Made by a program: the position numbers and the translations under genes
Assembly (NCBI GenBank): GCA_026392155.1
Contig: JAPLCP010000056.1
Coordinates: 1 to 50,462, forward strand
DNA length: 50,462 nucleotides
Direction: 5' to 3'
DNA from: Armatimonadota bacterium
GTDB lineage: Bacteria; Armatimonadota; Armatimonadia; Armatimonadales; Armatimonadaceae
Shown here: piece after piece, positions 1 to 50,462 of the stretch
How the letters are laid out: every line of letters starts with the position of its first letter
How positions within the stretch are numbered: the stretch's first letter is position 1
The notes under the pieces: model-generated
Database searches by the model: none
Told to the model about the DNA's origin: nothing
Seen by the model: the letters and a program-made list of their open reading frames with translations, nothing else

Positions 1-511
1 CGATCTGGCTGCAGATCAGGCGGCTATCGCCGCTGCTGCGGACTCGATTGACCGAATCGCTGCCAGCACTCGCTTCAACGGCAAGCTGCTGCTCGATGGT
101 TCCTACACCGCTCAGACCCTGCAGATCGGTGAGGAGTCCTCAGACACCATCACGGTTGACATTGCAGATCTGACTGCGGTCGGTCTTGGTGTTGACTCGG
201 GCACTCTGGACGTGACGGTTGCCGGTGGTGGTACAGATGCAATTGATGCCATTGACCTTGCCATCACGGCTGTCTCGACGGAGCGTGCTAAGCTGGGTGC
301 CACCCAGAAGTACACGCTTGAGACGACGGTTAACTCGCTGTCTGTTTCCGAGGAGAACATCCGATCTTCCGAGTCTGCGATTCGTGATGCGGATATGTCC
401 AAGGAGATGGTTGAGTTCACCCGCAACAACATCATGATGCAGGCAGGAACGTCTATGCTGGCTCAGGCCAACCAGTCGTCCCAGTCTGTACTCTCGATCC
501 TGCGTGGTTAG
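1..511 (+). CDS. Flagellin, C-terminal part (5' end outside window)
   Basis: The reading frame is open from base 2 to a TAG at 509-511 and encodes the C-terminal two-thirds of a flagellin. It ends in the conserved D1/D0 helices (SEENIRSSESAIRDADMS, then NNIMMQAGTSMLAQAN). It is a close paralogue of the complete flagellin immediately downstream. Two blocks are identical at DNA level (1-85 with 1023-1107, and 344-483 with 1366-1505), with divergence concentrated between them. The product is the extracellular filament subunit, exported by the flagellar type III system. The central region is short, so no large D2/D3 outer domain is present. A hairpin terminator follows directly. The start and promoter lie outside the window. 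Confidence 0.95.
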   Translation, partial: DLAADQAAIAAAADSIDRIAASTRFNGKLLLDGSYTAQTLQIGEESSDTITVDIADLTAVGLGVDSGTLDVTVAGGGTDAIDAIDLAITAVSTERAKLGATQKYTLETTVNSLSVSEENIRSSESAIRDADMSKEMVEFTRNNIMMQAGTSMLAQANQSSQSVLSILRG

Positions 512-538
512 TAGATCACGACGTTTTGTCTGTGGACA

Positions 539-566
539 GCCCGGCCAGAAATGGCCGGGCTTTTTT
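539..566 (+). terminator. Rho-independent terminator after first flagellin
   Basis: A perfect 8-bp GC-rich stem (GCCCGGCC at 539-546 and GGCCGGGC at 553-560) with a 6-nt loop is followed by six T residues at 561-566. It lies 28 nt downstream of the flagellin stop and separates the two flagellin transcription units. Confidence 0.93.
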
Positions 567-578
567 ATTTAAAAAAGC

Positions 579-607
579 CTTTAGTTATTCCTCCCATGGG
601 TCGAATT
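579..607 (+). promoter_or_regulatory. Predicted sigma-28 (FliA) promoter of second flagellin
   Basis: CTTTAGTT starts at 579 and GTCGAATT starts at 600, exactly 21 nt apart. The same two boxes at the same spacing occur upstream of flgE, flgI and flgF. Read as a sigma-28 promoter this is TTAG-N15-GTCGAATT, a relative of the TAAA-N15-GCCGATAA consensus. The start point would fall near 614, giving a leader of about 85 nt that contains the hairpins and CsrA site below. The motif is seen directly; assignment to FliA is inference. Confidence 0.65.
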
Positions 608-618
608 AGTATATGAGG

Positions 619-646
619 GTGCTTAGAATCAAGAAAAACTAAGCAC
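619..646 (+). promoter_or_regulatory. Inverted repeat at the 5' end of the flagellin leader
   Basis: GTGCTTAG (619-626) and CTAAGCAC (639-646) form a perfect 8-bp inverted repeat around a 12-nt A-rich loop. It begins just after the predicted transcription start, so it would cap the mRNA with a 5' hairpin that may stabilise an abundant transcript. A DNA operator role is an alternative. Confidence 0.5.
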
Positions 647-648
647 TA

Positions 649-691
649 TGACAGGATGTCAGCCAGCTTAAGCTGGTTCTTTCACGGAGGA
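649..691 (+). promoter_or_regulatory. CsrA-binding leader hairpin and SD-overlapping second site
   Basis: TGACA-GGA-TGTCA at 649-661 is a 5-bp perfect stem presenting GGA in the loop. It contains ACAGGATGT, matching the core of the known CsrA consensus RUACARGGAUGU. About 30 nt downstream, GGAGGA at 686-691 is both the Shine-Dalgarno sequence and a possible second CsrA contact. Between them CCAGCTTAAGCTGG (663-676) forms another hairpin. This two-site layout mirrors the Bacillus hag leader, where CsrA blocks translation and FliW relieves it. csrA and fliW are both in this window. Binding itself is inferred. Confidence 0.75.
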
Positions 692-699
692 TAAATACT

Positions 700-1533
700 A
701 TGGGTATGGTTGTAAACTTTAACGCGGCTGCTCTCAATGCACAGCGTAACTTGGGCATGACGAGCAAGGGACTGAATCAGTCCATTCAGCGTTTATCGAG
801 CGGACTTCAAGTCAATAGTGCCGCCGACTCGCCCGCTGGTCTGGTGATCTCGCAGCAGATGCGCTCCAAGGCCGATGGCATGAGCCAGGCTATCAAGAAC
901 AGCAACGACGGCGTCAATCTGATCAAAACTGCGGAAGGCGCTCTGAACGAGGTGCATAGCCTCCTTCGCCAGATGCGCACTCTCTCGGTTCACGCAGCCA
1001 ACGAAGGTATTAATAGCGCCAACGATCTGGCTGCAGATCAGGCGGCTATCGCCGCTGCTGCGGACTCGATTGACCGAATCGCTGCCAGCACTCGCTTCAA
1101 CGGCAAGGTGCTGCTTGATGGTTCCTACACCGCTCAGATCCTTCAGATCGGTGAGGAGTCCACGGACACCCTCACGGTTAACATTGCGGATCTGACTGCG
1201 GTCGGTCTTGGTGTTGACTCGGGCACTCTGGACGTGACGGTTGCAGGTGGTGGTGCAACGGCAATTGACCTCATTGATACCGCGATTCAGACTATCTCAA
1301 CCGCGCGTGCTGAGCTGGGTGCCACCCAGAGGTACACGCTTGAGGCGACCCTGAACTCGCTGTCCGTTTCCGAGGAGAACATCCGATCTTCCGAGTCTGC
1401 GATTCGTGATGCGGATATGTCCAAGGAGATGGTTGAGTTCACCCGCAACAACATCATGATGCAGGCAGGAACGTCTATGCTGGCTCAGGCCAACCAGTCG
1501 TCCCAATCCGTACTCTCCCTCTTGAAGGGCTAG
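700..1533 (+). CDS. Flagellin (complete)
   Basis: This 277-residue flagellin has both terminal coiled-coil regions: N-terminal D0/D1 (NFNAAALNAQRNLGM, RLSSGLQVNSAADSPAGL) and C-terminal D1/D0 (SSESAIRDADMSKEM, MMQAGTSMLAQANQ). The middle is only about 60 residues of variable sequence, so the filament would be a minimal smooth type. The ATG at 700 follows GGAGGA at 686-691. It is the second of two tandem flagellins and is likely controlled by sigma-28 transcription and CsrA/FliW translation control. No flagellin-specific chaperone (fliS) or cap (fliD) gene is nearby. Confidence 0.97.
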   Translation: MGMVVNFNAAALNAQRNLGMTSKGLNQSIQRLSSGLQVNSAADSPAGLVISQQMRSKADGMSQAIKNSNDGVNLIKTAEGALNEVHSLLRQMRTLSVHAANEGINSANDLAADQAAIAAAADSIDRIAASTRFNGKVLLDGSYTAQILQIGEESTDTLTVNIADLTAVGLGVDSGTLDVTVAGGGATAIDLIDTAIQTISTARAELGATQRYTLEATLNSLSVSEENIRSSESAIRDADMSKEMVEFTRNNIMMQAGTSMLAQANQSSQSVLSLLKG

Positions 1534-1572
1534 TCTCGGTATCCTGACCTGATCTCAGCCTCTCCTTAAGAA

Positions 1573-1627
1573 GGCACGGTTGGTGGATCGTCGAGAGATC
1601 TACGAAAAGCCACCGTGCCGATTTTTT
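1573..1627 (+). terminator. Terminator after second flagellin
   Basis: GGCACGGT at 1573-1580 pairs with ACCGTGCC at 1612-1619 around a long loop and is followed by G-A-TTTTTT up to 1627. The T run overlaps the end of the convergent minus-strand gene. Confidence 0.85.
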
Positions 1628-1985
1628 AATCTTCTAAGGCGACGAGGGTCTCAATCGCACCCACGGAAAGATGAAGCTCACGAGCGATCTGAGTGATATT
1701 TTTACCCGCACGGCGAAGCCGCAAGATCTCCCCAAACTGCTCTTTTTGTTCTTCGCTTGCGCGGGGGGGGATAGGGGACAAGGGAAGGGAAGGACTGGGA
1801 AAGATCGGCTGGGAGTAGATCTGAGCCCGTGTGTTTTCCAGAGCAAGCTCCACGGTGCGTAGCTCTTCTTCGGAGCGTGCGCGCTGAAGCAGAGACTCAC
1901 TCTCCATTCGCTGTGTGTGGACATACAGCGAGACACACGTGACAACAAGCCCCGCAATGACGAGCAAAAGCCAAGAATCTAGCAT
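1626..1985 (-). CDS. SwrB-like single-pass membrane protein with C-terminal HTH
   Basis: This 119-residue protein has one N-terminal transmembrane helix (about residues 4-22), a short coiled coil rich in E and R (about 28-56), a proline-rich linker and a C-terminal helix-turn-helix-like segment (FGEILRLRRAGKNITQIAREL, then HLSVGAIETLVAL). That architecture and its place directly downstream of the sigma-28 gene match Bacillus SwrB and related small flagellar-operon proteins, which promote activation of the FliF/FliG/export platform. AAGGA lies 6-8 nt before the ATG at 1985. It is the last gene of the minus-strand cluster. Orthology is inferred from architecture and synteny, not from sequence identity. 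Confidence 0.6.
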   Translation of the reverse strand: MLDSWLLLVIAGLVVTCVSLYVHTQRMESESLLQRARSEEELRTVELALENTRAQIYSQPIFPSPSLPLSPIPPRASEEQKEQFGEILRLRRAGKNITQIARELHLSVGAIETLVALED

Positions 1986-2002
1986 AGAGCTTCCTTATGC
2001 CG

Positions 2003-2842
2003 TTATTTCGTCAGAGTGAGGAGCAGGTCTTGGTGACGTAGGAGCTTGTGACTCATCCGCAGCATCGCACGTGCGTGGATCTGCGAGACGCGCTGCTCCG
2101 TGACCCCTAAAATCTGACCGATCTCTTTGAAGGTCATCTCCTGAAAGTAATACAGAGAGACGATCTGTTTCTCACGGTCGGGGAGCGCGGCGATGGCCCC
2201 GGTAAGACGGTCCTTGGCCTCCATCCGCTCGGTATCCCGGTAAGGATCGTCGTCTTCACTTCCCAGCGCGATCTCGGCCAGCGGCGAGCTGTCCATTCCT
2301 GCCACGAGATCATCCAAAGAGACTAGGGACGTCCGCGCCACATCAGAGAGCATTCCATCGAGCTCTTCCTCGGAGACCCCCATAAAATCGGCGACTTCGG
2401 CGTTGGTAGGAGGGCGACCTAGCTGAGCCTCCATCCGGCCAAAGACCTGGCGCAGCTGCGACTCACTGGTACGGAGCGAGCGTGGCACCCAGTCGAGGCG
2501 ACGGAGTGCATCCAGAACTGCTCCTCGGATTCGTGGGGACGCAAAGGCCTCAAATGAGGTCTGGAGTGTCGGATCGTAGCGATCGATGGCATCAATGAGC
2601 CCAAGCACGGCGTAGCTGAGCAAGTCATCTTTGTTCACACAGCCCCAGGCGGTGATCTGCAGGCGGTCCACGGTGCGTCGCGCCAGAGGAGCATAGGTGC
2701 GGATAATCTCCTCCCGAAGCTTGGGAGCGCGTGCTTTAATGTACTCAGCCCAGAGCTTTTTTTTCTTGCGCTCTTCCAGGCTTTTTGCTTCTTCTGTAAC
2801 AGAGGGCTGCTTGAGGGCAGGCCGTTTCAAGATCATGATCAT
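2003..2842 (-). CDS. fliA: RNA polymerase sigma factor FliA/SigD/WhiG (sigma-28)
   Basis: This 279-residue sigma-70 family protein lacks region 1.1, the hallmark of sigma-28. Region 2 (LARRTVDRLQITAWG, DLLSYAVLGLIDAIDRYDP, FEAFASPRIRGAVLDALRRL) is followed by region 3 (SQLRQVFGRMEAQLGRPP) and region 4 (LPDREKQIVSLYYFQEMTFKEIG, then LGVTEQRVSQIHARAM). It directs RNA polymerase to late flagellar promoters and is held by FlgM, which is encoded at 31542. Its place near the end of the fli/flh operon, before a SwrB-like gene, matches Bacillus sigD. ATG codons at 2842 and 2836 are both possible; no strong SD is visible. Confidence 0.95.
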   Translation of the reverse strand: MIMILKRPALKQPSVTEEAKSLEERKKKKLWAEYIKARAPKLREEIIRTYAPLARRTVDRLQITAWGCVNKDDLLSYAVLGLIDAIDRYDPTLQTSFEAFASPRIRGAVLDALRRLDWVPRSLRTSESQLRQVFGRMEAQLGRPPTNAEVADFMGVSEEELDGMLSDVARTSLVSLDDLVAGMDSSPLAEIALGSEDDDPYRDTERMEAKDRLTGAIAALPDREKQIVSLYYFQEMTFKEIGQILGVTEQRVSQIHARAMLRMSHKLLRHQDLLLTLTK

Positions 2843-2877
2843 AGTGTGTATTGAATCTCTAGGTGATCGTCCTTGGG

Positions 2878-3207
2878 CTAGTTTGTGAGTGTGGTGTCGT
2901 TTGACTCTGTGGGGACGAGAATGCGCTCCATCAGGCCAATTCCCAGGTTGCCCATGATCCAGGTTCCTAGCCAGGCAAGGGCACCACGGACGGTGGCCTC
3001 TAAGAGATCAGCAATGGGTGCCGCTCGCCAGCCAACCAGCAGAGCAACCAGCCATGCGAGAAAAAGCAGGCCCCGGCGCACTCCCAGTAGGGCGGGGCTC
3101 CAGGTGTCTTTGGGGGAGGGAGGTGCCTCTACTGGCTTTTCTGTTTCGGCACGCTGCTCTTTGGGCCCGTCAACAAGCGGCTTGGCCTCCTGAGCGTTTT
3201 CGTTCAT
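2878..3207 (-). CDS. Small membrane protein of the flagellar operon, function unknown
   Basis: This 109-residue protein has an N-terminal hydrophilic segment rich in Glu, Pro and Lys (about residues 1-33), then two hydrophobic stretches (about 40-60 and 70-95) consistent with two membrane helices. I placed the start at the ATG at 3207 because it overlaps the TGA of the pilZ-domain gene in an ATGA arrangement typical of translational coupling; an upstream extension would lie inside that gene. It sits between a PilZ protein and fliA, so a role in flagellar brake or sigma-28 control is conceivable. I do not recognise the family. Confidence 0.75.
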   Translation of the reverse strand: MNENAQEAKPLVDGPKEQRAETEKPVEAPPSPKDTWSPALLGVRRGLLFLAWLVALLVGWRAAPIADLLEATVRGALAWLGTWIMGNLGIGLMERILVPTESNDTTLTN

Positions 3208-3878
3208 GCGTTGGTCTCCTCCTCCGTCACAAGAGCATTGAGGCGCTCTCGGCACTGGCTCCAGCGCTCCGTCTCAAGTAGTGTGGCGCTCGCGGCGAGG
3301 GCGGCTCCCACTTTTTGCGAGCGACCCCGTGGATGCAGCCAGTTCTCGAGGCGCGTGATGCACACTGGGATATGGCGGCACCACTCATCGTCGGCGAGGC
3401 GTAGCGTGAGCTGTCCCGGCTGTCCGATCTTGAGGGACTCCGTGGCGGGCAGTAAGAGCGAGACTCCCCCCGCGCTGATGTCCAGAGTTCGTCCACAGAC
3501 ACGCTCACCGCTGGGAAGCTGGAAAAGTGCCTCCAGAGAGCGCGGCTCGCGCTGCTCCTGGCGGCGCTGTTTCTGCGTCCAGGACTTGAGCCCGACGACG
3601 ACAAGCATGGCGGGAGTTGTCCAGACCCACTCACGGATGGTCGCCTCAAACTCCCAGCAAGAGCCTGCCCGGTACATCGTCAGCTGGAGAGGAGTTCCCG
3701 GAGTGCAGAGCGCCGAATGTCGGACACTATCTCCCCCGACCGTCAGGTAGAGAGCTTGGCCCTGCATCTGGGCGGCACGACAGGCGAGTGTACTTCCCTC
3801 CAGTGTCACCTCTACCCGTGTCCCCGGTCCGAGAACGGGCAGCTCAAGCGATAGGCTCTCTGAGAAAGGGCGTGGCAT
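3204..3878 (-). CDS. PilZ-domain c-di-GMP receptor, YcgR/DgrA-like flagellar brake
   Basis: This 224-residue protein has two beta-barrel halves. The N-terminal part (about residues 10-95) looks like a PilZN/YcgR_2 domain. The C-terminal part carries the PilZ c-di-GMP signature: an RxxxR-type element (RQEQR) followed by LDISAGGVSL, corresponding to D/NxSxxG. By analogy with YcgR and Bacillus DgrA it would bind c-di-GMP and slow the motor by contacting MotA or FliG. Its stop overlaps the start of the next gene (ATGA), and its ATG abuts the flhG stop (TAGATG), so it is translated as part of the operon. The c-di-GMP enzymes at 41929 and 45431 could supply its ligand. Confidence 0.85.
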   Translation of the reverse strand: MPRPFSESLSLELPVLGPGTRVEVTLEGSTLACRAAQMQGQALYLTVGGDSVRHSALCTPGTPLQLTMYRAGSCWEFEATIREWVWTTPAMLVVVGLKSWTQKQRRQEQREPRSLEALFQLPSGERVCGRTLDISAGGVSLLLPATESLKIGQPGQLTLRLADDEWCRHIPVCITRLENWLHPRGRSQKVGAALAASATLLETERWSQCRERLNALVTEEETNA

Positions 3879-4811
3879 CTACAGAGACTCCTTCAGAGCG
3901 TTTTGAAGAGCTTCTTGGCGCTGGTAGGCCGCGACCACCGTGGAGACCGTCTCCCCGATACTGCGCAGAGCCACACTGGTGCGGCCCCAGGGTGCGCTCT
4001 TGAGCAGGGGGCGCTGGTTGCACACGGACTGAGAGACCGTCGAGTCCTGAGGAACATAGCCCCAGTAGGGAATCTCTTGCCCGAGAAAGCGTATCGCGAC
4101 AGCATTGAGACGCTCGGCGGCCTCTTGTGCCCGCTCCGCCGAGGGAGCTTGGTTGATCACGAGCCCAACACTTCCCTTCAGTGGCTCTTGATAGAGAACC
4201 TTGAAGAGAGCATAGGTATCGGTGATCGCGGTGGGCTCCGGGGTTGAGACGATAACGGTTGCGGTGGCACGGCGTATCACATCAACGGTTGCAGGGCCCA
4301 GTCCAGGGTGCGTATCGGCAACAATAAGATTGCAGGAAGGCTCCGTGGCGACAATTCCCCGCATGACATAGTCGAGCTGCTCGGTGAGAGAGTACTCATG
4401 AAACGACTCGCCACAGGCATTGGGCAAGAGCAGCAGCCCCTCGTAGTCAAGAAGCGCCTCCGCGACAGAGCACTCGCCAAAGAGCACATGACCCAGGTGC
4501 TTCTGGGGCGCAATTCCCAGTGCAATATCGAGATTTCCTAGGCCCCAGTCTAGGTCCATCACCGCGCACTTCTTGCCCTGGCTGTGCCAGTCGAGCGCTA
4601 GGTTCACGGAGAAAAATGTCTTACCCACGCCGCCTTTACCGCTGGCAATCACCACAAGGGGTGGCAGAGGAGTCTCTTGTTTAGGAGGCTTGACTGGAGG
4701 AGGCATAAGAATATCATCTGCGCTCTGGAAGAGCCGGAAGATACTCTCTTCTTTGCTGGAAGGGCCACGCCGCAGTCCGGCGGCTTGATCTTCTAAACCA
4801 AACAGTGCCAT
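3879..4811 (-). CDS. flhG: FlhG (FleN/YlxH) MinD-like ATPase
   Basis: This 310-residue ParA/MinD-family ATPase has a deviant Walker A motif SGKGGVGKT near residues 57-65, a Walker-type MDLDWGLGNLDIALG segment and a C-terminal amphipathic region. The N-terminal tail contains the LEDQAAGLR element, matching the DQA(S)xLR motif by which FlhG stimulates FlhF GTPase activity. FlhG sets flagellar number and placement together with FlhF and the C-ring. I chose the ATG at 4811, 4 nt after the flhF stop, because GAGGAG is ideally placed upstream; a GTG at 4826 would lack this SD. The pilZ gene follows without a gap. Confidence 0.95.
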   Translation of the reverse strand: MALFGLEDQAAGLRRGPSSKEESIFRLFQSADDILMPPPVKPPKQETPLPPLVVIASGKGGVGKTFFSVNLALDWHSQGKKCAVMDLDWGLGNLDIALGIAPQKHLGHVLFGECSVAEALLDYEGLLLLPNACGESFHEYSLTEQLDYVMRGIVATEPSCNLIVADTHPGLGPATVDVIRRATATVIVSTPEPTAITDTYALFKVLYQEPLKGSVGLVINQAPSAERAQEAAERLNAVAIRFLGQEIPYWGYVPQDSTVSQSVCNQRPLLKSAPWGRTSVALRSIGETVSTVVAAYQRQEALQNALKESL

Positions 4812-4815
4812 CTTG

Positions 4816-5958
4816 CTACTCCTCACTCAGTAAAATACGCTCAGCCAGATCATCTGGGCTTGCAAGGGCTAGATCCTCGGGGACACGCTGACCGGTGGTG
4901 ACATAGGAGAGGGGAATACCGGACTCCATGACGATTCTTAACGTAACCCGCAGTGAGGCGGTCTCATCAAGCTTAGTTAAGAGAATATGAGTGGGGCGTA
5001 GCAACGAAAAACCTTCCAGTGAGCGGCGCAGGGTAGCCGGGCTCGCACCACTATCCAGACAGAGATGCACCTCATCGGCGCCCAGTGTCTCTAGTAGCTC
5101 TATCTGCTCGGAGATCTGCTTGGTGTTGAAGGCGGAGCGGCCAATAGAGTCTACAAAGATCAAATCGTAGCTGGCGTAGCGCTCTAAGGCTCCTTTGATG
5201 TCTTCCGTGGCGTAGACACGGGTAAGAGGCACCTCTAGCAAGCGGGCATAGGCCTCCAGCTGCTCCAGAGCACCGATCCGGTAGGTATCAATCGTGATAA
5301 AGGCGATACGCTTATGCTCGTGCCGTGAGGCCGCGGCGGCGAGCTTGGCCAGAGTCGTGGTTTTTCCCACACCCGTGGGGCCGATCAGACCAATCACGGT
5401 GGGACGGCCTTTCTTGAGCTGGATTGAGCTGGTGCGAAGCTCACGGTGTAGCTCGGCCAGAAAGGTCTCTGGATCGTCACTACCCATCGTCTCAAGGTCA
5501 AACTTAGGCATGGGGCTCAGAGGCGAGCGAGAGAGCTGGCAGCGTAGCTGGGCAAGCTCCTGGCGTAGCTGGGAGAACTCCTCTTGCCAGCCTTCCATTG
5601 CCTTTGTGGTATCTGAGGCCAACGCGGCTCGCTTCAGCGGAGGCTGGCCCGCAGGTCGGACGTGGGGGGCAGAGGCTGCCGTTACGGGCGGCTCAAAGTG
5701 CTTTGTGCGCTCTGTTAAAGCGGAGACCGCAGAGCCACTGCTGCGCTCCTCGCTGCTCAGAGGCGCACTTTGAGGCGCAGAGCCACTGCCGCCCTGAGCA
5801 CCATCTACCGCCGCCAGAACCTCGACGCGGGGGCGGCGCAGGACACCCGGAGTACGGATATTTCGTGTCTGTAAAATGACAGCATCTTCCCCGAGAGCTT
5901 GCTGAACTTTCGCAAGCGCCTCACGAGTGCTGTCTCCCTCAAACCGTTGGATTTTCAT
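4816..5958 (-). CDS. flhF: FlhF, SRP-type GTPase
   Basis: This 380-residue protein begins MKIQRFEGDSTREAL, the usual FlhF start, followed by a basic N-terminal region and a Pro/Ala/Ser-rich linker. The NG GTPase domain has G1 GPTGVGKTTT (about residues 193-202), a DTYRIGALEQL segment, a FVDSIGRS G3-like element (D-x-x-G) and TKLD (G4). FlhF targets early flagellar components such as FliF to the assembly site, and FlhG stimulates its GTPase. The start overlaps the 3' end of flhA by 20 nt, indicating coupled translation. Confidence 0.96.
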   Translation of the reverse strand: MKIQRFEGDSTREALAKVQQALGEDAVILQTRNIRTPGVLRRPRVEVLAAVDGAQGGSGSAPQSAPLSSEERSSGSAVSALTERTKHFEPPVTAASAPHVRPAGQPPLKRAALASDTTKAMEGWQEEFSQLRQELAQLRCQLSRSPLSPMPKFDLETMGSDDPETFLAELHRELRTSSIQLKKGRPTVIGLIGPTGVGKTTTLAKLAAAASRHEHKRIAFITIDTYRIGALEQLEAYARLLEVPLTRVYATEDIKGALERYASYDLIFVDSIGRSAFNTKQISEQIELLETLGADEVHLCLDSGASPATLRRSLEGFSLLRPTHILLTKLDETASLRVTLRIVMESGIPLSYVTTGQRVPEDLALASPDDLAERILLSEE

Positions 5959-8035
5959 CGCTTAACATCACCATTCCCAAAGATTCGACCGCAATACCGG
6001 CAGTGATCTCGGCATAAGAGAGTACGATGAGCGTGGGCACGCTTCGCTCGATTAACGGGCGTATCGCACTTCTGAGCCGAGGGGCGCACATGAGCAAGGG
6101 CAGGTGACCTGCCGCCGCCATGCGCTCCGCCTGCCGGCGGATCGCGGAACCCAGACGTTGCTGAGTAATTGGATCCAGTGTGATCTGCGTACCGACGTCG
6201 TTGCGTCGGAGGTTATCCATTAAAGTCTGCTCCACGGTGGGATGCAGGGTCATGCAGTACAGGCGACCATCGGCCTCCACATACTGATGTGTCAGTTGAC
6301 GCGACAGTCGGAAGCGGACATGCTCTGCCAGGACTTCCGGATCGCGCGTGCTCGCTGCCGCGTCCGAAAGTGCCTCTAAGATCGAGGTGAGGTCTCGAAT
6401 CGAGACCCGATCTCGCAGGAGAATCTGCAAGACCTTCTGCACCTGACCCAGGCTCATCAAGCCTGGCACTAGCTCGTCTACCACAGCCGGTGAGCTGCGG
6501 CGGACATTGTCCACCAGGGACTGCACATCTTGGCGGCTCAGGATTTCGGAGGCGTGCCGCCGAAGTTGCTCCATCAAGTGCGTTACCAGTATATTTATCG
6601 GGTCAACTACCGTATAACCAGAGACCTCCGCCATTTTTCTTTGATTGGCCGCGATCCAGACCGCCGGAACACCGAAGGCCGGGTCCTGTGTAGGCGTCCC
6701 TGGCAGAGGCTGAACCTCGCCGCCGCCTTCAAGCGCGAGGAACTGACCGGGCATCAGCTCGCTGCCACCGATCTCCTGGCCGCGCATGCGGAAGACGTAC
6801 TGATTGCCGACACGCAGGCGAAGATTGTCGCGGACGCGGATGGGGGGGACAATCATCCCGAGCTCGGTAGCTATCTGCCGTCGCGCCGCGGTCACGCGGT
6901 CTAGTAAATCGCCGCCTTGTTTGGGGTCGGCGAGACAGAGAAGCGCGTAGCCCAGCTCGATCTCTAAGGGGTCCACCGTCAGGAGATCGTTGAGGTTCTC
7001 AGGAGCCTTGGGAGCGGCGGGAGGCGCAGGTGGCGGCGCATCGCGCTTGACCTGGAGGCGGTAGCCGTAGAAGGCCACAGCACCGGCGAGCAGGGCAAAG
7101 GGGATTTTAGGAAGTCCCGGAGCCATTCCCAGAAAGAACAGAGCGCCCGATGAGATATAGAGTGCGTGCGGGTGAGCCATGACCTGCTGGCTGAGCTCTT
7201 TACTCAGGTTCGACTCACTCGCGGTTCGGGTCACCAGAAGGCCCGAGGCGGCGGAGATTAAGAGTGCGGGGATCTGGGTGACAATTCCCTCACCCACCGT
7301 TAAAATCGTGTAGCTCTGGATGGCTGCCGTGATGTCCATCCCACGCTGGAGGATTCCTATGCCAAAGCCACCTAAGATATTGATGACAATCATCACCACG
7401 GAGGCAATGGCATCACCACGGACGAACTTACTGGCACCGTCCATGGCTCCGTAGAAGTCCGCCTCACGGGAGACATCTTGCCGGCGCTGGCGGGCCGTGA
7501 CCTCATCAATAGCCCCCGAGTTGAGCTCTGCATCAATGGCCATCTGCTTACCCGGCATGGCGTCTAGGGTAAAGCGGGCGGCGACTTCGGCGACGCGGCC
7601 TGAACCGCTGGTGATAACCACGAACTGAATCACCACCAGAACGATAAAGACCACGATCCCCACGACAAAGTTGCCGCCGATCACAAACGTTCCAAATGCT
7701 GCAATCACCGAGCCCGCGTGGCCTGTTCCTAAGATCAGACGGGTCGCGGAGACATTGAGCGCGAGCCGGAAAAGCGTGACGAGCAGCAGCAGAGACGGAA
7801 AGCTAGAGAACTCCAGAGACTTCTTGATGTAAAATGTCATCATCAAGACCCCGAGGGCCAGGGTGATATTGAGCGCTAGCAAGATATCCAGCCCCCAAGT
7901 AGGGAGTGGGACAACCAGCATCAGGATAATGCTGACGGCGGCAATGGCGGCGGCTCCCTCGGAGAAGATGCTGCGACCCAGGCGGGTGAGCCCTTCTTTC
8001 GAGAGAATAGACGGTTTGGACAGAATCGTGGCCAC
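5939..8035 (-). CDS. flhA: FlhA, export gate protein
   Basis: This 698-residue protein has the length and architecture of FlhA: about eight N-terminal transmembrane helices (to about residue 330), the conserved FHIPEP-type cytoplasmic loop region (ARFTLDAMPGKQMAIDAELN) and a C-terminal cytoplasmic domain that forms the nonameric docking ring for chaperone-substrate complexes. The predicted start is a GTG at 8035, three bases after the TAA of flhB begins, and the SD is weak. The C-terminus overlaps the flhF start. All neighbours are export-apparatus genes. Confidence 0.97.
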   Translation of the reverse strand: MATILSKPSILSKEGLTRLGRSIFSEGAAAIAAVSIILMLVVPLPTWGLDILLALNITLALGVLMMTFYIKKSLEFSSFPSLLLLVTLFRLALNVSATRLILGTGHAGSVIAAFGTFVIGGNFVVGIVVFIVLVVIQFVVITSGSGRVAEVAARFTLDAMPGKQMAIDAELNSGAIDEVTARQRRQDVSREADFYGAMDGASKFVRGDAIASVVMIVINILGGFGIGILQRGMDITAAIQSYTILTVGEGIVTQIPALLISAASGLLVTRTASESNLSKELSQQVMAHPHALYISSGALFFLGMAPGLPKIPFALLAGAVAFYGYRLQVKRDAPPPAPPAAPKAPENLNDLLTVDPLEIELGYALLCLADPKQGGDLLDRVTAARRQIATELGMIVPPIRVRDNLRLRVGNQYVFRMRGQEIGGSELMPGQFLALEGGGEVQPLPGTPTQDPAFGVPAVWIAANQRKMAEVSGYTVVDPINILVTHLMEQLRRHASEILSRQDVQSLVDNVRRSSPAVVDELVPGLMSLGQVQKVLQILLRDRVSIRDLTSILEALSDAAASTRDPEVLAEHVRFRLSRQLTHQYVEADGRLYCMTLHPTVEQTLMDNLRRNDVGTQITLDPITQQRLGSAIRRQAERMAAAGHLPLLMCAPRLRSAIRPLIERSVPTLIVLSYAEITAGIAVESLGMVMLSDENPTV

Positions 8036-9139
8036 TTAGAGTTGTTCTCTTTCTGCGGAGGCGGCGGGAGTTGGGGTAGGGCGCGGTCCTAGCTGGGCCT
8101 GACCGAGCCGCCAGAGCATGGCGAGCACTTCGGCAACGCCACGGTAGAGGTCGGCAGGGATCTCGTCGCCAATCTCGGCCTGTGCGAAGAGGGCACGGGC
8201 AAGGGGCGGGTTTTCGAGGACGGGAACATGGTTTTCTTTGGCGATCTCACGGATGCGCAGGGCGATCTTGTCCTGGCCCTTGGCGATCACGCGGGGAGCG
8301 CCCGGCTGGCCGGGCTTGTAGAGCAGTGCGACGGCAAAGTGGGTTGGGTTGGTGATGACCACGGTGGCTTTGGGCACTTCGGACATCATGCGGCGGCGGG
8401 AGAACTCGCGCTGGCGCTGGCGGATGCGCTGGCGAGTCTCTGGGCTACCCTCCGCATCCTTCATCTCGTCCTTGACCTCTTGCTTGGTCATCTTCATAGA
8501 CTTTTCGTGCTGGTAGCGCTGCCAGGCGTAGTCTAAAACTGCGATCACAAGAAGAGTCTGCACCATCTTCATCCCGAGCTCGTGGGTCATCTTCCCCACC
8601 GTGGGGCCGATCTCGTGGGGATCGTTTTGGACTAATCGTAGGAAGCTTGCCGCGTTCTGGTTGATGTAGCTCCAGCCTGCCTGGCCTACCAGCGCGACTT
8701 TGGCAAGTCCTTTGCCAATCTCCATAAAGGCATGGGGGGAAAAGAGACGCTTCGTGCCTTGGAGAAGATCTATCCGGCTTGCCTTAGCATTGAGTAGTGT
8801 GGGGGTAAAGGTAAGCCCGACCTGAAGAATATTGATCCCAACCGCCAGGCCCATCGCGGTGAGCATCGGGACCATCGTGAGCTGCCCGACATTGCGAAAC
8901 AGATCGCCCGCTAGCTCCAGGAGCTTCTCAGGGCCGGTCTTGATCGTCAGCAGAGAAAAACTCTTAAGAAAGAACGTGGTGACGGCCTCTCCCATTTTGG
9001 GAAGCAGGGCGGGGGCTCCACTAAACAGGCTGAGCAATACCACGCTACTAACTAGATCGGAGCTACGGGCGACCTGGCCTTCTTCACGGGCTTTTTTGCG
9101 ACGTTTTGCTGTTGCTGGCTCTGTTTTATCTTCAGACAT
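8036..9139 (-). CDS. flhB: FlhB, export switch protein
   Basis: This 367-residue protein starts MSEDKTEPATAKRRKKAREE, the typical FlhB amphipathic leader, followed by four transmembrane segments. The cytoplasmic domain carries the autocleavage motif NPTH (about residues 264-267). FlhB cleaves itself between N and P and, with FliK, switches export from rod/hook to filament substrates. The stop is immediately next to the flhA start. FliK at 15712 and FlgE at 14001 are the relevant partners in this cluster. Confidence 0.97.
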   Translation of the reverse strand: MSEDKTEPATAKRRKKAREEGQVARSSDLVSSVVLLSLFSGAPALLPKMGEAVTTFFLKSFSLLTIKTGPEKLLELAGDLFRNVGQLTMVPMLTAMGLAVGINILQVGLTFTPTLLNAKASRIDLLQGTKRLFSPHAFMEIGKGLAKVALVGQAGWSYINQNAASFLRLVQNDPHEIGPTVGKMTHELGMKMVQTLLVIAVLDYAWQRYQHEKSMKMTKQEVKDEMKDAEGSPETRQRIRQRQREFSRRRMMSEVPKATVVITNPTHFAVALLYKPGQPGAPRVIAKGQDKIALRIREIAKENHVPVLENPPLARALFAQAEIGDEIPADLYRGVAEVLAMLWRLGQAQLGPRPTPTPAASAEREQL

Positions 9140-9151
9140 GGTGTTTTATCT

Positions 9152-9934
9152 CTAGCCCTTCAGAATCCGTAGCGCACTCAGCAGGACACTGCCAAAGTCC
9201 GCGAAGATCAGCGCGAGCGCATTGCCGATGGAGGGAAGCGCGGTCGAGAGTGTCAGAAGAGCGAGCAGGGCTTTCACTGGCATGCTCAGCATCAGCACGT
9301 TGAACTGTGGCAGTGTACGGTTGACAATGCTCAGGGCCATCTCGCTCATAAAGAGAGTGACGCCTACCGGCGCGGCGATCTGAATCGAGAGCCAGATTGC
9401 CTTGACCAAGAAGCTAAACCAGTCGTCCACGCTTCCCACCCCAAGAACCAGGGCACCAGGTGGGCTGATCCTAAAGCTCTCCGCCGCCGCTTGTAGAACA
9501 ATGGCGTGGCCGTTGACGGCCAAGAAAAGCATCCCGGCGAGAATGTACTTCAGGTTTCCCAGAGGCCCGCCTCCCGCTTGAAACACGGGGTTGAAGAGCT
9601 GGGCCATCTGAAAGCCTGCCTGAACATCGAGCCACTCGCCTGCCATCTGCACACAGGAAAACATCAAAGAAGCGATCCAGCCTAGCGCAAGCCCAATCAT
9701 AAACTCTTTCACCAGCCCCGCTCCGAAGATCAAGATATTGCCCGGCTGTAGTGCGGGCATCAGGGGGGTCAGAATCAGGCTAAAGAGTGCCGCAAGCCCC
9801 ACACGAACTGGGGTGGGGATGCTGTGGCTGGAGAGCAGAGGAGCGGAGAAGAGCACCCCACCCAGTCGTGCAAAGATCAGGAGCGCGGTAATAAAGCGCC
9901 CTTGGGTTATCTCCAGCCAGAAAGAAAGATCCAT
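9152..9934 (-). CDS. fliR: FliR, export gate membrane protein
   Basis: This 260-residue protein is highly hydrophobic with about six transmembrane helices. Conserved FliR features include ALLIFARLGGVLFSAPLLSS near the N-terminus and VQAGFQMAQLFNP in the middle. FliR completes the FliP5Q4R1 export gate at the base of the basal body. It starts with ATG at 9934, 9 nt after fliQ, and is followed 12 nt later by flhB. Confidence 0.96.
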   Translation of the reverse strand: MDLSFWLEITQGRFITALLIFARLGGVLFSAPLLSSHSIPTPVRVGLAALFSLILTPLMPALQPGNILIFGAGLVKEFMIGLALGWIASLMFSCVQMAGEWLDVQAGFQMAQLFNPVFQAGGGPLGNLKYILAGMLFLAVNGHAIVLQAAAESFRISPPGALVLGVGSVDDWFSFLVKAIWLSIQIAAPVGVTLFMSEMALSIVNRTLPQFNVLMLSMPVKALLALLTLSTALPSIGNALALIFADFGSVLLSALRILKG

Positions 9935-9943
9935 AGTCGTAGG

Positions 9944-10216
9944 TTACTTGTGCAGAATCGTCGGAAGCTCAAGAAAGATATTGCGACCGTAGTCCACAAG
10001 CTTGATCAGCATCCAGCCACCGCTCACCGCGAGGGCTCCTAAGAGGGCACCGACTTTCGGGACAAAAGACATGGATTGCTCTTGGATCTGGGTGGCTGCC
10101 TGGAAGATACTGATGGTGGAGCCAATCGCCAGGGTGGCTGCGATCAGGGGAGTGATCACCTCCATGGCGATTGCCAGACACTGCTGGATATAGGTATAGG
10201 CTTGTTCTTGGCTCAT
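9944..10216 (-). CDS. fliQ: FliQ, export gate membrane protein
   Basis: This 90-residue protein has two transmembrane helices and the conserved core GSTISIFQAATQIQEQSMSFVPK, the FliQ/SctS signature in which QAATQIQE forms the gate loop. Length and position between fliP and fliR match the canonical order. Confidence 0.96.
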   Translation of the reverse strand: MSQEQAYTYIQQCLAIAMEVITPLIAATLAIGSTISIFQAATQIQEQSMSFVPKVGALLGALAVSGGWMLIKLVDYGRNIFLELPTILHK

Positions 10217-10234
10217 AATCGTTTGTCTTTCTGC

Positions 10235-11026
10235 TTAAAAGCTCAGTGCCAGTCCACGGGCCAGCAAGTGCCAGCCGTCTATGAGCACGAAGAGCAAGAT
10301 CTTAAAGGGAAGGGCGATCTGCATCGGGGGAACCATCATCATTCCCATGCTCATCAGGATCATGCTCACAATTAAATCAATGACCAAAAACGGGAGCATG
10401 ATGATAAAGCCCATCATAAAGGCTGTCTTAAGCTCACTGATCACAAAGGCGGGGATAATCACATAGGTGGGGACATCGCGCACCGTGCCGGGGCTGGGGA
10501 TTCGGCTCATCTCCACAAAGAGCGCGAGGTCGGACTCACGGGTCTGGCGGAGCATGAAGCTGCGGATCGGGGGGACGGCTTTCTCAACGGCTTGGTCGGC
10601 GGAGAGCTGCTTGGCTAGGTAGGGCTGGAGAGCATTCGTATTCATGTCCGCAAGCGTCGGCTGCATCGTAAAGAAGGTCAGGCAGAGCGCCAGGCCCATC
10701 AGGACTTGGTTAGGCGGGAGCTGCTGGGTTCCAATGGCGGAGCGGGTAAGCCCAAGCACGATGACGATTCGTGTGAACGAGGTCATCATCATCATGATGC
10801 CTGGTGCGACAGCGAGAACCGTGAGCATCCCCAGCATCTGGAGCGACTGGCCCATCTCCTGGGGCTGGTTGGCATTGGGCAGCTTCACCGCGACCGGGAT
10901 ACCAGTCATCGGAGCGCCCGTACTTGCTGCTTTGGTCTGGGCAAAGGCCACTCCCAGAGAGCAGAGCAGAAGAAGAGCGCCCAAGAGCGCTCTTCCTATA
11001 GCTGTCCGCTGGGTTAGCGAGACCAT
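10235..11026 (-). CDS. fliP: FliP, export gate membrane protein
   Basis: This 263-residue protein has a cleavable signal peptide (about residues 1-30, ending in a GVAFAQ-type site), as is usual for FliP. It then shows MMMMTSFTRIVIVLGLTRSAIG and GFIIMLPFLVIDLIV, both strongly conserved. FliP forms the pentameric core of the export gate. Its ATG at 11026 lies 13 nt inside the 3' end of fliO, so the two are probably coupled. Confidence 0.97.
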   Translation of the reverse strand: MVSLTQRTAIGRALLGALLLLCSLGVAFAQTKAASTGAPMTGIPVAVKLPNANQPQEMGQSLQMLGMLTVLAVAPGIMMMMTSFTRIVIVLGLTRSAIGTQQLPPNQVLMGLALCLTFFTMQPTLADMNTNALQPYLAKQLSADQAVEKAVPPIRSFMLRQTRESDLALFVEMSRIPSPGTVRDVPTYVIIPAFVISELKTAFMMGFIIMLPFLVIDLIVSMILMSMGMMMVPPMQIALPFKILLFVLIDGWHLLARGLALSF

Positions 11027-11999
11027 CGTCCGTCTCCTGTTGCACTGTTCTCACCCGCGGCGCGGAAGAGGGAGCTGCCACGGCTGGCTCCCGCAAGCAT
11101 GCGCTCTTCCTCATCGTCGTCCAGCTCGGCGATCGTGCGGTTGGGGCGGACCTGCTGAATACGGTACTCGCTGGCAACCGTGGGCTCCTCTTGAGCACGG
11201 AGCCTGTCCAAGATACCAGAAAAGCGGTCTTCGGTTACCACGGGACGCGGGGTGCGGATCGCGGGCTCCGGTGAGGACTTCACGTTCACGCGCGCTCCTC
11301 GGGTCTCCATCTCACGAATCGCCTCGGTCAGGGGAGCGGGGAGGGCGCTGGTCATCGTGCTTGTAGCGCTTCCCTTGGTCAGGTCGGTGACTAAGTTCAG
11401 GTTCTGCGGGGACGAGCCCACCAGAAGCACACGCTCGGCGTAGCACACGACATAGAGAACCTGCTGGGGGCTCAGGTGGAGCTTCTCTATCACTTGCAGG
11501 CGGGCATCGTTGCGGTCGCGGTCGGCGCTACCGGCTTTGGGAAGGCCGATGCCACGGCGGCGGAGCTTGCGCCAGCCCAAGGCGGAGAAGACCATCAGGC
11601 CAATCACACCTCCAAGCTTCATGCCTACGTCCTGAAGCATGGCTTTAGGATTGGTATTGGCTGTACTAACGGGAGCAACATAGCCCGCCAGCGCCTGCGC
11701 TTCGGGGTCCACAGGCTTCTTGGCATCGGAAGCGGGAGTGTCCGCCGCGACCGGGCTTGCTACTGGAGCAGGGCTAGGAGCCTGAGCCGGCGTCGCGACA
11801 GCTACAGGGGTGGCGGCAACGGGGGCTGGCGCGGCCTGAGTGACAGTGGGAGCGGCCTGAGTGACAGTAGGAGCGGCTTGAGGCTTAGGAGCGGCTTGAG
11901 GCTTAGTTGAGGCTTAGAAGCGGTCGCTTTCTGTGCGTTGGCTGCAGAGGCCGCGAGCAAGAAAGAGAGAGAAAGAGTGGCTAGAGAGAGAGATTTCAT
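11014..11999 (-). CDS. fliO: FliO, with signal peptide separated from body by a frameshift
   Basis: The body (from about 11712 down) has one transmembrane helix (GGVIGLMVFSALGWRKLRR) and the FliO cytoplasmic fold (IEKLHLSPQQVLYVVCYAER, LLVGSSPQNLNLV). FliO helps FliP assemble. Upstream, an ATG at 11999 with a good AAGGA SD encodes a signal peptide (MKSLSLATLSLSFLL, then AASAANAQ) in a different frame. The frames meet in a Pro/Ala/Gln-rich tandem repeat. Comparison of repeat units shows 7 nt missing between 11906 and 11907; restoring them joins the frames. The FliO frame itself is open from about 11918, and a GTG at 11712 could be an internal start. This may be a true mutation, length variation at a repeat, or a sequencing error. 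Confidence 0.8.
11831..11918. repeat. Short tandem repeats inside fliO
   Basis: Two 21-bp units (11831-11851 and 11852-11872, starting GCGGCCTGAGTGACAGT) encode TVTQAAP on the minus strand. One 18-bp unit follows (11873-11890, starting GCGGCTTGAGGCTTAG, encoding KPQAAP), then a second copy and a third damaged copy missing 7 nt at the 11906/11907 junction. The array encodes a periplasmic Pro/Ala linker after the FliO signal peptide. Confidence 0.8.
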
Positions 12000-12032
12000 G
12001 AGAGGGAACCTTTCCTTAAACAGGCGAATGGA

Positions 12033-12410
12033 CTATCTTTGGGTGGGCAGTGGTGTGCCCAGCTCGGTGATGCGCACTCCGAAGTGCTCACCAATAACGA
12101 CGATCTCACCGCGGGCAATGCAGTGCCCATTGGCAAGGATATCAACGGGCTCACTGGCACTGCGCTGGAGCTCAATGAGAGCGCCAGGAGCCAGGAGCAT
12201 GATCTGACGAACCGGCATTTGAACGCACCCAATCTCCGCACTGACTCTCAGGCGAACATCCAGGAGATACTCCGGGGTATGCCCGAAGGGAGTTGCCCCG
12301 GTGCGGTGGGTGACCTCATGCTCTGTGAGGGGCTCTGCCGCAGCGATAGCGGCGATAGACTCGGCGGCTTCAAGCTCTGCACGAGGTTCTTGGGTGGCTG
12401 TAGTACTCAT
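12033..12410 (-). CDS. fliN: FliN, C-ring switch protein
   Basis: This 125-residue protein has an acidic, low-complexity N-terminal tail (about 1-45) and a C-terminal SpoA/CheC-type surface-presentation domain (LLDVRLRVSAEIGCVQMPVRQI, LLAPGALIELQRSASEPVDILANG, then RGEIVVIGEHFGVRITEL). FliN is a C-ring switch component that also docks FliH. Its ATG overlaps the fliM TGA (ATGA), so it is translationally coupled. Confidence 0.95.
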   Translation of the reverse strand: MSTTATQEPRAELEAAESIAAIAAAEPLTEHEVTHRTGATPFGHTPEYLLDVRLRVSAEIGCVQMPVRQIMLLAPGALIELQRSASEPVDILANGHCIARGEIVVIGEHFGVRITELGTPLPTQR

Positions 12411-13315
12411 CCGTTTCCTTTCTGCTTTGGCCCGGAGACAACCTCCAGAACCACGTTCTGTCCCGCAAGTGCGGCTCGTGCTCGGAGGAGCACATTATTA
12501 TCTAAAGTCAGATCAACCAAGTCCTCAGAGTGGCGATCGAGAGTGATCACATCTCCAAGCTGCAAGCTGGCCAAGGCATCAAGAGAGAACTCTGCCTGTC
12601 CCAGGATGGCGTGGATCTCTAGGGGGACATCCCCGAGGCGTGTACTGACATCTTCATAGGCGACTTTGTTTTCCGTCTGCTGGTAGGTAATTCCGAGCAG
12701 ATCACGCACGCTAGTGACAGAGAGAGAGAGATAGAGCGCACTCTCGATCGTTCCACACCGGAGAGGGCACTCGACCCGCATCCAGAGTGTGCCTGTGGCC
12801 TCCTCCTCGTCAGGATCGCCGGTTCCGTTCCCATCATTTAGCCGCAGAGTCGTCAGCTGGAAGGCGATACTGATCTGAATCAGCCACTCCGCCACCAGCT
12901 CCCGGAGCAGAGAGCGCTCCGAGGGCATCAGTTTCCTGTCTGCCTGGAGGCTCATCGGAGCCCCAAAGAGACGCTCGCAGAGGGCGGCGGCAAAGGGACG
13001 GGGCAGCGCTAGAGAGAGGCTCTGACCTTTTTCGGGGCCATAGACGGCATGGAAAATCTCCTCATCTCCCCGCCAGCGCTGATTCTGACTAACAATCAGT
13101 TGCTGAGGAGGAAGAAAGGCACAGGGCAGTCGTAGGATAGTGGTTAGCTCTCGCTGAAAATGAATGCCCCAGCGGGTGAGAACATTAAAAAAAGCACTTT
13201 GCTGCTCTTTATCCAACTGACCGACGCTGGGAAAGACGGCGACTACCACATCAGGAGTAGTATAGAGGCTCTTAAGAGCGGATCGCTCTTCTGAATTAAG
13301 GAGTTCCTGCGTCAT
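12407..13315 (-). CDS. fliM: FliM, C-ring switch protein
   Basis: This 302-residue protein has the FliM middle domain (residues about 45-200) and a C-terminal SpoA domain (RLGDVPLEIHAILGQAEFSLDAL, then LQLGDVITLDRHSED, NNVLLRARAALAGQNVVLEV). The N-terminus (MTQELLNSEERSALKSL) only loosely resembles the CheY-P-binding LSQxEIDALL motif. Shortness compared with the usual 330 residues and this divergence may affect CheY binding. No chemotaxis gene is in this window. The upstream SD is weak and A-rich. Confidence 0.9.
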   Translation of the reverse strand: MTQELLNSEERSALKSLYTTPDVVVAVFPSVGQLDKEQQSAFFNVLTRWGIHFQRELTTILRLPCAFLPPQQLIVSQNQRWRGDEEIFHAVYGPEKGQSLSLALPRPFAAALCERLFGAPMSLQADRKLMPSERSLLRELVAEWLIQISIAFQLTTLRLNDGNGTGDPDEEEATGTLWMRVECPLRCGTIESALYLSLSVTSVRDLLGITYQQTENKVAYEDVSTRLGDVPLEIHAILGQAEFSLDALASLQLGDVITLDRHSEDLVDLTLDNNVLLRARAALAGQNVVLEVVSGPKQKGNG

Positions 13316-13342
13316 GATCTTCTTTCTAAGGAGGCAATAAGC

Positions 13343-13807
13343 CTACTGCATGGCAAAGTTTTCAAGATAGACATTGCATAGATGAAGCTTAGGAATCAGC
13401 TTATCCATATCTTTCATAAGTTCTTCTTTGAGAGTATCTAAGCCATTTGGCTTACGAAGATCGCTAAAGCGCTTTTTCGAGATAAGACGAATAACGGCAT
13501 CCCTAAGGATGGGCTCGTAGGTCTTCATCTCCGTGGGCTCGACCTTTTCTTCGTAGCCTACGGCAATCAAGACCTTGGCATAGCGAAGACTCTCTGTTGG
13601 GACATCGGCTAAGTTGATGACCATATCTCCGAGAGGATGAATGGTAAGGGGAATACGAACCTCGGGCTCTCTTTTTCCTGCATGTTCGAGAGCTGTCGCA
13701 GAAGTCTGTTTACTGCGTAGGAGCCAACCTGTACCGACGGCAGCTCCAACGGAGCCTAGCACCGATGTTGCTACGAGAATGATAAGAGTCTTACCAGCAA
13801 GTGCCAT
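13343..13807 (-). CDS. fliL: FliL, stator-associated membrane protein
   Basis: I take the ATG at 13807, giving 154 residues, because AGGA lies upstream and the membrane helix (LIILVATSVLGSVGAAVGTGWLL) then lies next to the N-terminus as in other FliL proteins. A GTG at 13894 would add an unusual 29-residue polar tail. The periplasmic stomatin-like domain includes LGDMVINLAD, LRYAKVLIAVGYE, LRDAVIRLISKKRFSDL and the C-terminal VYLENFAMQ. FliL forms a ring around MotAB stators. It appears to start a new transcription unit after the flgE terminator. Confidence 0.92.
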   Translation of the reverse strand: MALAGKTLIILVATSVLGSVGAAVGTGWLLRSKQTSATALEHAGKREPEVRIPLTIHPLGDMVINLADVPTESLRYAKVLIAVGYEEKVEPTEMKTYEPILRDAVIRLISKKRFSDLRKPNGLDTLKEELMKDMDKLIPKLHLCNVYLENFAMQ

Positions 13808-13859
13808 TTCTTTGTTTCCTGATCCTTTTAAGTGGTGCGCTTTCGCGCTCCTGTGAGGA

Positions 13860-13887
13860 TTATCGCCATTGATAGGAACAAAGCTAA
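13860..13887 (-). promoter_or_regulatory. Weak candidate sigma-28-type promoter for the fliL operon
   Basis: On the minus strand, TTAG (13887-13884) is followed after 16 nt by GGCGATAA (13867-13860), one mismatch from the sigma-28 box GCCGATAA. It lies between the flgE terminator and the fliL ATG, where a promoter is expected, and would give a leader of about 45 nt. A GCGC-GAAA-GCGC tetraloop hairpin lies in this leader (13837-13848). Spacing is one base longer than in the other sites. Confidence 0.35.
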
Positions 13888-13921
13888 TAGACACCTTGGC
13901 TAATTTTGAAGCGCCAGGTGG

Positions 13922-13966
13922 ATAAGAAAAATAAGCAACCGGACTAGCGAGCAGTAATCCGGTTGC
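13922..13966 (-). terminator. Terminator after flgE
   Basis: GCAACCGGA (minus strand 13966-13958) pairs with TCCGGTTGC (13943-13935), a perfect 9-bp stem, followed on the minus strand by TTATTTTTCTTA. It lies 35 nt beyond the flgE stop and isolates flgE from the fliL operon. Confidence 0.92.
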
Positions 13967-14000
13967 TTCAGGAAGGATTGGTTTTTGAGAGAGTGAGAGG

Positions 14001-15221
14001 TTAGCGGATGATCTGCATCAGCTCTTGGAGCATCTGATCCGATGTAGAGATCACACGGGAGTTGGCCTGATAGCCACGCTGGGTGACGATCATGTCGGTG
14101 AACTCGCGGGTCAGATCTACGTTGGAGCCTTCAAGAAAGCCACTGCGGAGTGCGCCATGACTGCCATTGCCGGGGGCGTTGAAAACTGCTTCGCCCGAGT
14201 TGACTGAGGCGCGGAAGAGGGTATTGCCGACATTTTCAAGGCCATCAGTATTGGCAAATGTGGCGGTGGCGAGCTGGCCCAGAGACTTGGTCAAACCATT
14301 GCTAAAGACTCCAGCAATCTCCCCGTTCTCACGGATCGTCACCGAGGTGAGGGTTCCAGGAGCGAGCCCGTCTTGGGAGGCGAGCGAGGCGCTCGCGTTT
14401 TTGGCGACCTGGGTCATCCCTCCAACATTGAGATCGAAGTTCAGGCTACTGGTGGCTCCGCCCGCCCCAGTCAGGGAGAGAGTGAGAGGGAGCTTGCTGA
14501 GCTGAGGAGCGCCCGTGGCATCAAAAGTTAGGTTGGCAGAGCCGTTGACACTGACAGCACCATCGGGGCTACTGCCACTGACTGTCCAGGTGTTGCTGGT
14601 GGCGGACTTGGTGAGGCTAAGGCTCAGTGAGTGCGCCGCACCCAGCGAGTCGTAGACCGTCGCGGTGATCGGCTGGCTCTGTCCGGCGGGGATTCGCGAG
14701 TCCAGATTGCCGCCTAACGTGACATTGGATGTGGCGCGGGCCAGGCTTGCCGCTCCGACGGGAACTTTGACGGTGGAGGCAGGAGTGACGGTGCTACTGC
14801 CCGGAGCCGTGGCCAGAACCCGGAGCTTAGTGGCGAGCTGAACCAGGGAGCCATCGCTGTCAATTCCTAGGCTACCGTTGCGGGTCATGAAGATATTGGA
14901 GCCATCGGTGACACTCAGAAATCCATTGCCCTCTATAGCGACATCCAGATTGCGCCCTGTGTCTTGAAGCGTCCCTTGGGCGTAGTTGGTGTTCAGCGAC
15001 GAAACTGTGACACCGGATCCCATGGTTGAGGGGTTCGTTCCCCCGCGTGTTGCTGTGGTGGGAGTGGCAGGATGGATCGTCTGATTGAGCAGATCAGAGA
15101 ACTCTGCGGTGGAGCTTTTGAAGCCGATCGTATTCGCGTTGGCGATATTGTTACCGACGGCATCCATTCGTGTCTGGTGGGCGAGCATTCCGCTCACACC
15201 TGCTTGTAAGGCTGTAGTCAT
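14001..15221 (-). CDS. flgE: FlgE, flagellar hook protein
   Basis: This 406-residue protein has the N-terminal rod/hook signature (LQAGVSGMLAHQTRMDAVGNN, then IANANTIGFKSS), the domain YAQGTLQDTGRNLDVAIEGNG, a Ser/Thr/Gly-rich central hook domain and the C-terminal helix EGSNVDLTREFTDMIVTQRG, then YQANSRVISTSDQML. Length matches hook rather than rod proteins. It is exported before the FlhB/FliK switch. It has its own predicted promoter in the gap after flgD and its own terminator, so it seems to be a monocistronic unit inside the large cluster. Confidence 0.96.
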   Translation of the reverse strand: MTTALQAGVSGMLAHQTRMDAVGNNIANANTIGFKSSTAEFSDLLNQTIHPATPTTATRGGTNPSTMGSGVTVSSLNTNYAQGTLQDTGRNLDVAIEGNGFLSVTDGSNIFMTRNGSLGIDSDGSLVQLATKLRVLATAPGSSTVTPASTVKVPVGAASLARATSNVTLGGNLDSRIPAGQSQPITATVYDSLGAAHSLSLSLTKSATSNTWTVSGSSPDGAVSVNGSANLTFDATGAPQLSKLPLTLSLTGAGGATSSLNFDLNVGGMTQVAKNASASLASQDGLAPGTLTSVTIRENGEIAGVFSNGLTKSLGQLATATFANTDGLENVGNTLFRASVNSGEAVFNAPGNGSHGALRSGFLEGSNVDLTREFTDMIVTQRGYQANSRVISTSDQMLQELMQIIR

Positions 15222-15260
15222 TGTTGTAAGTGATTTCCTTTTCTCTTCGCTACAATTTAG

Positions 15261-15289
15261 TATTCGACAAGGTTTTCAGAGTTTGAAAG
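15261..15289 (-). promoter_or_regulatory. Predicted sigma-28-type promoter of flgE
   Basis: On the minus strand CTTTCAAA (15289-15282) precedes GTCGAATA (15268-15261) with the same 21-nt start-to-start distance as at flagellin, flgI and flgF. The motif lies in the 76-bp gap between flgD and flgE and would give a leader of about 33 nt before the ATG at 15221. Confidence 0.65.
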
Positions 15290-15298
15290 ACCGAATCT

Positions 15299-15703
15299 TT
15301 AGTGAATCGACTGAACATTGGTGTAGGGGATTTGCTCACCATTGATCATGAGGATAGGGACGTCATTTTTGAGGATAACTGCTGAGACCCGTCCTGTCTT
15401 GGTGGTGTCTGCACCTTCTGGCATGTAGTCAACATCATGGCCGACCATCTGGAGAGCCTGGGTGCGCTGCTGAGTATTAATCAGGGTGGTGAGCTGCTTT
15501 CCCATGTCCAAAGAAGACTCCAGAGTGGATATCTGGGCCATCTGCGCGATAAATTCTTCATTACTCATAGGGCTTAGGGGGTCCTGGTTGCGTAGCTGGG
15601 TGGTCAGGAGGGTGAGGAAGTCCTGTTTTCCTAGCGTGTTTTCGGTGGCTTTGGTGAGTGAGGCGGTGCTGGTTGTCTGGTTGTTAATGGCGTTGATAGA
15701 CAT
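15299..15703 (-). CDS. flgD: FlgD, hook cap protein (short form)
   Basis: This 134-residue protein has the conserved FlgD N-terminal export and capping region (LGKQDFLTLLTTQLRNQDP, then LSPMSNEEFIAQMAQISTLES) and a small C-terminal beta segment. It lacks the larger Tudor/Ig-like domains of enterobacterial FlgD and is similar in length to Firmicutes versions. FlgD caps the growing hook. It follows fliK by 8 nt. Confidence 0.94.
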   Translation of the reverse strand: MSINAINNQTTSTASLTKATENTLGKQDFLTLLTTQLRNQDPLSPMSNEEFIAQMAQISTLESSLDMGKQLTTLINTQQRTQALQMVGHDVDYMPEGADTTKTGRVSAVILKNDVPILMINGEQIPYTNVQSIH

Positions 15704-15711
15704 AATTTTTT

Positions 15712-16827
15712 CTAGGCGTGGACATCAAGCCCGCCGACGGTCAGCGGGATACGGGCAACGACAGAGAGAGCCTCTGTCTCAGGCACTGCCGCATCCTGCA
15801 AAGAGCGGTGGGCAGGCGCGGCGAAAAAGCGTGAGGGTGAGCGCTGTCCGCTGGTATCTCCGGCAAGGGAGGCGGAAAACGAGGTCACCGAGAGGTTCTG
15901 GCGGCTCAGCTCATCGTGAAGCTGGGAGCGCTGGTCTTGCAGGAGCAGCAGGGTCTCGCGGCTCTCTGCGACAATGCGGACAGAGATCCCGTCTAGCCCG
16001 TCTTCGACGATCACATTGAGCTCTCCTAGATGGGGCGGGTCAAGGCGCACCCGAAGCTCTTGGCGACCTTCGGTATTGACACGGCGAAGAATCGGCACAA
16101 GCTGCTGGGAGAGCTCGGGAAGCCGAACCGCCGCAGGAGTTTTGGGTGTGGCGTCTGCCTCTTGAGGCGCAGTGGAAGCGGTGGGGAAGGCACCTCCAAC
16201 ACTTGTGTTTGGACTCTCCACGGCTGGCACGGGAGCAAGTGTCGGTGCGGGTTTTGGGGAATCTACCGTGGGCGCAGCGGCATCCGAAAGGGCATCAATA
16301 GCAGCCTGGATTTCCTCAGGAATCTCCTGCGTGGCAGTCAGCTCTAGATCTGCGGGAAGCGCAAGAGAGCCCGAGGGAGCCGAAGCCAAAGTCGAGGGAG
16401 AAGTGGGGGCATCGAGATGAACCGCCATTTCGTCTTTGACAATCGGCGATACAGCTACAGGCAGGGGAGGGGAAGCAGGTGCAGAAATCATGAAATTTAG
16501 AAGTAAACTAGGGTCTAGGAGAGTATTTTCTCCCTCCTCTGCTAGCTTCGTCTCTGTTTTATTAGCCTCAGGAGCTTCCATATTAGCCTCAACAACAAAT
16601 TGTGTTGCCTCAGAAGCTTCTTGACTAGCCTCAGGAAGTTTATTTGGCACCTCTGCACTTACGGACAAAGCATTTTGCTGGCGCTGTAAGGCAATTTGGA
16701 AGTCGTTCACTTGAGAGACGGCTGAGGACTCTTGGCCCGTGGCCGTGGGGCGCACCGACGACTCGGTGAGGGGGGGGCCAAGGCTCTCTGGCGTTCCTGT
16801 GCTCATTGTCAGCGACTCCAAACCCAT
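15712..16827 (-). CDS. fliK: FliK, hook-length control protein
   Basis: This 371-residue protein has a long low-complexity, Ala/Pro/Thr/Glu-rich N-terminal ruler region and a conserved C-terminal FliK domain (LRVRLDPPHLGELNVIVEDG, RIVAESRETLLLLQDQRSQL, LHDELSRQNLSV) that contacts FlhB to stop hook growth. The ruler-plus-switch layout is typical. ATGs at 16827 and 16806 are both possible; neither has a strong SD. It lies between the transglycosylase and flgD. Confidence 0.92.
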   Translation of the reverse strand: MGLESLTMSTGTPESLGPPLTESSVRPTATGQESSAVSQVNDFQIALQRQQNALSVSAEVPNKLPEASQEASEATQFVVEANMEAPEANKTETKLAEEGENTLLDPSLLLNFMISAPASPPLPVAVSPIVKDEMAVHLDAPTSPSTLASAPSGSLALPADLELTATQEIPEEIQAAIDALSDAAAPTVDSPKPAPTLAPVPAVESPNTSVGGAFPTASTAPQEADATPKTPAAVRLPELSQQLVPILRRVNTEGRQELRVRLDPPHLGELNVIVEDGLDGISVRIVAESRETLLLLQDQRSQLHDELSRQNLSVTSFSASLAGDTSGQRSPSRFFAAPAHRSLQDAAVPETEALSVVARIPLTVGGLDVHA

Positions 16828-16856
16828 GTGAATTAAACCTGCTCTCTAAAGAATTT

Positions 16857-17633
16857 CTAACCCGCATCCTGGATAGCGCCCGCCTGGCGGAGCATTCCGG
16901 TAATCCGGCGAACATAGTCTTGTGTCTCTCGGAACGGTGGGATTCCCCCGTACCGAACGACCCGGCTGGGACCGGCATTAAAGGCGGCTAGCGCCTTCTC
17001 TAGTGTCCCAAAGCGATCCACGTACTCACGCAGGTGCTTCGAGCCTGCCATAATATTTTCCCGAGGGTCGAAGACATTGCGCACCCCAAACTGCTCTTCG
17101 TTTTCGGGCATGAGCTGCATCAGCCCTTTTGCTCCTGCGGAAGAGACTGTCCCCGGCTTGTACGACGACTCTGCCTGGATCACGGCTCCGATCAGTACCT
17201 CAGGAAGACCCGTCTGCGCCGCCGCCTCCCGAATGATCGGAAGATAGCGCTCGCGCCGCGCTGCCTCGTCGGGGTCTAGCTTAATCGCCTCTGCGGAGAC
17301 ATCTTGCCGGACTCGGCTGGCCAAGGGCATGGTCACCGGAGCGAGCTTGCTGGGCTCTGCGACGCTGCTTGGGGAGAGCACCTGTGGGGAGATCCCCATC
17401 TTGGCCGCAACATCCGGTGGCAACGACTTCCGCAGGGGCTGGATGCCATCATTGTTCTGGATCAGCTGACTTTGCAGCTGTGTCCCAAACTCTTCTTTCG
17501 ACACACTAGACGGCGAGGACAAGCCCGAATTTGCGTTCCACCGCGCTATTTTTTCCGACGAAGATAGCTCCGGCTCGATCAGAGCACGAATCTGTTGGAT
17601 ACGGTTTTCAATGCGTGCAATGGCTTCGATCAT
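16857..17633 (-). CDS. Lytic transglycosylase (SLT domain) of the flagellar operon
   Basis: I start at the ATG at 17633, 23 nt after the fliJ stop, because AAGGAA is well placed; this gives 258 residues. The C-terminal SLT domain is clear: the catalytic-Glu region VLIGAVIQAESSYKPGTVSSA, then GAKGLMQLMPENEEQFGVRN, FDPRENIMAGSKHLREYVDRF and ALAAFNAGPSRV. It would cleave peptidoglycan so that the rod can pass. The N-terminus (MIEAIARIENRIQQIRALIEP) has no Sec signal peptide, suggesting export through the flagellar system itself. The FlgJ at 31811 lacks a muramidase domain, so this enzyme probably supplies that activity. Confidence 0.88.
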   Translation of the reverse strand: MIEAIARIENRIQQIRALIEPELSSSEKIARWNANSGLSSPSSVSKEEFGTQLQSQLIQNNDGIQPLRKSLPPDVAAKMGISPQVLSPSSVAEPSKLAPVTMPLASRVRQDVSAEAIKLDPDEAARRERYLPIIREAAAQTGLPEVLIGAVIQAESSYKPGTVSSAGAKGLMQLMPENEEQFGVRNVFDPRENIMAGSKHLREYVDRFGTLEKALAAFNAGPSRVVRYGGIPPFRETQDYVRRITGMLRQAGAIQDAG

Positions 17634-17655
17634 GACAGTTTTCCTTGTTGTTATC

Positions 17656-18099
17656 TTACGCACGGCCCAGACGAAGTATCGCGACTTCATCGAGCCAGGC
17701 TTGCTCTTCGGCAGCCGCTTCTTGCTGGTGCTGCTGGTATTTCTTCGATTTTAGTTTCTCAAGCACCTCGCACTGTTGGCGGCAGAGCTTGAGTGCATCA
17801 CGGCGCGTGTCACGCCGCTCCAGGGCGAGGCGGACTTGTTGGCGCTGGGCTTCCAGGCTCTCTTCAAGAATGTCCGCGTACTGACAGCTTGCCGTAATCA
17901 GAGCGATATCGGGTGTGCGCTGCTCCTGGAGATGGGCGTAGTAGACCCGGTGCTGCTCGCGCTCTTGGAGAATCTGGGTGAGAGCGTGCTCTGCGTGGGC
18001 GACACCGCGCTCGGCTTCAGAAAGAGCGGCCTGTGCCTGCTGCTTGGCCATGTTGCGCACCCGCAGGAGTGTCTCCAGGCGAAAACGAAAGCGCCTCAT
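17656..18099 (-). CDS. fliJ: FliJ, export apparatus stalk/chaperone escort
   Basis: This 147-residue, almost entirely charged coiled-coil protein starts MRRFRFRLETLLRVR, the usual FliJ opening. FliJ inserts into the FliI hexamer like the gamma subunit of F1 ATPase and binds FlhA. Its ATG overlaps the fliI TGA (ATGA). Confidence 0.92.
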   Translation of the reverse strand: MRRFRFRLETLLRVRNMAKQQAQAALSEAERGVAHAEHALTQILQEREQHRVYYAHLQEQRTPDIALITASCQYADILEESLEAQRQQVRLALERRDTRRDALKLCRQQCEVLEKLKSKKYQQHQQEAAAEEQAWLDEVAILRLGRA

Positions 18100-19427
18100 G
18101 CCACGACCTCATGCAGCCACTTCTCCATGGCCTCCCAATCCGTTGGCTCATCGGGAGGCTGGCGTAGGAAGGCCAGCACTTTTTCGCGGCAAGCGATGGC
18201 TTGATCGAGCTTGGCATTGGTGCCCTCCACATAGGCTCCCAGGAGGATCAAGTCCTCGGACTCCTGGTAGGTGGCCATCAGCTCTCGCAGGCGATTGGCG
18301 GATACTTTATGGGCTTTGGAGGCCACTTCGCTCATCAGACGGCTGACGGAGTCCAGAACATCAATGGCAGGGTAGTGACCGCGTGCTGCCAGCTCGCGCC
18401 GGAGCACGATATGGCCATCGAGGATACTTCGGGCTGCATCGGCGATAGGCTCGTTCATGTCGTCGCCATCTACCAAAACCGTATAGAGCCCCGTGATCGC
18501 GCCTTTCTCGGCGGTGCCCGCACGCTCCAAAAGCCGGGGGAGCATCGCCAGAACGGAGGGCGTGTAGCCACGGGTGGTCGGCGGCTCTCCGATGGCCAGC
18601 CCAATCTCGCGCTGCGCCCAGGCAAAGCGGGTAAGAGAGTCCATCATGAGAAGCACTTGTTGGCCTTGGTCGCGGAAGTACTCGGCGATCGCAGTGGCGG
18701 CGAGTGCGCCTTTAAGACGAACCACCGCGGGCTGGTCCGAGGTCGCGACAATCACCACGGAGCGGGCAAGCCCTGCGGGGCCCAGATCGCGCTCGATAAA
18801 CTCACGGACCTCACGACCACGCTCTCCGATCAGGGCGACCACGTTGATATCTGCCTCGGAGTTTCGGGCGATAGAGCCCAGCAGGGTACTCTTGCCAACA
18901 CCGCTTCCGGCGAAGATTCCGACGCGCTGGCCACGACCGATGGTGAGCAGAGAGTCAATGGTGCGCACCCCAAATCCCAAGGGCTCCTCGATGCGCTGGC
19001 GCTGCATGGCAGCAGGCGGGCGGTTGTCGAGTGGGTAGTGCTGGTCGCTGGCGAGTGGGCCCAGACCGTCCATTGGGCGGCCCAGGGGGTCTATCACGCG
19101 GCCTAAGAGGCCATGTCCCACTGGGATTGTCAGTGCGCGGCGGCTATTGACCACGCGGCTCCCCTGACCGATCCGGCCCGTCTCCGCAAGCGGCATGAGC
19201 AGGAGGCGCTCCTGTCGGAAACCGACAACCTCCGCAGGGACACGAATCTCCGAGCCGGGCGTTTCGATAGAGCACAGATCGCCCAGACACGCTGAAGGGC
19301 CTTCGGACTCCAGTACCAGCCCCACTACCTGGGTGATCTTGCCGCTGGTCTCGATGGGGTCAAAGTGCGAGAGCTGGTGGCGCTTGACACTCCAGTCCAG
19401 AAGAGGGGAGCTCAGAGTGGGTTTCAT
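18096..19427 (-). CDS. fliI: FliI, flagellum-specific export ATPase
   Basis: This 443-residue protein of the F1-beta/Rho family has Walker A GSGVGKST, the conserved ALIGERGREVREFIERDLG segment, Walker B VLLMMDSLTRFA and GEPPTTRGYTPSVLAMLPRLLE. It powers and organises export together with FliH and FliJ. It overlaps fliH by 4 nt at its start and fliJ by 4 nt at its end. Confidence 0.97.
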   Translation of the reverse strand: MKPTLSSPLLDWSVKRHQLSHFDPIETSGKITQVVGLVLESEGPSACLGDLCSIETPGSEIRVPAEVVGFRQERLLLMPLAETGRIGQGSRVVNSRRALTIPVGHGLLGRVIDPLGRPMDGLGPLASDQHYPLDNRPPAAMQRQRIEEPLGFGVRTIDSLLTIGRGQRVGIFAGSGVGKSTLLGSIARNSEADINVVALIGERGREVREFIERDLGPAGLARSVVIVATSDQPAVVRLKGALAATAIAEYFRDQGQQVLLMMDSLTRFAWAQREIGLAIGEPPTTRGYTPSVLAMLPRLLERAGTAEKGAITGLYTVLVDGDDMNEPIADAARSILDGHIVLRRELAARGHYPAIDVLDSVSRLMSEVASKAHKVSANRLRELMATYQESEDLILLGAYVEGTNAKLDQAIACREKVLAFLRQPPDEPTDWEAMEKWLHEVVA

Positions 19428-20152
19428 ACAGCCCTCTCTTCTCTTAATGTCCGTGCGAGGCGGTGCATGGCCCCCTCAGTGGTTGCATCTACCACTCCCT
19501 GACGGCTCTCCACGCGGCACCCTCCACGGCGGAGAGTGGGATCTGGTGTGAGCTGGACATGGTCTGTGCTACGTGTCGTCAATGTCTCTAGCTGGAGCAG
19601 CGGTAAATCCTCAGGGTGAACGGCGACCGTGAGCTCATGGCCATGGGGCACATGGGAGATGGCAGCGCGAACAATGGCAGCAACACGCTCCGGCTCCAGT
19701 GTGAGCTGCTCATGTAAGATAGACTCAGCTGCTTTGATACAAATCTCGGTCATGGTGGGGACTTGCTTGTGGCAGAACTGGTTCCAGGCAGCGGGTAGCT
19801 CGGTGAGAAGGGCTTGTAGGGGCTCTAGCTGTGACTGACACTCGCTCTGAAGCTGTGCGCGGCCTTCGTTGAGACCCGCCTCCATTCCTTCGGCATGTGC
19901 CTTGGCGAGCACGCGCTCTGCCTCCAGCTCCAGCTCGCGCAGGGCGGACTCGCGTAGCTGCTGAACGGCAAGCCGCGCATCGGCGAGTAGCGACTCTGCC
20001 TCGCGCACGGCCTCCTGGTAGAGCGCCGCGGTGTCCGGCTTGGCAGTCGAGGCAGGGGGCTCGGGGCGTACTGCCGCGATCTCCCAGGTGCGAACCTCGT
20101 TGCCGATGCGGCGCGCGGAGCGGATCACATAGGGCTGGGCTAGCTCAGGCAA
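19424..20152 (-). CDS. fliH: FliH, export ATPase regulator
   Basis: This 242-residue protein has a long coiled coil rich in Ala, Glu and Arg (about residues 45-120, including the GMEAGLNEG region) and a C-terminal V-ATPase E-subunit-like domain. It binds FliI and FliN. The start appears to be a TTG at 20152, preceded by GAGGAAG and overlapping the fliG stop by 8 nt; I see no better ATG. Confidence 0.88.
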   Translation of the reverse strand: MPELAQPYVIRSARRIGNEVRTWEIAAVRPEPPASTAKPDTAALYQEAVREAESLLADARLAVQQLRESALRELELEAERVLAKAHAEGMEAGLNEGRAQLQSECQSQLEPLQALLTELPAAWNQFCHKQVPTMTEICIKAAESILHEQLTLEPERVAAIVRAAISHVPHGHELTVAVHPEDLPLLQLETLTTRSTDHVQLTPDPTLRRGGCRVESRQGVVDATTEGAMHRLARTLREERAV

Positions 20153-21179
20153 GCGCTTCTTCCTCAGTTTCTTGATTGGCCGTGGCCAGTGTCACTTCTC
20201 CCTTGTCGGCAAGCGACTTTGCCAGGTTGACCATTTTTTGCTGTGCAGCTTCGATATCGCGCAGACGAACGCTGCCCAGGTTCTCGACCTCTTCTCGAAT
20301 ACGCTCGGCAGCGCGCTCGGACATGTTGCCATAGATCAGCTCGATCTGGTCCTCGGGAAGCCCCTTGATCACCAGAGGGAGGGTGTTGGTATCCAGATCA
20401 CGAAGGATGCGCTGGAGGACACGGTCCTCTTGCTCCATCAGGTTCTCGAACGTAAACCGGTAGCGCTGAACCTCGCGGGCTAGGTCGGGCGCCTCTTCTT
20501 CCAGTGATGTCAGAAAGAGGGTCTCCACTGAGCGGCGCATGCGGCTGAGGATATCGGCGACATGGCGGGGGCCGGCAGGGCTCTCTTTGGTGTCTATGAT
20601 CCCCGTCTGGAGCTTGGCTGCGAGGGCGTGCTCTAGGTGCCTCAGCGCACGGGGTGAGGGAGTCTCTAGCTGGACAAGGCGCGTGGTGACGCTGGTCTGC
20701 ACCTCAGTGGGGAGCGCCGTGAGCATCGCTGCTGCCTTGTCGAGAGGGAGCTGGCTCACTAAAACGGCGATCATCTGCGGGTGTTCTTCACTCACGAGCG
20801 AAGCGAGGGTCTCGGGGAGGGTCTCTTTGACAATGCGCTCCAGAGTGAGTGGAGGCGTTTCAGACTCCCGCTCATTGATCAGGATCGTGTTGGCGCGCTC
20901 TGAGCCGATGGTCTCCAGGATCTGGCGCGTGTACTCGGGCGTGGTGTGCAGGCCATTGACATAGTGGCGTAGGTCTTCCTCAGATTCCTCCAGGACGCGA
21001 TCCCGCTCTTTGCCCGCCACGTGGCCCAGGTGGGACATGGTCTGGATCATGAGCTCCATCTCGGCCTCACTGAGGCAGCTTAAGATGCTGGCAGCCAGCT
21101 CCGCACCCACGGAGTGCAGGAGGATAGCCCCCTTGTAGAGAGGATCGTTCGTATTAAATCGCGGGCGAAGTTCATCCAT
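20145..21179 (-). CDS. fliG: FliG, motor switch and torque protein
   Basis: This 344-residue protein has the N-terminal FliF-binding domain (YKGAILLHSVGAELAASILS), the middle domain with EHPQMIAVLVSQLPLDKAAAM (EHPQ motif) and the C-terminal torque domain with charged residues (LPLVIKGLPEDQIELIYGNMS, then ERAAERIREEVENLG). It couples stator movement to the C-ring. A short gap separates it from fliF. Confidence 0.97.
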   Translation of the reverse strand: MDELRPRFNTNDPLYKGAILLHSVGAELAASILSCLSEAEMELMIQTMSHLGHVAGKERDRVLEESEEDLRHYVNGLHTTPEYTRQILETIGSERANTILINERESETPPLTLERIVKETLPETLASLVSEEHPQMIAVLVSQLPLDKAAAMLTALPTEVQTSVTTRLVQLETPSPRALRHLEHALAAKLQTGIIDTKESPAGPRHVADILSRMRRSVETLFLTSLEEEAPDLAREVQRYRFTFENLMEQEDRVLQRILRDLDTNTLPLVIKGLPEDQIELIYGNMSERAAERIREEVENLGSVRLRDIEAAQQKMVNLAKSLADKGEVTLATANQETEEEALA

Positions 21180-21230
21180 TGTTGCTATAGCTTGCTTTCG
21201 AGCGTCTGGGTGTCAAGTATTCTAAGAGTG

Positions 21231-22871
21231 TTAGGGCCGGCTGATGGGCTTCTCGCGAAGCCAGTCCTGGAGCATGGCTGCGACATCCTCGGGCTGGTTG
21301 GTAGCGATTCGGCGGATGCGGCCAAGGGGCGTTGCGAGCTCATCTTCATCAAGAGGAATCTCCCCTAGCTCACCGGGCTCTCTCTCAATCGGTTGACCCT
21401 CTCCGTTCAGGCCGGCAGGGGCTCCTGCGATTCCACGGGCATTTTTTCTGCCGCCAGGAAGCGCAGGGTTGCCTTTATCCCCCAGGGTCGCATCCAGCTT
21501 TTGTTTCTTGGGGCGGCGGGGGCGCATCATGATCAGCGTAAAGATCGCCACGAGAACTAGGGCCGCCAGGGCCGCTCCATTTCGGATGAGCGCCATCTGT
21601 GTCTCTTGCTTGGTTGCCGCAAGAGAGTCCGCCTTCGCTTTTTCTTCATCGGCGCGGTTGAAAGGAAGCACGGTTAGAGAGATCTGATCGCCGCGTCCTC
21701 CTGCCGTGGTCGGGTTCAGATCCAGACCCGCTGCGGCTGCGAGCGTATTGCGTAGCTCCGTTTGCTTGATGGGGGCAATATTGGCTGCTTCATCCAACAA
21801 GATAGCCACAGAGAGGTGCTTAATCTTGCCCTGTGCCATGGTGCGCTTTTCGTTGGTTTTATCAACCGCATAGGTATTGGTACTATTGATGCGATTGTAG
21901 TCCCCGACCTGACCTTTATTGTTATCCACCAGGTTTGTCATGGTTCCTGGAGCCGTCGGGGCATCTTTTTCCTGCTTGGTGTAGACCTCGCTGCTCTTGG
22001 TCTCGTTGGTGGGCAGGTTGCCCCCATTGGGGCCGCTGGGCTTGTAGATCTCGCGGACAAGCTGGCTCTGATCCCAGTCCAGCTCGGTTCGCACTGTGAT
22101 CTCCGCGCGATTGGGGCCAAGTGCACGGTCAGCAAGGCGCTGAAGATCGTCGGTAAGGCGACGGTCGTAGCGCTCCTGCATGTCTATCTGGTCTCTGCCA
22201 ATATTCTCGCCTTCACCCGCACTGTTAAGGCTATTGCCTCTAGAGTCTAAGACCGTGACTTTCTCCGGAGTGAGACGCTCCACAGACGAGGCGACGAGGT
22301 GTGCGATACCTGTAACCTGCTTCGCACTGAGCTGATAGCCCTCTTGCATGTGGATAGTCACAGAGGCTTTGACATCTTCTGCTGTCTCTGAGAAGACAGG
22401 CTTGTCGGGCATTGCGATCTGCACGCTGGCATCGTCAACGCCTTCCAGGCTCTTTATCGTGCGATTGAGCTCACCCTCTGTTGCCCGCCGCTTGTTAATC
22501 TTTTGAACGGCATCGGTCATGCCAAAGTTGGTCTTATCAAAAAGCTCATTGCCAAGGTCTCCGTGTTGCTTAGGGAGATCCTGGGCAGCAAGATCTAAGC
22601 GTACCTCAGTAACCTGATCCGCAGGGACATAGATCGTCTCACCCTTACGACCCGATTCCAACTTGAAGCTTATATTGCGCTCTTGTAGCTTGGTCTTGAT
22701 GGCACTGGCATCTGACATAGAGAGCTTTGAGTAGAGCAATCCATAGTTAGGGCGACTGGATGTGACCGCAAGGGCGAGTATCCCGCCAAAGACCGCGATC
22801 AGAATAGCGCCAAGCCCGGCCTTTTGCAGGTTCGAGAGTGCGCTCCAGTTATTTTTCAGAGAGTTAAGCAT
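21231..22871 (-). CDS. fliF: FliF, MS-ring protein
   Basis: This 546-residue protein has a first transmembrane helix at about residues 18-38, ring-building motifs RBM1 and RBM2, a larger RBM3 region (about 210-430), a second transmembrane helix (ALIRNGAALAALVLVAIFTLI) and a C-terminal FliG-binding tail (QPEDVAAMLQDWL). It forms the MS ring that houses the export gate. The first 215 codons and the leader are part of a tandem duplication with the gene upstream. Its 5' untranslated region contains a remnant of the fliE 3' end, as expected if it is the second copy. Confidence 0.97.
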   Translation of the reverse strand: MLNSLKNNWSALSNLQKAGLGAILIAVFGGILALAVTSSRPNYGLLYSKLSMSDASAIKTKLQERNISFKLESGRKGETIYVPADQVTEVRLDLAAQDLPKQHGDLGNELFDKTNFGMTDAVQKINKRRATEGELNRTIKSLEGVDDASVQIAMPDKPVFSETAEDVKASVTIHMQEGYQLSAKQVTGIAHLVASSVERLTPEKVTVLDSRGNSLNSAGEGENIGRDQIDMQERYDRRLTDDLQRLADRALGPNRAEITVRTELDWDQSQLVREIYKPSGPNGGNLPTNETKSSEVYTKQEKDAPTAPGTMTNLVDNNKGQVGDYNRINSTNTYAVDKTNEKRTMAQGKIKHLSVAILLDEAANIAPIKQTELRNTLAAAAGLDLNPTTAGGRGDQISLTVLPFNRADEEKAKADSLAATKQETQMALIRNGAALAALVLVAIFTLIMMRPRRPKKQKLDATLGDKGNPALPGGRKNARGIAGAPAGLNGEGQPIEREPGELGEIPLDEDELATPLGRIRRIATNQPEDVAAMLQDWLREKPISRP

Positions 22872-23640
22872 GGTAAATAAGAGAGTTCTAGAGAAAGACT
22901 AAAATGAATAAGCTAAAGAGAGATCTTTGCGTGGAGTGTTAAGAATATTGCCTCTAGAGTCGAGGATGATAACTTTTTTGGGAGTGAGACGCTCCACAGA
23001 TGAGGCGACGAGGTATCTGATGCCTATAACTTGCTTCGCATTGAGCTTATAGCCTTTTTGCATGTGTATCATGACGGAGGCTTTGGCATCTTCTGCGGGC
23101 TTCGAGTCGATAGGCTTAACGGGCATTGCGATCTGCACGCTGGCATCGTCAACGCCTTCCAGGCACTTTATCGTACGGCTGAGCTTGCCTTCCGTTGCTC
23201 GCTGCTTGTTAATCTTTTGAACGGCCTCGGTCATGCAACAGTTAGTTTTGTCGAAAATCTCGTCTCCAACATCTGCGTGTTGCTTAGGGAGATCCAGCCC
23301 TGCAAGATCTAAGCGTATCTCAGTAACCTGATTCGCCGGGATCTCGATGGTCTCACCCTTGTGATCCGAAATCAGCCGAAAGCGGATATTGCGCTCTTGT
23401 AGCTTGGCCTTGATGGCACTGGCATCTTGCATAGAGAGCTTTGAGTAGAGCACTCCGTAGGTAGGATTGCTAGACGTAACCGCAAGGGTGAGTATCCCGA
23501 CATAGAACGCGGCCAGAGTCGCGCCAAGAACGGCCTTGTGTAGGTTTGAGAGCGAGCTAAAGTTATTTTTCAGAGAGTTAAGCATCGTCGTAGGAGAGTT
23601 CTAGCGAAAGATTAAAATGAATAAACTTAAAGAGGGATCT
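22223..23640. repeat. 704-bp tandem duplication of the fliE end to fliF 5' region
   Basis: Copy B covers 22223-22926 (5' part of fliF, its leader and a relic of the fliE 3' end). Copy A covers 22937-23640 (truncated fliF, leader and the real fliE 3' end). The offset is 714 nt, with single-base indels in the leader. Shared leader sequence (GAGAGTTCTAG, then AAAATGAATAA) and GATCT at both right edges fix the boundaries. The junction is the 10-nt stretch 22927-22936. Confidence 0.9.
22899..23585 (-). CDS. Truncated FliF paralogue (TM1, RBM1 and RBM2 only)
   Basis: This 228-residue ORF aligns without gaps to FliF residues 1 to about 215, with roughly three-quarters identity by eye. It ends in an unrelated tail (TPRKDLSLAYSF) derived from duplicated fliE 3' sequence read out of frame. 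It lacks RBM3, the second membrane helix and the FliG-binding tail, so it cannot replace FliF. The frame has stayed open despite more than 50 amino-acid differences, with several acidic residues changed to lysine (four E to K) and a Cys-Cys pair replacing Phe-Gly. It may be a decaying copy, or a retained membrane protein that mixes with or limits MS-ring assembly. Confidence 0.8.
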   Translation of the reverse strand: MLNSLKNNFSSLSNLHKAVLGATLAAFYVGILTLAVTSSNPTYGVLYSKLSMQDASAIKAKLQERNIRFRLISDHKGETIEIPANQVTEIRLDLAGLDLPKQHADVGDEIFDKTNCCMTEAVQKINKQRATEGKLSRTIKCLEGVDDASVQIAMPVKPIDSKPAEDAKASVMIHMQKGYKLNAKQVIGIRYLVASSVERLTPKKVIILDSRGNILNTPRKDLSLAYSF

Positions 23641-24211
23641 GCATCAGATCTTGGTAGGCTTTGAGAGCGTGTGAGCGTACTTGGAGCGTAAGCGCCATCG
23701 CATCACTGGCTTCATTGAGGGCGAGCATCACCTGATGCACATCTACCGGCTCACCGAGCGCCAGGGCCTCAGTCAGCTCCTCGCTCTTTTGCTGCGACTG
23801 ATTGACATTTTTAATAAAGCCCTCGACCACTTCCCCAAATGCGGGAGCTACCGCTCCGCCATTGAGGGCCGCGAAGCCTGAGCTGGTGGATATCTGGAGT
23901 GTGTCGTTCTCGGTTAGTGTCCGGTTTCCTAGGGTCTGAGGATCTTGTCCCGCTCCAACTCCTTGCACGGTCATCCCAGGGTTGTTCTGGAGGCCGTTAA
24001 AGGCCTGCATGGCCTTGGGGTCGTTGAGAAGCCCCGTCATTCCATTGGGAGGAAGGGGGCCATTGGCATTGCCTCCCGCTTGGGCACTGCCGGGATTGGC
24101 GATACTCTGAAAATTGGCAAGAATTTTTTGTGCATCGCCTGCACCACCGATATTCTGGGTGCGTGGGGCTGGCATAAAAGGGCTTGAGATAGGGTTAATA
24201 GGGTCTGGCAT
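23627..24211 (-). CDS. fliE: FliE, MS ring-rod junction protein, with long N-terminal extension
   Basis: The C-terminal 90 residues match FliE: SSGFAALNGGAVAPAFGEVV, then VNQSQQKSEELTEALALG and EPVDVHQVMLALNEASDAM, ending QVRSHALKAYQDLMQIPL. At 194 residues it is almost twice the usual size; the extra N-terminal 95 residues are Gly/Asn/Pro-rich and low in complexity. FliE links the MS ring to the proximal rod. The gene ends within the tandem duplication described above. Confidence 0.93.
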   Translation of the reverse strand: MPDPINPISSPFMPAPRTQNIGGAGDAQKILANFQSIANPGSAQAGGNANGPLPPNGMTGLLNDPKAMQAFNGLQNNPGMTVQGVGAGQDPQTLGNRTLTENDTLQISTSSGFAALNGGAVAPAFGEVVEGFIKNVNQSQQKSEELTEALALGEPVDVHQVMLALNEASDAMALTLQVRSHALKAYQDLMQIPL

Positions 24212-24233
24212 AACAGTTCCTCAGGACAGGGGC

Positions 24234-24644
24234 TTAGATCCGTCCTAGTTCAATCGCACGAGAGATCATGGTCTTGGTGGCGTTCGCGGCGCCTATATTG
24301 GCTTCATAGGCACGGGTCGCGGCGATCATGTCCACCATTTCCTCAACGATATCCACATTGGGCATGGCGACATTTCCTTGGGTATCAGCATCGGGATGGC
24401 CAGGGCGATAGACGCTCTTTACACCCTCTTTCTGTTCTAGTGTATCGGTTACTTTGACGCCACCGGGCTTGCCGTCTTCGCCGGTAATCGCCTCAAAGCG
24501 CACCATCTGGCGCAGGTAGGGGCCAGTCTTGCCATCGCTACGTCGTGTGGTTTCCGCATTGGCGATATTGCGCGAGACTGTATCCAGGCGGGCACGCTCG
24601 GCGCTGAGGCCACTTCCGCTGATTCTTAAACTAGAGATAGACAT
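24234..24644 (-). CDS. flgC: FlgC, proximal rod protein
   Basis: This 136-residue protein has the rod N-terminal motif (ISGSGLSAERARLDTVSRNIAN), the FlgC-type YLRQMVRFEAI segment, HPDADTQGNVAMPNVDIVEEM and a C-terminal helix (DMIAATRAYEANIGA). Length is normal for FlgC. Confidence 0.96.
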   Translation of the reverse strand: MSISSLRISGSGLSAERARLDTVSRNIANAETTRRSDGKTGPYLRQMVRFEAITGEDGKPGGVKVTDTLEQKEGVKSVYRPGHPDADTQGNVAMPNVDIVEEMVDMIAATRAYEANIGAANATKTMISRAIELGRI

Positions 24645-24669
24645 AGTAAAAATTCCTCACGGCACTACG

Positions 24670-25053
24670 CTAGCGCGGTGCCTCCGTAATGACGCTATGG
24701 AGAATATCGTGGCGCAGCCGAGCTGCCTGGGTGAGAGCCTCGTAGGCGAGCTGATTGACCGCAAGCTCCACCACTTGCTGATCAATGGAGAGTTGGTTCT
24801 CATCGGCGCGTCCTAGAGTCTGTTGACTGGGCTTGGTGGCAAGATCGAGATCAGGCTGCGAGGCAGCATCGGCGTGAAGTGGATCGGCTAGCATGGCATC
24901 GCGGATGCTACGGAGCTGCTCCTCAAACTCGACCGTCTTGGGGACAAAGCCGGGAGTCTCTGCGTTGGCGACAGCATCGACATACGCGCGGTGCCGTGCG
25001 GACATGCCATTGAGCGCTCCGCGAACCACAATATCGGTACGTGTTTCAAACAC
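24670..25053 (-). CDS. flgB: FlgB, proximal rod protein
   Basis: This 127-residue protein has the FlgB pattern: ALNGMSARHRAYVDAVANAET near the N-terminus, then VEFEEQL, and a C-terminal helix QQVVELAVNQLAYEALTQAAR. The start is a GTG at 25053 with AAGGAG 8 nt upstream. It is the first gene of the long minus-strand operon and is divergent from the response-regulator gene. Confidence 0.94.
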   Translation of the reverse strand: MFETRTDIVVRGALNGMSARHRAYVDAVANAETPGFVPKTVEFEEQLRSIRDAMLADPLHADAASQPDLDLATKPSQQTLGRADENQLSIDQQVVELAVNQLAYEALTQAARLRHDILHSVITEAPR

Positions 25054-25154
25054 TGCTTCTACTCCTTTCCCTCCGTCAAGGGATGGCTTGTCTTATTGAG
25101 ACACTGCCACTTTGAAGTATCGTAGGTTTAGGCATCTTGGAGCATAGCTTATGC

Positions 25155-25218
25155 GGCTAATAATTTTTAGCCACTTGTGCATAGACCGCACTCCAAATGG
25201 AGAATCACCCGCTATAAT
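25155..25218. promoter_or_regulatory. Divergent control region between flgB and response regulator
   Basis: The 216-bp intergenic region contains an inverted repeat GGCTAA (25155-25160) / TTAGCC (25167-25172), a second inverted repeat CTCCA-AA-TGGAG (25191-25202) and a consensus -10 TATAAT (25213-25218) on the plus strand without a clear -35 box. The repeats are placed like operator or activator sites for the divergent genes. No sigma-28-type motif is visible on the flgB side. Confidence 0.45.
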
Positions 25219-25269
25219 CTATGTATTGTAGGCAGATATAGACTGCTCTAACTTCAGGAGTTTCTCAGG

Positions 25270-25953
25270 ATGGTTCAAATTTTACTGGCGGTCGAGGATC
25301 CTCTCCTTCGCAATCTTCTGGCAGAACGGCTGACACAAGAAAACGATTTTCAGATCTCCGGTGCGGTGGGAGATCCAGAGAGCTTGCTGGAAGTGGTGAT
25401 GTTAGGTCAGCCCGAAGTGATTATTCTGGATCTACAGTGGAGCAATGCCAGTGGCCTAGCGCTTCTGGAGCGTGTGCTCCTCCAGAAGCCCGACTCCATG
25501 TTCTTGACCCTGGTGAGTGAAGAGGCGGAGGATGCTCAGGTAATGGCGGCGCAGAACGGTGCCCGAGGTGTCGTTACCAAGACGGAGGGTATTACCGTTC
25601 TTCCCCAAGCGATTCGGGCACTAGGGCGTGGTGAGGTCTGGTTTACCCGGCAGGTCTCGCGGCGAATCTTTCAGGAGTACCATCGCCTTGCCCGCCAGCT
25701 TCGGGAGCAAGAGCAGCCTCTCTCAGGCCTCTCTCCCAAAGAGCGTGAGGTGCTTGCCCATGTCGCGGAGGGACTCACCAACCGCGATATCGCCGAGCAG
25801 CTCCACATGAGTGTCCACACCGTGAAGCTCCATGTTCAGCGGATTCTACAAAAGCTTGAGCTACCCAACCGAACTGAGGCTGCAGTCTTTGCGGTTCGGG
25901 AAGGGCTGGTGAGCTCCCTGCCAAAACGGGTTGCTCCCAAGGATACCGTGTAA
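25270..25953 (+). CDS. NarL/FixJ-family response regulator (orphan)
   Basis: This 227-residue protein has an N-terminal receiver domain with acidic residues E9-D10, the likely phospho-acceptor D54 (in VIILDLQW) and the conserved Lys in VVTKTEG. The C-terminal LuxR-type HTH reads LSPKEREVLAHVAEGLTNRDI, then AEQLHMSVHTVKLHVQRILQK. No histidine kinase is nearby. Its position between the divergent flgB operon and motAB suggests it controls flagellar or motility genes, perhaps through the inverted repeats in the flgB intergenic region; that role is inferred. Confidence 0.9.
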   Translation: MVQILLAVEDPLLRNLLAERLTQENDFQISGAVGDPESLLEVVMLGQPEVIILDLQWSNASGLALLERVLLQKPDSMFLTLVSEEAEDAQVMAAQNGARGVVTKTEGITVLPQAIRALGRGEVWFTRQVSRRIFQEYHRLARQLREQEQPLSGLSPKEREVLAHVAEGLTNRDIAEQLHMSVHTVKLHVQRILQKLELPNRTEAAVFAVREGLVSSLPKRVAPKDTV

Positions 25954-25977
25954 ATACCAGGTCATACTGGTATTTTT
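25952..25977 (+). terminator. Terminator after response regulator
   Basis: AAATACCAG (25952-25960) and CTGGTATTT (25967-25975) form a perfect 9-bp stem with a 6-nt loop, followed by TTAAT. It overlaps the stop codon of the gene. Confidence 0.75.
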
Positions 25978-26107
25978 AATGTCGGTATTTATGCTTTGAT
26001 TATTTTTAAGTGACTTGAAAGTGCTGTTTTAACCGTTTAATTACTGTGTTTTAGAAATATTAGCGTCTCTATAGATGCGATCTCCTAACCGAAAACATGA
26101 TAGGTAT

Positions 26108-26142
26108 GCTTCTGGGCTCTGAACCCTTCAGAGACTAGAAGC
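26108..26142 (+). promoter_or_regulatory. Large interrupted hairpin in the motA leader
   Basis: GCTTCT-ggg-CTCTGAA-ccc-TTCAGAG-act-AGAAGC is a symmetric interrupted stem: an inner 7-bp stem with a CCC loop (26117-26133) and an outer 6-bp stem (26108-26113 with 26137-26142). It lies 25 nt before the motA ATG. No T run follows, so it is not a classical terminator; a leader structure or protein-binding site is likely. Confidence 0.5.
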
Positions 26143-26167
26143 GCCTTAGTGTACGGAGATCGCTAAG

Positions 26168-27028
26168 ATGTTGGTAATCGTTGGGTTTGTAATCGTCATT
26201 GGAAGTGTGCTTGGTGGCTATATCATGCACCATGGCCAGATCGGAGTCCTGATTCAGGTCTCTGAGTTTCTCATTATTGGGGGGGCTGCCCTAGGAGCGA
26301 TGCTCATGGGGAACCCACTGCCTGCTGTGAAGGCTACGTTCCAGCGCTCGTTTGCGCTGGCGAAGGGCAATCCCTTCACCCAGAAGACATACGCGGAGCT
26401 TCTGACGTTTCTTTATGAGGTCTTTACCCTCGCCAAAAAAGATGGCTTGTTGGCTCTGGAGAAGCATGTCGAGAATCCTCAAGAGAGTGAGCTCTTCAAG
26501 AAGTACCCCGCTCTAGTGCGCAACCACCATGCCGTTTCGTTCTTTGCAGATACGGTCAAAGTGCTGCTCTCAGGAGCGATTGAGGCGCACCACTTAGGGG
26601 AGATGCTCGAAGTGGATATCGAGCAGCACGCGGAAGAGGCGCTGGTCGCTTCCCATGTTCTCGCGCGAACCTCGGATGCCATGCCTGGCTTTGGAATCGT
26701 CGCCGCCGTTCTTGGAGTCGTCGTGACCATGGGATCTATTGGCGGAGCCGCCGCGGAGATTGGGCAGAAAGTCGGTGCGGCTCTTGTGGGAACGTTCTTA
26801 GGAATCCTGCTGGCCTATGGCGTGCTGAGCCCACTATCCCAGTCTTGTGAGGGCCAAGCGAAGGCGGAGACAGCGTATCTGATCTGCCTAAAAGTTGCCC
26901 TGATCGCGTTCGCCAATGGTGAGCCTCCGATGACGGCTGTCGAGTTTGCCCGCCGCAGTATCGAGCCCGGTGTGCGCATCTCGTTTACCGAGCTAGAGCT
27001 ACTGCTCAAAGAGCAAAAAGGCAAGTAA
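26168..27028 (+). CDS. motA: MotA, stator proton channel subunit
   Basis: This 286-residue MotA/TolQ-family protein has four membrane segments (about residues 1-22, 30-50, 170-190 and 198-222), a large cytoplasmic loop, and the conserved Pro regions SDAMPGFGIVAAVLG and AYGVLSPLSQ. It forms the stator with MotB. ATG 26168 follows GGAG with about 9-nt spacing. motB begins 10 nt after its stop. Confidence 0.95.
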   Translation: MLVIVGFVIVIGSVLGGYIMHHGQIGVLIQVSEFLIIGGAALGAMLMGNPLPAVKATFQRSFALAKGNPFTQKTYAELLTFLYEVFTLAKKDGLLALEKHVENPQESELFKKYPALVRNHHAVSFFADTVKVLLSGAIEAHHLGEMLEVDIEQHAEEALVASHVLARTSDAMPGFGIVAAVLGVVVTMGSIGGAAAEIGQKVGAALVGTFLGILLAYGVLSPLSQSCEGQAKAETAYLICLKVALIAFANGEPPMTAVEFARRSIEPGVRISFTELELLLKEQKGK

Positions 27029-27037
27029 GGAGGCACT

Positions 27038-28060
27038 ATGAGCGCAGATCCTTCCGAAGAACAGCTCCGCCCCATTATCCGGATCACCAGGAAGAAAGTA
27101 ATCGTGGCGGGACACCACGGTGGTTCGTGGAAAGTGGCCTATGCTGACTTTGTGACCGCGATGATGGCCTTCTTTCTGGTGATGTGGATCGTCAGTATGG
27201 ACCAGGCGATCAAAGAGGAGATTGCGGAGTACTTCAACAACCCGCCGTCTGCTAGCGTGCAGAGCAAAGCGGGAATCTCTAATTTGTCGATGGGGGGCAA
27301 GAGTCCGGTTTCTATTGGCGTTGGAGTCGGCCTCAATGCCAAGAACTGGCGTGACCTTGCGATGGAGCTCCAGCGTGAGAATATGGTCAAGGCCGATATG
27401 AACATTAAATCTCGAATTGCGAGCCAGTCGACGGTCTCAGGGCTGGCGAAACAAGTGGAGATTAAGCTGACATCGTATGGCATGCTGATCCAGCTTGTTG
27501 AAGCGGAGAACTCGCCTTTCTTTGCTAGTGGTTCTGCCGAGCTGCCTGCTCCTACGGTCGGGATTCTAAAGCTGATCGCTCAGGAGATCGGCCAGCTTCC
27601 CAACCGAGTCTGGATCGAGGGGCACACCGATGCGGTTCCGTTTGGAACGGGCAATGGCTACTCTAACTGGGAGCTCTCGGCGGATCGTGCTAATGCGGCG
27701 CGTCGGGTGATGGAGGTCTCAGGGCTCCAGCAAAACCAGATAGAGCATATCCGAGGCTACGCAGCGAGCCAGCTTCGGGTTCCTACCAAACCTTTGGACC
27801 CCTCGAACCGTCGCGTGACCATTGTGGTGCTCTTTAGCTCCCTATCCGATGAAAAGGCGCCGGATGAGAAGCAAGCAGGTCAGGACAAGAAGGAAGCCAC
27901 TCAGGCTGCGGCTATCCGCGAGCACGATGCCAAAAATCAGTCTATGGAGCTGACCATGGAGAAGCTCCACATCCAAGACATGCGCCCCTTGGAAGGCAAC
28001 GGTCCCAACGACCCACTCGGGATTAAGACACAGGTCAGCGATATAATGGGGATCCCCTAA
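27038..28060 (+). CDS. motB: MotB, stator subunit with peptidoglycan-binding domain
   Basis: This 340-residue protein begins with a basic tail, then the single membrane helix VAYADFVTAMMAFFLVMWIV carrying the essential ion-binding Asp (about residue 37). A plug/linker region and a C-terminal OmpA-like peptidoglycan-binding domain follow (WIEGHTDAVPFG, SNWELSADRANAARRVM, PSNRRVTIVVLF). The C-terminal 60 residues are a charged extension. AAGGAGG precedes the ATG. Confidence 0.95.
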   Translation: MSADPSEEQLRPIIRITRKKVIVAGHHGGSWKVAYADFVTAMMAFFLVMWIVSMDQAIKEEIAEYFNNPPSASVQSKAGISNLSMGGKSPVSIGVGVGLNAKNWRDLAMELQRENMVKADMNIKSRIASQSTVSGLAKQVEIKLTSYGMLIQLVEAENSPFFASGSAELPAPTVGILKLIAQEIGQLPNRVWIEGHTDAVPFGTGNGYSNWELSADRANAARRVMEVSGLQQNQIEHIRGYAASQLRVPTKPLDPSNRRVTIVVLFSSLSDEKAPDEKQAGQDKKEATQAAAIREHDAKNQSMELTMEKLHIQDMRPLEGNGPNDPLGIKTQVSDIMGIP

Positions 28061-28101
28061 GCATCGGGAATCTACCGAGACACTGAGAGTTTTCCGTACA
28101 C

Positions 28102-28392
28102 TCAGACAGTAGAAGAGGGACGGGGTTTCGTGACAGCACGAGGCCCCGTCTCTGTTTTTTGTGGAGAGCTGTCCGGCGAGCTGCCCATTAAGCGGAAGAC
28201 ATCATCGGCGGCGGTGAGTGCAGCGAGGTTGTCCTGCTGAACTTCCTCGAGAGCATCTCGGCGCTGGATGACCAGGCTACGGGGAGCTTTGATTGCCAGA
28301 CGAACCTGATCGCCACGGATGCCAATGACCGCAACCTCGATATCATCGCCGATTAAAATGGACTGACCCGCTTTACGCGCAACAACCAGCAT
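28102..28392 (-). CDS. csrA: CsrA, carbon storage regulator / translational repressor
   Basis: The first 55 residues are a canonical CsrA: MLVVARKAGQSILIGDDIEV, then VAVIGIRGDQVRLAIKAP and RRDALEEVQQDN, including the RNA-binding R44-equivalent region. At 96 residues it carries a C-terminal tail of about 35 residues, longer than the usual 60-75-residue protein. The last 18 or so codons overlap the motAB terminator hairpin of the opposite strand. It follows fliW by 9 nt, as in Bacillus, and its likely target is the flagellin leader at 649-691. Confidence 0.96.
   Translation of the reverse strand: MLVVARKAGQSILIGDDIEVAVIGIRGDQVRLAIKAPRSLVIQRRDALEEVQQDNLAALTAADDVFRLMGSSPDSSPQKTETGPRAVTKPRPSSTV
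28116..28160 (+). terminator. Terminator of motAB, inside the convergent csrA 3' end
   Basis: A 17-pair stem (28116-28132 with 28137-28153, three G-U pairs) with loop ACAG is followed by G and TTTTTT (28155-28160). It is strong on the plus strand and lacks a T run on the minus strand, where it is part of the csrA coding sequence. Confidence 0.92.
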
Positions 28393-28401
28393 CCGCTCGC
28401 C

Positions 28402-28848
28402 TCAGACTTTCTCTACCGGCTGTCGCATGGCCAAGGTATGGCGGCAGGTGTAGTTACTCCCGTGCTGGACAATCTGGGTGCCAACACGCTCTTCATGGTT
28501 TATTGCCAGCGGTCCTAGTAAGTTCGTACAAACTCTACCATGATCCGCGGCCACAGAGATCGTGGTGTAGAGGGTCAGATCCGACGGATCTTTGGCACGC
28601 AGAAGCTCGACTTGGCTATCGGGAATCTCGACCTCGTAGTCAGGGATATGACGAAATGGGTCGGTGACGATTAAGGCGACCGCAGGGTCCTGAAGCGACT
28701 GGAGCCAGTAGAAACCGGACATGTTATCGTGCTCTAGGAGGCAGTAGTCATGCCGATTATCGAGACCCAGAAGGGCTATCGGGAAGTGGATCACCGCTTC
28801 CTCAGGAAGACTCAGACGCCCAAAACGCGTCGTATCGAACTCTTTCAC
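28402..28848 (-). CDS. fliW: FliW, CsrA antagonist / flagellin homeostasis factor
   Basis: The product contains the FliW core: TTRFGRLSLPEEAVIHFPIA, GFYWLQSLQDPAVALIVTDP and LTLYTTISVAADHGRVCTNL, then LLGPLAINHEERVGTQIV. I propose the GTG at 28848 as start (148 residues), because GGAG sits 6 nt upstream and the protein then begins MKEFDTTRFG like other FliW proteins. An ATG at 28854 directly abuts the same GGAG, and upstream starts lie inside flgL. FliW binds free flagellin or CsrA and releases CsrA repression when flagellin is exported. Confidence 0.93.
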   Translation of the reverse strand: MKEFDTTRFGRLSLPEEAVIHFPIALLGLDNRHDYCLLEHDNMSGFYWLQSLQDPAVALIVTDPFRHIPDYEVEIPDSQVELLRAKDPSDLTLYTTISVAADHGRVCTNLLGPLAINHEERVGTQIVQHGSNYTCRHTLAMRQPVEKV

Positions 28849-28888
28849 GCTCATCTCCGTTTTTATGCTCACTTCCGTTGAACTCACT

Positions 28889-29776
28889 TTACCGTAAATA
28901 ATCAAGGAGGGACATCCCCCCGATCTTGCTGGCCATTGCCAGTGCCGCTTGCTGGCCGTTCTCCGCTAGTTTTACCGTGACGATTGCCTCGGCGAGGTCC
29001 ACGTCGCGCAGATCAGACTGTCTGGTCTGCAGCAAGATAACTTCTTTGTCAATACCCTCTTGGGCCATCTCTAAGTAGTTCAGACGGGAGCCCATGTCGC
29101 CACGCAGGTTGATCACCCGGTTGCGATCTACATCAAGTTTGTCTATCCCTGCCTGAATCCCCGCACTATCTCCTGCACGGACCGCTTGCTCCAGCGACTT
29201 GAGGTTTGCAAAGAGATCACTTCCCGATTGGCTGCCAAGAAGCTGCTTACCCGTGACACTGATCTCGATGGGATTGCCATCGGTGACATCTATTTTGAGA
29301 GCGCTGCTGTTGCCCGCATAGGTGACCGGATCTCCGGTGAAGGGCTGAACATCGCTCTTGGTGCCGCTGTAGAGATAGCGCTGGTCTACCTTCATGTTCG
29401 CTTGCTGGAGTACGGTGCGCTGTGCTGCTTGAATCTGCGCAGCCAGCGCCGTGCGATCCGCATCGCTCCCGGTGGCGGTATTGGCGGCGCGAAGTGCGGC
29501 GTTGCGAGCGCTGAGGAGGGCATTGGAGATGTCGCCAAGCGACGACTCCGTGGCCTTCATCAGAGGAAGGGCGCCCTTGATACTCGCCCCTTGTTGCTCA
29601 CGCTCAACGAGTCGTGTCTGAATGGTGAGGAGCTCGACAGCCCCCGTGGGATTGTCTGAGGCACGCTCTAGCTTTAGGCCCGAGCTGACCTGGTTCTGGG
29701 CCTTGTTAAGGCGCATTTCTGTGTTTTGTAGGTTCGCCAGGCGCTGCTGGTGGGTCATCCAAGTGGTGATTCTCAT
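28889..29776 (-). CDS. flgL: FlgL, hook-filament junction protein
   Basis: This 295-residue flagellin-like protein has an N-terminal coiled coil (TTWMTHQQRLANLQNTEMRL, QVSSGLKLERASDNPTGAVEL), a short central domain (YLYSGTKSDVQPFTGDPV) and a C-terminal helix (EAIVTVKLAENGQQAALAMAS). It joins the hook-filament zone to flagellin. It lies directly after flgK. Confidence 0.94.
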   Translation of the reverse strand: MRITTWMTHQQRLANLQNTEMRLNKAQNQVSSGLKLERASDNPTGAVELLTIQTRLVEREQQGASIKGALPLMKATESSLGDISNALLSARNAALRAANTATGSDADRTALAAQIQAAQRTVLQQANMKVDQRYLYSGTKSDVQPFTGDPVTYAGNSSALKIDVTDGNPIEISVTGKQLLGSQSGSDLFANLKSLEQAVRAGDSAGIQAGIDKLDVDRNRVINLRGDMGSRLNYLEMAQEGIDKEVILLQTRQSDLRDVDLAEAIVTVKLAENGQQAALAMASKIGGMSLLDYLR

Positions 29777-29801
29777 GAGGGTTTTCTCTCCGTTAGTTTA
29801 T

Positions 29802-31142
29802 TTAGACACCGGTGCGCTGAATCAAGGTGTCCAGCATCTGATCGTAGGTGGAAAGGAGGCGGGCGGAGGCGGCATAGATATGCTGCTGCGCGACCATGGT
29901 GGCCAGCTCTTCGTCTAAGTTCACGCCGCTCTCCGATGACTGCATGGTCTCTAGCTGGGTCAGGCTGGCCTGGGTCATCTCTAGGCGCTGCTTGGCAAAG
30001 CTGACACGGGTTGCGACTTCCCCGACGAGGGTCTGGTAAGCGGGAAGGATACTGGGCTGGCTACGGAGCTGGGAGATCGTCCCGGCAATGGCCCCATCGC
30101 CTGCGGTTCCATCGCCGATAGCTAGACGGTTCGAGTCTGCTTGAAGCACCGAACTCACGGACATCGTGCCGCCTGAGTCAAAGACAAAGATAGGGCCGCC
30201 TGACGCGCCAGTTCTGTCGGTGCCTGTTGCATGGAGCTGGTTGACCTGGGTGGCGAGCGTGTCACGGATCGCCATCAAGCGGCTTTTGTGGTTAGGAATC
30301 TCCTGCTGCACCGCTTTCAAGCGAGCTCCGAGCTCTCCGCCGCTGGCAACGAGCTTAGTCCCATCGGTCAGGCTGGGGGAGCCCTCTGGATCAAGCTGGA
30401 TCGTCTGCGCCTCACCGTCTTGGACGAGTGTGATACCGCCCACACTGACCACAAGATCGCCACCATCTCTGCCTGAGACTTGTGCTCCCGTGAGCTGGGT
30501 AAGCTGGTTGAGAAGCTGATCCCGCTGATCCAAGAGCTCGCTGGCAGGCTGACCGACCGCTTGGGCGGAGCCAATCGTGCGGCTCAGACCGGCGATCTGC
30601 TGGGTGAGGCTATTGAGCTGGTGAATATTGCTCTCGACACCATCCTGAACTTCACTCTGAACGGCATCCAGGTCGAAAAAAGCCTGTTGGAAGCGATCCG
30701 ACACCTGGGTGGCAGAACGCACTGCCGCCGTGCGGAGGGTGGGGTCATTGGGGCGATCCGCGACGGCTTGAAAGGCGGCGAAGAAGCGATCTAAGCTGGC
30801 CTGGAGGCCCGTGTCGCTAGGCTCACCGATGACACCCTCAACACGCGTGGCAAGTCGGCTCGCAATCGTCGCATCGCCCACTTGAGCGCGGAGAGAGTCG
30901 GTGGAGCGATCCAGCCAAGAGGCGTGGCTTCGCAGGACGATACTAGCATCCACACCACCGCCCACTCCATTGCTGACTCCGGCGAGGGTGGTGCTATCTG
31001 ACGAGCTGACCGAGCGAAGCGCCGTGACCTGGCGGGAGTAGCCCGGGGTGTTGACATTGGCGATATTTTGCCCGGTTGTCTCCAGAGCACGCTGGTGGGC
31101 ATCGAGGGCTCGACTGGCGAGATAGATTCCTTGAAGTGACAT
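29802..31142 (-). CDS. flgK: FlgK, hook-filament junction protein
   Basis: This 446-residue protein has the rod/hook-like N-terminus (IYLASRALDAHQRALETTGQN, then IANVNTPGYSRQV), a segment LDRFFAAFQAVADRPNDPTLR typical of FlgK, and the C-terminal SGVNLDEELATMVAQQHIYA, then SARLLSTYDQMLDTLI. It is slightly shorter than enterobacterial FlgK. FlgN, its chaperone, is encoded just upstream. Confidence 0.96.
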   Translation of the reverse strand: MSLQGIYLASRALDAHQRALETTGQNIANVNTPGYSRQVTALRSVSSSDSTTLAGVSNGVGGGVDASIVLRSHASWLDRSTDSLRAQVGDATIASRLATRVEGVIGEPSDTGLQASLDRFFAAFQAVADRPNDPTLRTAAVRSATQVSDRFQQAFFDLDAVQSEVQDGVESNIHQLNSLTQQIAGLSRTIGSAQAVGQPASELLDQRDQLLNQLTQLTGAQVSGRDGGDLVVSVGGITLVQDGEAQTIQLDPEGSPSLTDGTKLVASGGELGARLKAVQQEIPNHKSRLMAIRDTLATQVNQLHATGTDRTGASGGPIFVFDSGGTMSVSSVLQADSNRLAIGDGTAGDGAIAGTISQLRSQPSILPAYQTLVGEVATRVSFAKQRLEMTQASLTQLETMQSSESGVNLDEELATMVAQQHIYAASARLLSTYDQMLDTLIQRTGV

Positions 31143-31176
31143 TTTGTGTGATTTCCTTAACTCTCTTTGCGTAAAC

Positions 31177-31539
31177 TCAAACTTTTTCGCTTAGTAACAC
31201 CGATGTCATGCTCGGGTCTTCGGCAAGCGAGGCGGCAAAATGATCCGTGACCGCGAGGCCGTTTTCCAGCAGGAGTCGGTTAGTGCGCATCTGGTGGCGA
31301 AGCTGGTCGAGAGCAGCACGTGCCTCAAGGCTACTCTCACGAACCAGATGGCCACGCAGCGTGGTCAGAATCTTGGCGATTGCCTCATGGTAGCGCTCTA
31401 CCCGTAGGACATCTCCCTGGATCAGTGCATCCTGCTGGCGACGGAGCAGATCACGGGCAATCTCTACTAAACGGGGGAGGGAGACAAGATCTTCTGCGCT
31501 CCACTCGGCCTGACGTATTCCCATCGAGGAGGCTGTCAT
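31177..31539 (-). CDS. flgN: FlgN-like export chaperone
   Basis: This 120-residue all-helical protein has the FlgN pattern of a long helical hairpin (LVEIARDLLRRQQDALIQGD, then VLRVERYHEAIAKILTTL and LDQLRHQMRTNRLLLENGLAV). It lies between flgM and flgK, the position of flgN in Bacillus (yvyG). It would bind FlgK/FlgL before export. Identification rests on helical profile and synteny. Confidence 0.82.
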   Translation of the reverse strand: MTASSMGIRQAEWSAEDLVSLPRLVEIARDLLRRQQDALIQGDVLRVERYHEAIAKILTTLRGHLVRESSLEARAALDQLRHQMRTNRLLLENGLAVTDHFAASLAEDPSMTSVLLSEKV

Positions 31540-31541
31540 GT

Positions 31542-31808
31542 TTAGGGATGTGACTCCAAAAGCTTCTCTGCCAGCGCGTCTTCGTCCACCTGGAACGTCC
31601 CTTGCTCGACCTGGGCGCGTAGCTCCGCCACTTCGGCGCTGCGAACATCGGGGGCCGTTTTGAGGGCATCAAACGCTGTCTGGATGTCCTCCGCACGCTG
31701 GGAGATAACGGCGGCATCCGGTCCCTCTCCCGAGGATTCGATCGTACGGTTTTTGGCTCTCTGTAGCGCCGCGATGGCGCTGACACTCAGTCCACTATCA
31801 ACTCGCAT
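31542..31808 (-). CDS. flgM: FlgM, anti-sigma-28 factor
   Basis: This 88-residue protein has a polar disordered N-terminal half and a helical C-terminal half (VISQRAEDIQTAFDALKTAP, then RSAEVAELRAQVEQGTFQVD, ALAEKLLES) that matches the sigma-28-binding region of FlgM. It holds FliA until the hook is complete, then is exported. The stop is 2 nt before flgN. Confidence 0.9.
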   Translation of the reverse strand: MRVDSGLSVSAIAALQRAKNRTIESSGEGPDAAVISQRAEDIQTAFDALKTAPDVRSAEVAELRAQVEQGTFQVDEDALAEKLLESHP

Positions 31809-31810
31809 GG

Positions 31811-32095
31811 CTATTTCCCTTCTCCGTCGAACTGCTGAACCAGGATCTCACCGATTCCCAGACCGCCACGCTGGGCGATTCGCTGAGAGATTTCCTGATC
31901 AAACATCTGACGGAACATCTCTTCGCCGCTACCATGCTTCATGGCGCCCCCTTTGGGAGCGGTGCGGTGCATGGCCTCTAGGAGCTGCCCGACAAAAAGA
32001 CTCTCAAACTGCTCAGCTGCTTCTTTAACGGTGGCAGGCTTCGCCCTCGTCTGAGTCATAGAAGCCGCCGCAGTACCTGGCAGGTTTACTTGCAT
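31811..32095 (-). CDS. FlgJ-type rod-binding protein without muramidase domain
   Basis: This 94-residue protein starts at ATG 32095, just after the flgI TAA (TAAGATG). It contains the rod-binding domain AAEQFESLFVGQLLEAMHRT and GEEMFRQMFDQEISQRIAQR, then GGLGIGEILVQQ, equivalent to the N-terminal half of enterobacterial FlgJ. The C-terminal peptidoglycan hydrolase domain is missing; the transglycosylase at 16857 probably fills that role. It acts as rod cap or scaffold. Confidence 0.88.
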   Translation of the reverse strand: MQVNLPGTAAASMTQTRAKPATVKEAAEQFESLFVGQLLEAMHRTAPKGGAMKHGSGEEMFRQMFDQEISQRIAQRGGLGIGEILVQQFDGEGK

Positions 32096-32096
32096 C

Positions 32097-33464
32097 TTAC
32101 TGTACCTCAACCTCGGCAAAGAGTGCACCCGCGTTTTTAATGGCTAAGATAATGGCGATCACATCACGTGGGCTCACCCGGAGGGCATTGAGCGCCCGAA
32201 CCAGCTCGGCGAGAGTGGCCCCTGGCTTCAGCTCGACAAGCGAGGCGCGGTTCTCTCCAGCGGCGATATCGGTCTGGCCGGTGACCACGGTCTCCCCCAC
32301 ATTGGCAAGCGGGCCGGGCTGGGAGATCAGGGTCTCGGAGGTGATCTCGACGGTCAGTGCGCCATGTGCCACCGCGACCGGCGCGATTCGGACATTGCCA
32401 CCGATAATCACGGTTCCCGTGCGCTCGTTCAGCACGACTTTAGCAGGCACGGAGGGCTGAACCATCAGGGCACCTACCTCCGCGATCAGGCGCACGGGAT
32501 CGTCGTAGCCTGTGGGAAGCTTCACCCGAACCGTAGCGGAGTCGAGAGCTCTGGCCGTGCCCGCTCCCAGCTTTTCATTGATCGCCAGCGCCACTTTGGT
32601 GGTGTTCTCAAAGTCCGGCGTGGAGAGGTTGATGCGCACGGAGCCATCACTGTCCGTGAGCTTCGTGGGGATCTCACGCTCGACGATCGCAGCTTCTGGG
32701 ACGCGGCCTGCGGTGGGGTGGTTTTTCGTGGCACTGTTGCCGCCACCCCCCGCGGCGAAGCCACCGATCATCAGACCGCCCTGCGCCACGGCGTAGACAT
32801 TTTCATCCGCTCCAATCAGAGGAGTCTGGAGGAGGATGCCGCCTTGGAGAGACGTGGCATCTCCCACGGAGGAGACTGTGACATCGAGCTTACTGCCGTT
32901 CTTGGCAAAGGCAGGAATCTCGGCGGTGACCATGACGACCGCGACGTTTCTTGTGCGGAGCACCTTGGGGTCTACTGTCACGCCAAAGCGCTGGAGCATG
33001 GCGACCACGGCTTGGATCGTAAACGGAGACTGCTGCGTGTCGCCGGTTCCATTGAGGCCGCTCACAAGGCCGTAGCCGATCAACTGGTTGGAGCGGACGC
33101 TCTCCACACGGGCAATATCGCGGATTCGGATGGGGGCAATTGGGAAGCCGCCCGGCCCAAAGGCACTCGTATTTGTGCTGGGACTTTTGGCGCTGGTGGT
33201 GGCGATGGGGCGAGGCGTTGGCGCGGGTGCTTTGGGAACGAGCTTGGTCGCCATGGGGAGCCGCTTAAGCTCTGCTAGGCTGGGCTTGGTCTCTTTGGTC
33301 TGCGGAGCCTTCTTAGCCTCCTTGTTGCCTGGAACTTCGGTCACTTCCAGCTTTGCAGGTGGCTGCTTCTGGGGAGTCTGTGCTTGGCCTGCACTCACCA
33401 GAGTGAGGGCACCCAGGGAGAGCACGAGAGTCGAGCCGATGGTTATATAGTTTTGACGAAACAC
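32097..33464 (-). CDS. flgI: FlgI, P-ring protein, with Pro/Lys-rich N-terminal extension
   Basis: This 455-residue protein has a Sec signal peptide (about 1-28) and the FlgI core starting near residue 112 (IRIRDIARVESVRSNQLIGY, GLVSGLNGTGDTQQSPF, and C-terminal LVRALNALRVSPRDVIAIIL, then AIKNAGAL). Between them lies an unusual stretch of about 80 residues rich in Pro, Lys, Thr and Ala; FlgI is normally about 370 residues. It forms the periplasmic P ring in peptidoglycan. The start is a GTG at 33464 with an AGAGGAGG Shine-Dalgarno that lies in the arm of a hairpin. Confidence 0.95.
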   Translation of the reverse strand: MFRQNYITIGSTLVLSLGALTLVSAGQAQTPQKQPPAKLEVTEVPGNKEAKKAPQTKETKPSLAELKRLPMATKLVPKAPAPTPRPIATTSAKSPSTNTSAFGPGGFPIAPIRIRDIARVESVRSNQLIGYGLVSGLNGTGDTQQSPFTIQAVVAMLQRFGVTVDPKVLRTRNVAVVMVTAEIPAFAKNGSKLDVTVSSVGDATSLQGGILLQTPLIGADENVYAVAQGGLMIGGFAAGGGGNSATKNHPTAGRVPEAAIVEREIPTKLTDSDGSVRINLSTPDFENTTKVALAINEKLGAGTARALDSATVRVKLPTGYDDPVRLIAEVGALMVQPSVPAKVVLNERTGTVIIGGNVRIAPVAVAHGALTVEITSETLISQPGPLANVGETVVTGQTDIAAGENRASLVELKPGATLAELVRALNALRVSPRDVIAIILAIKNAGALFAEVEVQ

Positions 33465-33476
33465 CTTAAATACGTT

Positions 33477-33505
33477 CCTCCTCTCTATCTTTCGACAGGA
33501 GAGGA
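33477..33505 (-). promoter_or_regulatory. SD-sequestering hairpin straddling the flgI promoter
   Basis: On the minus strand CCTCCTCT (33505-33498) is a perfect complement of AGAGGAGG (33484-33477), the flgI Shine-Dalgarno, separated by 13 nt that include the predicted -10 box GTCGAAAG. Read-through mRNA from flgH would fold this hairpin and hide the SD. An mRNA started at the local promoter would lack the 5' arm and expose it. The pairing is seen; the mechanism is inferred. Confidence 0.5.
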
Positions 33506-33515
33506 GGACAATGAA
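33487..33515 (-). promoter_or_regulatory. Predicted sigma-28-type promoter of flgI
   Basis: On the minus strand CTTTCATT (33515-33508) precedes GTCGAAAG (33494-33487) with 21-nt start-to-start spacing. The 17-nt segment AAATAACCCTTTCATTG around the -35 box is identical to that upstream of flgF. The start point would be near 33481, just before the flgI GTG at 33464. Confidence 0.65.
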
Positions 33516-33535
33516 AGGGTTATTTGCGCGAGATG

Positions 33536-34138
33536 CTAAAACAGAAACTCAAAGACGCGACCGAGGAGGCCTGGTTTCGCATGGCGATCCACGGGGCCTT
33601 TTCCAAAGACCTCGATCTGGGCATCGGCGATAAGATTGGAGGAGATCGAGTTGTCTTGCAGGACGTCTTCAAAGCGCGCAATCCCCGAAAATCGCAGGGT
33701 CTGCACGTCGTCGTTGATCTTCATGGTTCGATCGCCTCGGATCACGAGCTGGCCTGTGCTGGTGACTTCCATAACGCGGCAGGTGATCGTCGTGGTGAGG
33801 CGTGAGTTGCGCGTGGTCGAGCCGGAGCCTTTCTGCGCTGTCGCGCCCCCCAAAGAGGCACGCGGAACAAGCTTCATCAGCCCCCAGAGTCCTTCCCCGC
33901 CCTTGGCACTGGCCTCTCCGCTGCGCTTCATGTCCACATCGGCAGACTGGATCGCCGTGGTGCTCTCCGCGATAATCACCGTGACCACGTCCCCGACGGC
34001 GTGGGCGCGACGATCGGCGAACATGCTGCGTTTTTTATCCGTGGGGTAGATCGTGTCGGCAAGGGCGGCCGTGTGGGAGGCAAGTGGGAGAGTGAGAGCT
34101 ACTAGGGCGAGCTGTTTTAGGCGTGTAAGGCGCTTCAT
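33536..34138 (-). CDS. flgH: FlgH, L-ring protein lacking the lipobox cysteine
   Basis: This 200-residue protein has the FlgH core (SMFADRRAHAVGDVVTVIIAES, TTTITCRVMEVTSTGQLVIRG, then VQTLRFSGIARFEDVLQDNS and ISSNLIADAQIEVFGKG). The signal peptide ends in an Ala-x-Ala site (AALA before DTIYP) with no cysteine, whereas FlgH is usually a lipoprotein cleaved before Cys. The only Cys in the protein is in the core. It would form the outer-membrane L ring without lipid anchoring. It lies between flgA and flgI. Confidence 0.93.
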   Translation of the reverse strand: MKRLTRLKQLALVALTLPLASHTAALADTIYPTDKKRSMFADRRAHAVGDVVTVIIAESTTAIQSADVDMKRSGEASAKGGEGLWGLMKLVPRASLGGATAQKGSGSTTRNSRLTTTITCRVMEVTSTGQLVIRGDRTMKINDDVQTLRFSGIARFEDVLQDNSISSNLIADAQIEVFGKGPVDRHAKPGLLGRVFEFLF

Positions 34139-34156
34139 GGGAGTTTCCTTGAGTTT

Positions 34157-35122
34157 TTAAAAGACCATCTCCAGCTCGTCTTGCCCGATAACACGGGCGC
34201 TAAAATCGAGCTGGCTTATGACATTGCGAATACGAATTGTCTGGCCCATCGTGCCATCTTGCTGGGCCTCGCCGGTGCAGGCAAGCGCGACCGAGCCACT
34301 GCGGCAGGTCACTTTCACGCGTGCCCCTCGGCGCACGAGGGGAATCAGGCGGAGCTGCGTTGACAGAACGGGCGCACCTTCCTGGAGGCTCACGCTGAGC
34401 TGGCGACCCAGGGCCTGGGCCGCATCCAAAAGAAAGGTCGTGCCTGGGTTTGTGGGGATCTCTGTGGACGCCGGATCATCCTCCGTGAGAATCGTGCCAG
34501 CGGTCAGAGGGCGGCTGGCGACGAGCGCCCGTGTGCGCTGCACGACACGCAGGTTGAGGGTGACCGTGCTCTCGACTTGCTGATTCACCCAGATCTCGAT
34601 CACCACACTGGCCGAGGTACTTGTCAAGCGGGGCTCACGGGCACGTAGGGTGAGTTCCCCTGGAGCGACCCGGATTTCCTGTGGTGGTGTGCTCGGCTGA
34701 AGTACGCCGTCGGTGAGCTGGGGCTCGATGGCTTCTCTTGCCGCTTGGAGTAGTGCCTCGCCCGAGACACTCTGGAATACCCGAGTGATGGCGACATTCT
34801 CAGGGCCGGTGTACTGCACTTGCTCATCGCGCACCCCGAGGCTCTTGACGCGCAGACGAGCATAGGCCACCGAGACTGTGCGCTTGGTGCCAAAAAGAGG
34901 GGAGGAGCCAATATCGAGCACTCGGAGGGCTTCGGCGAGCTTTGTATCGGCGCACTGAATCTCGGCAATATCGCTCAAGCGGATGACACCTCCGCCGACA
35001 TCGGCGCTGGGACGAAACGTCAGCTGAACCGGCACCCCGCCTGCCGCGAGGGCAGGCAGGGGGGCCAGTGTTGAGATCAGAAGCGCACTCAGCAGGCTTC
35101 GACGAGTCATGGTGGCTACCAT
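34157..35122 (-). CDS. flgA: FlgA, P-ring assembly chaperone
   Basis: This 321-residue periplasmic protein has a signal peptide (MTRRSLLSALLISTLAPLPA, then LAAG) and a C-terminal SAF/FlgA domain (ALVASRPLTAGTILTEDDPA, GAPVLSTQLRLIPLVRRGAR, VKVTCRSGSVALACTGEAQQ, then IRIRNVISQLDFSARVIG). FlgA escorts FlgI. ATGs at 35122 and 35110 are both possible; the second leaves a more normal signal peptide. Confidence 0.93.
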   Translation of the reverse strand: MVATMTRRSLLSALLISTLAPLPALAAGGVPVQLTFRPSADVGGGVIRLSDIAEIQCADTKLAEALRVLDIGSSPLFGTKRTVSVAYARLRVKSLGVRDEQVQYTGPENVAITRVFQSVSGEALLQAAREAIEPQLTDGVLQPSTPPQEIRVAPGELTLRAREPRLTSTSASVVIEIWVNQQVESTVTLNLRVVQRTRALVASRPLTAGTILTEDDPASTEIPTNPGTTFLLDAAQALGRQLSVSLQEGAPVLSTQLRLIPLVRRGARVKVTCRSGSVALACTGEAQQDGTMGQTIRIRNVISQLDFSARVIGQDELEMVF

Positions 35123-35127
35123 GGCAG

Positions 35128-35910
35128 TTACCGTCGCAGACCGTTGGCGATCTGGAGCATCTCATCGGATGCCTGGATACTCTTGGAGTTGACTTCGTAG
35201 GCGCGCTGGGCGGTGATCATGTTGACCATCTCCTCCACCACTTTCACGTTCGACATCTCCACCATCCCCTGACGAATCGTCCCACGTCCATCGGTGCCCG
35301 CGTTTCCAAGCACTTCCGCTCCTGAGGCCGGTGTGATGGTGAGCAGGTTGCGGCCAATCGCAGACAGCCCCGCCGGGTTGGCAAAGTTCGCAACCTGGAG
35401 CTGACCTACTGGGGATTGGGTACCATCGCCTAGTGAGACGGTAACTGTGCCGTCCTGAGAGATACTGATTCCGGTGGCTCCTGCGGGAATCGTGATCTGA
35501 GGTTGGAGCACATAGCCATCATTGGTGACCATCTGTCCCTGGTTATCCAGCTTGAAAGAACCGTCACGGGTGTAGCCGAACTGTCCGTTGGGGAGCTGGA
35601 CTTTGAAGAAGCCACTTCCCTCGATCACAAGGTCCGTGTTCTCCCCTTTGCGAATATCGCCTTGTGTGTGGACACGATCTACGCCCACAGCTCGGACACC
35701 GAGACCTACCTCAAGCCCGGTGGGAGCCTGGGAGCCTTGGCCTGTGGAGGAGCCTGCAGCGCGGGTGGTCTGGTACATCAAGTCCTGGAAAGTCGCCTGG
35801 CCACGCTTGAAGCCGTTCGTATTGACGTTGGAGAGGTTGTTGGCGATAACATCCATGTTGAGCTGCTGGGCATTCATTCCCGTGGCTGCGGTGTAGAGAG
35901 AGCGAATCAT
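35128..35910 (-). CDS. flgG: FlgG, distal rod protein
   Basis: This 260-residue protein shows the standard FlgG sequence: [20 protein letters not shown], then [20 protein letters not shown] and QDLMYQT, the central [20 protein letters not shown], then TRDGSFKLD, and C-terminal [20 protein letters not shown]. Length is normal. Confidence 0.97.
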
Positions 35911-35937
35911 TTTGGTTTTCCTTAGGTTTTAAGAGAG

Positions 35938-36663
35938 CTAGCGAAGAAGGGTGAAGAGATTCTCCAGGGTCTGGTCCTGGGCTTGGATGGATTTCTGATT
36001 TGCCTCGTAGGCACGCATCCCGCTGATCATGTCCACCATCTCGCGGACGGGGTCTACATTAGAGCGCTCCAGGTGACCGGAGAGCACGTTCACGGTGCCA
36101 GGGGCAAGCTCGCGGACTTCGGCGGCGGTACTCATGCCATTGCCTGTGGGCGTAAGAGGGGTATTGGGCATCACAAGGCGCAGGCGTCCCAGAACCTGTC
36201 CATTTCGGCTGGTAATCGTCCCGGACTCCGAGATCTTCCAGTCCGAACTCCCCACGGGGATCGGGGCTCCGCTCGCCCCGAGAACAGGCTCACCGGTGGG
36301 GAGAGCTACCTCACCGCTTGCATTGAGTGTCAGAGAGGCGCTACGAACCAAGCGAGCGCCGTCATTGGTTTTGACCATCAGGTAGCCGGGGCCAGAGAGA
36401 GCCACATCGTGTGGGTTGCTGGTAGGCTGTACTAACCCTGGTGTGGTATCGCGTGTGGCGATAGGCTCGGTGGCAAAAGCCGTGTTAAACGGCGAGGGGT
36501 TACTGGCCCGCTTCTCTTCGGTGAGAACATAGCTACTATGGAGCGCGACCACTTGACGCTGAAAACCGGTGGAGTTGACATTGGCGAGGTTATTGGCTGT
36601 CACATCCTGAAGGATTTGCCGCGCCCGCATTCCCGTCGCACTTTCGTAGAGTCCTCTTAACAT
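35938..36663 (-). CDS. flgF: FlgF-type proximal rod protein
   Basis: This 241-residue protein starts at the ATG at 36663 (MLRGLYESATGMRARQILQD), which aligns with FlgG/FlgF starts; an upstream extension would be unlike any family member. It continues VTANNLANVNSTGFQRQVVA and ends VREMVDMISGMRAYEANQKS, IQAQDQTLENLFTLLR. Being upstream of flgG and more divergent, it is best called FlgF. It is the first gene of the minus-strand flgF-csrA block, and the predicted -10 box ends only 7 nt before the ATG, suggesting a leaderless mRNA. Confidence 0.9.
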   Translation of the reverse strand: MLRGLYESATGMRARQILQDVTANNLANVNSTGFQRQVVALHSSYVLTEEKRASNPSPFNTAFATEPIATRDTTPGLVQPTSNPHDVALSGPGYLMVKTNDGARLVRSASLTLNASGEVALPTGEPVLGASGAPIPVGSSDWKISESGTITSRNGQVLGRLRLVMPNTPLTPTGNGMSTAAEVRELAPGTVNVLSGHLERSNVDPVREMVDMISGMRAYEANQKSIQAQDQTLENLFTLLR

Positions 36664-36670
36664 ACTCTGT

Positions 36671-36699
36671 CTTTCGACCTGGTTTGGGAGCAATGAAAG
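36671..36699 (-). promoter_or_regulatory. Predicted sigma-28-type promoter of the flgF operon
   Basis: On the minus strand CTTTCATT (36699-36692) precedes GTCGAAAG (36678-36671) with 21-nt spacing. The sequence around the -35 box is identical over 17 nt to the flgI promoter region. It lies in the 75-bp divergent gap between flgF and the plus-strand gene at 36739. Confidence 0.65.
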
Positions 36700-36738
36700 G
36701 GTTATTTTTGTGGCTTTGGGTGGTAGAATCAAAAGGCA

Positions 36739-38018
36739 ATGGCTGCCTACAAACACTCCCCACGAAACTACCTACCGCTTCTGTTTTTGCTCGCACTCGG
36801 CGGTGTTGGCCTAACGAGCTGGGGAACCTGGCGCAGTCTCCAGCCCACGATGCAGATTCCGCTCGCCCCAAGAGCCATTCGTTCGGCACTGAGCACTAGT
36901 GAGAACTGGCGACTCTCTGGGACACAGCACCAGGTCTATGGGCGCTGGCAGCAGTATCTCAACCCTCGCAGTCGGCCTCAGTTTTCCGCCGATGGACGCT
37001 ACATCGCGGTGGGGTTAGGCCTTTCTCTGCACCTCTATAGCACTGAGACCGGCAAGCTTTTGGCCCACTGCGAGACTCCCCCCGCAAAACCTCTTCCCAA
37101 CACAATCCCTCACTCTCCGCGGCTGAGGATTTTCTCGGTACATGGAGAGAATGCTTGGTATGTCTGGCATGAGGGGCAAGATGAGCGGGCACAAGTCTAT
37201 CGCTTGACTCCAGAGAGCTGGAACGCAACAGAGCTACTACCTGGATTTATCTCTGTAGCACTGATTTCGCCTGATGCTCGCTTTGTCTTTGGCTACGGCC
37301 AAAAGGGAGCACGACTGGGCTGGGATCGCAAGACAGGGAAAGTCGTGAAGTTCTCGGAGAAGCTCGTGATTTTTTGGGAGCAAGCGCGAATAGACCCACG
37401 TTCCGGGGCCGTCTACGGAGTTTCCTCGACCCCGAGACCGGAAAAGAGCTTCCGACACCGGCGTACTTGCAAGACAAAACTCTGGTTGCCTTTCGCCTGA
37501 ACAAGTACGGAGTTGTGACCGGACATCAAAATGGAACAATTACAGTACGTCCTCTCTTATCGCCCGAAACCTATAAACTAACCTACAAGACAAAGCTTCA
37601 CTCGATTGACTGGGTTGCCCTTGCGGGTAAGAGGCGGATCTGGGCAGGCGGACTTGTTCCCACAGCAGGTAAGCCCCGTGTCTTTAGGATGGCAGTTGAG
37701 TGTATTGACCGCGAGGGAGACAAGGGCAAGCTCCTCCTCGAGCCAGACTTCACCGACGATGAGAGAGGTGGTGAGGCGCAGTGGGGGGAGTTCATAGAGC
37801 GTTGGGGCAAGACCCGGCTCTATGTACTGAGACGCACCCTGTACGAAAAGAGATCCAGCGTCCGCCATGAGGCCTGGATTGGAGAGACGATAAACGGGAA
37901 GCAAGTGCGCGTTCCCTGGGAGGTCCCCGCCACAGATATCTCGCTCTCGCCTCAGGAAGACTTTGCGGCCTGGATTGACAAGTCCGGCACCCTGACCCTC
38001 TGGCGAGTGCCGCTTTAG
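36739..38018 (+). pseudogene. Frameshifted membrane-anchored beta-propeller-like protein
   Basis: Two overlapping frames read as one gene. The first (36739-37500) has an N-terminal membrane anchor (YLPLLFLLALGGVGLTSWGT) and repeats such as FSADGRYIAVGLGLSLHLYS and ISPDARFVFGYGQKGARLGW, typical of WD40/PQQ-like propeller blades. The second (open by 37374, ends 38018) continues with LDPETGKELPTPAYLQDKTL and NGTITVRPLL, ending LSPQEDFAAWIDKSGTLTLW. The match switches near 37411-37433, consistent with a single-base deletion. It may be a real mutation or a sequencing error. Function is unknown. Confidence 0.7.
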
Positions 38019-38030
38019 TAGGAGAGTTTG

Positions 38031-38852
38031 ATGCGTGTTTTGATCATGTCGGATATGGAAGGTGTCAGTGGGATCGTGACGTGGAAGCAGGTCGAGGGCG
38101 GCTCCCCGATGTTTGAAGAGGGGCGGCGGCTCTACACCGAGGAGATCAATGCCGCTGTGCGTGGTGCGGTGGCGGCGGGTGCGACGGAGATTGTGGCGGT
38201 GGACTGCCACGGCGCGGGCGGCGACTGGACCTTTAACTCTTACGTCCCCGAGCTACTTCACCCCGCCTGTGAGTGGGTGGCACATCATACCTGGAGCCGC
38301 TACACCGAGCTTTTAGAACAGGGCTGTGATGCCGCGCTCATGGTGGGGATGCATGCGCGCGCCGGAACCCCCGACGGCGTGATGTGCCACACGATCTCAA
38401 CCGTCACCTGGCGCAATCTCTGGTTCAACGACGACTTGGTGGGGGAGCTGGGGATCAATGCGGCGCTCTGTGGCCACTTTGGCTGCCCGGTTGCACTGGT
38501 GACGGGCGACGAGGCCACTTGTCGTGAGGGCCGCGAGATCCTCGGCGATGACCCGGTCTATGTGGCGGTGAAGCGTGGGCTCTCCCGCTACTCTGCCCGG
38601 CAAATCCCTCCGGTGCGCGCCCGCCAGATGATCGAAGATGGAGCCCGTGAGGCGCTCTCTCGGGTGAAGAAAGGCCGTGTCTACAGCGTCGGCTCCCCGA
38701 CCACGATCACGATCGAAGTGGAGACAGTAGATAAAGTCGGGCAGTTTCGCAATAAACGCGGGGTCGAGGTCCTCGAGCCGCTCCAGGTGCAGAGCCGGGC
38801 AGAGAACTGGATGGCGGCCTGGGATCAGATCTGGCCCCAGGCGGAAAAATAA
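38031..38852 (+). CDS. M55-family D-aminopeptidase (DppA-like)
   Basis: This 273-residue protein begins MRVLIMSDMEGVSGIV, the M55 signature with Asp and Glu zinc ligands (SDMEG). It continues with AVDCHGAGGDWTFN, a His-containing MVGMHARAGTPDGVMCHT and VALVTGDEATCREGREIL. DppA enzymes are cytoplasmic, zinc-dependent D-amino-acid dipeptidases that may process peptidoglycan peptides. The start at ATG 38031 follows GGAG at 38021-38024. Confidence 0.92.
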   Translation: MRVLIMSDMEGVSGIVTWKQVEGGSPMFEEGRRLYTEEINAAVRGAVAAGATEIVAVDCHGAGGDWTFNSYVPELLHPACEWVAHHTWSRYTELLEQGCDAALMVGMHARAGTPDGVMCHTISTVTWRNLWFNDDLVGELGINAALCGHFGCPVALVTGDEATCREGREILGDDPVYVAVKRGLSRYSARQIPPVRARQMIEDGAREALSRVKKGRVYSVGSPTTITIEVETVDKVGQFRNKRGVEVLEPLQVQSRAENWMAAWDQIWPQAEK

Positions 38853-38861
38853 ATCTCCGCA

Positions 38862-38897
38862 CGGGCGCATATCAGGCGGGCCCATTTATGCGCCCGA
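38862..38897. repeat. Palindromic intergenic repeat, copy 1
   Basis: CGGGCGCATA (38862-38871) and TATGCGCCCG (38887-38896) form a perfect 10-bp inverted repeat. The right part, 38877-38897, is repeated exactly (21 nt) at 41325-41345. The right arm encodes the last codons and stop of trmL on the minus strand. With no T run on the plus strand it is more likely a dispersed repeat or a bidirectional mRNA-end structure than a classical terminator. Confidence 0.7.
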
Positions 38898-39428
38898 TTC
38901 CGAGACCCCCGGTGTTTGCCCCGGATTGCCGTTGAAGAACACGAACGAGCGCTCTCGGGGCGGGGTTCCCAGCGGTGTGGCGGCAGCGAAGGCAAGCTGT
39001 CGCCACGCCTCATAGACCGTGATCGCGACGGCGTTGGAGAGATTAAGGCTCCGGCTGCCAGGCATCATCGGGAGCGTCAGCACGGTCACCTCAGCGAGAA
39101 TTTCTTCAGGCAGGCCGCGGGACTCTGAGCCAAAGAGTAGCGCGTCGCCGGGCTGAAACTCCGTCTCGTAGGGCGTGGCGTCTCCCCCCGTCTCGATCGC
39201 AAAAATACGGCTCCCTGCAAGTGCCACTTTGCACGCTTCCCAACCCGCGTGGCGCTTGACTTCGGCGAACTCTTCATAATCAAGGTGTGCTCGGCGCAGG
39301 CGCTTGTCGTCCCAAGCAAAGCCCAGGGGCTCGATCAGATGCAGCGCCGCGCCCGCGTTGGCGCATAGCCGAACAATATTGCCGGTGTTCTGGGGCATGT
39401 CAGGTTCGTGGAGAATGACGGAGATCAT
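38886..39428 (-). CDS. trmL: TrmL, tRNA (cytidine/uridine-34-2'-O)-methyltransferase
   Basis: This 180-residue SPOUT-class methyltransferase starts MISVILHEPDMPQNTGNIVR, the TrmL hallmark, and contains LIEPLGFAWDDKRLRRAHLD, then LLFGSESRGLPEE and LPMMPGSRSLNLSNAVAITVYE, the knot that binds S-adenosylmethionine. It methylates the wobble ribose of tRNA-Leu in known cases. It overlaps the upstream gene by 4 nt (ATGA). Its C-terminal tail (after about residue 150) is encoded partly by a palindromic repeat. Confidence 0.93.
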   Translation of the reverse strand: MISVILHEPDMPQNTGNIVRLCANAGAALHLIEPLGFAWDDKRLRRAHLDYEEFAEVKRHAGWEACKVALAGSRIFAIETGGDATPYETEFQPGDALLFGSESRGLPEEILAEVTVLTLPMMPGSRSLNLSNAVAITVYEAWRQLAFAAATPLGTPPRERSFVFFNGNPGQTPGVSESGA

Positions 39429-39787
39429 AGAGCCTTGATCTCGACGGCACCACCGTCACGCACTTCCAAAAAAAGCGAAAAGTCCCGTAGGAGGTCAATG
39501 CCAATCATAGGCTCACCTACCATTTCTACGGCTTCAACCAAACGTTTCTTGCCTGCCCAGTCACACTCTGCTGCATAGATTTCATAGGGAGAAACACGAC
39601 CATCCGCCACTGTGAATTCTTCGTTCCAGAGTTTTGGGAGGCGCAGTGTGCCAATCCAATAGGGAGAGAGCTTGATCTCGCCTGCGAATCCTGTATCAAT
39701 TAAAAACTCAATATCGAAAGCGACTTCATCGGGCCGATAGAGGCGCAGGGTGATTCGTCCCGCATTGCGGGAGAAATACCCCGTCAC
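39425..39787 (-). CDS. Small retropepsin-like (clan AA) aspartic protease homologue
   Basis: This 120-residue protein has the single-domain aspartic protease signature DIEFLIDTGFAGEIKLSPYW (DTG triad) and a later hydrophobic-Gly motif (PMIGIDLLRDFSLFLEV), matching stand-alone bacterial clan AA proteins. It would have to dimerise to be active. The start is a GTG at 39787 overlapping the upstream TGA. Substrate is unknown. Confidence 0.8.
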   Translation of the reverse strand: MTGYFSRNAGRITLRLYRPDEVAFDIEFLIDTGFAGEIKLSPYWIGTLRLPKLWNEEFTVADGRVSPYEIYAAECDWAGKKRLVEAVEMVGEPMIGIDLLRDFSLFLEVRDGGAVEIKAL

Positions 39788-40077
39788 TGTGGGCGCTCGT
39801 GTTGGGAAATCTGTTTCTCCGCCTCTAAGCGATAGAACATTCGAATGTCATCGTCCGTGGGGGGGCCAATCCGAAAGACCACAATGCTGCCGTCTTTGAA
39901 GCGCTCCCAGAGGGCCATTCCTGCGGCCTTTCGAGTTTCGCCAATGACGTATTCGCCTGTGCCGGGATGAATTGCGATCACTTTTCCTAGGTGTTTAGGC
40001 TCTAAGAAAGCTCTCAGCTGCTCTTCGTAGATCTGATGCGCACGGGTGCGTTCGTCAAGACTGGAAACGGTAGACAT
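39784..40077 (-). CDS. Small partner protein of the aspartic-protease gene
   Basis: This 97-residue protein contains LEPKHLGKVIAIHPGTGEYV, then IGETRKAAGMALWERFKDGS and IVVFRIG. From memory, similar short proteins with a GxYxIGET segment precede clan AA protease genes in other bacteria, particularly cyanobacteria. The 4-nt overlap with the protease gene indicates co-translation. Function is unknown; a role as substrate-delivery or regulatory partner is speculative. Confidence 0.75.
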   Translation of the reverse strand: MSTVSSLDERTRAHQIYEEQLRAFLEPKHLGKVIAIHPGTGEYVIGETRKAAGMALWERFKDGSIVVFRIGPPTDDDIRMFYRLEAEKQISQHERPQ

Positions 40078-40168
40078 GATGATTTAGTATACCGCCTGAA
40101 GAATTTTGGCTTTTGGGCAGGATTCTGGCACGGGTCTGGCGTAAGGTTTTATCCGGAAGGTTTTTTCA

Positions 40169-41263
40169 ATGGATACAGAAATCACAACAATCTCTGAGGG
40201 CGCTGCAGTTGAGGCCAAGCCCCTTCGTGTCGGCTTTATCGGCTGTGGTGGGATCGCGCAGACCCACATCGGCTACATGACCAAGATCCCAGGCGTCTCG
40301 ATTGTCGCCGGGGCGGACATCCGCCAGGTGGCGCTCGACGTGATGCACAGCAAGCATGGCGTCGCGACCGACCATCTCTTTACCGATTTTAACGAGATGC
40401 TCAAGACCGTGGGCGACGATATTGACGCGATCTCGGTGTGTACGCCCAACGGCGTGCATGCCAAAGCGGCGATTGCGGCGGCCAATGCAGGCAAAGACAT
40501 CCTCTGCGAGAAGCCCATCGCGATGAACCCCACCGAGGCGCAGGCGATTGCCGATGCCGTTCATGCCAATGGCGTCAAGTTCGTCATGGGCTTCCAGCAC
40601 CGCTACGAGCCCAAGAGCAAGTACGTCCGTGATCTCATCGAGAGCGGTGCTCTTGGCAAGATTATGTATGTTCGCGCTCAAGCCCTGCGCCGCCGTGGCA
40701 TCCCGAACTGGGGTGTCTTTGGCCGTAAAGAGCTGCAAGGTGGCGGCCCGATGATTGATATCGGCGTGCATATCCTCGACACCGCGCACAGCCTCATCGG
40801 CAACCCTACCCCGATCACCGCGACCGGCAACACCTGGACCTGGATGGGCAACAAGCCCAGCGAAGTCAAGAGCCAGTGGCCGGGCTGGGATCACGAGACC
40901 TACACGGTCGAGGACCTCGCTGCCGGGATGATCCGCTTCGACAACGGCACCATTCTCACGCTGGAGTCGAGCTTCTGCAACCATATCAAAGAGGATGTCT
41001 TCGACATTCAGATCATGGGCGAGAAGGGCGGCGTCATCTGGAGCACGTCGGAGACCTACACGGACTGGGAAGGCTACATGATCAACGCGACCCCCGCGTA
41101 CTACCCCAAGTGGGACATGTGGCAGTACAAGATCCAGCACTTCATCGAGGTCGTGAGAGACGGTCGCCCCAACGAGTGCCCGGTCGAGCACGGCGTCATG
41201 GTGCAGAAGATGCTCAGCGGCATCTACGCCTCCGCCGAGCAGGGCAAGGAAGTCGCGATCTAA
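40169..41263 (+). CDS. Gfo/Idh/MocA-family NAD(P)-dependent oxidoreductase
   Basis: This 364-residue protein has a Rossmann fold (RVGFIGCGGIAQTHIGYMTK, GxGxxA-type with a Gly-rich turn), the conserved CEKPIAMNPTEAQAI motif (EKP catalytic lysine) and a C-terminal substrate domain with GGGPMIDIGVHILDTAHSLI, in which Asp and His are catalytic. Members oxidise sugars, sugar acids or inositols, or deglycosylate; the specific substrate cannot be read from sequence. GGAAGG lies before the ATG at 40169. The gene stands alone with its own terminator. Confidence 0.93.
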   Translation: MDTEITTISEGAAVEAKPLRVGFIGCGGIAQTHIGYMTKIPGVSIVAGADIRQVALDVMHSKHGVATDHLFTDFNEMLKTVGDDIDAISVCTPNGVHAKAAIAAANAGKDILCEKPIAMNPTEAQAIADAVHANGVKFVMGFQHRYEPKSKYVRDLIESGALGKIMYVRAQALRRRGIPNWGVFGRKELQGGGPMIDIGVHILDTAHSLIGNPTPITATGNTWTWMGNKPSEVKSQWPGWDHETYTVEDLAAGMIRFDNGTILTLESSFCNHIKEDVFDIQIMGEKGGVIWSTSETYTDWEGYMINATPAYYPKWDMWQYKIQHFIEVVRDGRPNECPVEHGVMVQKMLSGIYASAEQGKEVAI

Positions 41264-41277
41264 ACCCTCCTCCCCTG

Positions 41278-41312
41278 CCCCTCCTCCCAATCCTGGGAGG
41301 AGGGGTGTTTTT
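41278..41312 (+). terminator. Terminator after the Gfo/Idh/MocA gene
   Basis: CCCCTCCTCCC (41278-41288) and GGGAGGAGGGG (41295-41305) form a perfect 11-bp stem with a 6-nt loop, followed by TGTTTTTG. Confidence 0.9.
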
Positions 41313-41324
41313 GTTTTACGAGTC

Positions 41325-41345
41325 CGGGCCCATTTATGCGCCCGA
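41325..41345. repeat. Dispersed repeat, copy 2
   Basis: These 21 nt, containing GGGCCCATTTATGCGCCCG, are identical to 38877-38897. The repeat lies in the 135-bp gap before the macrodomain gene. The flanks also share CCGCAC, seen left of copy 1 (38857-38862) and right of copy 2. Confidence 0.7.
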
Positions 41346-41398
41346 CATATATCCGCACGAAAACAATCCCGCCCATCCGACGAATGTTGCATTGGTTT

Positions 41399-41893
41399 TT
41401 ACGGAAGCAAAGATTGATAGAGCGCCAGATCTGAGGCGAGATAACAGCAAAAACTCACCTCGTCAAACTCGCCGCCGAAGCTCTGGACGGTTTCCACGGC
41501 GATCTTTGCGGCTTTCTCGGGTGGGTAGCCAAAGATTCCGGTGCTGATGCAGGGGAAGGCGATGGTTTTTAGACCCTGCTCAGCGGCGATCTCTAAGCTA
41601 CGCCGGTAGCACAAGACGAGCTTCTCGGGCTCGCCTTTGTCACCGCCACGCCAAACCGGGCCGACGGTGTGGACGATGAAGCGGGCCGGGAGGTTGTAGC
41701 CCTTGGTGAGCTTTGCTTCGCCCGTCTTGCAGCCTCCGAGGAGGCGACACTCGTGGACGAGCTCGGGGCCAGCGGCGCGGTGGATCGCACCGTCTACGCC
41801 GCCGCCACCGAGGAGCGAGGAGTTCGCAGCGTTCACGATGGCGTCTACAGCGAGTTTCGTAATATCACCCTGAATTGCACGCAAAGTCTGCAT
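41399..41893 (-). CDS. Macrodomain protein, O-acetyl-ADP-ribose deacetylase-like
   Basis: This 164-residue stand-alone macrodomain has the ADP-ribose-binding motifs [20 protein letters not shown], then [17 protein letters not shown], the [10 protein letters not shown] strand and [20 protein letters not shown]. It resembles YmdB-type deacetylases or mono-ADP-ribosyl hydrolases. The gene is minus strand, head to head with the HD-GYP gene at 41929. Confidence 0.93.
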
Positions 41894-41928
41894 AGACTAT
41901 TCTATCCGACCGACTATAGGAGAGACTT

Positions 41929-43290
41929 ATGGTCGTTACCGAACAGCCACTCTCTATCGTCAGCCTGCTGGCCGCTCTTTCGTATGCGCTGGATCTTACC
42001 GAAGGCCAGCCGATGGGCCATGCGATTCGTACCTGCCTGATCGGGCTACGACTGGCCCGCGCGATCGGCCTTACGGGAGAGGAGCGGGATAATCTGCACT
42101 TGGCGCTGCTGCTTAAGGACTCTGGTTGCTCCAGTAACGCCGCCCGGATGTTTGCGCTCTTTGGGGGCAACGAGATTCTCGCCAAGCAAGACTCCAAGAT
42201 CCACGACTGGCGGCGCATGCACGAGGCGATTCAGTTTGCGCTACGCCATGCCGCGCCACAAGAGGGGCTTCGTAAGCGCATCGCCCAGCTCAAGGAGCTG
42301 GCACGGCAGCCCGTACGCGTGATGGATGTACTGACGGAGACACGCTGCACCCGTGGCGCGGAGATCGCACGACTTCTGGGACTGAGCCCGGATGTCTCGT
42401 CGGCCATCTACTCTCTGGATGAGCACTGGGACGGCCAAGGAGCACCGTATCACCGTAAAGGCGACGAGATTCCCTTGCTGGCCCGGATCGCCTGCCTCTC
42501 CCAGACGATGGAAGTCTTCGCCACGACCTACGGCACCACACGGGCCTATCAGATGCTCACGCAGCGCTCTGGAACGTGGTTCGACCCAGAGCTGGTGAGA
42601 GCAGCACGTGCTTTTGAACACGACACGGTTTTCTGGGACGGCGTGCGCAACCAGCCGGAAGTTCTCTTGCGGCTCAAGACCAGCGAGCGCCTGCACCAGC
42701 AAGTCACGGAGGCGAGCCTCGACAATATCTGCGCCGCCTTTGCGCGTATCGTGGATGCCAAGTCATCGTTCACGGGGGAGCACTCGGTGCGAGTGGCGGA
42801 GTATGCCGAGCAGCTCGCACTAAGCCTCGGGATGGGGGAGCTTCGCCGCGCGACCCTCCGCCGTGCGGCGCTTCTCCACGATCTGGGGAAGCTTGCCATC
42901 CCCAACCTCATTCTGGACAAGCCCGACCGCCTCACCGACGATGAGTTTGCCCAGATCAAGAAGCATCCATACTACACGGCGGTGATCCTGGGCCAGATTC
43001 CCGGCTTTGGGCGCATCACCGAGATCGCGGCTGCCCACCATGAGAAGCTCAATGGGACGGGCTACCACCTAGGGCTTACCGGCGACAAACTGGATATCGA
43101 GATGCGAATACTCGCCGTCGCCGATATCTACGATGCCCTCACCGCCGCTCGGCCCTACCGCGCTGCCATGCCCCTCGAACAAGCGCTCGCCATTCTCCAA
43201 AAAGATGCGGGAGTCGCCCTCGACCCTGACTGCGTCGCCGCCGCCGAGAAGATCGCGTACCAAGAGCCACCTCTCGCTCTCGCAGCGTAG
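41929..43290 (+). CDS. Tandem HD-domain protein with variant HD-GYP domain
   Basis: This 453-residue soluble protein has two HD-like halves. The first (about residues 25-240) is degenerate: LLLKDSGCSSNAARMF replaces the HD pair with KD, yet it retains DEHWDGQGAP. The second (about 265-445) has a proper GEHSVRVAEYAEQLALSLGM, LLHDLGKLAIPNLILDKPDR and IKKHPYYTAVIL, but its motif is HHEKLNGTGYH where HD-GYP enzymes usually have DGxGYP. It probably binds or hydrolyses c-di-GMP or a related nucleotide. An AGGAGAG SD precedes the ATG. Confidence 0.88.
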   Translation: MVVTEQPLSIVSLLAALSYALDLTEGQPMGHAIRTCLIGLRLARAIGLTGEERDNLHLALLLKDSGCSSNAARMFALFGGNEILAKQDSKIHDWRRMHEAIQFALRHAAPQEGLRKRIAQLKELARQPVRVMDVLTETRCTRGAEIARLLGLSPDVSSAIYSLDEHWDGQGAPYHRKGDEIPLLARIACLSQTMEVFATTYGTTRAYQMLTQRSGTWFDPELVRAARAFEHDTVFWDGVRNQPEVLLRLKTSERLHQQVTEASLDNICAAFARIVDAKSSFTGEHSVRVAEYAEQLALSLGMGELRRATLRRAALLHDLGKLAIPNLILDKPDRLTDDEFAQIKKHPYYTAVILGQIPGFGRITEIAAAHHEKLNGTGYHLGLTGDKLDIEMRILAVADIYDALTAARPYRAAMPLEQALAILQKDAGVALDPDCVAAAEKIAYQEPPLALAA

Positions 43291-43302
43291 TACAATGCAT
43301 CT

Positions 43303-44382
43303 GTGATAACTTCGGAGCGTTTGGCGTGGCGGGCGGCGCTGCTGCTGATTCTAGGCTACATGGCCTACTACTTCTGTCGGACTAATTTCTCGGTGGGGCG
43401 GCCCTCGCAGCTTTTGGAGCTGGCACAGGGCGGGGTCTCTCACGAAGTCGCGACGGTGGCGCTGGGGCGAGTTGCGACTTTTGGGGTGATCGCGGGAATC
43501 TGTGGGAAGTTGCTGGCGGGGCGTGTGGTTGCAAAGCTTGGCGGCGTGGGCGCGTTTGTTCTGGGGGGACTGGGAGCGGCGCTGGCGACCGTGGCCTTTG
43601 GTTTTAGCAACAGCATTCCGCTCTTTGGAGTTTGCTGGGGCGCCAACCGGATCTTTCAGGCGGTGGGCTGGCCTGCGGCGGTGCGCATCGTGGGGAGCTG
43701 GTTTCCGGCGGGGAGCTACGGCAAGGCAATGGGGATTGTCTCACTCGCCTGGCTCTTTGGCGATGCGCTCTCGCGGGCGATCCCGAAAACCCATGAGCCC
43801 GTTCCCCTTCGCCAGCTCTTCGCACGTCCCGCCTTTCTCGGTGTCTGTGTGGGAGCATTTGGCTTCACGCTGGTCAATGTCACACTCTCCGAGTGGCTAC
43901 CGGTGTACTTCACCGGAATCGGGCTGAGCCAGGGAAGTGCCGCGCTGGCAAGCGGGCTCTATCCACTCATGGGGGGCGTCAGCGCCGTTGCCTTTGGAGC
44001 TTGGGGGGATCGGATCGGGGGGCATGGACGGCAAAAGCTCTTGCTCATCGGCTTGCTCCTCACCGCGCTGAGCATGGCGGGTTTTCTGCTGGCAAAGACT
44101 CCCACCATCGCCTTTGTTTTGGTGGCTTTCTCGGGCTTGGTGGCGGGCGGTCCGTATGCCTACACGGTGGGGGCGGCGGCGCTGGACTTGGTCGAGTCGA
44201 AGCAAGCCGCAAGCGTGAATGGAATCATTGACGGTGTCGGCTATCTGGGGGCGATTCTTGCCGGAGAAGCTCTCGCTCGGCTTGCCGTCGCCCTGGGCTG
44301 GAACGGGGCCTTTGCCGCACTCGCCGGGGTTTGTCTACTGGCAAGCACGCTCTGTGCCATTTTGAATCGGCAAGCGCGGTAA
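43303..44382 (+). CDS. MFS transporter of the organophosphate:phosphate antiporter type
   Basis: This 359-residue membrane protein has the OPA-type first helix (LGYMAYYFCRTNFSVGRP), RIFQAVGWPAAVRIVGSWFP and SEWLPVYFTGIGLSQGSAAL, then VNGIIDGVGYLGAILAGEAL. Relatives such as GlpT and UhpT are about 440 residues with 12 helices. Here the sequence runs from helix 5 (MGIVSLAWLFGDALSRA) almost directly to the loop before helix 7 (PLRQLFARPAFLGVCVGAFG), so helix 6 and the central loop seem absent. The start is a GTG at 43303; a TTG at 43321 behind GGAG is an alternative. Confidence 0.82.
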   Translation: MITSERLAWRAALLLILGYMAYYFCRTNFSVGRPSQLLELAQGGVSHEVATVALGRVATFGVIAGICGKLLAGRVVAKLGGVGAFVLGGLGAALATVAFGFSNSIPLFGVCWGANRIFQAVGWPAAVRIVGSWFPAGSYGKAMGIVSLAWLFGDALSRAIPKTHEPVPLRQLFARPAFLGVCVGAFGFTLVNVTLSEWLPVYFTGIGLSQGSAALASGLYPLMGGVSAVAFGAWGDRIGGHGRQKLLLIGLLLTALSMAGFLLAKTPTIAFVLVAFSGLVAGGPYAYTVGAAALDLVESKQAASVNGIIDGVGYLGAILAGEALARLAVALGWNGAFAALAGVCLLASTLCAILNRQAR

Positions 44383-44393
44383 ACTTCAGGGAG

Positions 44394-45269
44394 ATGCCTA
44401 ACAAGTACGCCCGTAAGCTCGCTGCAAAGCTCGCCCCTGACCCCGACGCGTTTCTGGAAGCACTGGAAGCGGGGAGGAGTGCCTGTCCTGCTGTACTTTG
44501 GCTGCACGACAGTGCCGAGAGTCCGTTCGAGAGCAAGCCCCCCGCTTCCTGGCAGCCCGAGTTTGTGCAAGCTGTCGCGACAGGCGAGCGTCCTGGTCGC
44601 CACGCCCTCCACGACGAAGGTGCTTACTACTGTTTGGATCTATCGTCGGTGTTTGAGGCGAGTGCGCTCTGTGGCCTCTCCGCGGGTGGCATGGTGGTGG
44701 ATGTCTGCGCCGCGCCGGGGGGCAAGACGGTCTTTGCGCATCGTGCGCTCGCACCCGAGCGCCTCATCGCCAACGAGGTGATCGGCAAGCGCCTCGGGCC
44801 GCTGACGGGCAATCTGAAGCGCTGCAAAGTTCCCGCCGAGACGCGTTGTGCCGATCCGTCCAAGCTTGCCGAGGAGCTTTCCGGGCTGGCGAGTGTGGTC
44901 TTAGTGGACGCGCCGTGCTCCGGGCAGTCGCTCCTGGCACGGGGGCAAGACAATCCTGGTGCGTTTCATCCCATCAATGTCAACTCCTGCGCCAACCGTC
45001 AAAAGCGCATTCTGGCGGAGTCCGTGCGCCTACTTGCTCCTGGCGGCTTTCTGCTCTACTCCACATGCACCTATGCGCGGGAAGAAAATGAAGATGTGCT
45101 GGCTTGGCTACTGACCCGTTTCCCCGAGCTGACGGCGCAAGAGCTCCCCACGCACGCCGCGCACCGCTCTCCCCACGCCGATTTCCCCTGCTACCGGCTC
45201 TGGCCCGATGCGGGGTATGGAGCAGGGGGATTTGTGGCTTTGCTTCAGCATCCAATTTCCACCCCATGA
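44394..45269 (+). CDS. RsmF/NSUN-family rRNA or tRNA m5C methyltransferase
   Basis: This 291-residue protein has the SAM-binding motif VVDVCAAPGGKTVFAHRAL, motif IV with the first cysteine (VLVDAPCSGQSLLARGQDN) and the catalytic second cysteine motif (LLYSTCTYAREENEDVLAW). It lacks an obvious C-terminal PUA domain. It would methylate cytosine-5 in rRNA or tRNA. The ATG at 44394 lies 11 nt after the transporter stop; an upstream start inside that gene is less likely. Confidence 0.9.
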   Translation: MPNKYARKLAAKLAPDPDAFLEALEAGRSACPAVLWLHDSAESPFESKPPASWQPEFVQAVATGERPGRHALHDEGAYYCLDLSSVFEASALCGLSAGGMVVDVCAAPGGKTVFAHRALAPERLIANEVIGKRLGPLTGNLKRCKVPAETRCADPSKLAEELSGLASVVLVDAPCSGQSLLARGQDNPGAFHPINVNSCANRQKRILAESVRLLAPGGFLLYSTCTYAREENEDVLAWLLTRFPELTAQELPTHAAHRSPHADFPCYRLWPDAGYGAGGFVALLQHPISTP

Positions 45270-45320
45270 AATGGGACGTTTGGGTAGCCCGGCACGGGCT
45301 TCGCGGCACGCAGTGCCACT

Positions 45321-45347
45321 GCAGACGCTGGTTTTCAACCAGCGGCA
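45321..45347. promoter_or_regulatory. Bulged hairpin in the gap before the GGDEF/HD-GYP gene
   Basis: CGCTGGTT (45326-45333) and AACCAGCG (45337-45344) form a perfect 8-bp stem with a TTC loop, extended by CTGC/GCAG. No T run follows. It may end the upstream mRNA or be a dispersed intergenic repeat. The surrounding 160 bp hold no convincing ORF. Confidence 0.4.
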
Positions 45348-45375
45348 GATCTGTATAGGACATTTAATCAGGTAT

Positions 45376-45402
45376 TAAGACGGCGCGTGTAATTGCCGAT
45401 AA
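45376..45402 (+). promoter_or_regulatory. Predicted sigma-28 promoter of the GGDEF/HD-GYP gene
   Basis: TAAG (45376-45379), then exactly 15 nt, then GCCGATAA (45395-45402), an exact match to the sigma-28 -10 consensus with a one-mismatch TAAA box at the right spacing. The coding start lies about 30 nt downstream. This would put a c-di-GMP enzyme in the FliA regulon. Confidence 0.55.
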
Positions 45403-45430
45403 TCGGAGATAGAGAACCTGCTTGTCTTCG

Positions 45431-47953
45431 ATGAACACACTACCTACGATCGCACAAAACTACCTTAAACTTATCTATACGCTTGGTGGAGTGTTGCTTG
45501 CGCTTGCCTTGTGGCAGCTGTGCCATATCACCAACCCGCAGTTCAACTGGGGGCACTTGACGATTTTTGTGGTGCTTGCGGGCATGGTGGGGCCAAAGAA
45601 GATTCGCCTGACGCGTAGCCGTACCACCGATGATGTGGGGGCAATGTCCCTGGGTTTCACGATTATCTACGCCACGATGCTCCACTTCGGGCCGCCCGCT
45701 GCGGTGCTGGCTGCCTGTGCCAATGTCTTTGTGGGCTGCTTTCGCCAACCAAGCTACCAGCGCATGTTCAACGTGGCTCTCTCGGCAGTGGAGGCAACCA
45801 CTTCGGGCCTGGCTCTCAGCCTCTTGCGTGATGTGGGGGTCTCGGGGTGGCTGCGGGGTGAGTCTCCTGAGAAAGTGACGGTGGCGCATCTGCCTGCGGT
45901 TCTGATCGGTGCGATTGTCTACTACGCCGTCAATACCGGAGGCGTTTCCACGATTATTTCTCTCACCAGTAAACAAAATATTGTCGCCCTCTGGAAAGAG
46001 AACTTCCTCTGGACACTGCCTAGCTACCTGGCAGGAGCGAGTGCCAGTGGCCTAGCGCTTCTCTTGCTAGGGCTGACGGGCAATCATGTTGCAACACTGA
46101 CCATTGTGGTCTTTGTGGCCCCTGTCGGCTACATGACCTACACCGTCTACGAAACCTACACCGCGCGGGCTCGGGAGAAGCAGGAGCATATTGAGGAGCT
46201 TCAGACCAGCCAGGCGCAGCTTGCCGAGCTGTATTTAGCGACCATTAAGAGCCTTGCGCTCGCCATTGATGCGAAAGATCAGTATACCCACCAGCACATT
46301 CTACGTGTCCAGCGCTACTCCGTGGCAGTCGGGGAGCACTTGGGGCTCTCCGAAAACGACATGGAAGGCCTGCGAACAGGCGCACTACTGCACGATATTG
46401 GTAAGCTTGGCGTGCCTGAGTATGTCTTGCTCAAGCCGGGCAAGCTAACGGCAGATGAGTTTGACAAGATCAAGAAGCACCCCGAGATCGGGGCTGCGAT
46501 CCTTGACCCGGTGGAGTTCCCCTGGCCCGTCTTGCCGGTGGTGAAGTACCACCATGAGAAGTGGGACGGTACCGGCTACCCCGAAGGGCTGGCCGGTGAG
46601 GACATTCCCTTCACGGCGCGCATTCTCGCGGTCGCTGATGTCTACGATGCGCTGACCTCGAACCGCTCTTACCGTAATGCTTGGACGCATGAGAAGGCGA
46701 TCCATGTGATCCAAAAAGACGCAGGGACGCACTTTGACCCCGTGATCGCTCAGGCGTTTCTGGAGGTCATTGATGGTGTCGTGCAGGAGATGGCCAAAGA
46801 GGGGCAGGGGCCACTAGTTCCCCGCAAAGAGACACCGATCTACGCCACCAAAGCCGATGAAGCTGCCCGAGACATTCACCGTGCCTCGTCGGAGCTCTGG
46901 GCGCTCTACGAAGTGGCACAGACCCTCTCGGCCAGCATGGGAATCACCGAGACTCTGGACATTCTGGCGCGCAAGCTGGAGGCGATTCTGCCTGGTACCT
47001 CGTGTCTCTTCTTGCTCAAGTCCGAAGGCAACCCCGACACCTTGGTCGCACGTGCGGCTGTCGGAACCAACCGCGAGCACTTTCTCGGCTGTCAGACCAG
47101 CGGCTCGCGTAGCCTCACGCTTAAGACCGTCGAGCAGCGGACGACCTACCTGGGAGGCTTTGACCACGATGACCTGCTGATCACCAGCTCGACGCAGGTG
47201 CCTTGGGCCCCGCTCAACTCCTCGCTGATCGTCCCCATTGTGCACCAAGGAGAGGCGCTCGGTAGCATCAATCTCTACCACCAGCACGCCGTGGCTTTCT
47301 CACAGCACGATCAGCACTTACTGGAGATGATCTCGGAGCGCGCTGCGATGGCGATCTACAACGGCCTGCTCTACGACCGAACTCGTAGCCATGCCTTCAC
47401 CGACCCGCTCACCGAGCTCTACAACCTGCGGTTCTTGACCCAGCATGTGGAGAAGCGCTGTGAAGAAGACGAAGAGGCTCGCCGATTCTCGGTGCTCTGT
47501 ATGGACTTGGATCACTTTAAGCCCGTCAACGACAACTTTGGCCACCTACGCGGCGACGATGTCCTGCGCGACTTAGCACAGATTCTCCGGGAGACCGTCG
47601 GCCCGCGCGATGTGGTCGCTCGTTATGGCGGCGATGAGTTTCTGGTGATTGTGGAGGATGCCGGACAAGACGAAGCCAACGAGATCTCACGGCGAATCCA
47701 TGATGCGGTTGTCTCCTACGACACCCGACTGGTGCATCCCTTGCTAGGCACTCTGCGACTAGGGGTGAGTATCGGCTCTGCGTGCTTCCCCAAAGATGGA
47801 ATGGACTGTGCGAGCCTGCTCTCGGTAGCAGATCAGCGCATGTACCAGGACAAGACCGAACGCAAGCTCCGTCAGATGGCGGGAGCCCCAACCCTCCAGC
47901 AGCCTAAAATTGCGACGGCGCGAAGCAGTGCATCACGCAAAAAAGCCGCATAG
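45431..47953 (+). CDS. Membrane c-di-GMP enzyme: MASE-like, HD-GYP, GAF and GGDEF domains
   Basis: This protein of about 840 residues has an N-terminal membrane region with about seven helices (residues 10-250), a short coiled coil, an intact HD-GYP domain (HQHILRVQRYSVAVGEHLGL, GALLHDIGKLGVPEYVLL, VKYHHEKWDGTGYPEGLAGE), a GAF-type sensor (about 490-640) and a C-terminal GGDEF domain with exact motif RYGGDEFLVIVED. It can in principle make and degrade c-di-GMP. I use the ATG at 45431; a TTG at 45422 is possible. A PilZ receptor lies at 3204. The predicted sigma-28 promoter upstream links it to motility. Confidence 0.95.
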   Translation: MNTLPTIAQNYLKLIYTLGGVLLALALWQLCHITNPQFNWGHLTIFVVLAGMVGPKKIRLTRSRTTDDVGAMSLGFTIIYATMLHFGPPAAVLAACANVFVGCFRQPSYQRMFNVALSAVEATTSGLALSLLRDVGVSGWLRGESPEKVTVAHLPAVLIGAIVYYAVNTGGVSTIISLTSKQNIVALWKENFLWTLPSYLAGASASGLALLLLGLTGNHVATLTIVVFVAPVGYMTYTVYETYTARAREKQEHIEELQTSQAQLAELYLATIKSLALAIDAKDQYTHQHILRVQRYSVAVGEHLGLSENDMEGLRTGALLHDIGKLGVPEYVLLKPGKLTADEFDKIKKHPEIGAAILDPVEFPWPVLPVVKYHHEKWDGTGYPEGLAGEDIPFTARILAVADVYDALTSNRSYRNAWTHEKAIHVIQKDAGTHFDPVIAQAFLEVIDGVVQEMAKEGQGPLVPRKETPIYATKADEAARDIHRASSELWALYEVAQTLSASMGITETLDILARKLEAILPGTSCLFLLKSEGNPDTLVARAAVGTNREHFLGCQTSGSRSLTLKTVEQRTTYLGGFDHDDLLITSSTQVPWAPLNSSLIVPIVHQGEALGSINLYHQHAVAFSQHDQHLLEMISERAAMAIYNGLLYDRTRSHAFTDPLTELYNLRFLTQHVEKRCEEDEEARRFSVLCMDLDHFKPVNDNFGHLRGDDVLRDLAQILRETVGPRDVVARYGGDEFLVIVEDAGQDEANEISRRIHDAVVSYDTRLVHPLLGTLRLGVSIGSACFPKDGMDCASLLSVADQRMYQDKTERKLRQMAGAPTLQQPKIATARSSASRKKAA

Positions 47954-47974
47954 GGATTGCAAATAGCGTAAACT

Positions 47975-48829
47975 ATGCGCATGAATGCGCCAAAGCTGCT
48001 TCTTACCCTAGGGCTGGTTACCGATATTCACTACGCCGATGCCAAGCCTCGGATCAACCGTTACTACCGTGAGTCTTTGAGCAAATTGGACGAAGCCGCG
48101 AAGGCTCTGCGTGAGAAGAAAGTCGCGCTTGCTGTCAGTCTTGGCGACACGATTGATGCCGGTGAGAAAGCCGATGCCGCCACGGAGCTTGAGTTTCTCA
48201 AGCGCATTGATGAGGTCTTTGCAGGCATGGCCACGGAGCGCCACTATGTTCTTGGTAATCACTGCGTCGCGACACTCAAAAAGCAAGAGTTTCTCGCCAC
48301 GGTTCACAAAAAAGGCAAGAAGCGCTCGTTTTACTCCCTCAGCCGCCAAGGCGTCCATCTGATTTTTCTGGATGCCTGCTTCCGCGCCGATGGCGTGGCC
48401 TACGGAGACGGTCCGTTTAAGTGGCATGACACCGAGATTCCCCTCGCACAGCGCATGTGGCTCGAGGCGAACCTGAAAAAGGCAAAAGGCCCGGTGATTG
48501 TTTTTGTGCACCAGCGCCTCGACACGCCTCCGGAAAACCGCTACACCATTAAGAGCGCCCCAGAAGTCCGACGTATTTTAGAGCAGAGCAAGAAAGTGAG
48601 TGCGGTCTTCATGGGACATAGCCATGGAAATGCGCAGACTGTGATCAATGGGATTCCCTATCTCACACTTGCGGCGATGGTCGAGGGCACTGGCCCCGAG
48701 AACAATGGCTACAGCCTTTTGCGTATCTTCGACGATGGCAGTATCGAGCTAGAGGGTTTTCGCAAGCATGCGCTCCACCCGGTGCACGCAAAACGCCTGC
48801 AACCAACTGCCTTTGCTGAGGCTCTCTAG
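47975..48829 (+). CDS. Calcineurin-like metallophosphoesterase
   Basis: This 284-residue protein has all metallophosphoesterase motifs: GLVTDIHYADA (DxH), LAVSLGDTIDAG (GD), YVLGNHC (GNH), VIVFVHQRLD (H) and VFMGHSHGN (GHxH). There is no signal peptide, so it is probably cytoplasmic. The substrate cannot be inferred. It precedes the ABC transporter by 5 nt, suggesting one operon. Confidence 0.9.
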   Translation: MRMNAPKLLLTLGLVTDIHYADAKPRINRYYRESLSKLDEAAKALREKKVALAVSLGDTIDAGEKADAATELEFLKRIDEVFAGMATERHYVLGNHCVATLKKQEFLATVHKKGKKRSFYSLSRQGVHLIFLDACFRADGVAYGDGPFKWHDTEIPLAQRMWLEANLKKAKGPVIVFVHQRLDTPPENRYTIKSAPEVRRILEQSKKVSAVFMGHSHGNAQTVINGIPYLTLAAMVEGTGPENNGYSLLRIFDDGSIELEGFRKHALHPVHAKRLQPTAFAEAL

Positions 48830-48834
48830 GAGAT

Positions 48835-49596
48835 ATGCAGCTTAGTATTCAAGCGCGTGGCCTCGTCAAAGACTACGGCAAGCAGCGCGCTGTGGACGGA
48901 ATTGATTTGGACGTGGCCGAGGGAGAGTTCTACGGGTTTCTGGGCCCCAATGGCGCGGGAAAATCCACGACCATTAAGATGCTCACCGGAATGCTCCGGC
49001 CCACCAGCGGCCAGATGCTCGTGGCGGGCTACGACATGGCGAGCCAGCCGCTCGACGTCAAGCGCGTGATCGGGATTCTCCCCGAGGAAACCAGCCTCTA
49101 CGAGCGCCTCACGGCCCGTGAGATGCTGCTCTTTGCCGGTCAGATGTATGGCCTGAGCCGCACCGAGACCCAGGAGCGCACCCAGGATCTGCTGGGCGTG
49201 ATGGAGCTTACCAGCGATGCCGACAAGCTGATCGTGGACTACTCGATGGGCATGAAGAAGAAAGTCGCGCTGGCGGCGGCGCTGATCCACCGGCCCCGTG
49301 TGCTCTTTCTCGATGAGCCCTTTAATGGCATTGACCCCATCTCCGTGCGTGCGATCCGCGATGTCTTAAAAGCTCTCACGGATCACGGCACGACAATCTT
49401 TTTTACCTCACACGTGATGGAAGTGGTCGAGCGGCTCTGCACTCGGATCGCGATTATTCAAAAAGGAAAGCTGGTCGGGCAGGGCACGATTGCGGAGCTG
49501 CGCGAGCAAGCCGGGGAAGATGGCGCTCTGGAGGATGTCTTCCTCAAGCTCGTCTCCGCCGAAGCCACCAACACAGAGAGCCTAAAGTGGCTCTGA
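48835..49596 (+). CDS. ABC transporter ATP-binding protein
   Basis: This 253-residue protein has Walker A GPNGAGKSTTIKML, signature YSMGMKKKVALAAAL (in place of the classical LSGGQ), Walker B RVLFLDEPFNGIDP and the switch SHVMEVVERL. It belongs to the CcmA/ABC-2 exporter type. AGGAG precedes the ATG at 48835. The permease follows 40 nt later. Confidence 0.93.
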   Translation: MQLSIQARGLVKDYGKQRAVDGIDLDVAEGEFYGFLGPNGAGKSTTIKMLTGMLRPTSGQMLVAGYDMASQPLDVKRVIGILPEETSLYERLTAREMLLFAGQMYGLSRTETQERTQDLLGVMELTSDADKLIVDYSMGMKKKVALAAALIHRPRVLFLDEPFNGIDPISVRAIRDVLKALTDHGTTIFFTSHVMEVVERLCTRIAIIQKGKLVGQGTIAELREQAGEDGALEDVFLKLVSAEATNTESLKWL

Positions 49597-49603
49597 TTTC
49601 TTT

Positions 49604-49620
49604 CCCCCGCTCGGCGGGGG
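49604..49620. promoter_or_regulatory. GC hairpin between ABC ATPase and permease genes
   Basis: CCCCCGC (49604-49610) and GCGGGGG (49614-49620) form a perfect 7-bp stem with a TCG loop, followed by CTAGGGGGGC rather than T residues. It could lower permease expression relative to the ATPase or protect the upstream mRNA. Confidence 0.4.
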
Positions 49621-49636
49621 CTAGGGGGGCGGACGC

Positions 49637-50462
49637 ATGGCTCTAAGGCAGCTGATGTGGCTGCGCTGGAAGCTTACCCAGCGCGGCTTTACCCGTAGCC
49701 GTAGCACGCTGATTGGCTCCATTATCGGTTTGGTTTTTCTTGGGCCGTATGCCTTGGCGCTGGCAGGCGCACTGGGCTATGGGCTCTTTAAACTCAATCT
49801 CAACTTAGGTGAGCACACGCTCCGTGCGGCACTTCTTTTCGTGGCAGGCATCTGGACGGTTGGGCCGCTCCTAGGCTTTCAGCTCAACGAAGCGCAAGAT
49901 ATCACGCGGCTCTTTGTCTACCCGGTGCCGGTGCGCAAGCTCTTTCTCGGCGCGATTGCCGGGTGCCTGCTGGACCTGACGACAATCCTCTTACTGCCGA
50001 CGCTGATCGCGGTGATCGTGGGGGCGGCGTTTCATGGTGTGGCGGGCGCACTGGTCGCTGCAGTTGCGATGCCGCTCTTTCTGTTCCAGACCCTTGCCGC
50101 AAGCCAGGCGGTGACACTGGCGCTTCAGGGGATTCTCCAGAGCCGAAAGTGGCGCGATGTGGCCCTGATTATCGTCCCACTTTTTTGGATGGTATGGCAG
50201 CTTGGGATGCAGAGTATCGGGCGTGGCGCGGGCAAGGTGGACTGGAAGGCGTTTCTGGCCAGCACGCCGTGGGAGGCCGTGAGCTTCCTGCCCTCGGGGC
50301 TTGCGGCGCGTGCCGTGGGCGCAGGGATGAAGGGGATGTGGCCGCTGGCGATTGCCTATCTCGGGGCGCTGGGGCTCGTCACCGTTGCCACGTTCACCCT
50401 CTCTGCCTGGCTGGTAGGAAAAGCCTACGAAGGCGATGCGGTGGGCGTCCCCGCCCCGAAGC
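49637..50462 (+). CDS. ABC transporter permease, truncated by window end
   Basis: The frame is open from ATG 49637 to the last base. The product (MALRQLMWLRWKLTQRGFTR...) has several hydrophobic segments (for example SIIGLVFLGPYALALAGALG and LLDLTTILLLPTLIAVIVGA), consistent with an ABC-2-type membrane subunit, paired with the ATPase just upstream. The stop lies outside the window. The SD is weak. Confidence 0.85.
   Translation, partial: MALRQLMWLRWKLTQRGFTRSRSTLIGSIIGLVFLGPYALALAGALGYGLFKLNLNLGEHTLRAALLFVAGIWTVGPLLGFQLNEAQDITRLFVYPVPVRKLFLGAIAGCLLDLTTILLLPTLIAVIVGAAFHGVAGALVAAVAMPLFLFQTLAASQAVTLALQGILQSRKWRDVALIIVPLFWMVWQLGMQSIGRGAGKVDWKAFLASTPWEAVSFLPSGLAARAVGAGMKGMWPLAIAYLGALGLVTVATFTLSAWLVGKAYEGDAVGVPAPK

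Follow-up and report, generated by a model that had tools for sequence, protein, structure and literature searches.

From Gammaproteobacteria to Actinobacteria, the promoter code of the flagellar sigma factor sigma-28 is regarded as almost invariant, and genome surveys use the pattern TAAA-N15-GCCGATAA. In E. coli the consensus is TAAAGTTT-n11-GCCGATAA, and FliA loses its activity at aer when TAAA is replaced by TATA or CAAA (PMC2859248). Sigma-28 has been described as requiring near-consensus promoters (PMC12781870), and all members of the FliA/WhiG clade, whatever their phylum or function, are considered to recognize promoters of a single specificity (PMC8325347). Here we describe a flagellar gene cluster of an Armatimonadota bacterium in which both the -35 boxes of candidate sigma-28 promoters and the recognition helix of the sigma factor encoded beside them are changed. 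The whole stretch analyzed, referred to below as the window, is 50,462 nucleotides long and corresponds to contig C84 of the assembly.

The flagellar cluster and its two-box motif

The cluster of the window contains flagellin, fliA, flhA, flhB, flhF, flhG, fli and flg genes, motAB, csrA/fliW, flgM and flgFGAHI. The genes that matter most for what follows are:

700..1533, plus strand: flagellin gene
2003..2842, minus strand: fliA, flagellar sigma-28 factor, type A, with recognition helix VTEQRVSQIHARAM
14001..15221, minus strand: flgE, hook protein
31542..31808, minus strand: flgM, anti-sigma-28 factor (Pfam FlgM, E 2.2e-16)
32097..33464, minus strand: flgI, P-ring protein
35938..36663, minus strand: flgF, rod protein, likely true start ATG at 36663 (MLRGLYESATG)

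Directly next to the full-length fliF (21231-22871), the N-terminal part of FliF is encoded a second time as an incomplete copy of 228 aa (22899-23585), apparently a tandem duplication. The flgF start region (36663-36699) has no clear Shine-Dalgarno sequence. In the genus-mate G001, a 98%-complete genome, neither FlgI nor flagellin was found, so either the window genome acquired the cluster or G001 lost it.

Four of the genes are preceded by candidate promoters of a variant sigma-28 type:

579..606, plus strand: before flagellin; -35 box CTTTAG at 579-584, -10 box GTCGAAT at 600-606
15262..15289, minus strand: before flgE; -35 box CTTTCA at 15289-15284, -10 box GTCGAAT at 15268-15262
33490..33517, minus strand: before flgI; -35 box CTTTCA at 33517-33512, -10 box GTCGAAA at 33496-33490
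36672..36699, minus strand: before flgF; -35 box CTTTCA at 36699-36694, -10 box GTCGAAA at 36678-36672

As a previous sequence-only reading had pointed out, CTTT begins exactly 21 nt before GTCGAA at all four genes (at 579 on the plus strand and at 15289, 33517 and 36699 on the minus strand). For flgI the position given had been 33515, which marks an internal TTCA of the box; the CTTT itself begins at 33517. The 17 nt said to be common to the flgI and flgF copies are present as described (AAATAACCCTTTCATTG). The flgE site is located in the gap between flgD and flgE. The distance from the -10 box to the ATG is 100 nt for flagellin, and at flgF the -10 box starts only 15 nt from the start codon. 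If the register is that of E. coli, transcription of flgF would begin at the AUG or within a few bases of it, and the transcript is likely leaderless or nearly leaderless. Upstream of motA, flgB, fliL, csrA, flgK and other genes of the window, a scan gave no good variant site.

The two boxes precede motility genes and are spaced as in sigma-28 promoters. In the -10 box, GTCGAA[AT], four of the first six letters are those of GCCGATAA. At -35, CTTTCA, CTTTAG or CTCCAG stands instead of TAAA(G), and we have therefore classed the sites as variant and not as canonical sigma-28 promoters. CTTTC is a real departure, since the TATA and CAAA versions of the box are inactive with E. coli FliA (PMC2859248).

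Specificity of the motif

A genome scan for CTTT-N17-GTCGAA had been set as the test of the motif. By pattern search over the 4.77 Mb of the assembly (228 contigs) we found 10 exact matches, against 15 for a reversed control pattern. Outside long coding frames there were four of the 10, all of them in the 50-kb window and each before a flagellar gene; the remaining six were on other contigs, within ORFs of at least 323 codons. The intergenic matches are thus confined to flagellar genes, as the test demanded. The motif is above chance in the window (Poisson P = 7e-7 for at least four matches given the background elsewhere, for a motif chosen post hoc), and the related pattern TTTC-N16-GTCGAAW has three exact matches in the genome, 3/3 in the window.

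Two further sites, outside the data from which the motif had been drawn, belong to a second flagellin gene of the same genome and to flgI of a distant relative, G038. The features of the former are:

1..511, plus strand: 3' part of a second, tandem flagellin gene whose start is on contig C35
contig C35 (L071), minus strand, -35 box from 620: candidate variant promoter of the second flagellin, CCCTCCAG-N15-GTCGAAAA

This site has the same 21-nt step as the four of the window and fits the matrix built from them, with an equal match expected 0.007 times per upstream region. The gene crosses the join between C35 and C84, which overlap by ca. 119 bases inside it (the regions concerned being 1-511 of the window and 1-640 of L071), and therefore the chemotaxis cluster of C35 (cheY, cheX, cheA, cheW, two MCPs and cheB) adjoins the flagellar cluster. 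In G038, a syntenic relative (FlgI 63% identical), the site before flgI reads CCCTTGTG-N15-GTCGAAAG (equal match expected 0.002 times per upstream region) and that before flagellin CCCTTTAG-N14-GCCGAAG, with GCC at -10 and a spacing one base shorter. A weak look-alike, CCCTTGTG-N15-GCCGAAC, lies 43 nt before the start of the che operon of C35, with 0.085 expected by chance. It was left out of the set, and the classical targets motA and che operon are without a strong copy.

Because the motif had been defined from the sites themselves, and because one-mismatch matches show no excess over the genome (63, against 136 for the control), it could be argued that chance or reader selection had picked out frequent AT-rich words near gene starts. 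The confinement of exact matches outside genes to flagellar genes, together with the sites that turned up independently, one in G038 and one before the second flagellin, makes this extremely improbable.

Promoters in related genomes

In ca. 60 other Armatimonadota genomes the regions upstream of flagellin contain mostly clear sigma-28 promoters, CT[AC]AAG-N14/15-[GA]CCGATAA. We carried out a free EM fit on 62 upstream regions (61 flagellin genes and flgF of G114). Families with the type-A FliA described below gave CT[AC]AAG-N15-G[T/C]CGATA, with T at position 2 of the -10 box (0.75); in families without it this position was C (0.96). Species are non-independent in these counts, one family supplying nine of the type-A flagellin promoters. 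Two type-A families (f31 and f20) and a basal family (f3) have GCC at -10, so that the -10 change tracks type A imperfectly.

The flgF promoters of three relatives are found at the same place and with the same 21-nt step as that of the window, their boxes being CTAAAC..GTCGATA in G050 and G037 and CTAAAG..GTCGAAA in G114. This shared position indicates that the flgF site of the window is probably a sigma-28-type promoter with a changed -35. In the register given by the relatives CTTTCA-N15-GTCGAA corresponds to CTAAAG-N15-GTCGATA, which the alternative description of the boxes as T(T/A)(C/A)(A/G)-N15 only blurs. A step of 21 nt is also two turns of B-DNA, and there is a LuxR-type regulator gene within the cluster at 25270, as might be expected if the boxes were half-sites of an activator or repressor and not contacts of a sigma factor. 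However, the two boxes are unlike one another and non-palindromic, the short distance at flgF leaves no space for a further promoter, and relatives have ordinary sigma-28 promoters of identical step at the orthologous positions, all of which renders a regulator of this kind very improbable.

The suggestion of a lineage-specific consensus holds for one box and fails for the other. CTT[TG] at -35 was found only in the window genome and in G038, the relatives having CT[AC]AAG, but GTCGA[AT] at -10 is common to several Armatimonadota families, the C-to-T change being present in relatives of f18, f7 and f36. Our sample of the CTT[TG] lineage consists of seven clear sites from two flagellated genomes, with CTTTCA, CTTTAG, CTCCAG and CTTGTG at -35; CTT is kept in six of the seven and the exact 21-nt step likewise in 6/7. 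A third genome, G024, was examined for the -35 change; it yielded no flagellin or FlgI, no flagellar genes beside fliA and a single match to the pattern.

The sigma factors

A tree of the sigma-28 proteins of the phylum separates two paralogue groups, types A and B, and in those relatives that were inspected type-A fliA accompanies the genes for flagellar export. One clade (support 0.99) unites the FliA of the window with those of G038 and G024. The window protein has sigma-70 regions 2, 3 and 4, belongs to the flagellar clade and has a FlgM partner, yet it lacks the usual region 4.2 helix (ESR..Q.H, which is common but not strictly defining). Its recognition helix EQR.SQ.HARA is present only in the window genome (G000), G038 and G024, i.e., HARA takes the place of H[ST][KQ]A and Gln that of Ser (rarely Gly or Ala), the other proteins of the tree having E[SGA]R. 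Sequences from other phyla have Ser (ESR) in 29/29 readable cases. By alignment, we take the Gln to occupy the position of sigma-70 E585, a residue that contacts the -35 box. The fliA gene of G024 (L254:1528-2400; 80%-complete genome), of the EQR/HARA type, codes for the protein closest to the window FliA (59%), and is an orphan sigma factor there.

The window genome has a second protein of this family:

contig C102 (L217), 1468-2241: intact type-B FliA/WhiG-like paralogue, 257 aa, with ordinary recognition residues VSESRVYQLHTQ

Being intact, and of a type that is the sole one found in several flagellated relatives, this paralogue might read the variant promoters in place of the cluster FliA. 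We consider this improbable. Its region 4.2 is ordinary, its type pairs with CTAAAG-N14/15-[GA]CCGATAA in other genomes, and it is unlinked to flagellar genes, its neighbors being a TPR-protein gene and then an NAD-kinase-like gene. In addition, a FliA-family gene is present in the non-flagellated G001 too, with an identity of only ca. 41% to the window FliA.

One more site of the window had been grouped with the four as fitting a variant sigma-28 promoter:

45376..45402, plus strand: TAAG-N15-GCCGATAA, canonical sigma-28-like, outside the set, before an HD-GYP/GGDEF gene (45422-47953)

On the matrix it reaches 4.7 bits, against 20 to 23 for the set, with 0.46 expected by chance, and it was rejected as a variant promoter since it carries a different, canonical motif. 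This type has three matches in the genome, that at 45376 being the sole intergenic one, and as such it corresponds to a canonical sigma-28 site (TAAA-N15-GCCGATAA, intergenic). As a speculation, it could be a target of the type-B paralogue. In Rubrobacter, WhiG, which is related to type B, controls genes of c-di-GMP enzymes (PMC8325347).

A probable variant sigma-28 regulon

The sigma-28-type promoters of the flgF and flagellin orthologues in relatives, the presence of FliA and FlgM in the cluster and the changes in the -35 helix of FliA all speak for the variant FliA promoter that the sequence-only reading had envisaged. We estimate a probability of roughly 0.85 that the cluster FliA, restrained by FlgM, reads the boxes as the -35 and -10 of sigma-28-type promoters. 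Points against it are the small sample of the CTT[TG] box, the divergent flagellin site of G038 and the failure to find a strong copy at motA or the che operon. FliA (2003-2842) would bind the CTT[TG]-type promoters under the control of FlgM (31542-31808) and most likely drive both flagellins, the hook gene flgE, the P-ring gene flgI and the rod gene flgF. In the ancestor shared by the FliA of the window and that of G038, the -35 box may have shifted from CTAAAG to CTT[TG], the matching protein side being presumably HARA in region 4.2 and the replacement of Ser by Gln at the position of sigma-70 E585. That helix and box are both changed in the same lineage is a correlation on one branch, not a proof of cause. 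That FliA and its whole promoter set co-evolved to a new -35 code via Gln and HARA, with two sigma-28 codes in one cell, we propose tentatively, at somewhat less than even odds.

Sigma-28 also makes an extended -10 contact. Hence the same promoters could have kept GTCGAA as a sufficient extended -10 while the -35 merely decayed, the helix changes being unrelated, and the variable -35 letters would agree with this. We find it rather unlikely: of the seven clear sites, which come from two distantly related genomes, six retain CTT and six the 21-nt step, no clade but that of the window, G038 and G024 has the helix changes, and sigma-28 is described as needing near-consensus promoters (PMC12781870). 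For the latter reason, and given that changes in TAAA abolish activity, E. coli FliA should be a poor reader of the CTTTC-type promoters of the window.

If sites and reading helix have indeed both changed, the lineage would show, as an experiment of nature, how the specificity of a regulator shifts together with that of its regulon, and would possibly be a natural case of a supposedly universal regulator altering its own code, in which the single residues and single bases for swapping are named. Motility regulons of poorly studied phyla might also be missed by the standard TAAA-N15-GCCGATAA pattern.

Comparison with known systems

Like the canonical sigma-28 systems (FliA/SigD/WhiG, TAAA-N15-GCCGATAA), the window has two boxes at near-equal spacing, a CGA core at -10, flagellin, hook and rod genes as targets, and FliA and FlgM, here in the cluster itself. 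It differs at -35 (CTTTC vs. CTAAAG), at -10 (GTCGAA vs. GCCGAT), in a spacing one base longer than that of E. coli, and in region 4.2 of FliA, with Gln for Ser and HARA for HSQA. The WhiG promoters of Rubrobacter and Streptomyces, read by sigma factors of the same clade as the window FliA, keep TAAA and GCCGATAA, from which the window departs (PMC8325347). Within the phylum, the flagellar promoters of two families with type-A FliA (f18 and f7) share with the window GTCGA[AT]A at -10, the 21-nt step and the flgF and flagellin targets, but their -35 box is CT[AC]AA[GC] and the recognition helix of their FliA has Ser.

Follow-up and report, generated by a model that had tools for sequence, protein, structure and literature searches.

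An open, truncated fliF copy ahead of full-length fliF in a flagellar operon of an Armatimonadota bacterium

The MS ring of the Salmonella flagellum is built from 34 FliF subunits, with only 23 RBM1-RBM2 units in the inner ring, and how one FliF protein forms both rings is under study (PMC8092281, PMC8270960, PMC8786727). A Salmonella fragment comprising RBM1 and RBM2 is strictly monomeric, which its authors attribute to a block of RBM2 by RBM1, and the addition of RBM3 lifts this block and favors oligomers (PMC8786727). The i-loop of FliF is required for the assembly of FlhA (PMC8092281), and a split of an SctJ-like protein from the remaining parts of a FliF-like protein has been discussed in the context of injectisome evolution (PMC4768692). 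Here we describe an operon in which a truncated fliF reading frame stands between fliE and full-length fliF; in the literature on FliF paralogues or duplicated fliF genes we found no case with this layout.

The duplicated unit and its truncated reading frame

The window (the whole 50,462-nt stretch of DNA that was analysed) is one entire contig of a draft genome of 4.77 Mb in 228 contigs. It carries a large flagellar gene cluster that includes flagellin at the left edge, flhF/flhG-like genes, flhA, flhB, fliR, fliQ, fliP, fliO and fliN, a FliM/N-type gene, fliL, flgE, flgD, fliK, fliJ, fliI, fliH, fliG, fliF and fliE, and flgC, motA, motB, two rod-type genes, flgA and flgH. Given this gene content, it is very likely that the organism makes a flagellum, and the full-length fliF is likely to be functional. 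Read along the minus strand, the genes run fliE, truncated fliF (228 aa), fliF (546 aa) and fliG (Table 1), and no terminator- or promoter-like site was found on that strand in the stretch from fliE to fliF. We note also that two flagellin-type genes lie in tandem at window positions 1-510 and 700-1533 (plus strand), with 90% identity across a compared stretch of 300 nt; the contig starts within the first of these, and the contig break probably fell at the flagellin repeat.

Table 1. Features of the fliE-fliF-fliG region, in window coordinates
Feature	Coordinates	Strand	Basis
fliE, gene immediately 5' of the truncated copy; the duplicated unit begins with its last ~5 codons	23627..24211	-	PF02049 E=1.5e-21; TIGR00205
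704-bp unit, proximal copy (fliE tail, leader, fliF codons 1 to ~217)	22937..23640	-	blastn self-comparison
Truncated fliF paralogue, 228 aa: TM1, RBM1, RBM2; TAG stop	22899..23585	-	PF01514, TIGR00206
704-bp unit, distal copy; vestigial fliE tail and leader before full-length fliF	22223..22926	-	blastn self-comparison
27-nt spacer, TAG of truncated gene to ATG of fliF; both frames in phase, no further stop	22872..22898	-	frame reading
Full-length fliF, 546 aa	21231..22871	-	PF01514 + PF08345
fliG, then fliH, fliI, fliJ downstream; operon otherwise normal	20145..21179	-	gene content

Comparison of the window with itself by blastn aligns the two copies of the unit at 82.4% identity over 705 columns, with 122 mismatches, two gap openings and E = 0, and their ungapped start-to-start offset is 714. 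The unit runs from the last codons of fliE through the leader to about codon 217 of fliF. This bears out the preliminary description of a 704-bp unit present twice, 714 nt apart, and supports its attribution of the short gene to tandem duplication and truncation. Because 714 is divisible by three, the frames of the copy and of fliF are in phase. The sole indel between the two copies sits in the leader, and the aligned coding part contains neither a stop nor an indel, so that the upstream copy is free of internal stops and frameshifts, as had been reported; the remaining two forward frames of the copy contain 8 and 14 stops. Over codons 1-215 of the copy and fliF, 54 of the 215 (25%) differ in amino acid, in agreement with the earlier estimate of divergence, while 35 differ silently and 126 are identical; counting from the start codon, the two share nearly all of their first 25 nt. 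The final ten or so residues of the truncated gene are encoded by the junction and by the second, vestigial fliE tail and leader, and the TAG that closes the frame lies in this copied leader about 25 nt beyond the junction; the product ends in DLSLAYSF. This TAG and nine sense codons (22872-22901, minus strand) are all that separate the copy from the FliF ATG, and readthrough would yield a tandem FliF fusion of 784 codons, although nothing suggests that such readthrough actually occurs.

The truncated product matches PF01514 (YscJ_FliF) with 176 bits over residues 39-216 and has no Pfam domain beyond, so that the break falls at the end of RBM2. PF08345 (YscJ_FliF_C, corresponding to RBM3) is present in full FliF and absent here, as are the second TM helix and the C-terminal FliG-binding tail, the frame stopping at residue 228; the earlier assignment of the upstream copy as TM1, RBM1 and RBM2 only is therefore upheld. 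Both copies have the same predicted elements, with the last RBM2 strand at residues 205-208. The AlphaFold models were built on three sequences and have a mean pLDDT of 64-66, and they therefore support the order of the elements only. Foldseek hits included RBM2 chains from the MS rings of Salmonella, with TMt reaching 0.95, and the SctJ proteins EscJ and PrgK, and the truncated product is predicted to have the two-RBM periplasmic architecture seen in SctJ.

Tests for selection on the upstream copy

A codon model comparing the copy with fliF over 215 codons, the check proposed in the preliminary description, gives an intermediate pairwise dN/dS of 0.37 (dN 0.152, dS 0.409); a value of 1 is rejected (LR 19.4), and one of 0.5 is not (LR 1.86). 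As a neutral copy and a well constrained parent would together average about 0.5, the test is ambiguous: the ratio is below 1, but it is also compatible with neutrality of the copy beside constraint on the parent. It averages two lineages, and we have not relied on it alone. Alignment of both copies with 51 other FliF proteins as an outgroup allows the branches to be measured separately; that of the copy is 0.195 and that of fliF 0.089, such that the copy has evolved about twice as fast. With dS shared equally between the two, which is an assumption made for adjacent genes over the same elapsed time, the omega of the copy is about 0.53 (bootstrap 0.32-0.89), with P = 0.017 for a value of 1 or more, and that of fliF is 0.20 (0.05-0.40). 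The copy thus lies below the omega of 1 expected of a pseudogene, and no stop or frameshift inactivates codons 1-215 as read from its own start, although the gene is truncated relative to FliF.

The distribution of the changes is more telling than their number. In the most conserved fifth of sites there are amino acid differences at only 2 of 43, compared with 14.7 expected if the copy were neutral (P < 0.001 by simulation); this test charges the changes of both lineages to the copy, and the sparing persists with P of about 0.01 even when the neutral distance is halved. Fourfold sites in these codons have diverged much as they have elsewhere, with 8 of 30 differing in the most conserved fifth, and 13 of 48 in the two most conserved fifths versus 9 of 37 in the remainder, and recent gene conversion is therefore not supported as the source of the spared sites. 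A single 45-nt identical run between the copies (P = 0.012 under uniform scatter) leaves some room for local conversion.

Two other features carry less weight. At half the observed dS, full neutrality predicts 2.4-3.0 stops, and zero stops has a simulated P of 0.04-0.09; a neutral copy is stop-free in 4-9% of simulations, and we have dropped the open frame as strong evidence of selection, while noting that the lack of coding indels adds something to this weak argument. The preliminary description had also pointed to a shift of charge towards lysine. The shift is present, with a net charge of +7 in the copy versus 0 in the same region of fliF, but random change of equal amount produces at least +7 in 17-23% of simulations, and we reject it as a sign of selection (P 0.17-0.23). 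The gain of lysine alone has a nominal P of 0.007-0.023, having been picked post hoc, and it tracks an excess of G-to-A differences.

Consensus residues have been lost from the copy at ten sites (W9F, Q16H, R40N, V82I, G104A, F116C, G117C, E134K, F160D and T206I), compared with four sites in fliF. The first of these, W9, is 98% conserved, and E134 and F160 belong to RBM2. With the losses falling mostly in the copy and not in fliF, constraint on the copy appears to be relaxed, and these losses argue that it is without the full set of FliF RBM2 roles. The altered i-loop (F160D, E162K and T163P) suggests that a role at the export gate has been lost from the copy, and we note that the enrichment of i-loop changes (6 of 14 sites) is not significant (P = 0.11).

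Selection on the partial protein, as proposed in the preliminary description, is thus moderately supported, by the lineage-split omega and the sparing of conserved sites and not by the open frame or the charge shift. The pattern of substitutions indicates that for much of its history the copy was probably translated and constrained to keep its fold, and the constraint could stem from a period when it was longer. We lean towards the view that it is a translated and selected protein.

Distribution, candidate roles and rival explanations

Among the matches listed from 291 genomes of the phylum, 179 of which have a FliF match, there is no second case of a truncated copy beside fliF. Within the same family, FliF matches are missing from ten of the 11 other genomes, among them the one congener. 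The closest FliF proteins to that of the window are 34-44% identical among the matches listed, and a scan of genome contigs for relatives gave as its sole match a FliF that is 28% identical. Absence of the copy from close relatives had been put forward as a mark of a neutral pseudogene; searches of the order and of the phylum gave no second case among the matches listed, but the relatives are too distant for this to be decisive. As far as can be seen, the duplication event appears to be lineage-specific. One other genome of the phylum has two FliF matches, and these are complementary halves on two contigs that we read as one cut gene. The window's FliF is 34-36% identical to those of other families of the phylum (up to 44% for the N-terminal part) and 28-32% identical to those of its own order; this proximity to other families, together with the scarcity of FliF in its own, raises the possibility that the flagellar cluster came in by transfer, or was retained where others lost it. 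In the tree, the FliF on a contig titled Alphaproteobacteria REEB149 groups among those of the phylum, reflecting either a misassigned record title or gene transfer.

We tentatively favor the reading that the copy is a partial paralogue specific to this lineage, on which purifying selection persists in relaxed form, and that it may be a monomeric accessory in M-ring assembly. A single partial tandem duplication in the fliE-fliF operon would have copied the end of fliE, the fliF leader and start region, and the first ~217 codons; the upstream copy would have retained its start and acquired a stop within the copied fliE tail and leader, and its product would be a membrane-anchored RBM1-RBM2 protein without RBM3, TM2 or the FliG-binding tail. 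It is presumably translated with fliE and fliF, would insert via TM1, and may stay mainly monomeric through masking of RBM2 by RBM1, which has been shown for the Salmonella fragment only. Alongside the RBM3-bearing FliF, the copy may enter the RBM2 ring or slow its formation, and M-ring assembly could be tuned in this way. In light of the monomeric Salmonella fragment and the effect of RBM3 on it, the likeliest active role, if there is one, would be that of a mostly monomeric, membrane-anchored FliF relative that touches full FliF during ring formation and might enter the inner ring, take up outer positions or slow assembly; the earlier proposal of a modifier or inhibitor of MS-ring assembly is consistent with the behavior of that fragment (PMC8786727). 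By this analogy an M-ring role is conceivable, and we consider it doubtful. We think it unlikely that the copy is a second M-ring subunit beside full FliF, for example filling RBM2-ring positions without RBM3, or restraining ring formation. If true, this would be a present-day parallel to the split between SctJ-like protein and remainder in injectisome evolution (PMC4768692), and a natural RBM1-RBM2-only subunit would test whether different proteins can supply the two rings, as they do in injectisomes.

The main rival, which we regard as possible if short of probable, is that the frame is a passenger with no function of its own, in which any stop or frameshift is removed since it would break translational coupling and have polar effects on fliF and the genes downstream. 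A second reason would be damage to the ring from a misfolded membrane fragment resembling FliF, and the changed RBM2 and i-loop residues would render the copy harmless. This account fits where the copy lies and how its evolution has relaxed nearly as well as an active role does: within a single operon, the copy separates fliE from fliF with no promoter or terminator between, the spacer to fliF is short, and the copy evolves faster and has lost conserved RBM2 and i-loop residues. However, a frame kept open for polarity alone should take missense changes neutrally, yet changes at conserved sites are strongly depleted and omega falls short of 1; a constraint to do no harm could produce some of this sparing. 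Even as a passenger only, the copy would be a clear example of a frame kept open within an operon.

An older history, in which two whole fliF genes diverged in tandem under selection and a later deletion took the 3' part of the first, would explain why the protein evolved under constraint while silent divergence is high (dS 0.41), and why conserved residues were nevertheless lost. We nonetheless find it improbable, in that the repeat ends at the boundary expected from a single partial duplication, nothing of later fliF or of fliG is seen in the spacer, and two events are required and not one. A neutral pseudogene that has yet to catch a stop is less probable again: it would be stop-free by chance at the simulated frequency given above for the silent divergence seen, and a pairwise ratio of 0.5 is not rejected, but the lineage-specific omega, the sparing of the conserved fifth at either neutral distance and the absence of coding indels all speak against it. 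An assembly artefact or strain chimera, which the fragmented draft and the start of the contig inside a flagellin repeat might invite, is very improbable, as the copies differ by 18% and the junction has no long word in common with either parent site, giving an assembler no evident reason to join there.

Comparison with described FliF and SctJ proteins

In common with FliF (TIGR00206, PF01514 + PF08345), the copy has TM1, RBM1 and RBM2; it is 75% identical to the neighboring FliF and exceeds the TIGR00206 cut-off (156.7 versus 129.75 bits), but it spans only positions 10-222 of the 555 in that model and is without RBM3, TM2 and the FliG-binding tail. It resembles SctJ (YscJ/EscJ/PrgK), the injectisome inner ring lipoprotein, in its periplasmic RBM1-RBM2 content, and both Foldseek and TIGR02544 make this match; however, it falls under the TIGR02544 cut-off (74.2 versus 161.95 bits), it has no lipobox cysteine near the N-terminus and no cysteine at all in residues 1-115, and it is located in a flagellar operon. 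The chlamydial FliF-FliG fusion (Bergeron 2016, PMC4768692) is likewise a FliF shortened in nature, but there it is the sole FliF, matches SctJ over RBM2 only and is joined to a part of FliG, whereas here a full FliF stands beside the short one. The laboratory fragment FliF50-229 of Salmonella (PMC8786727) has a near-identical domain cut and is monomeric in solution, although it is engineered and has neither TM1 nor the substitutions of the copy.
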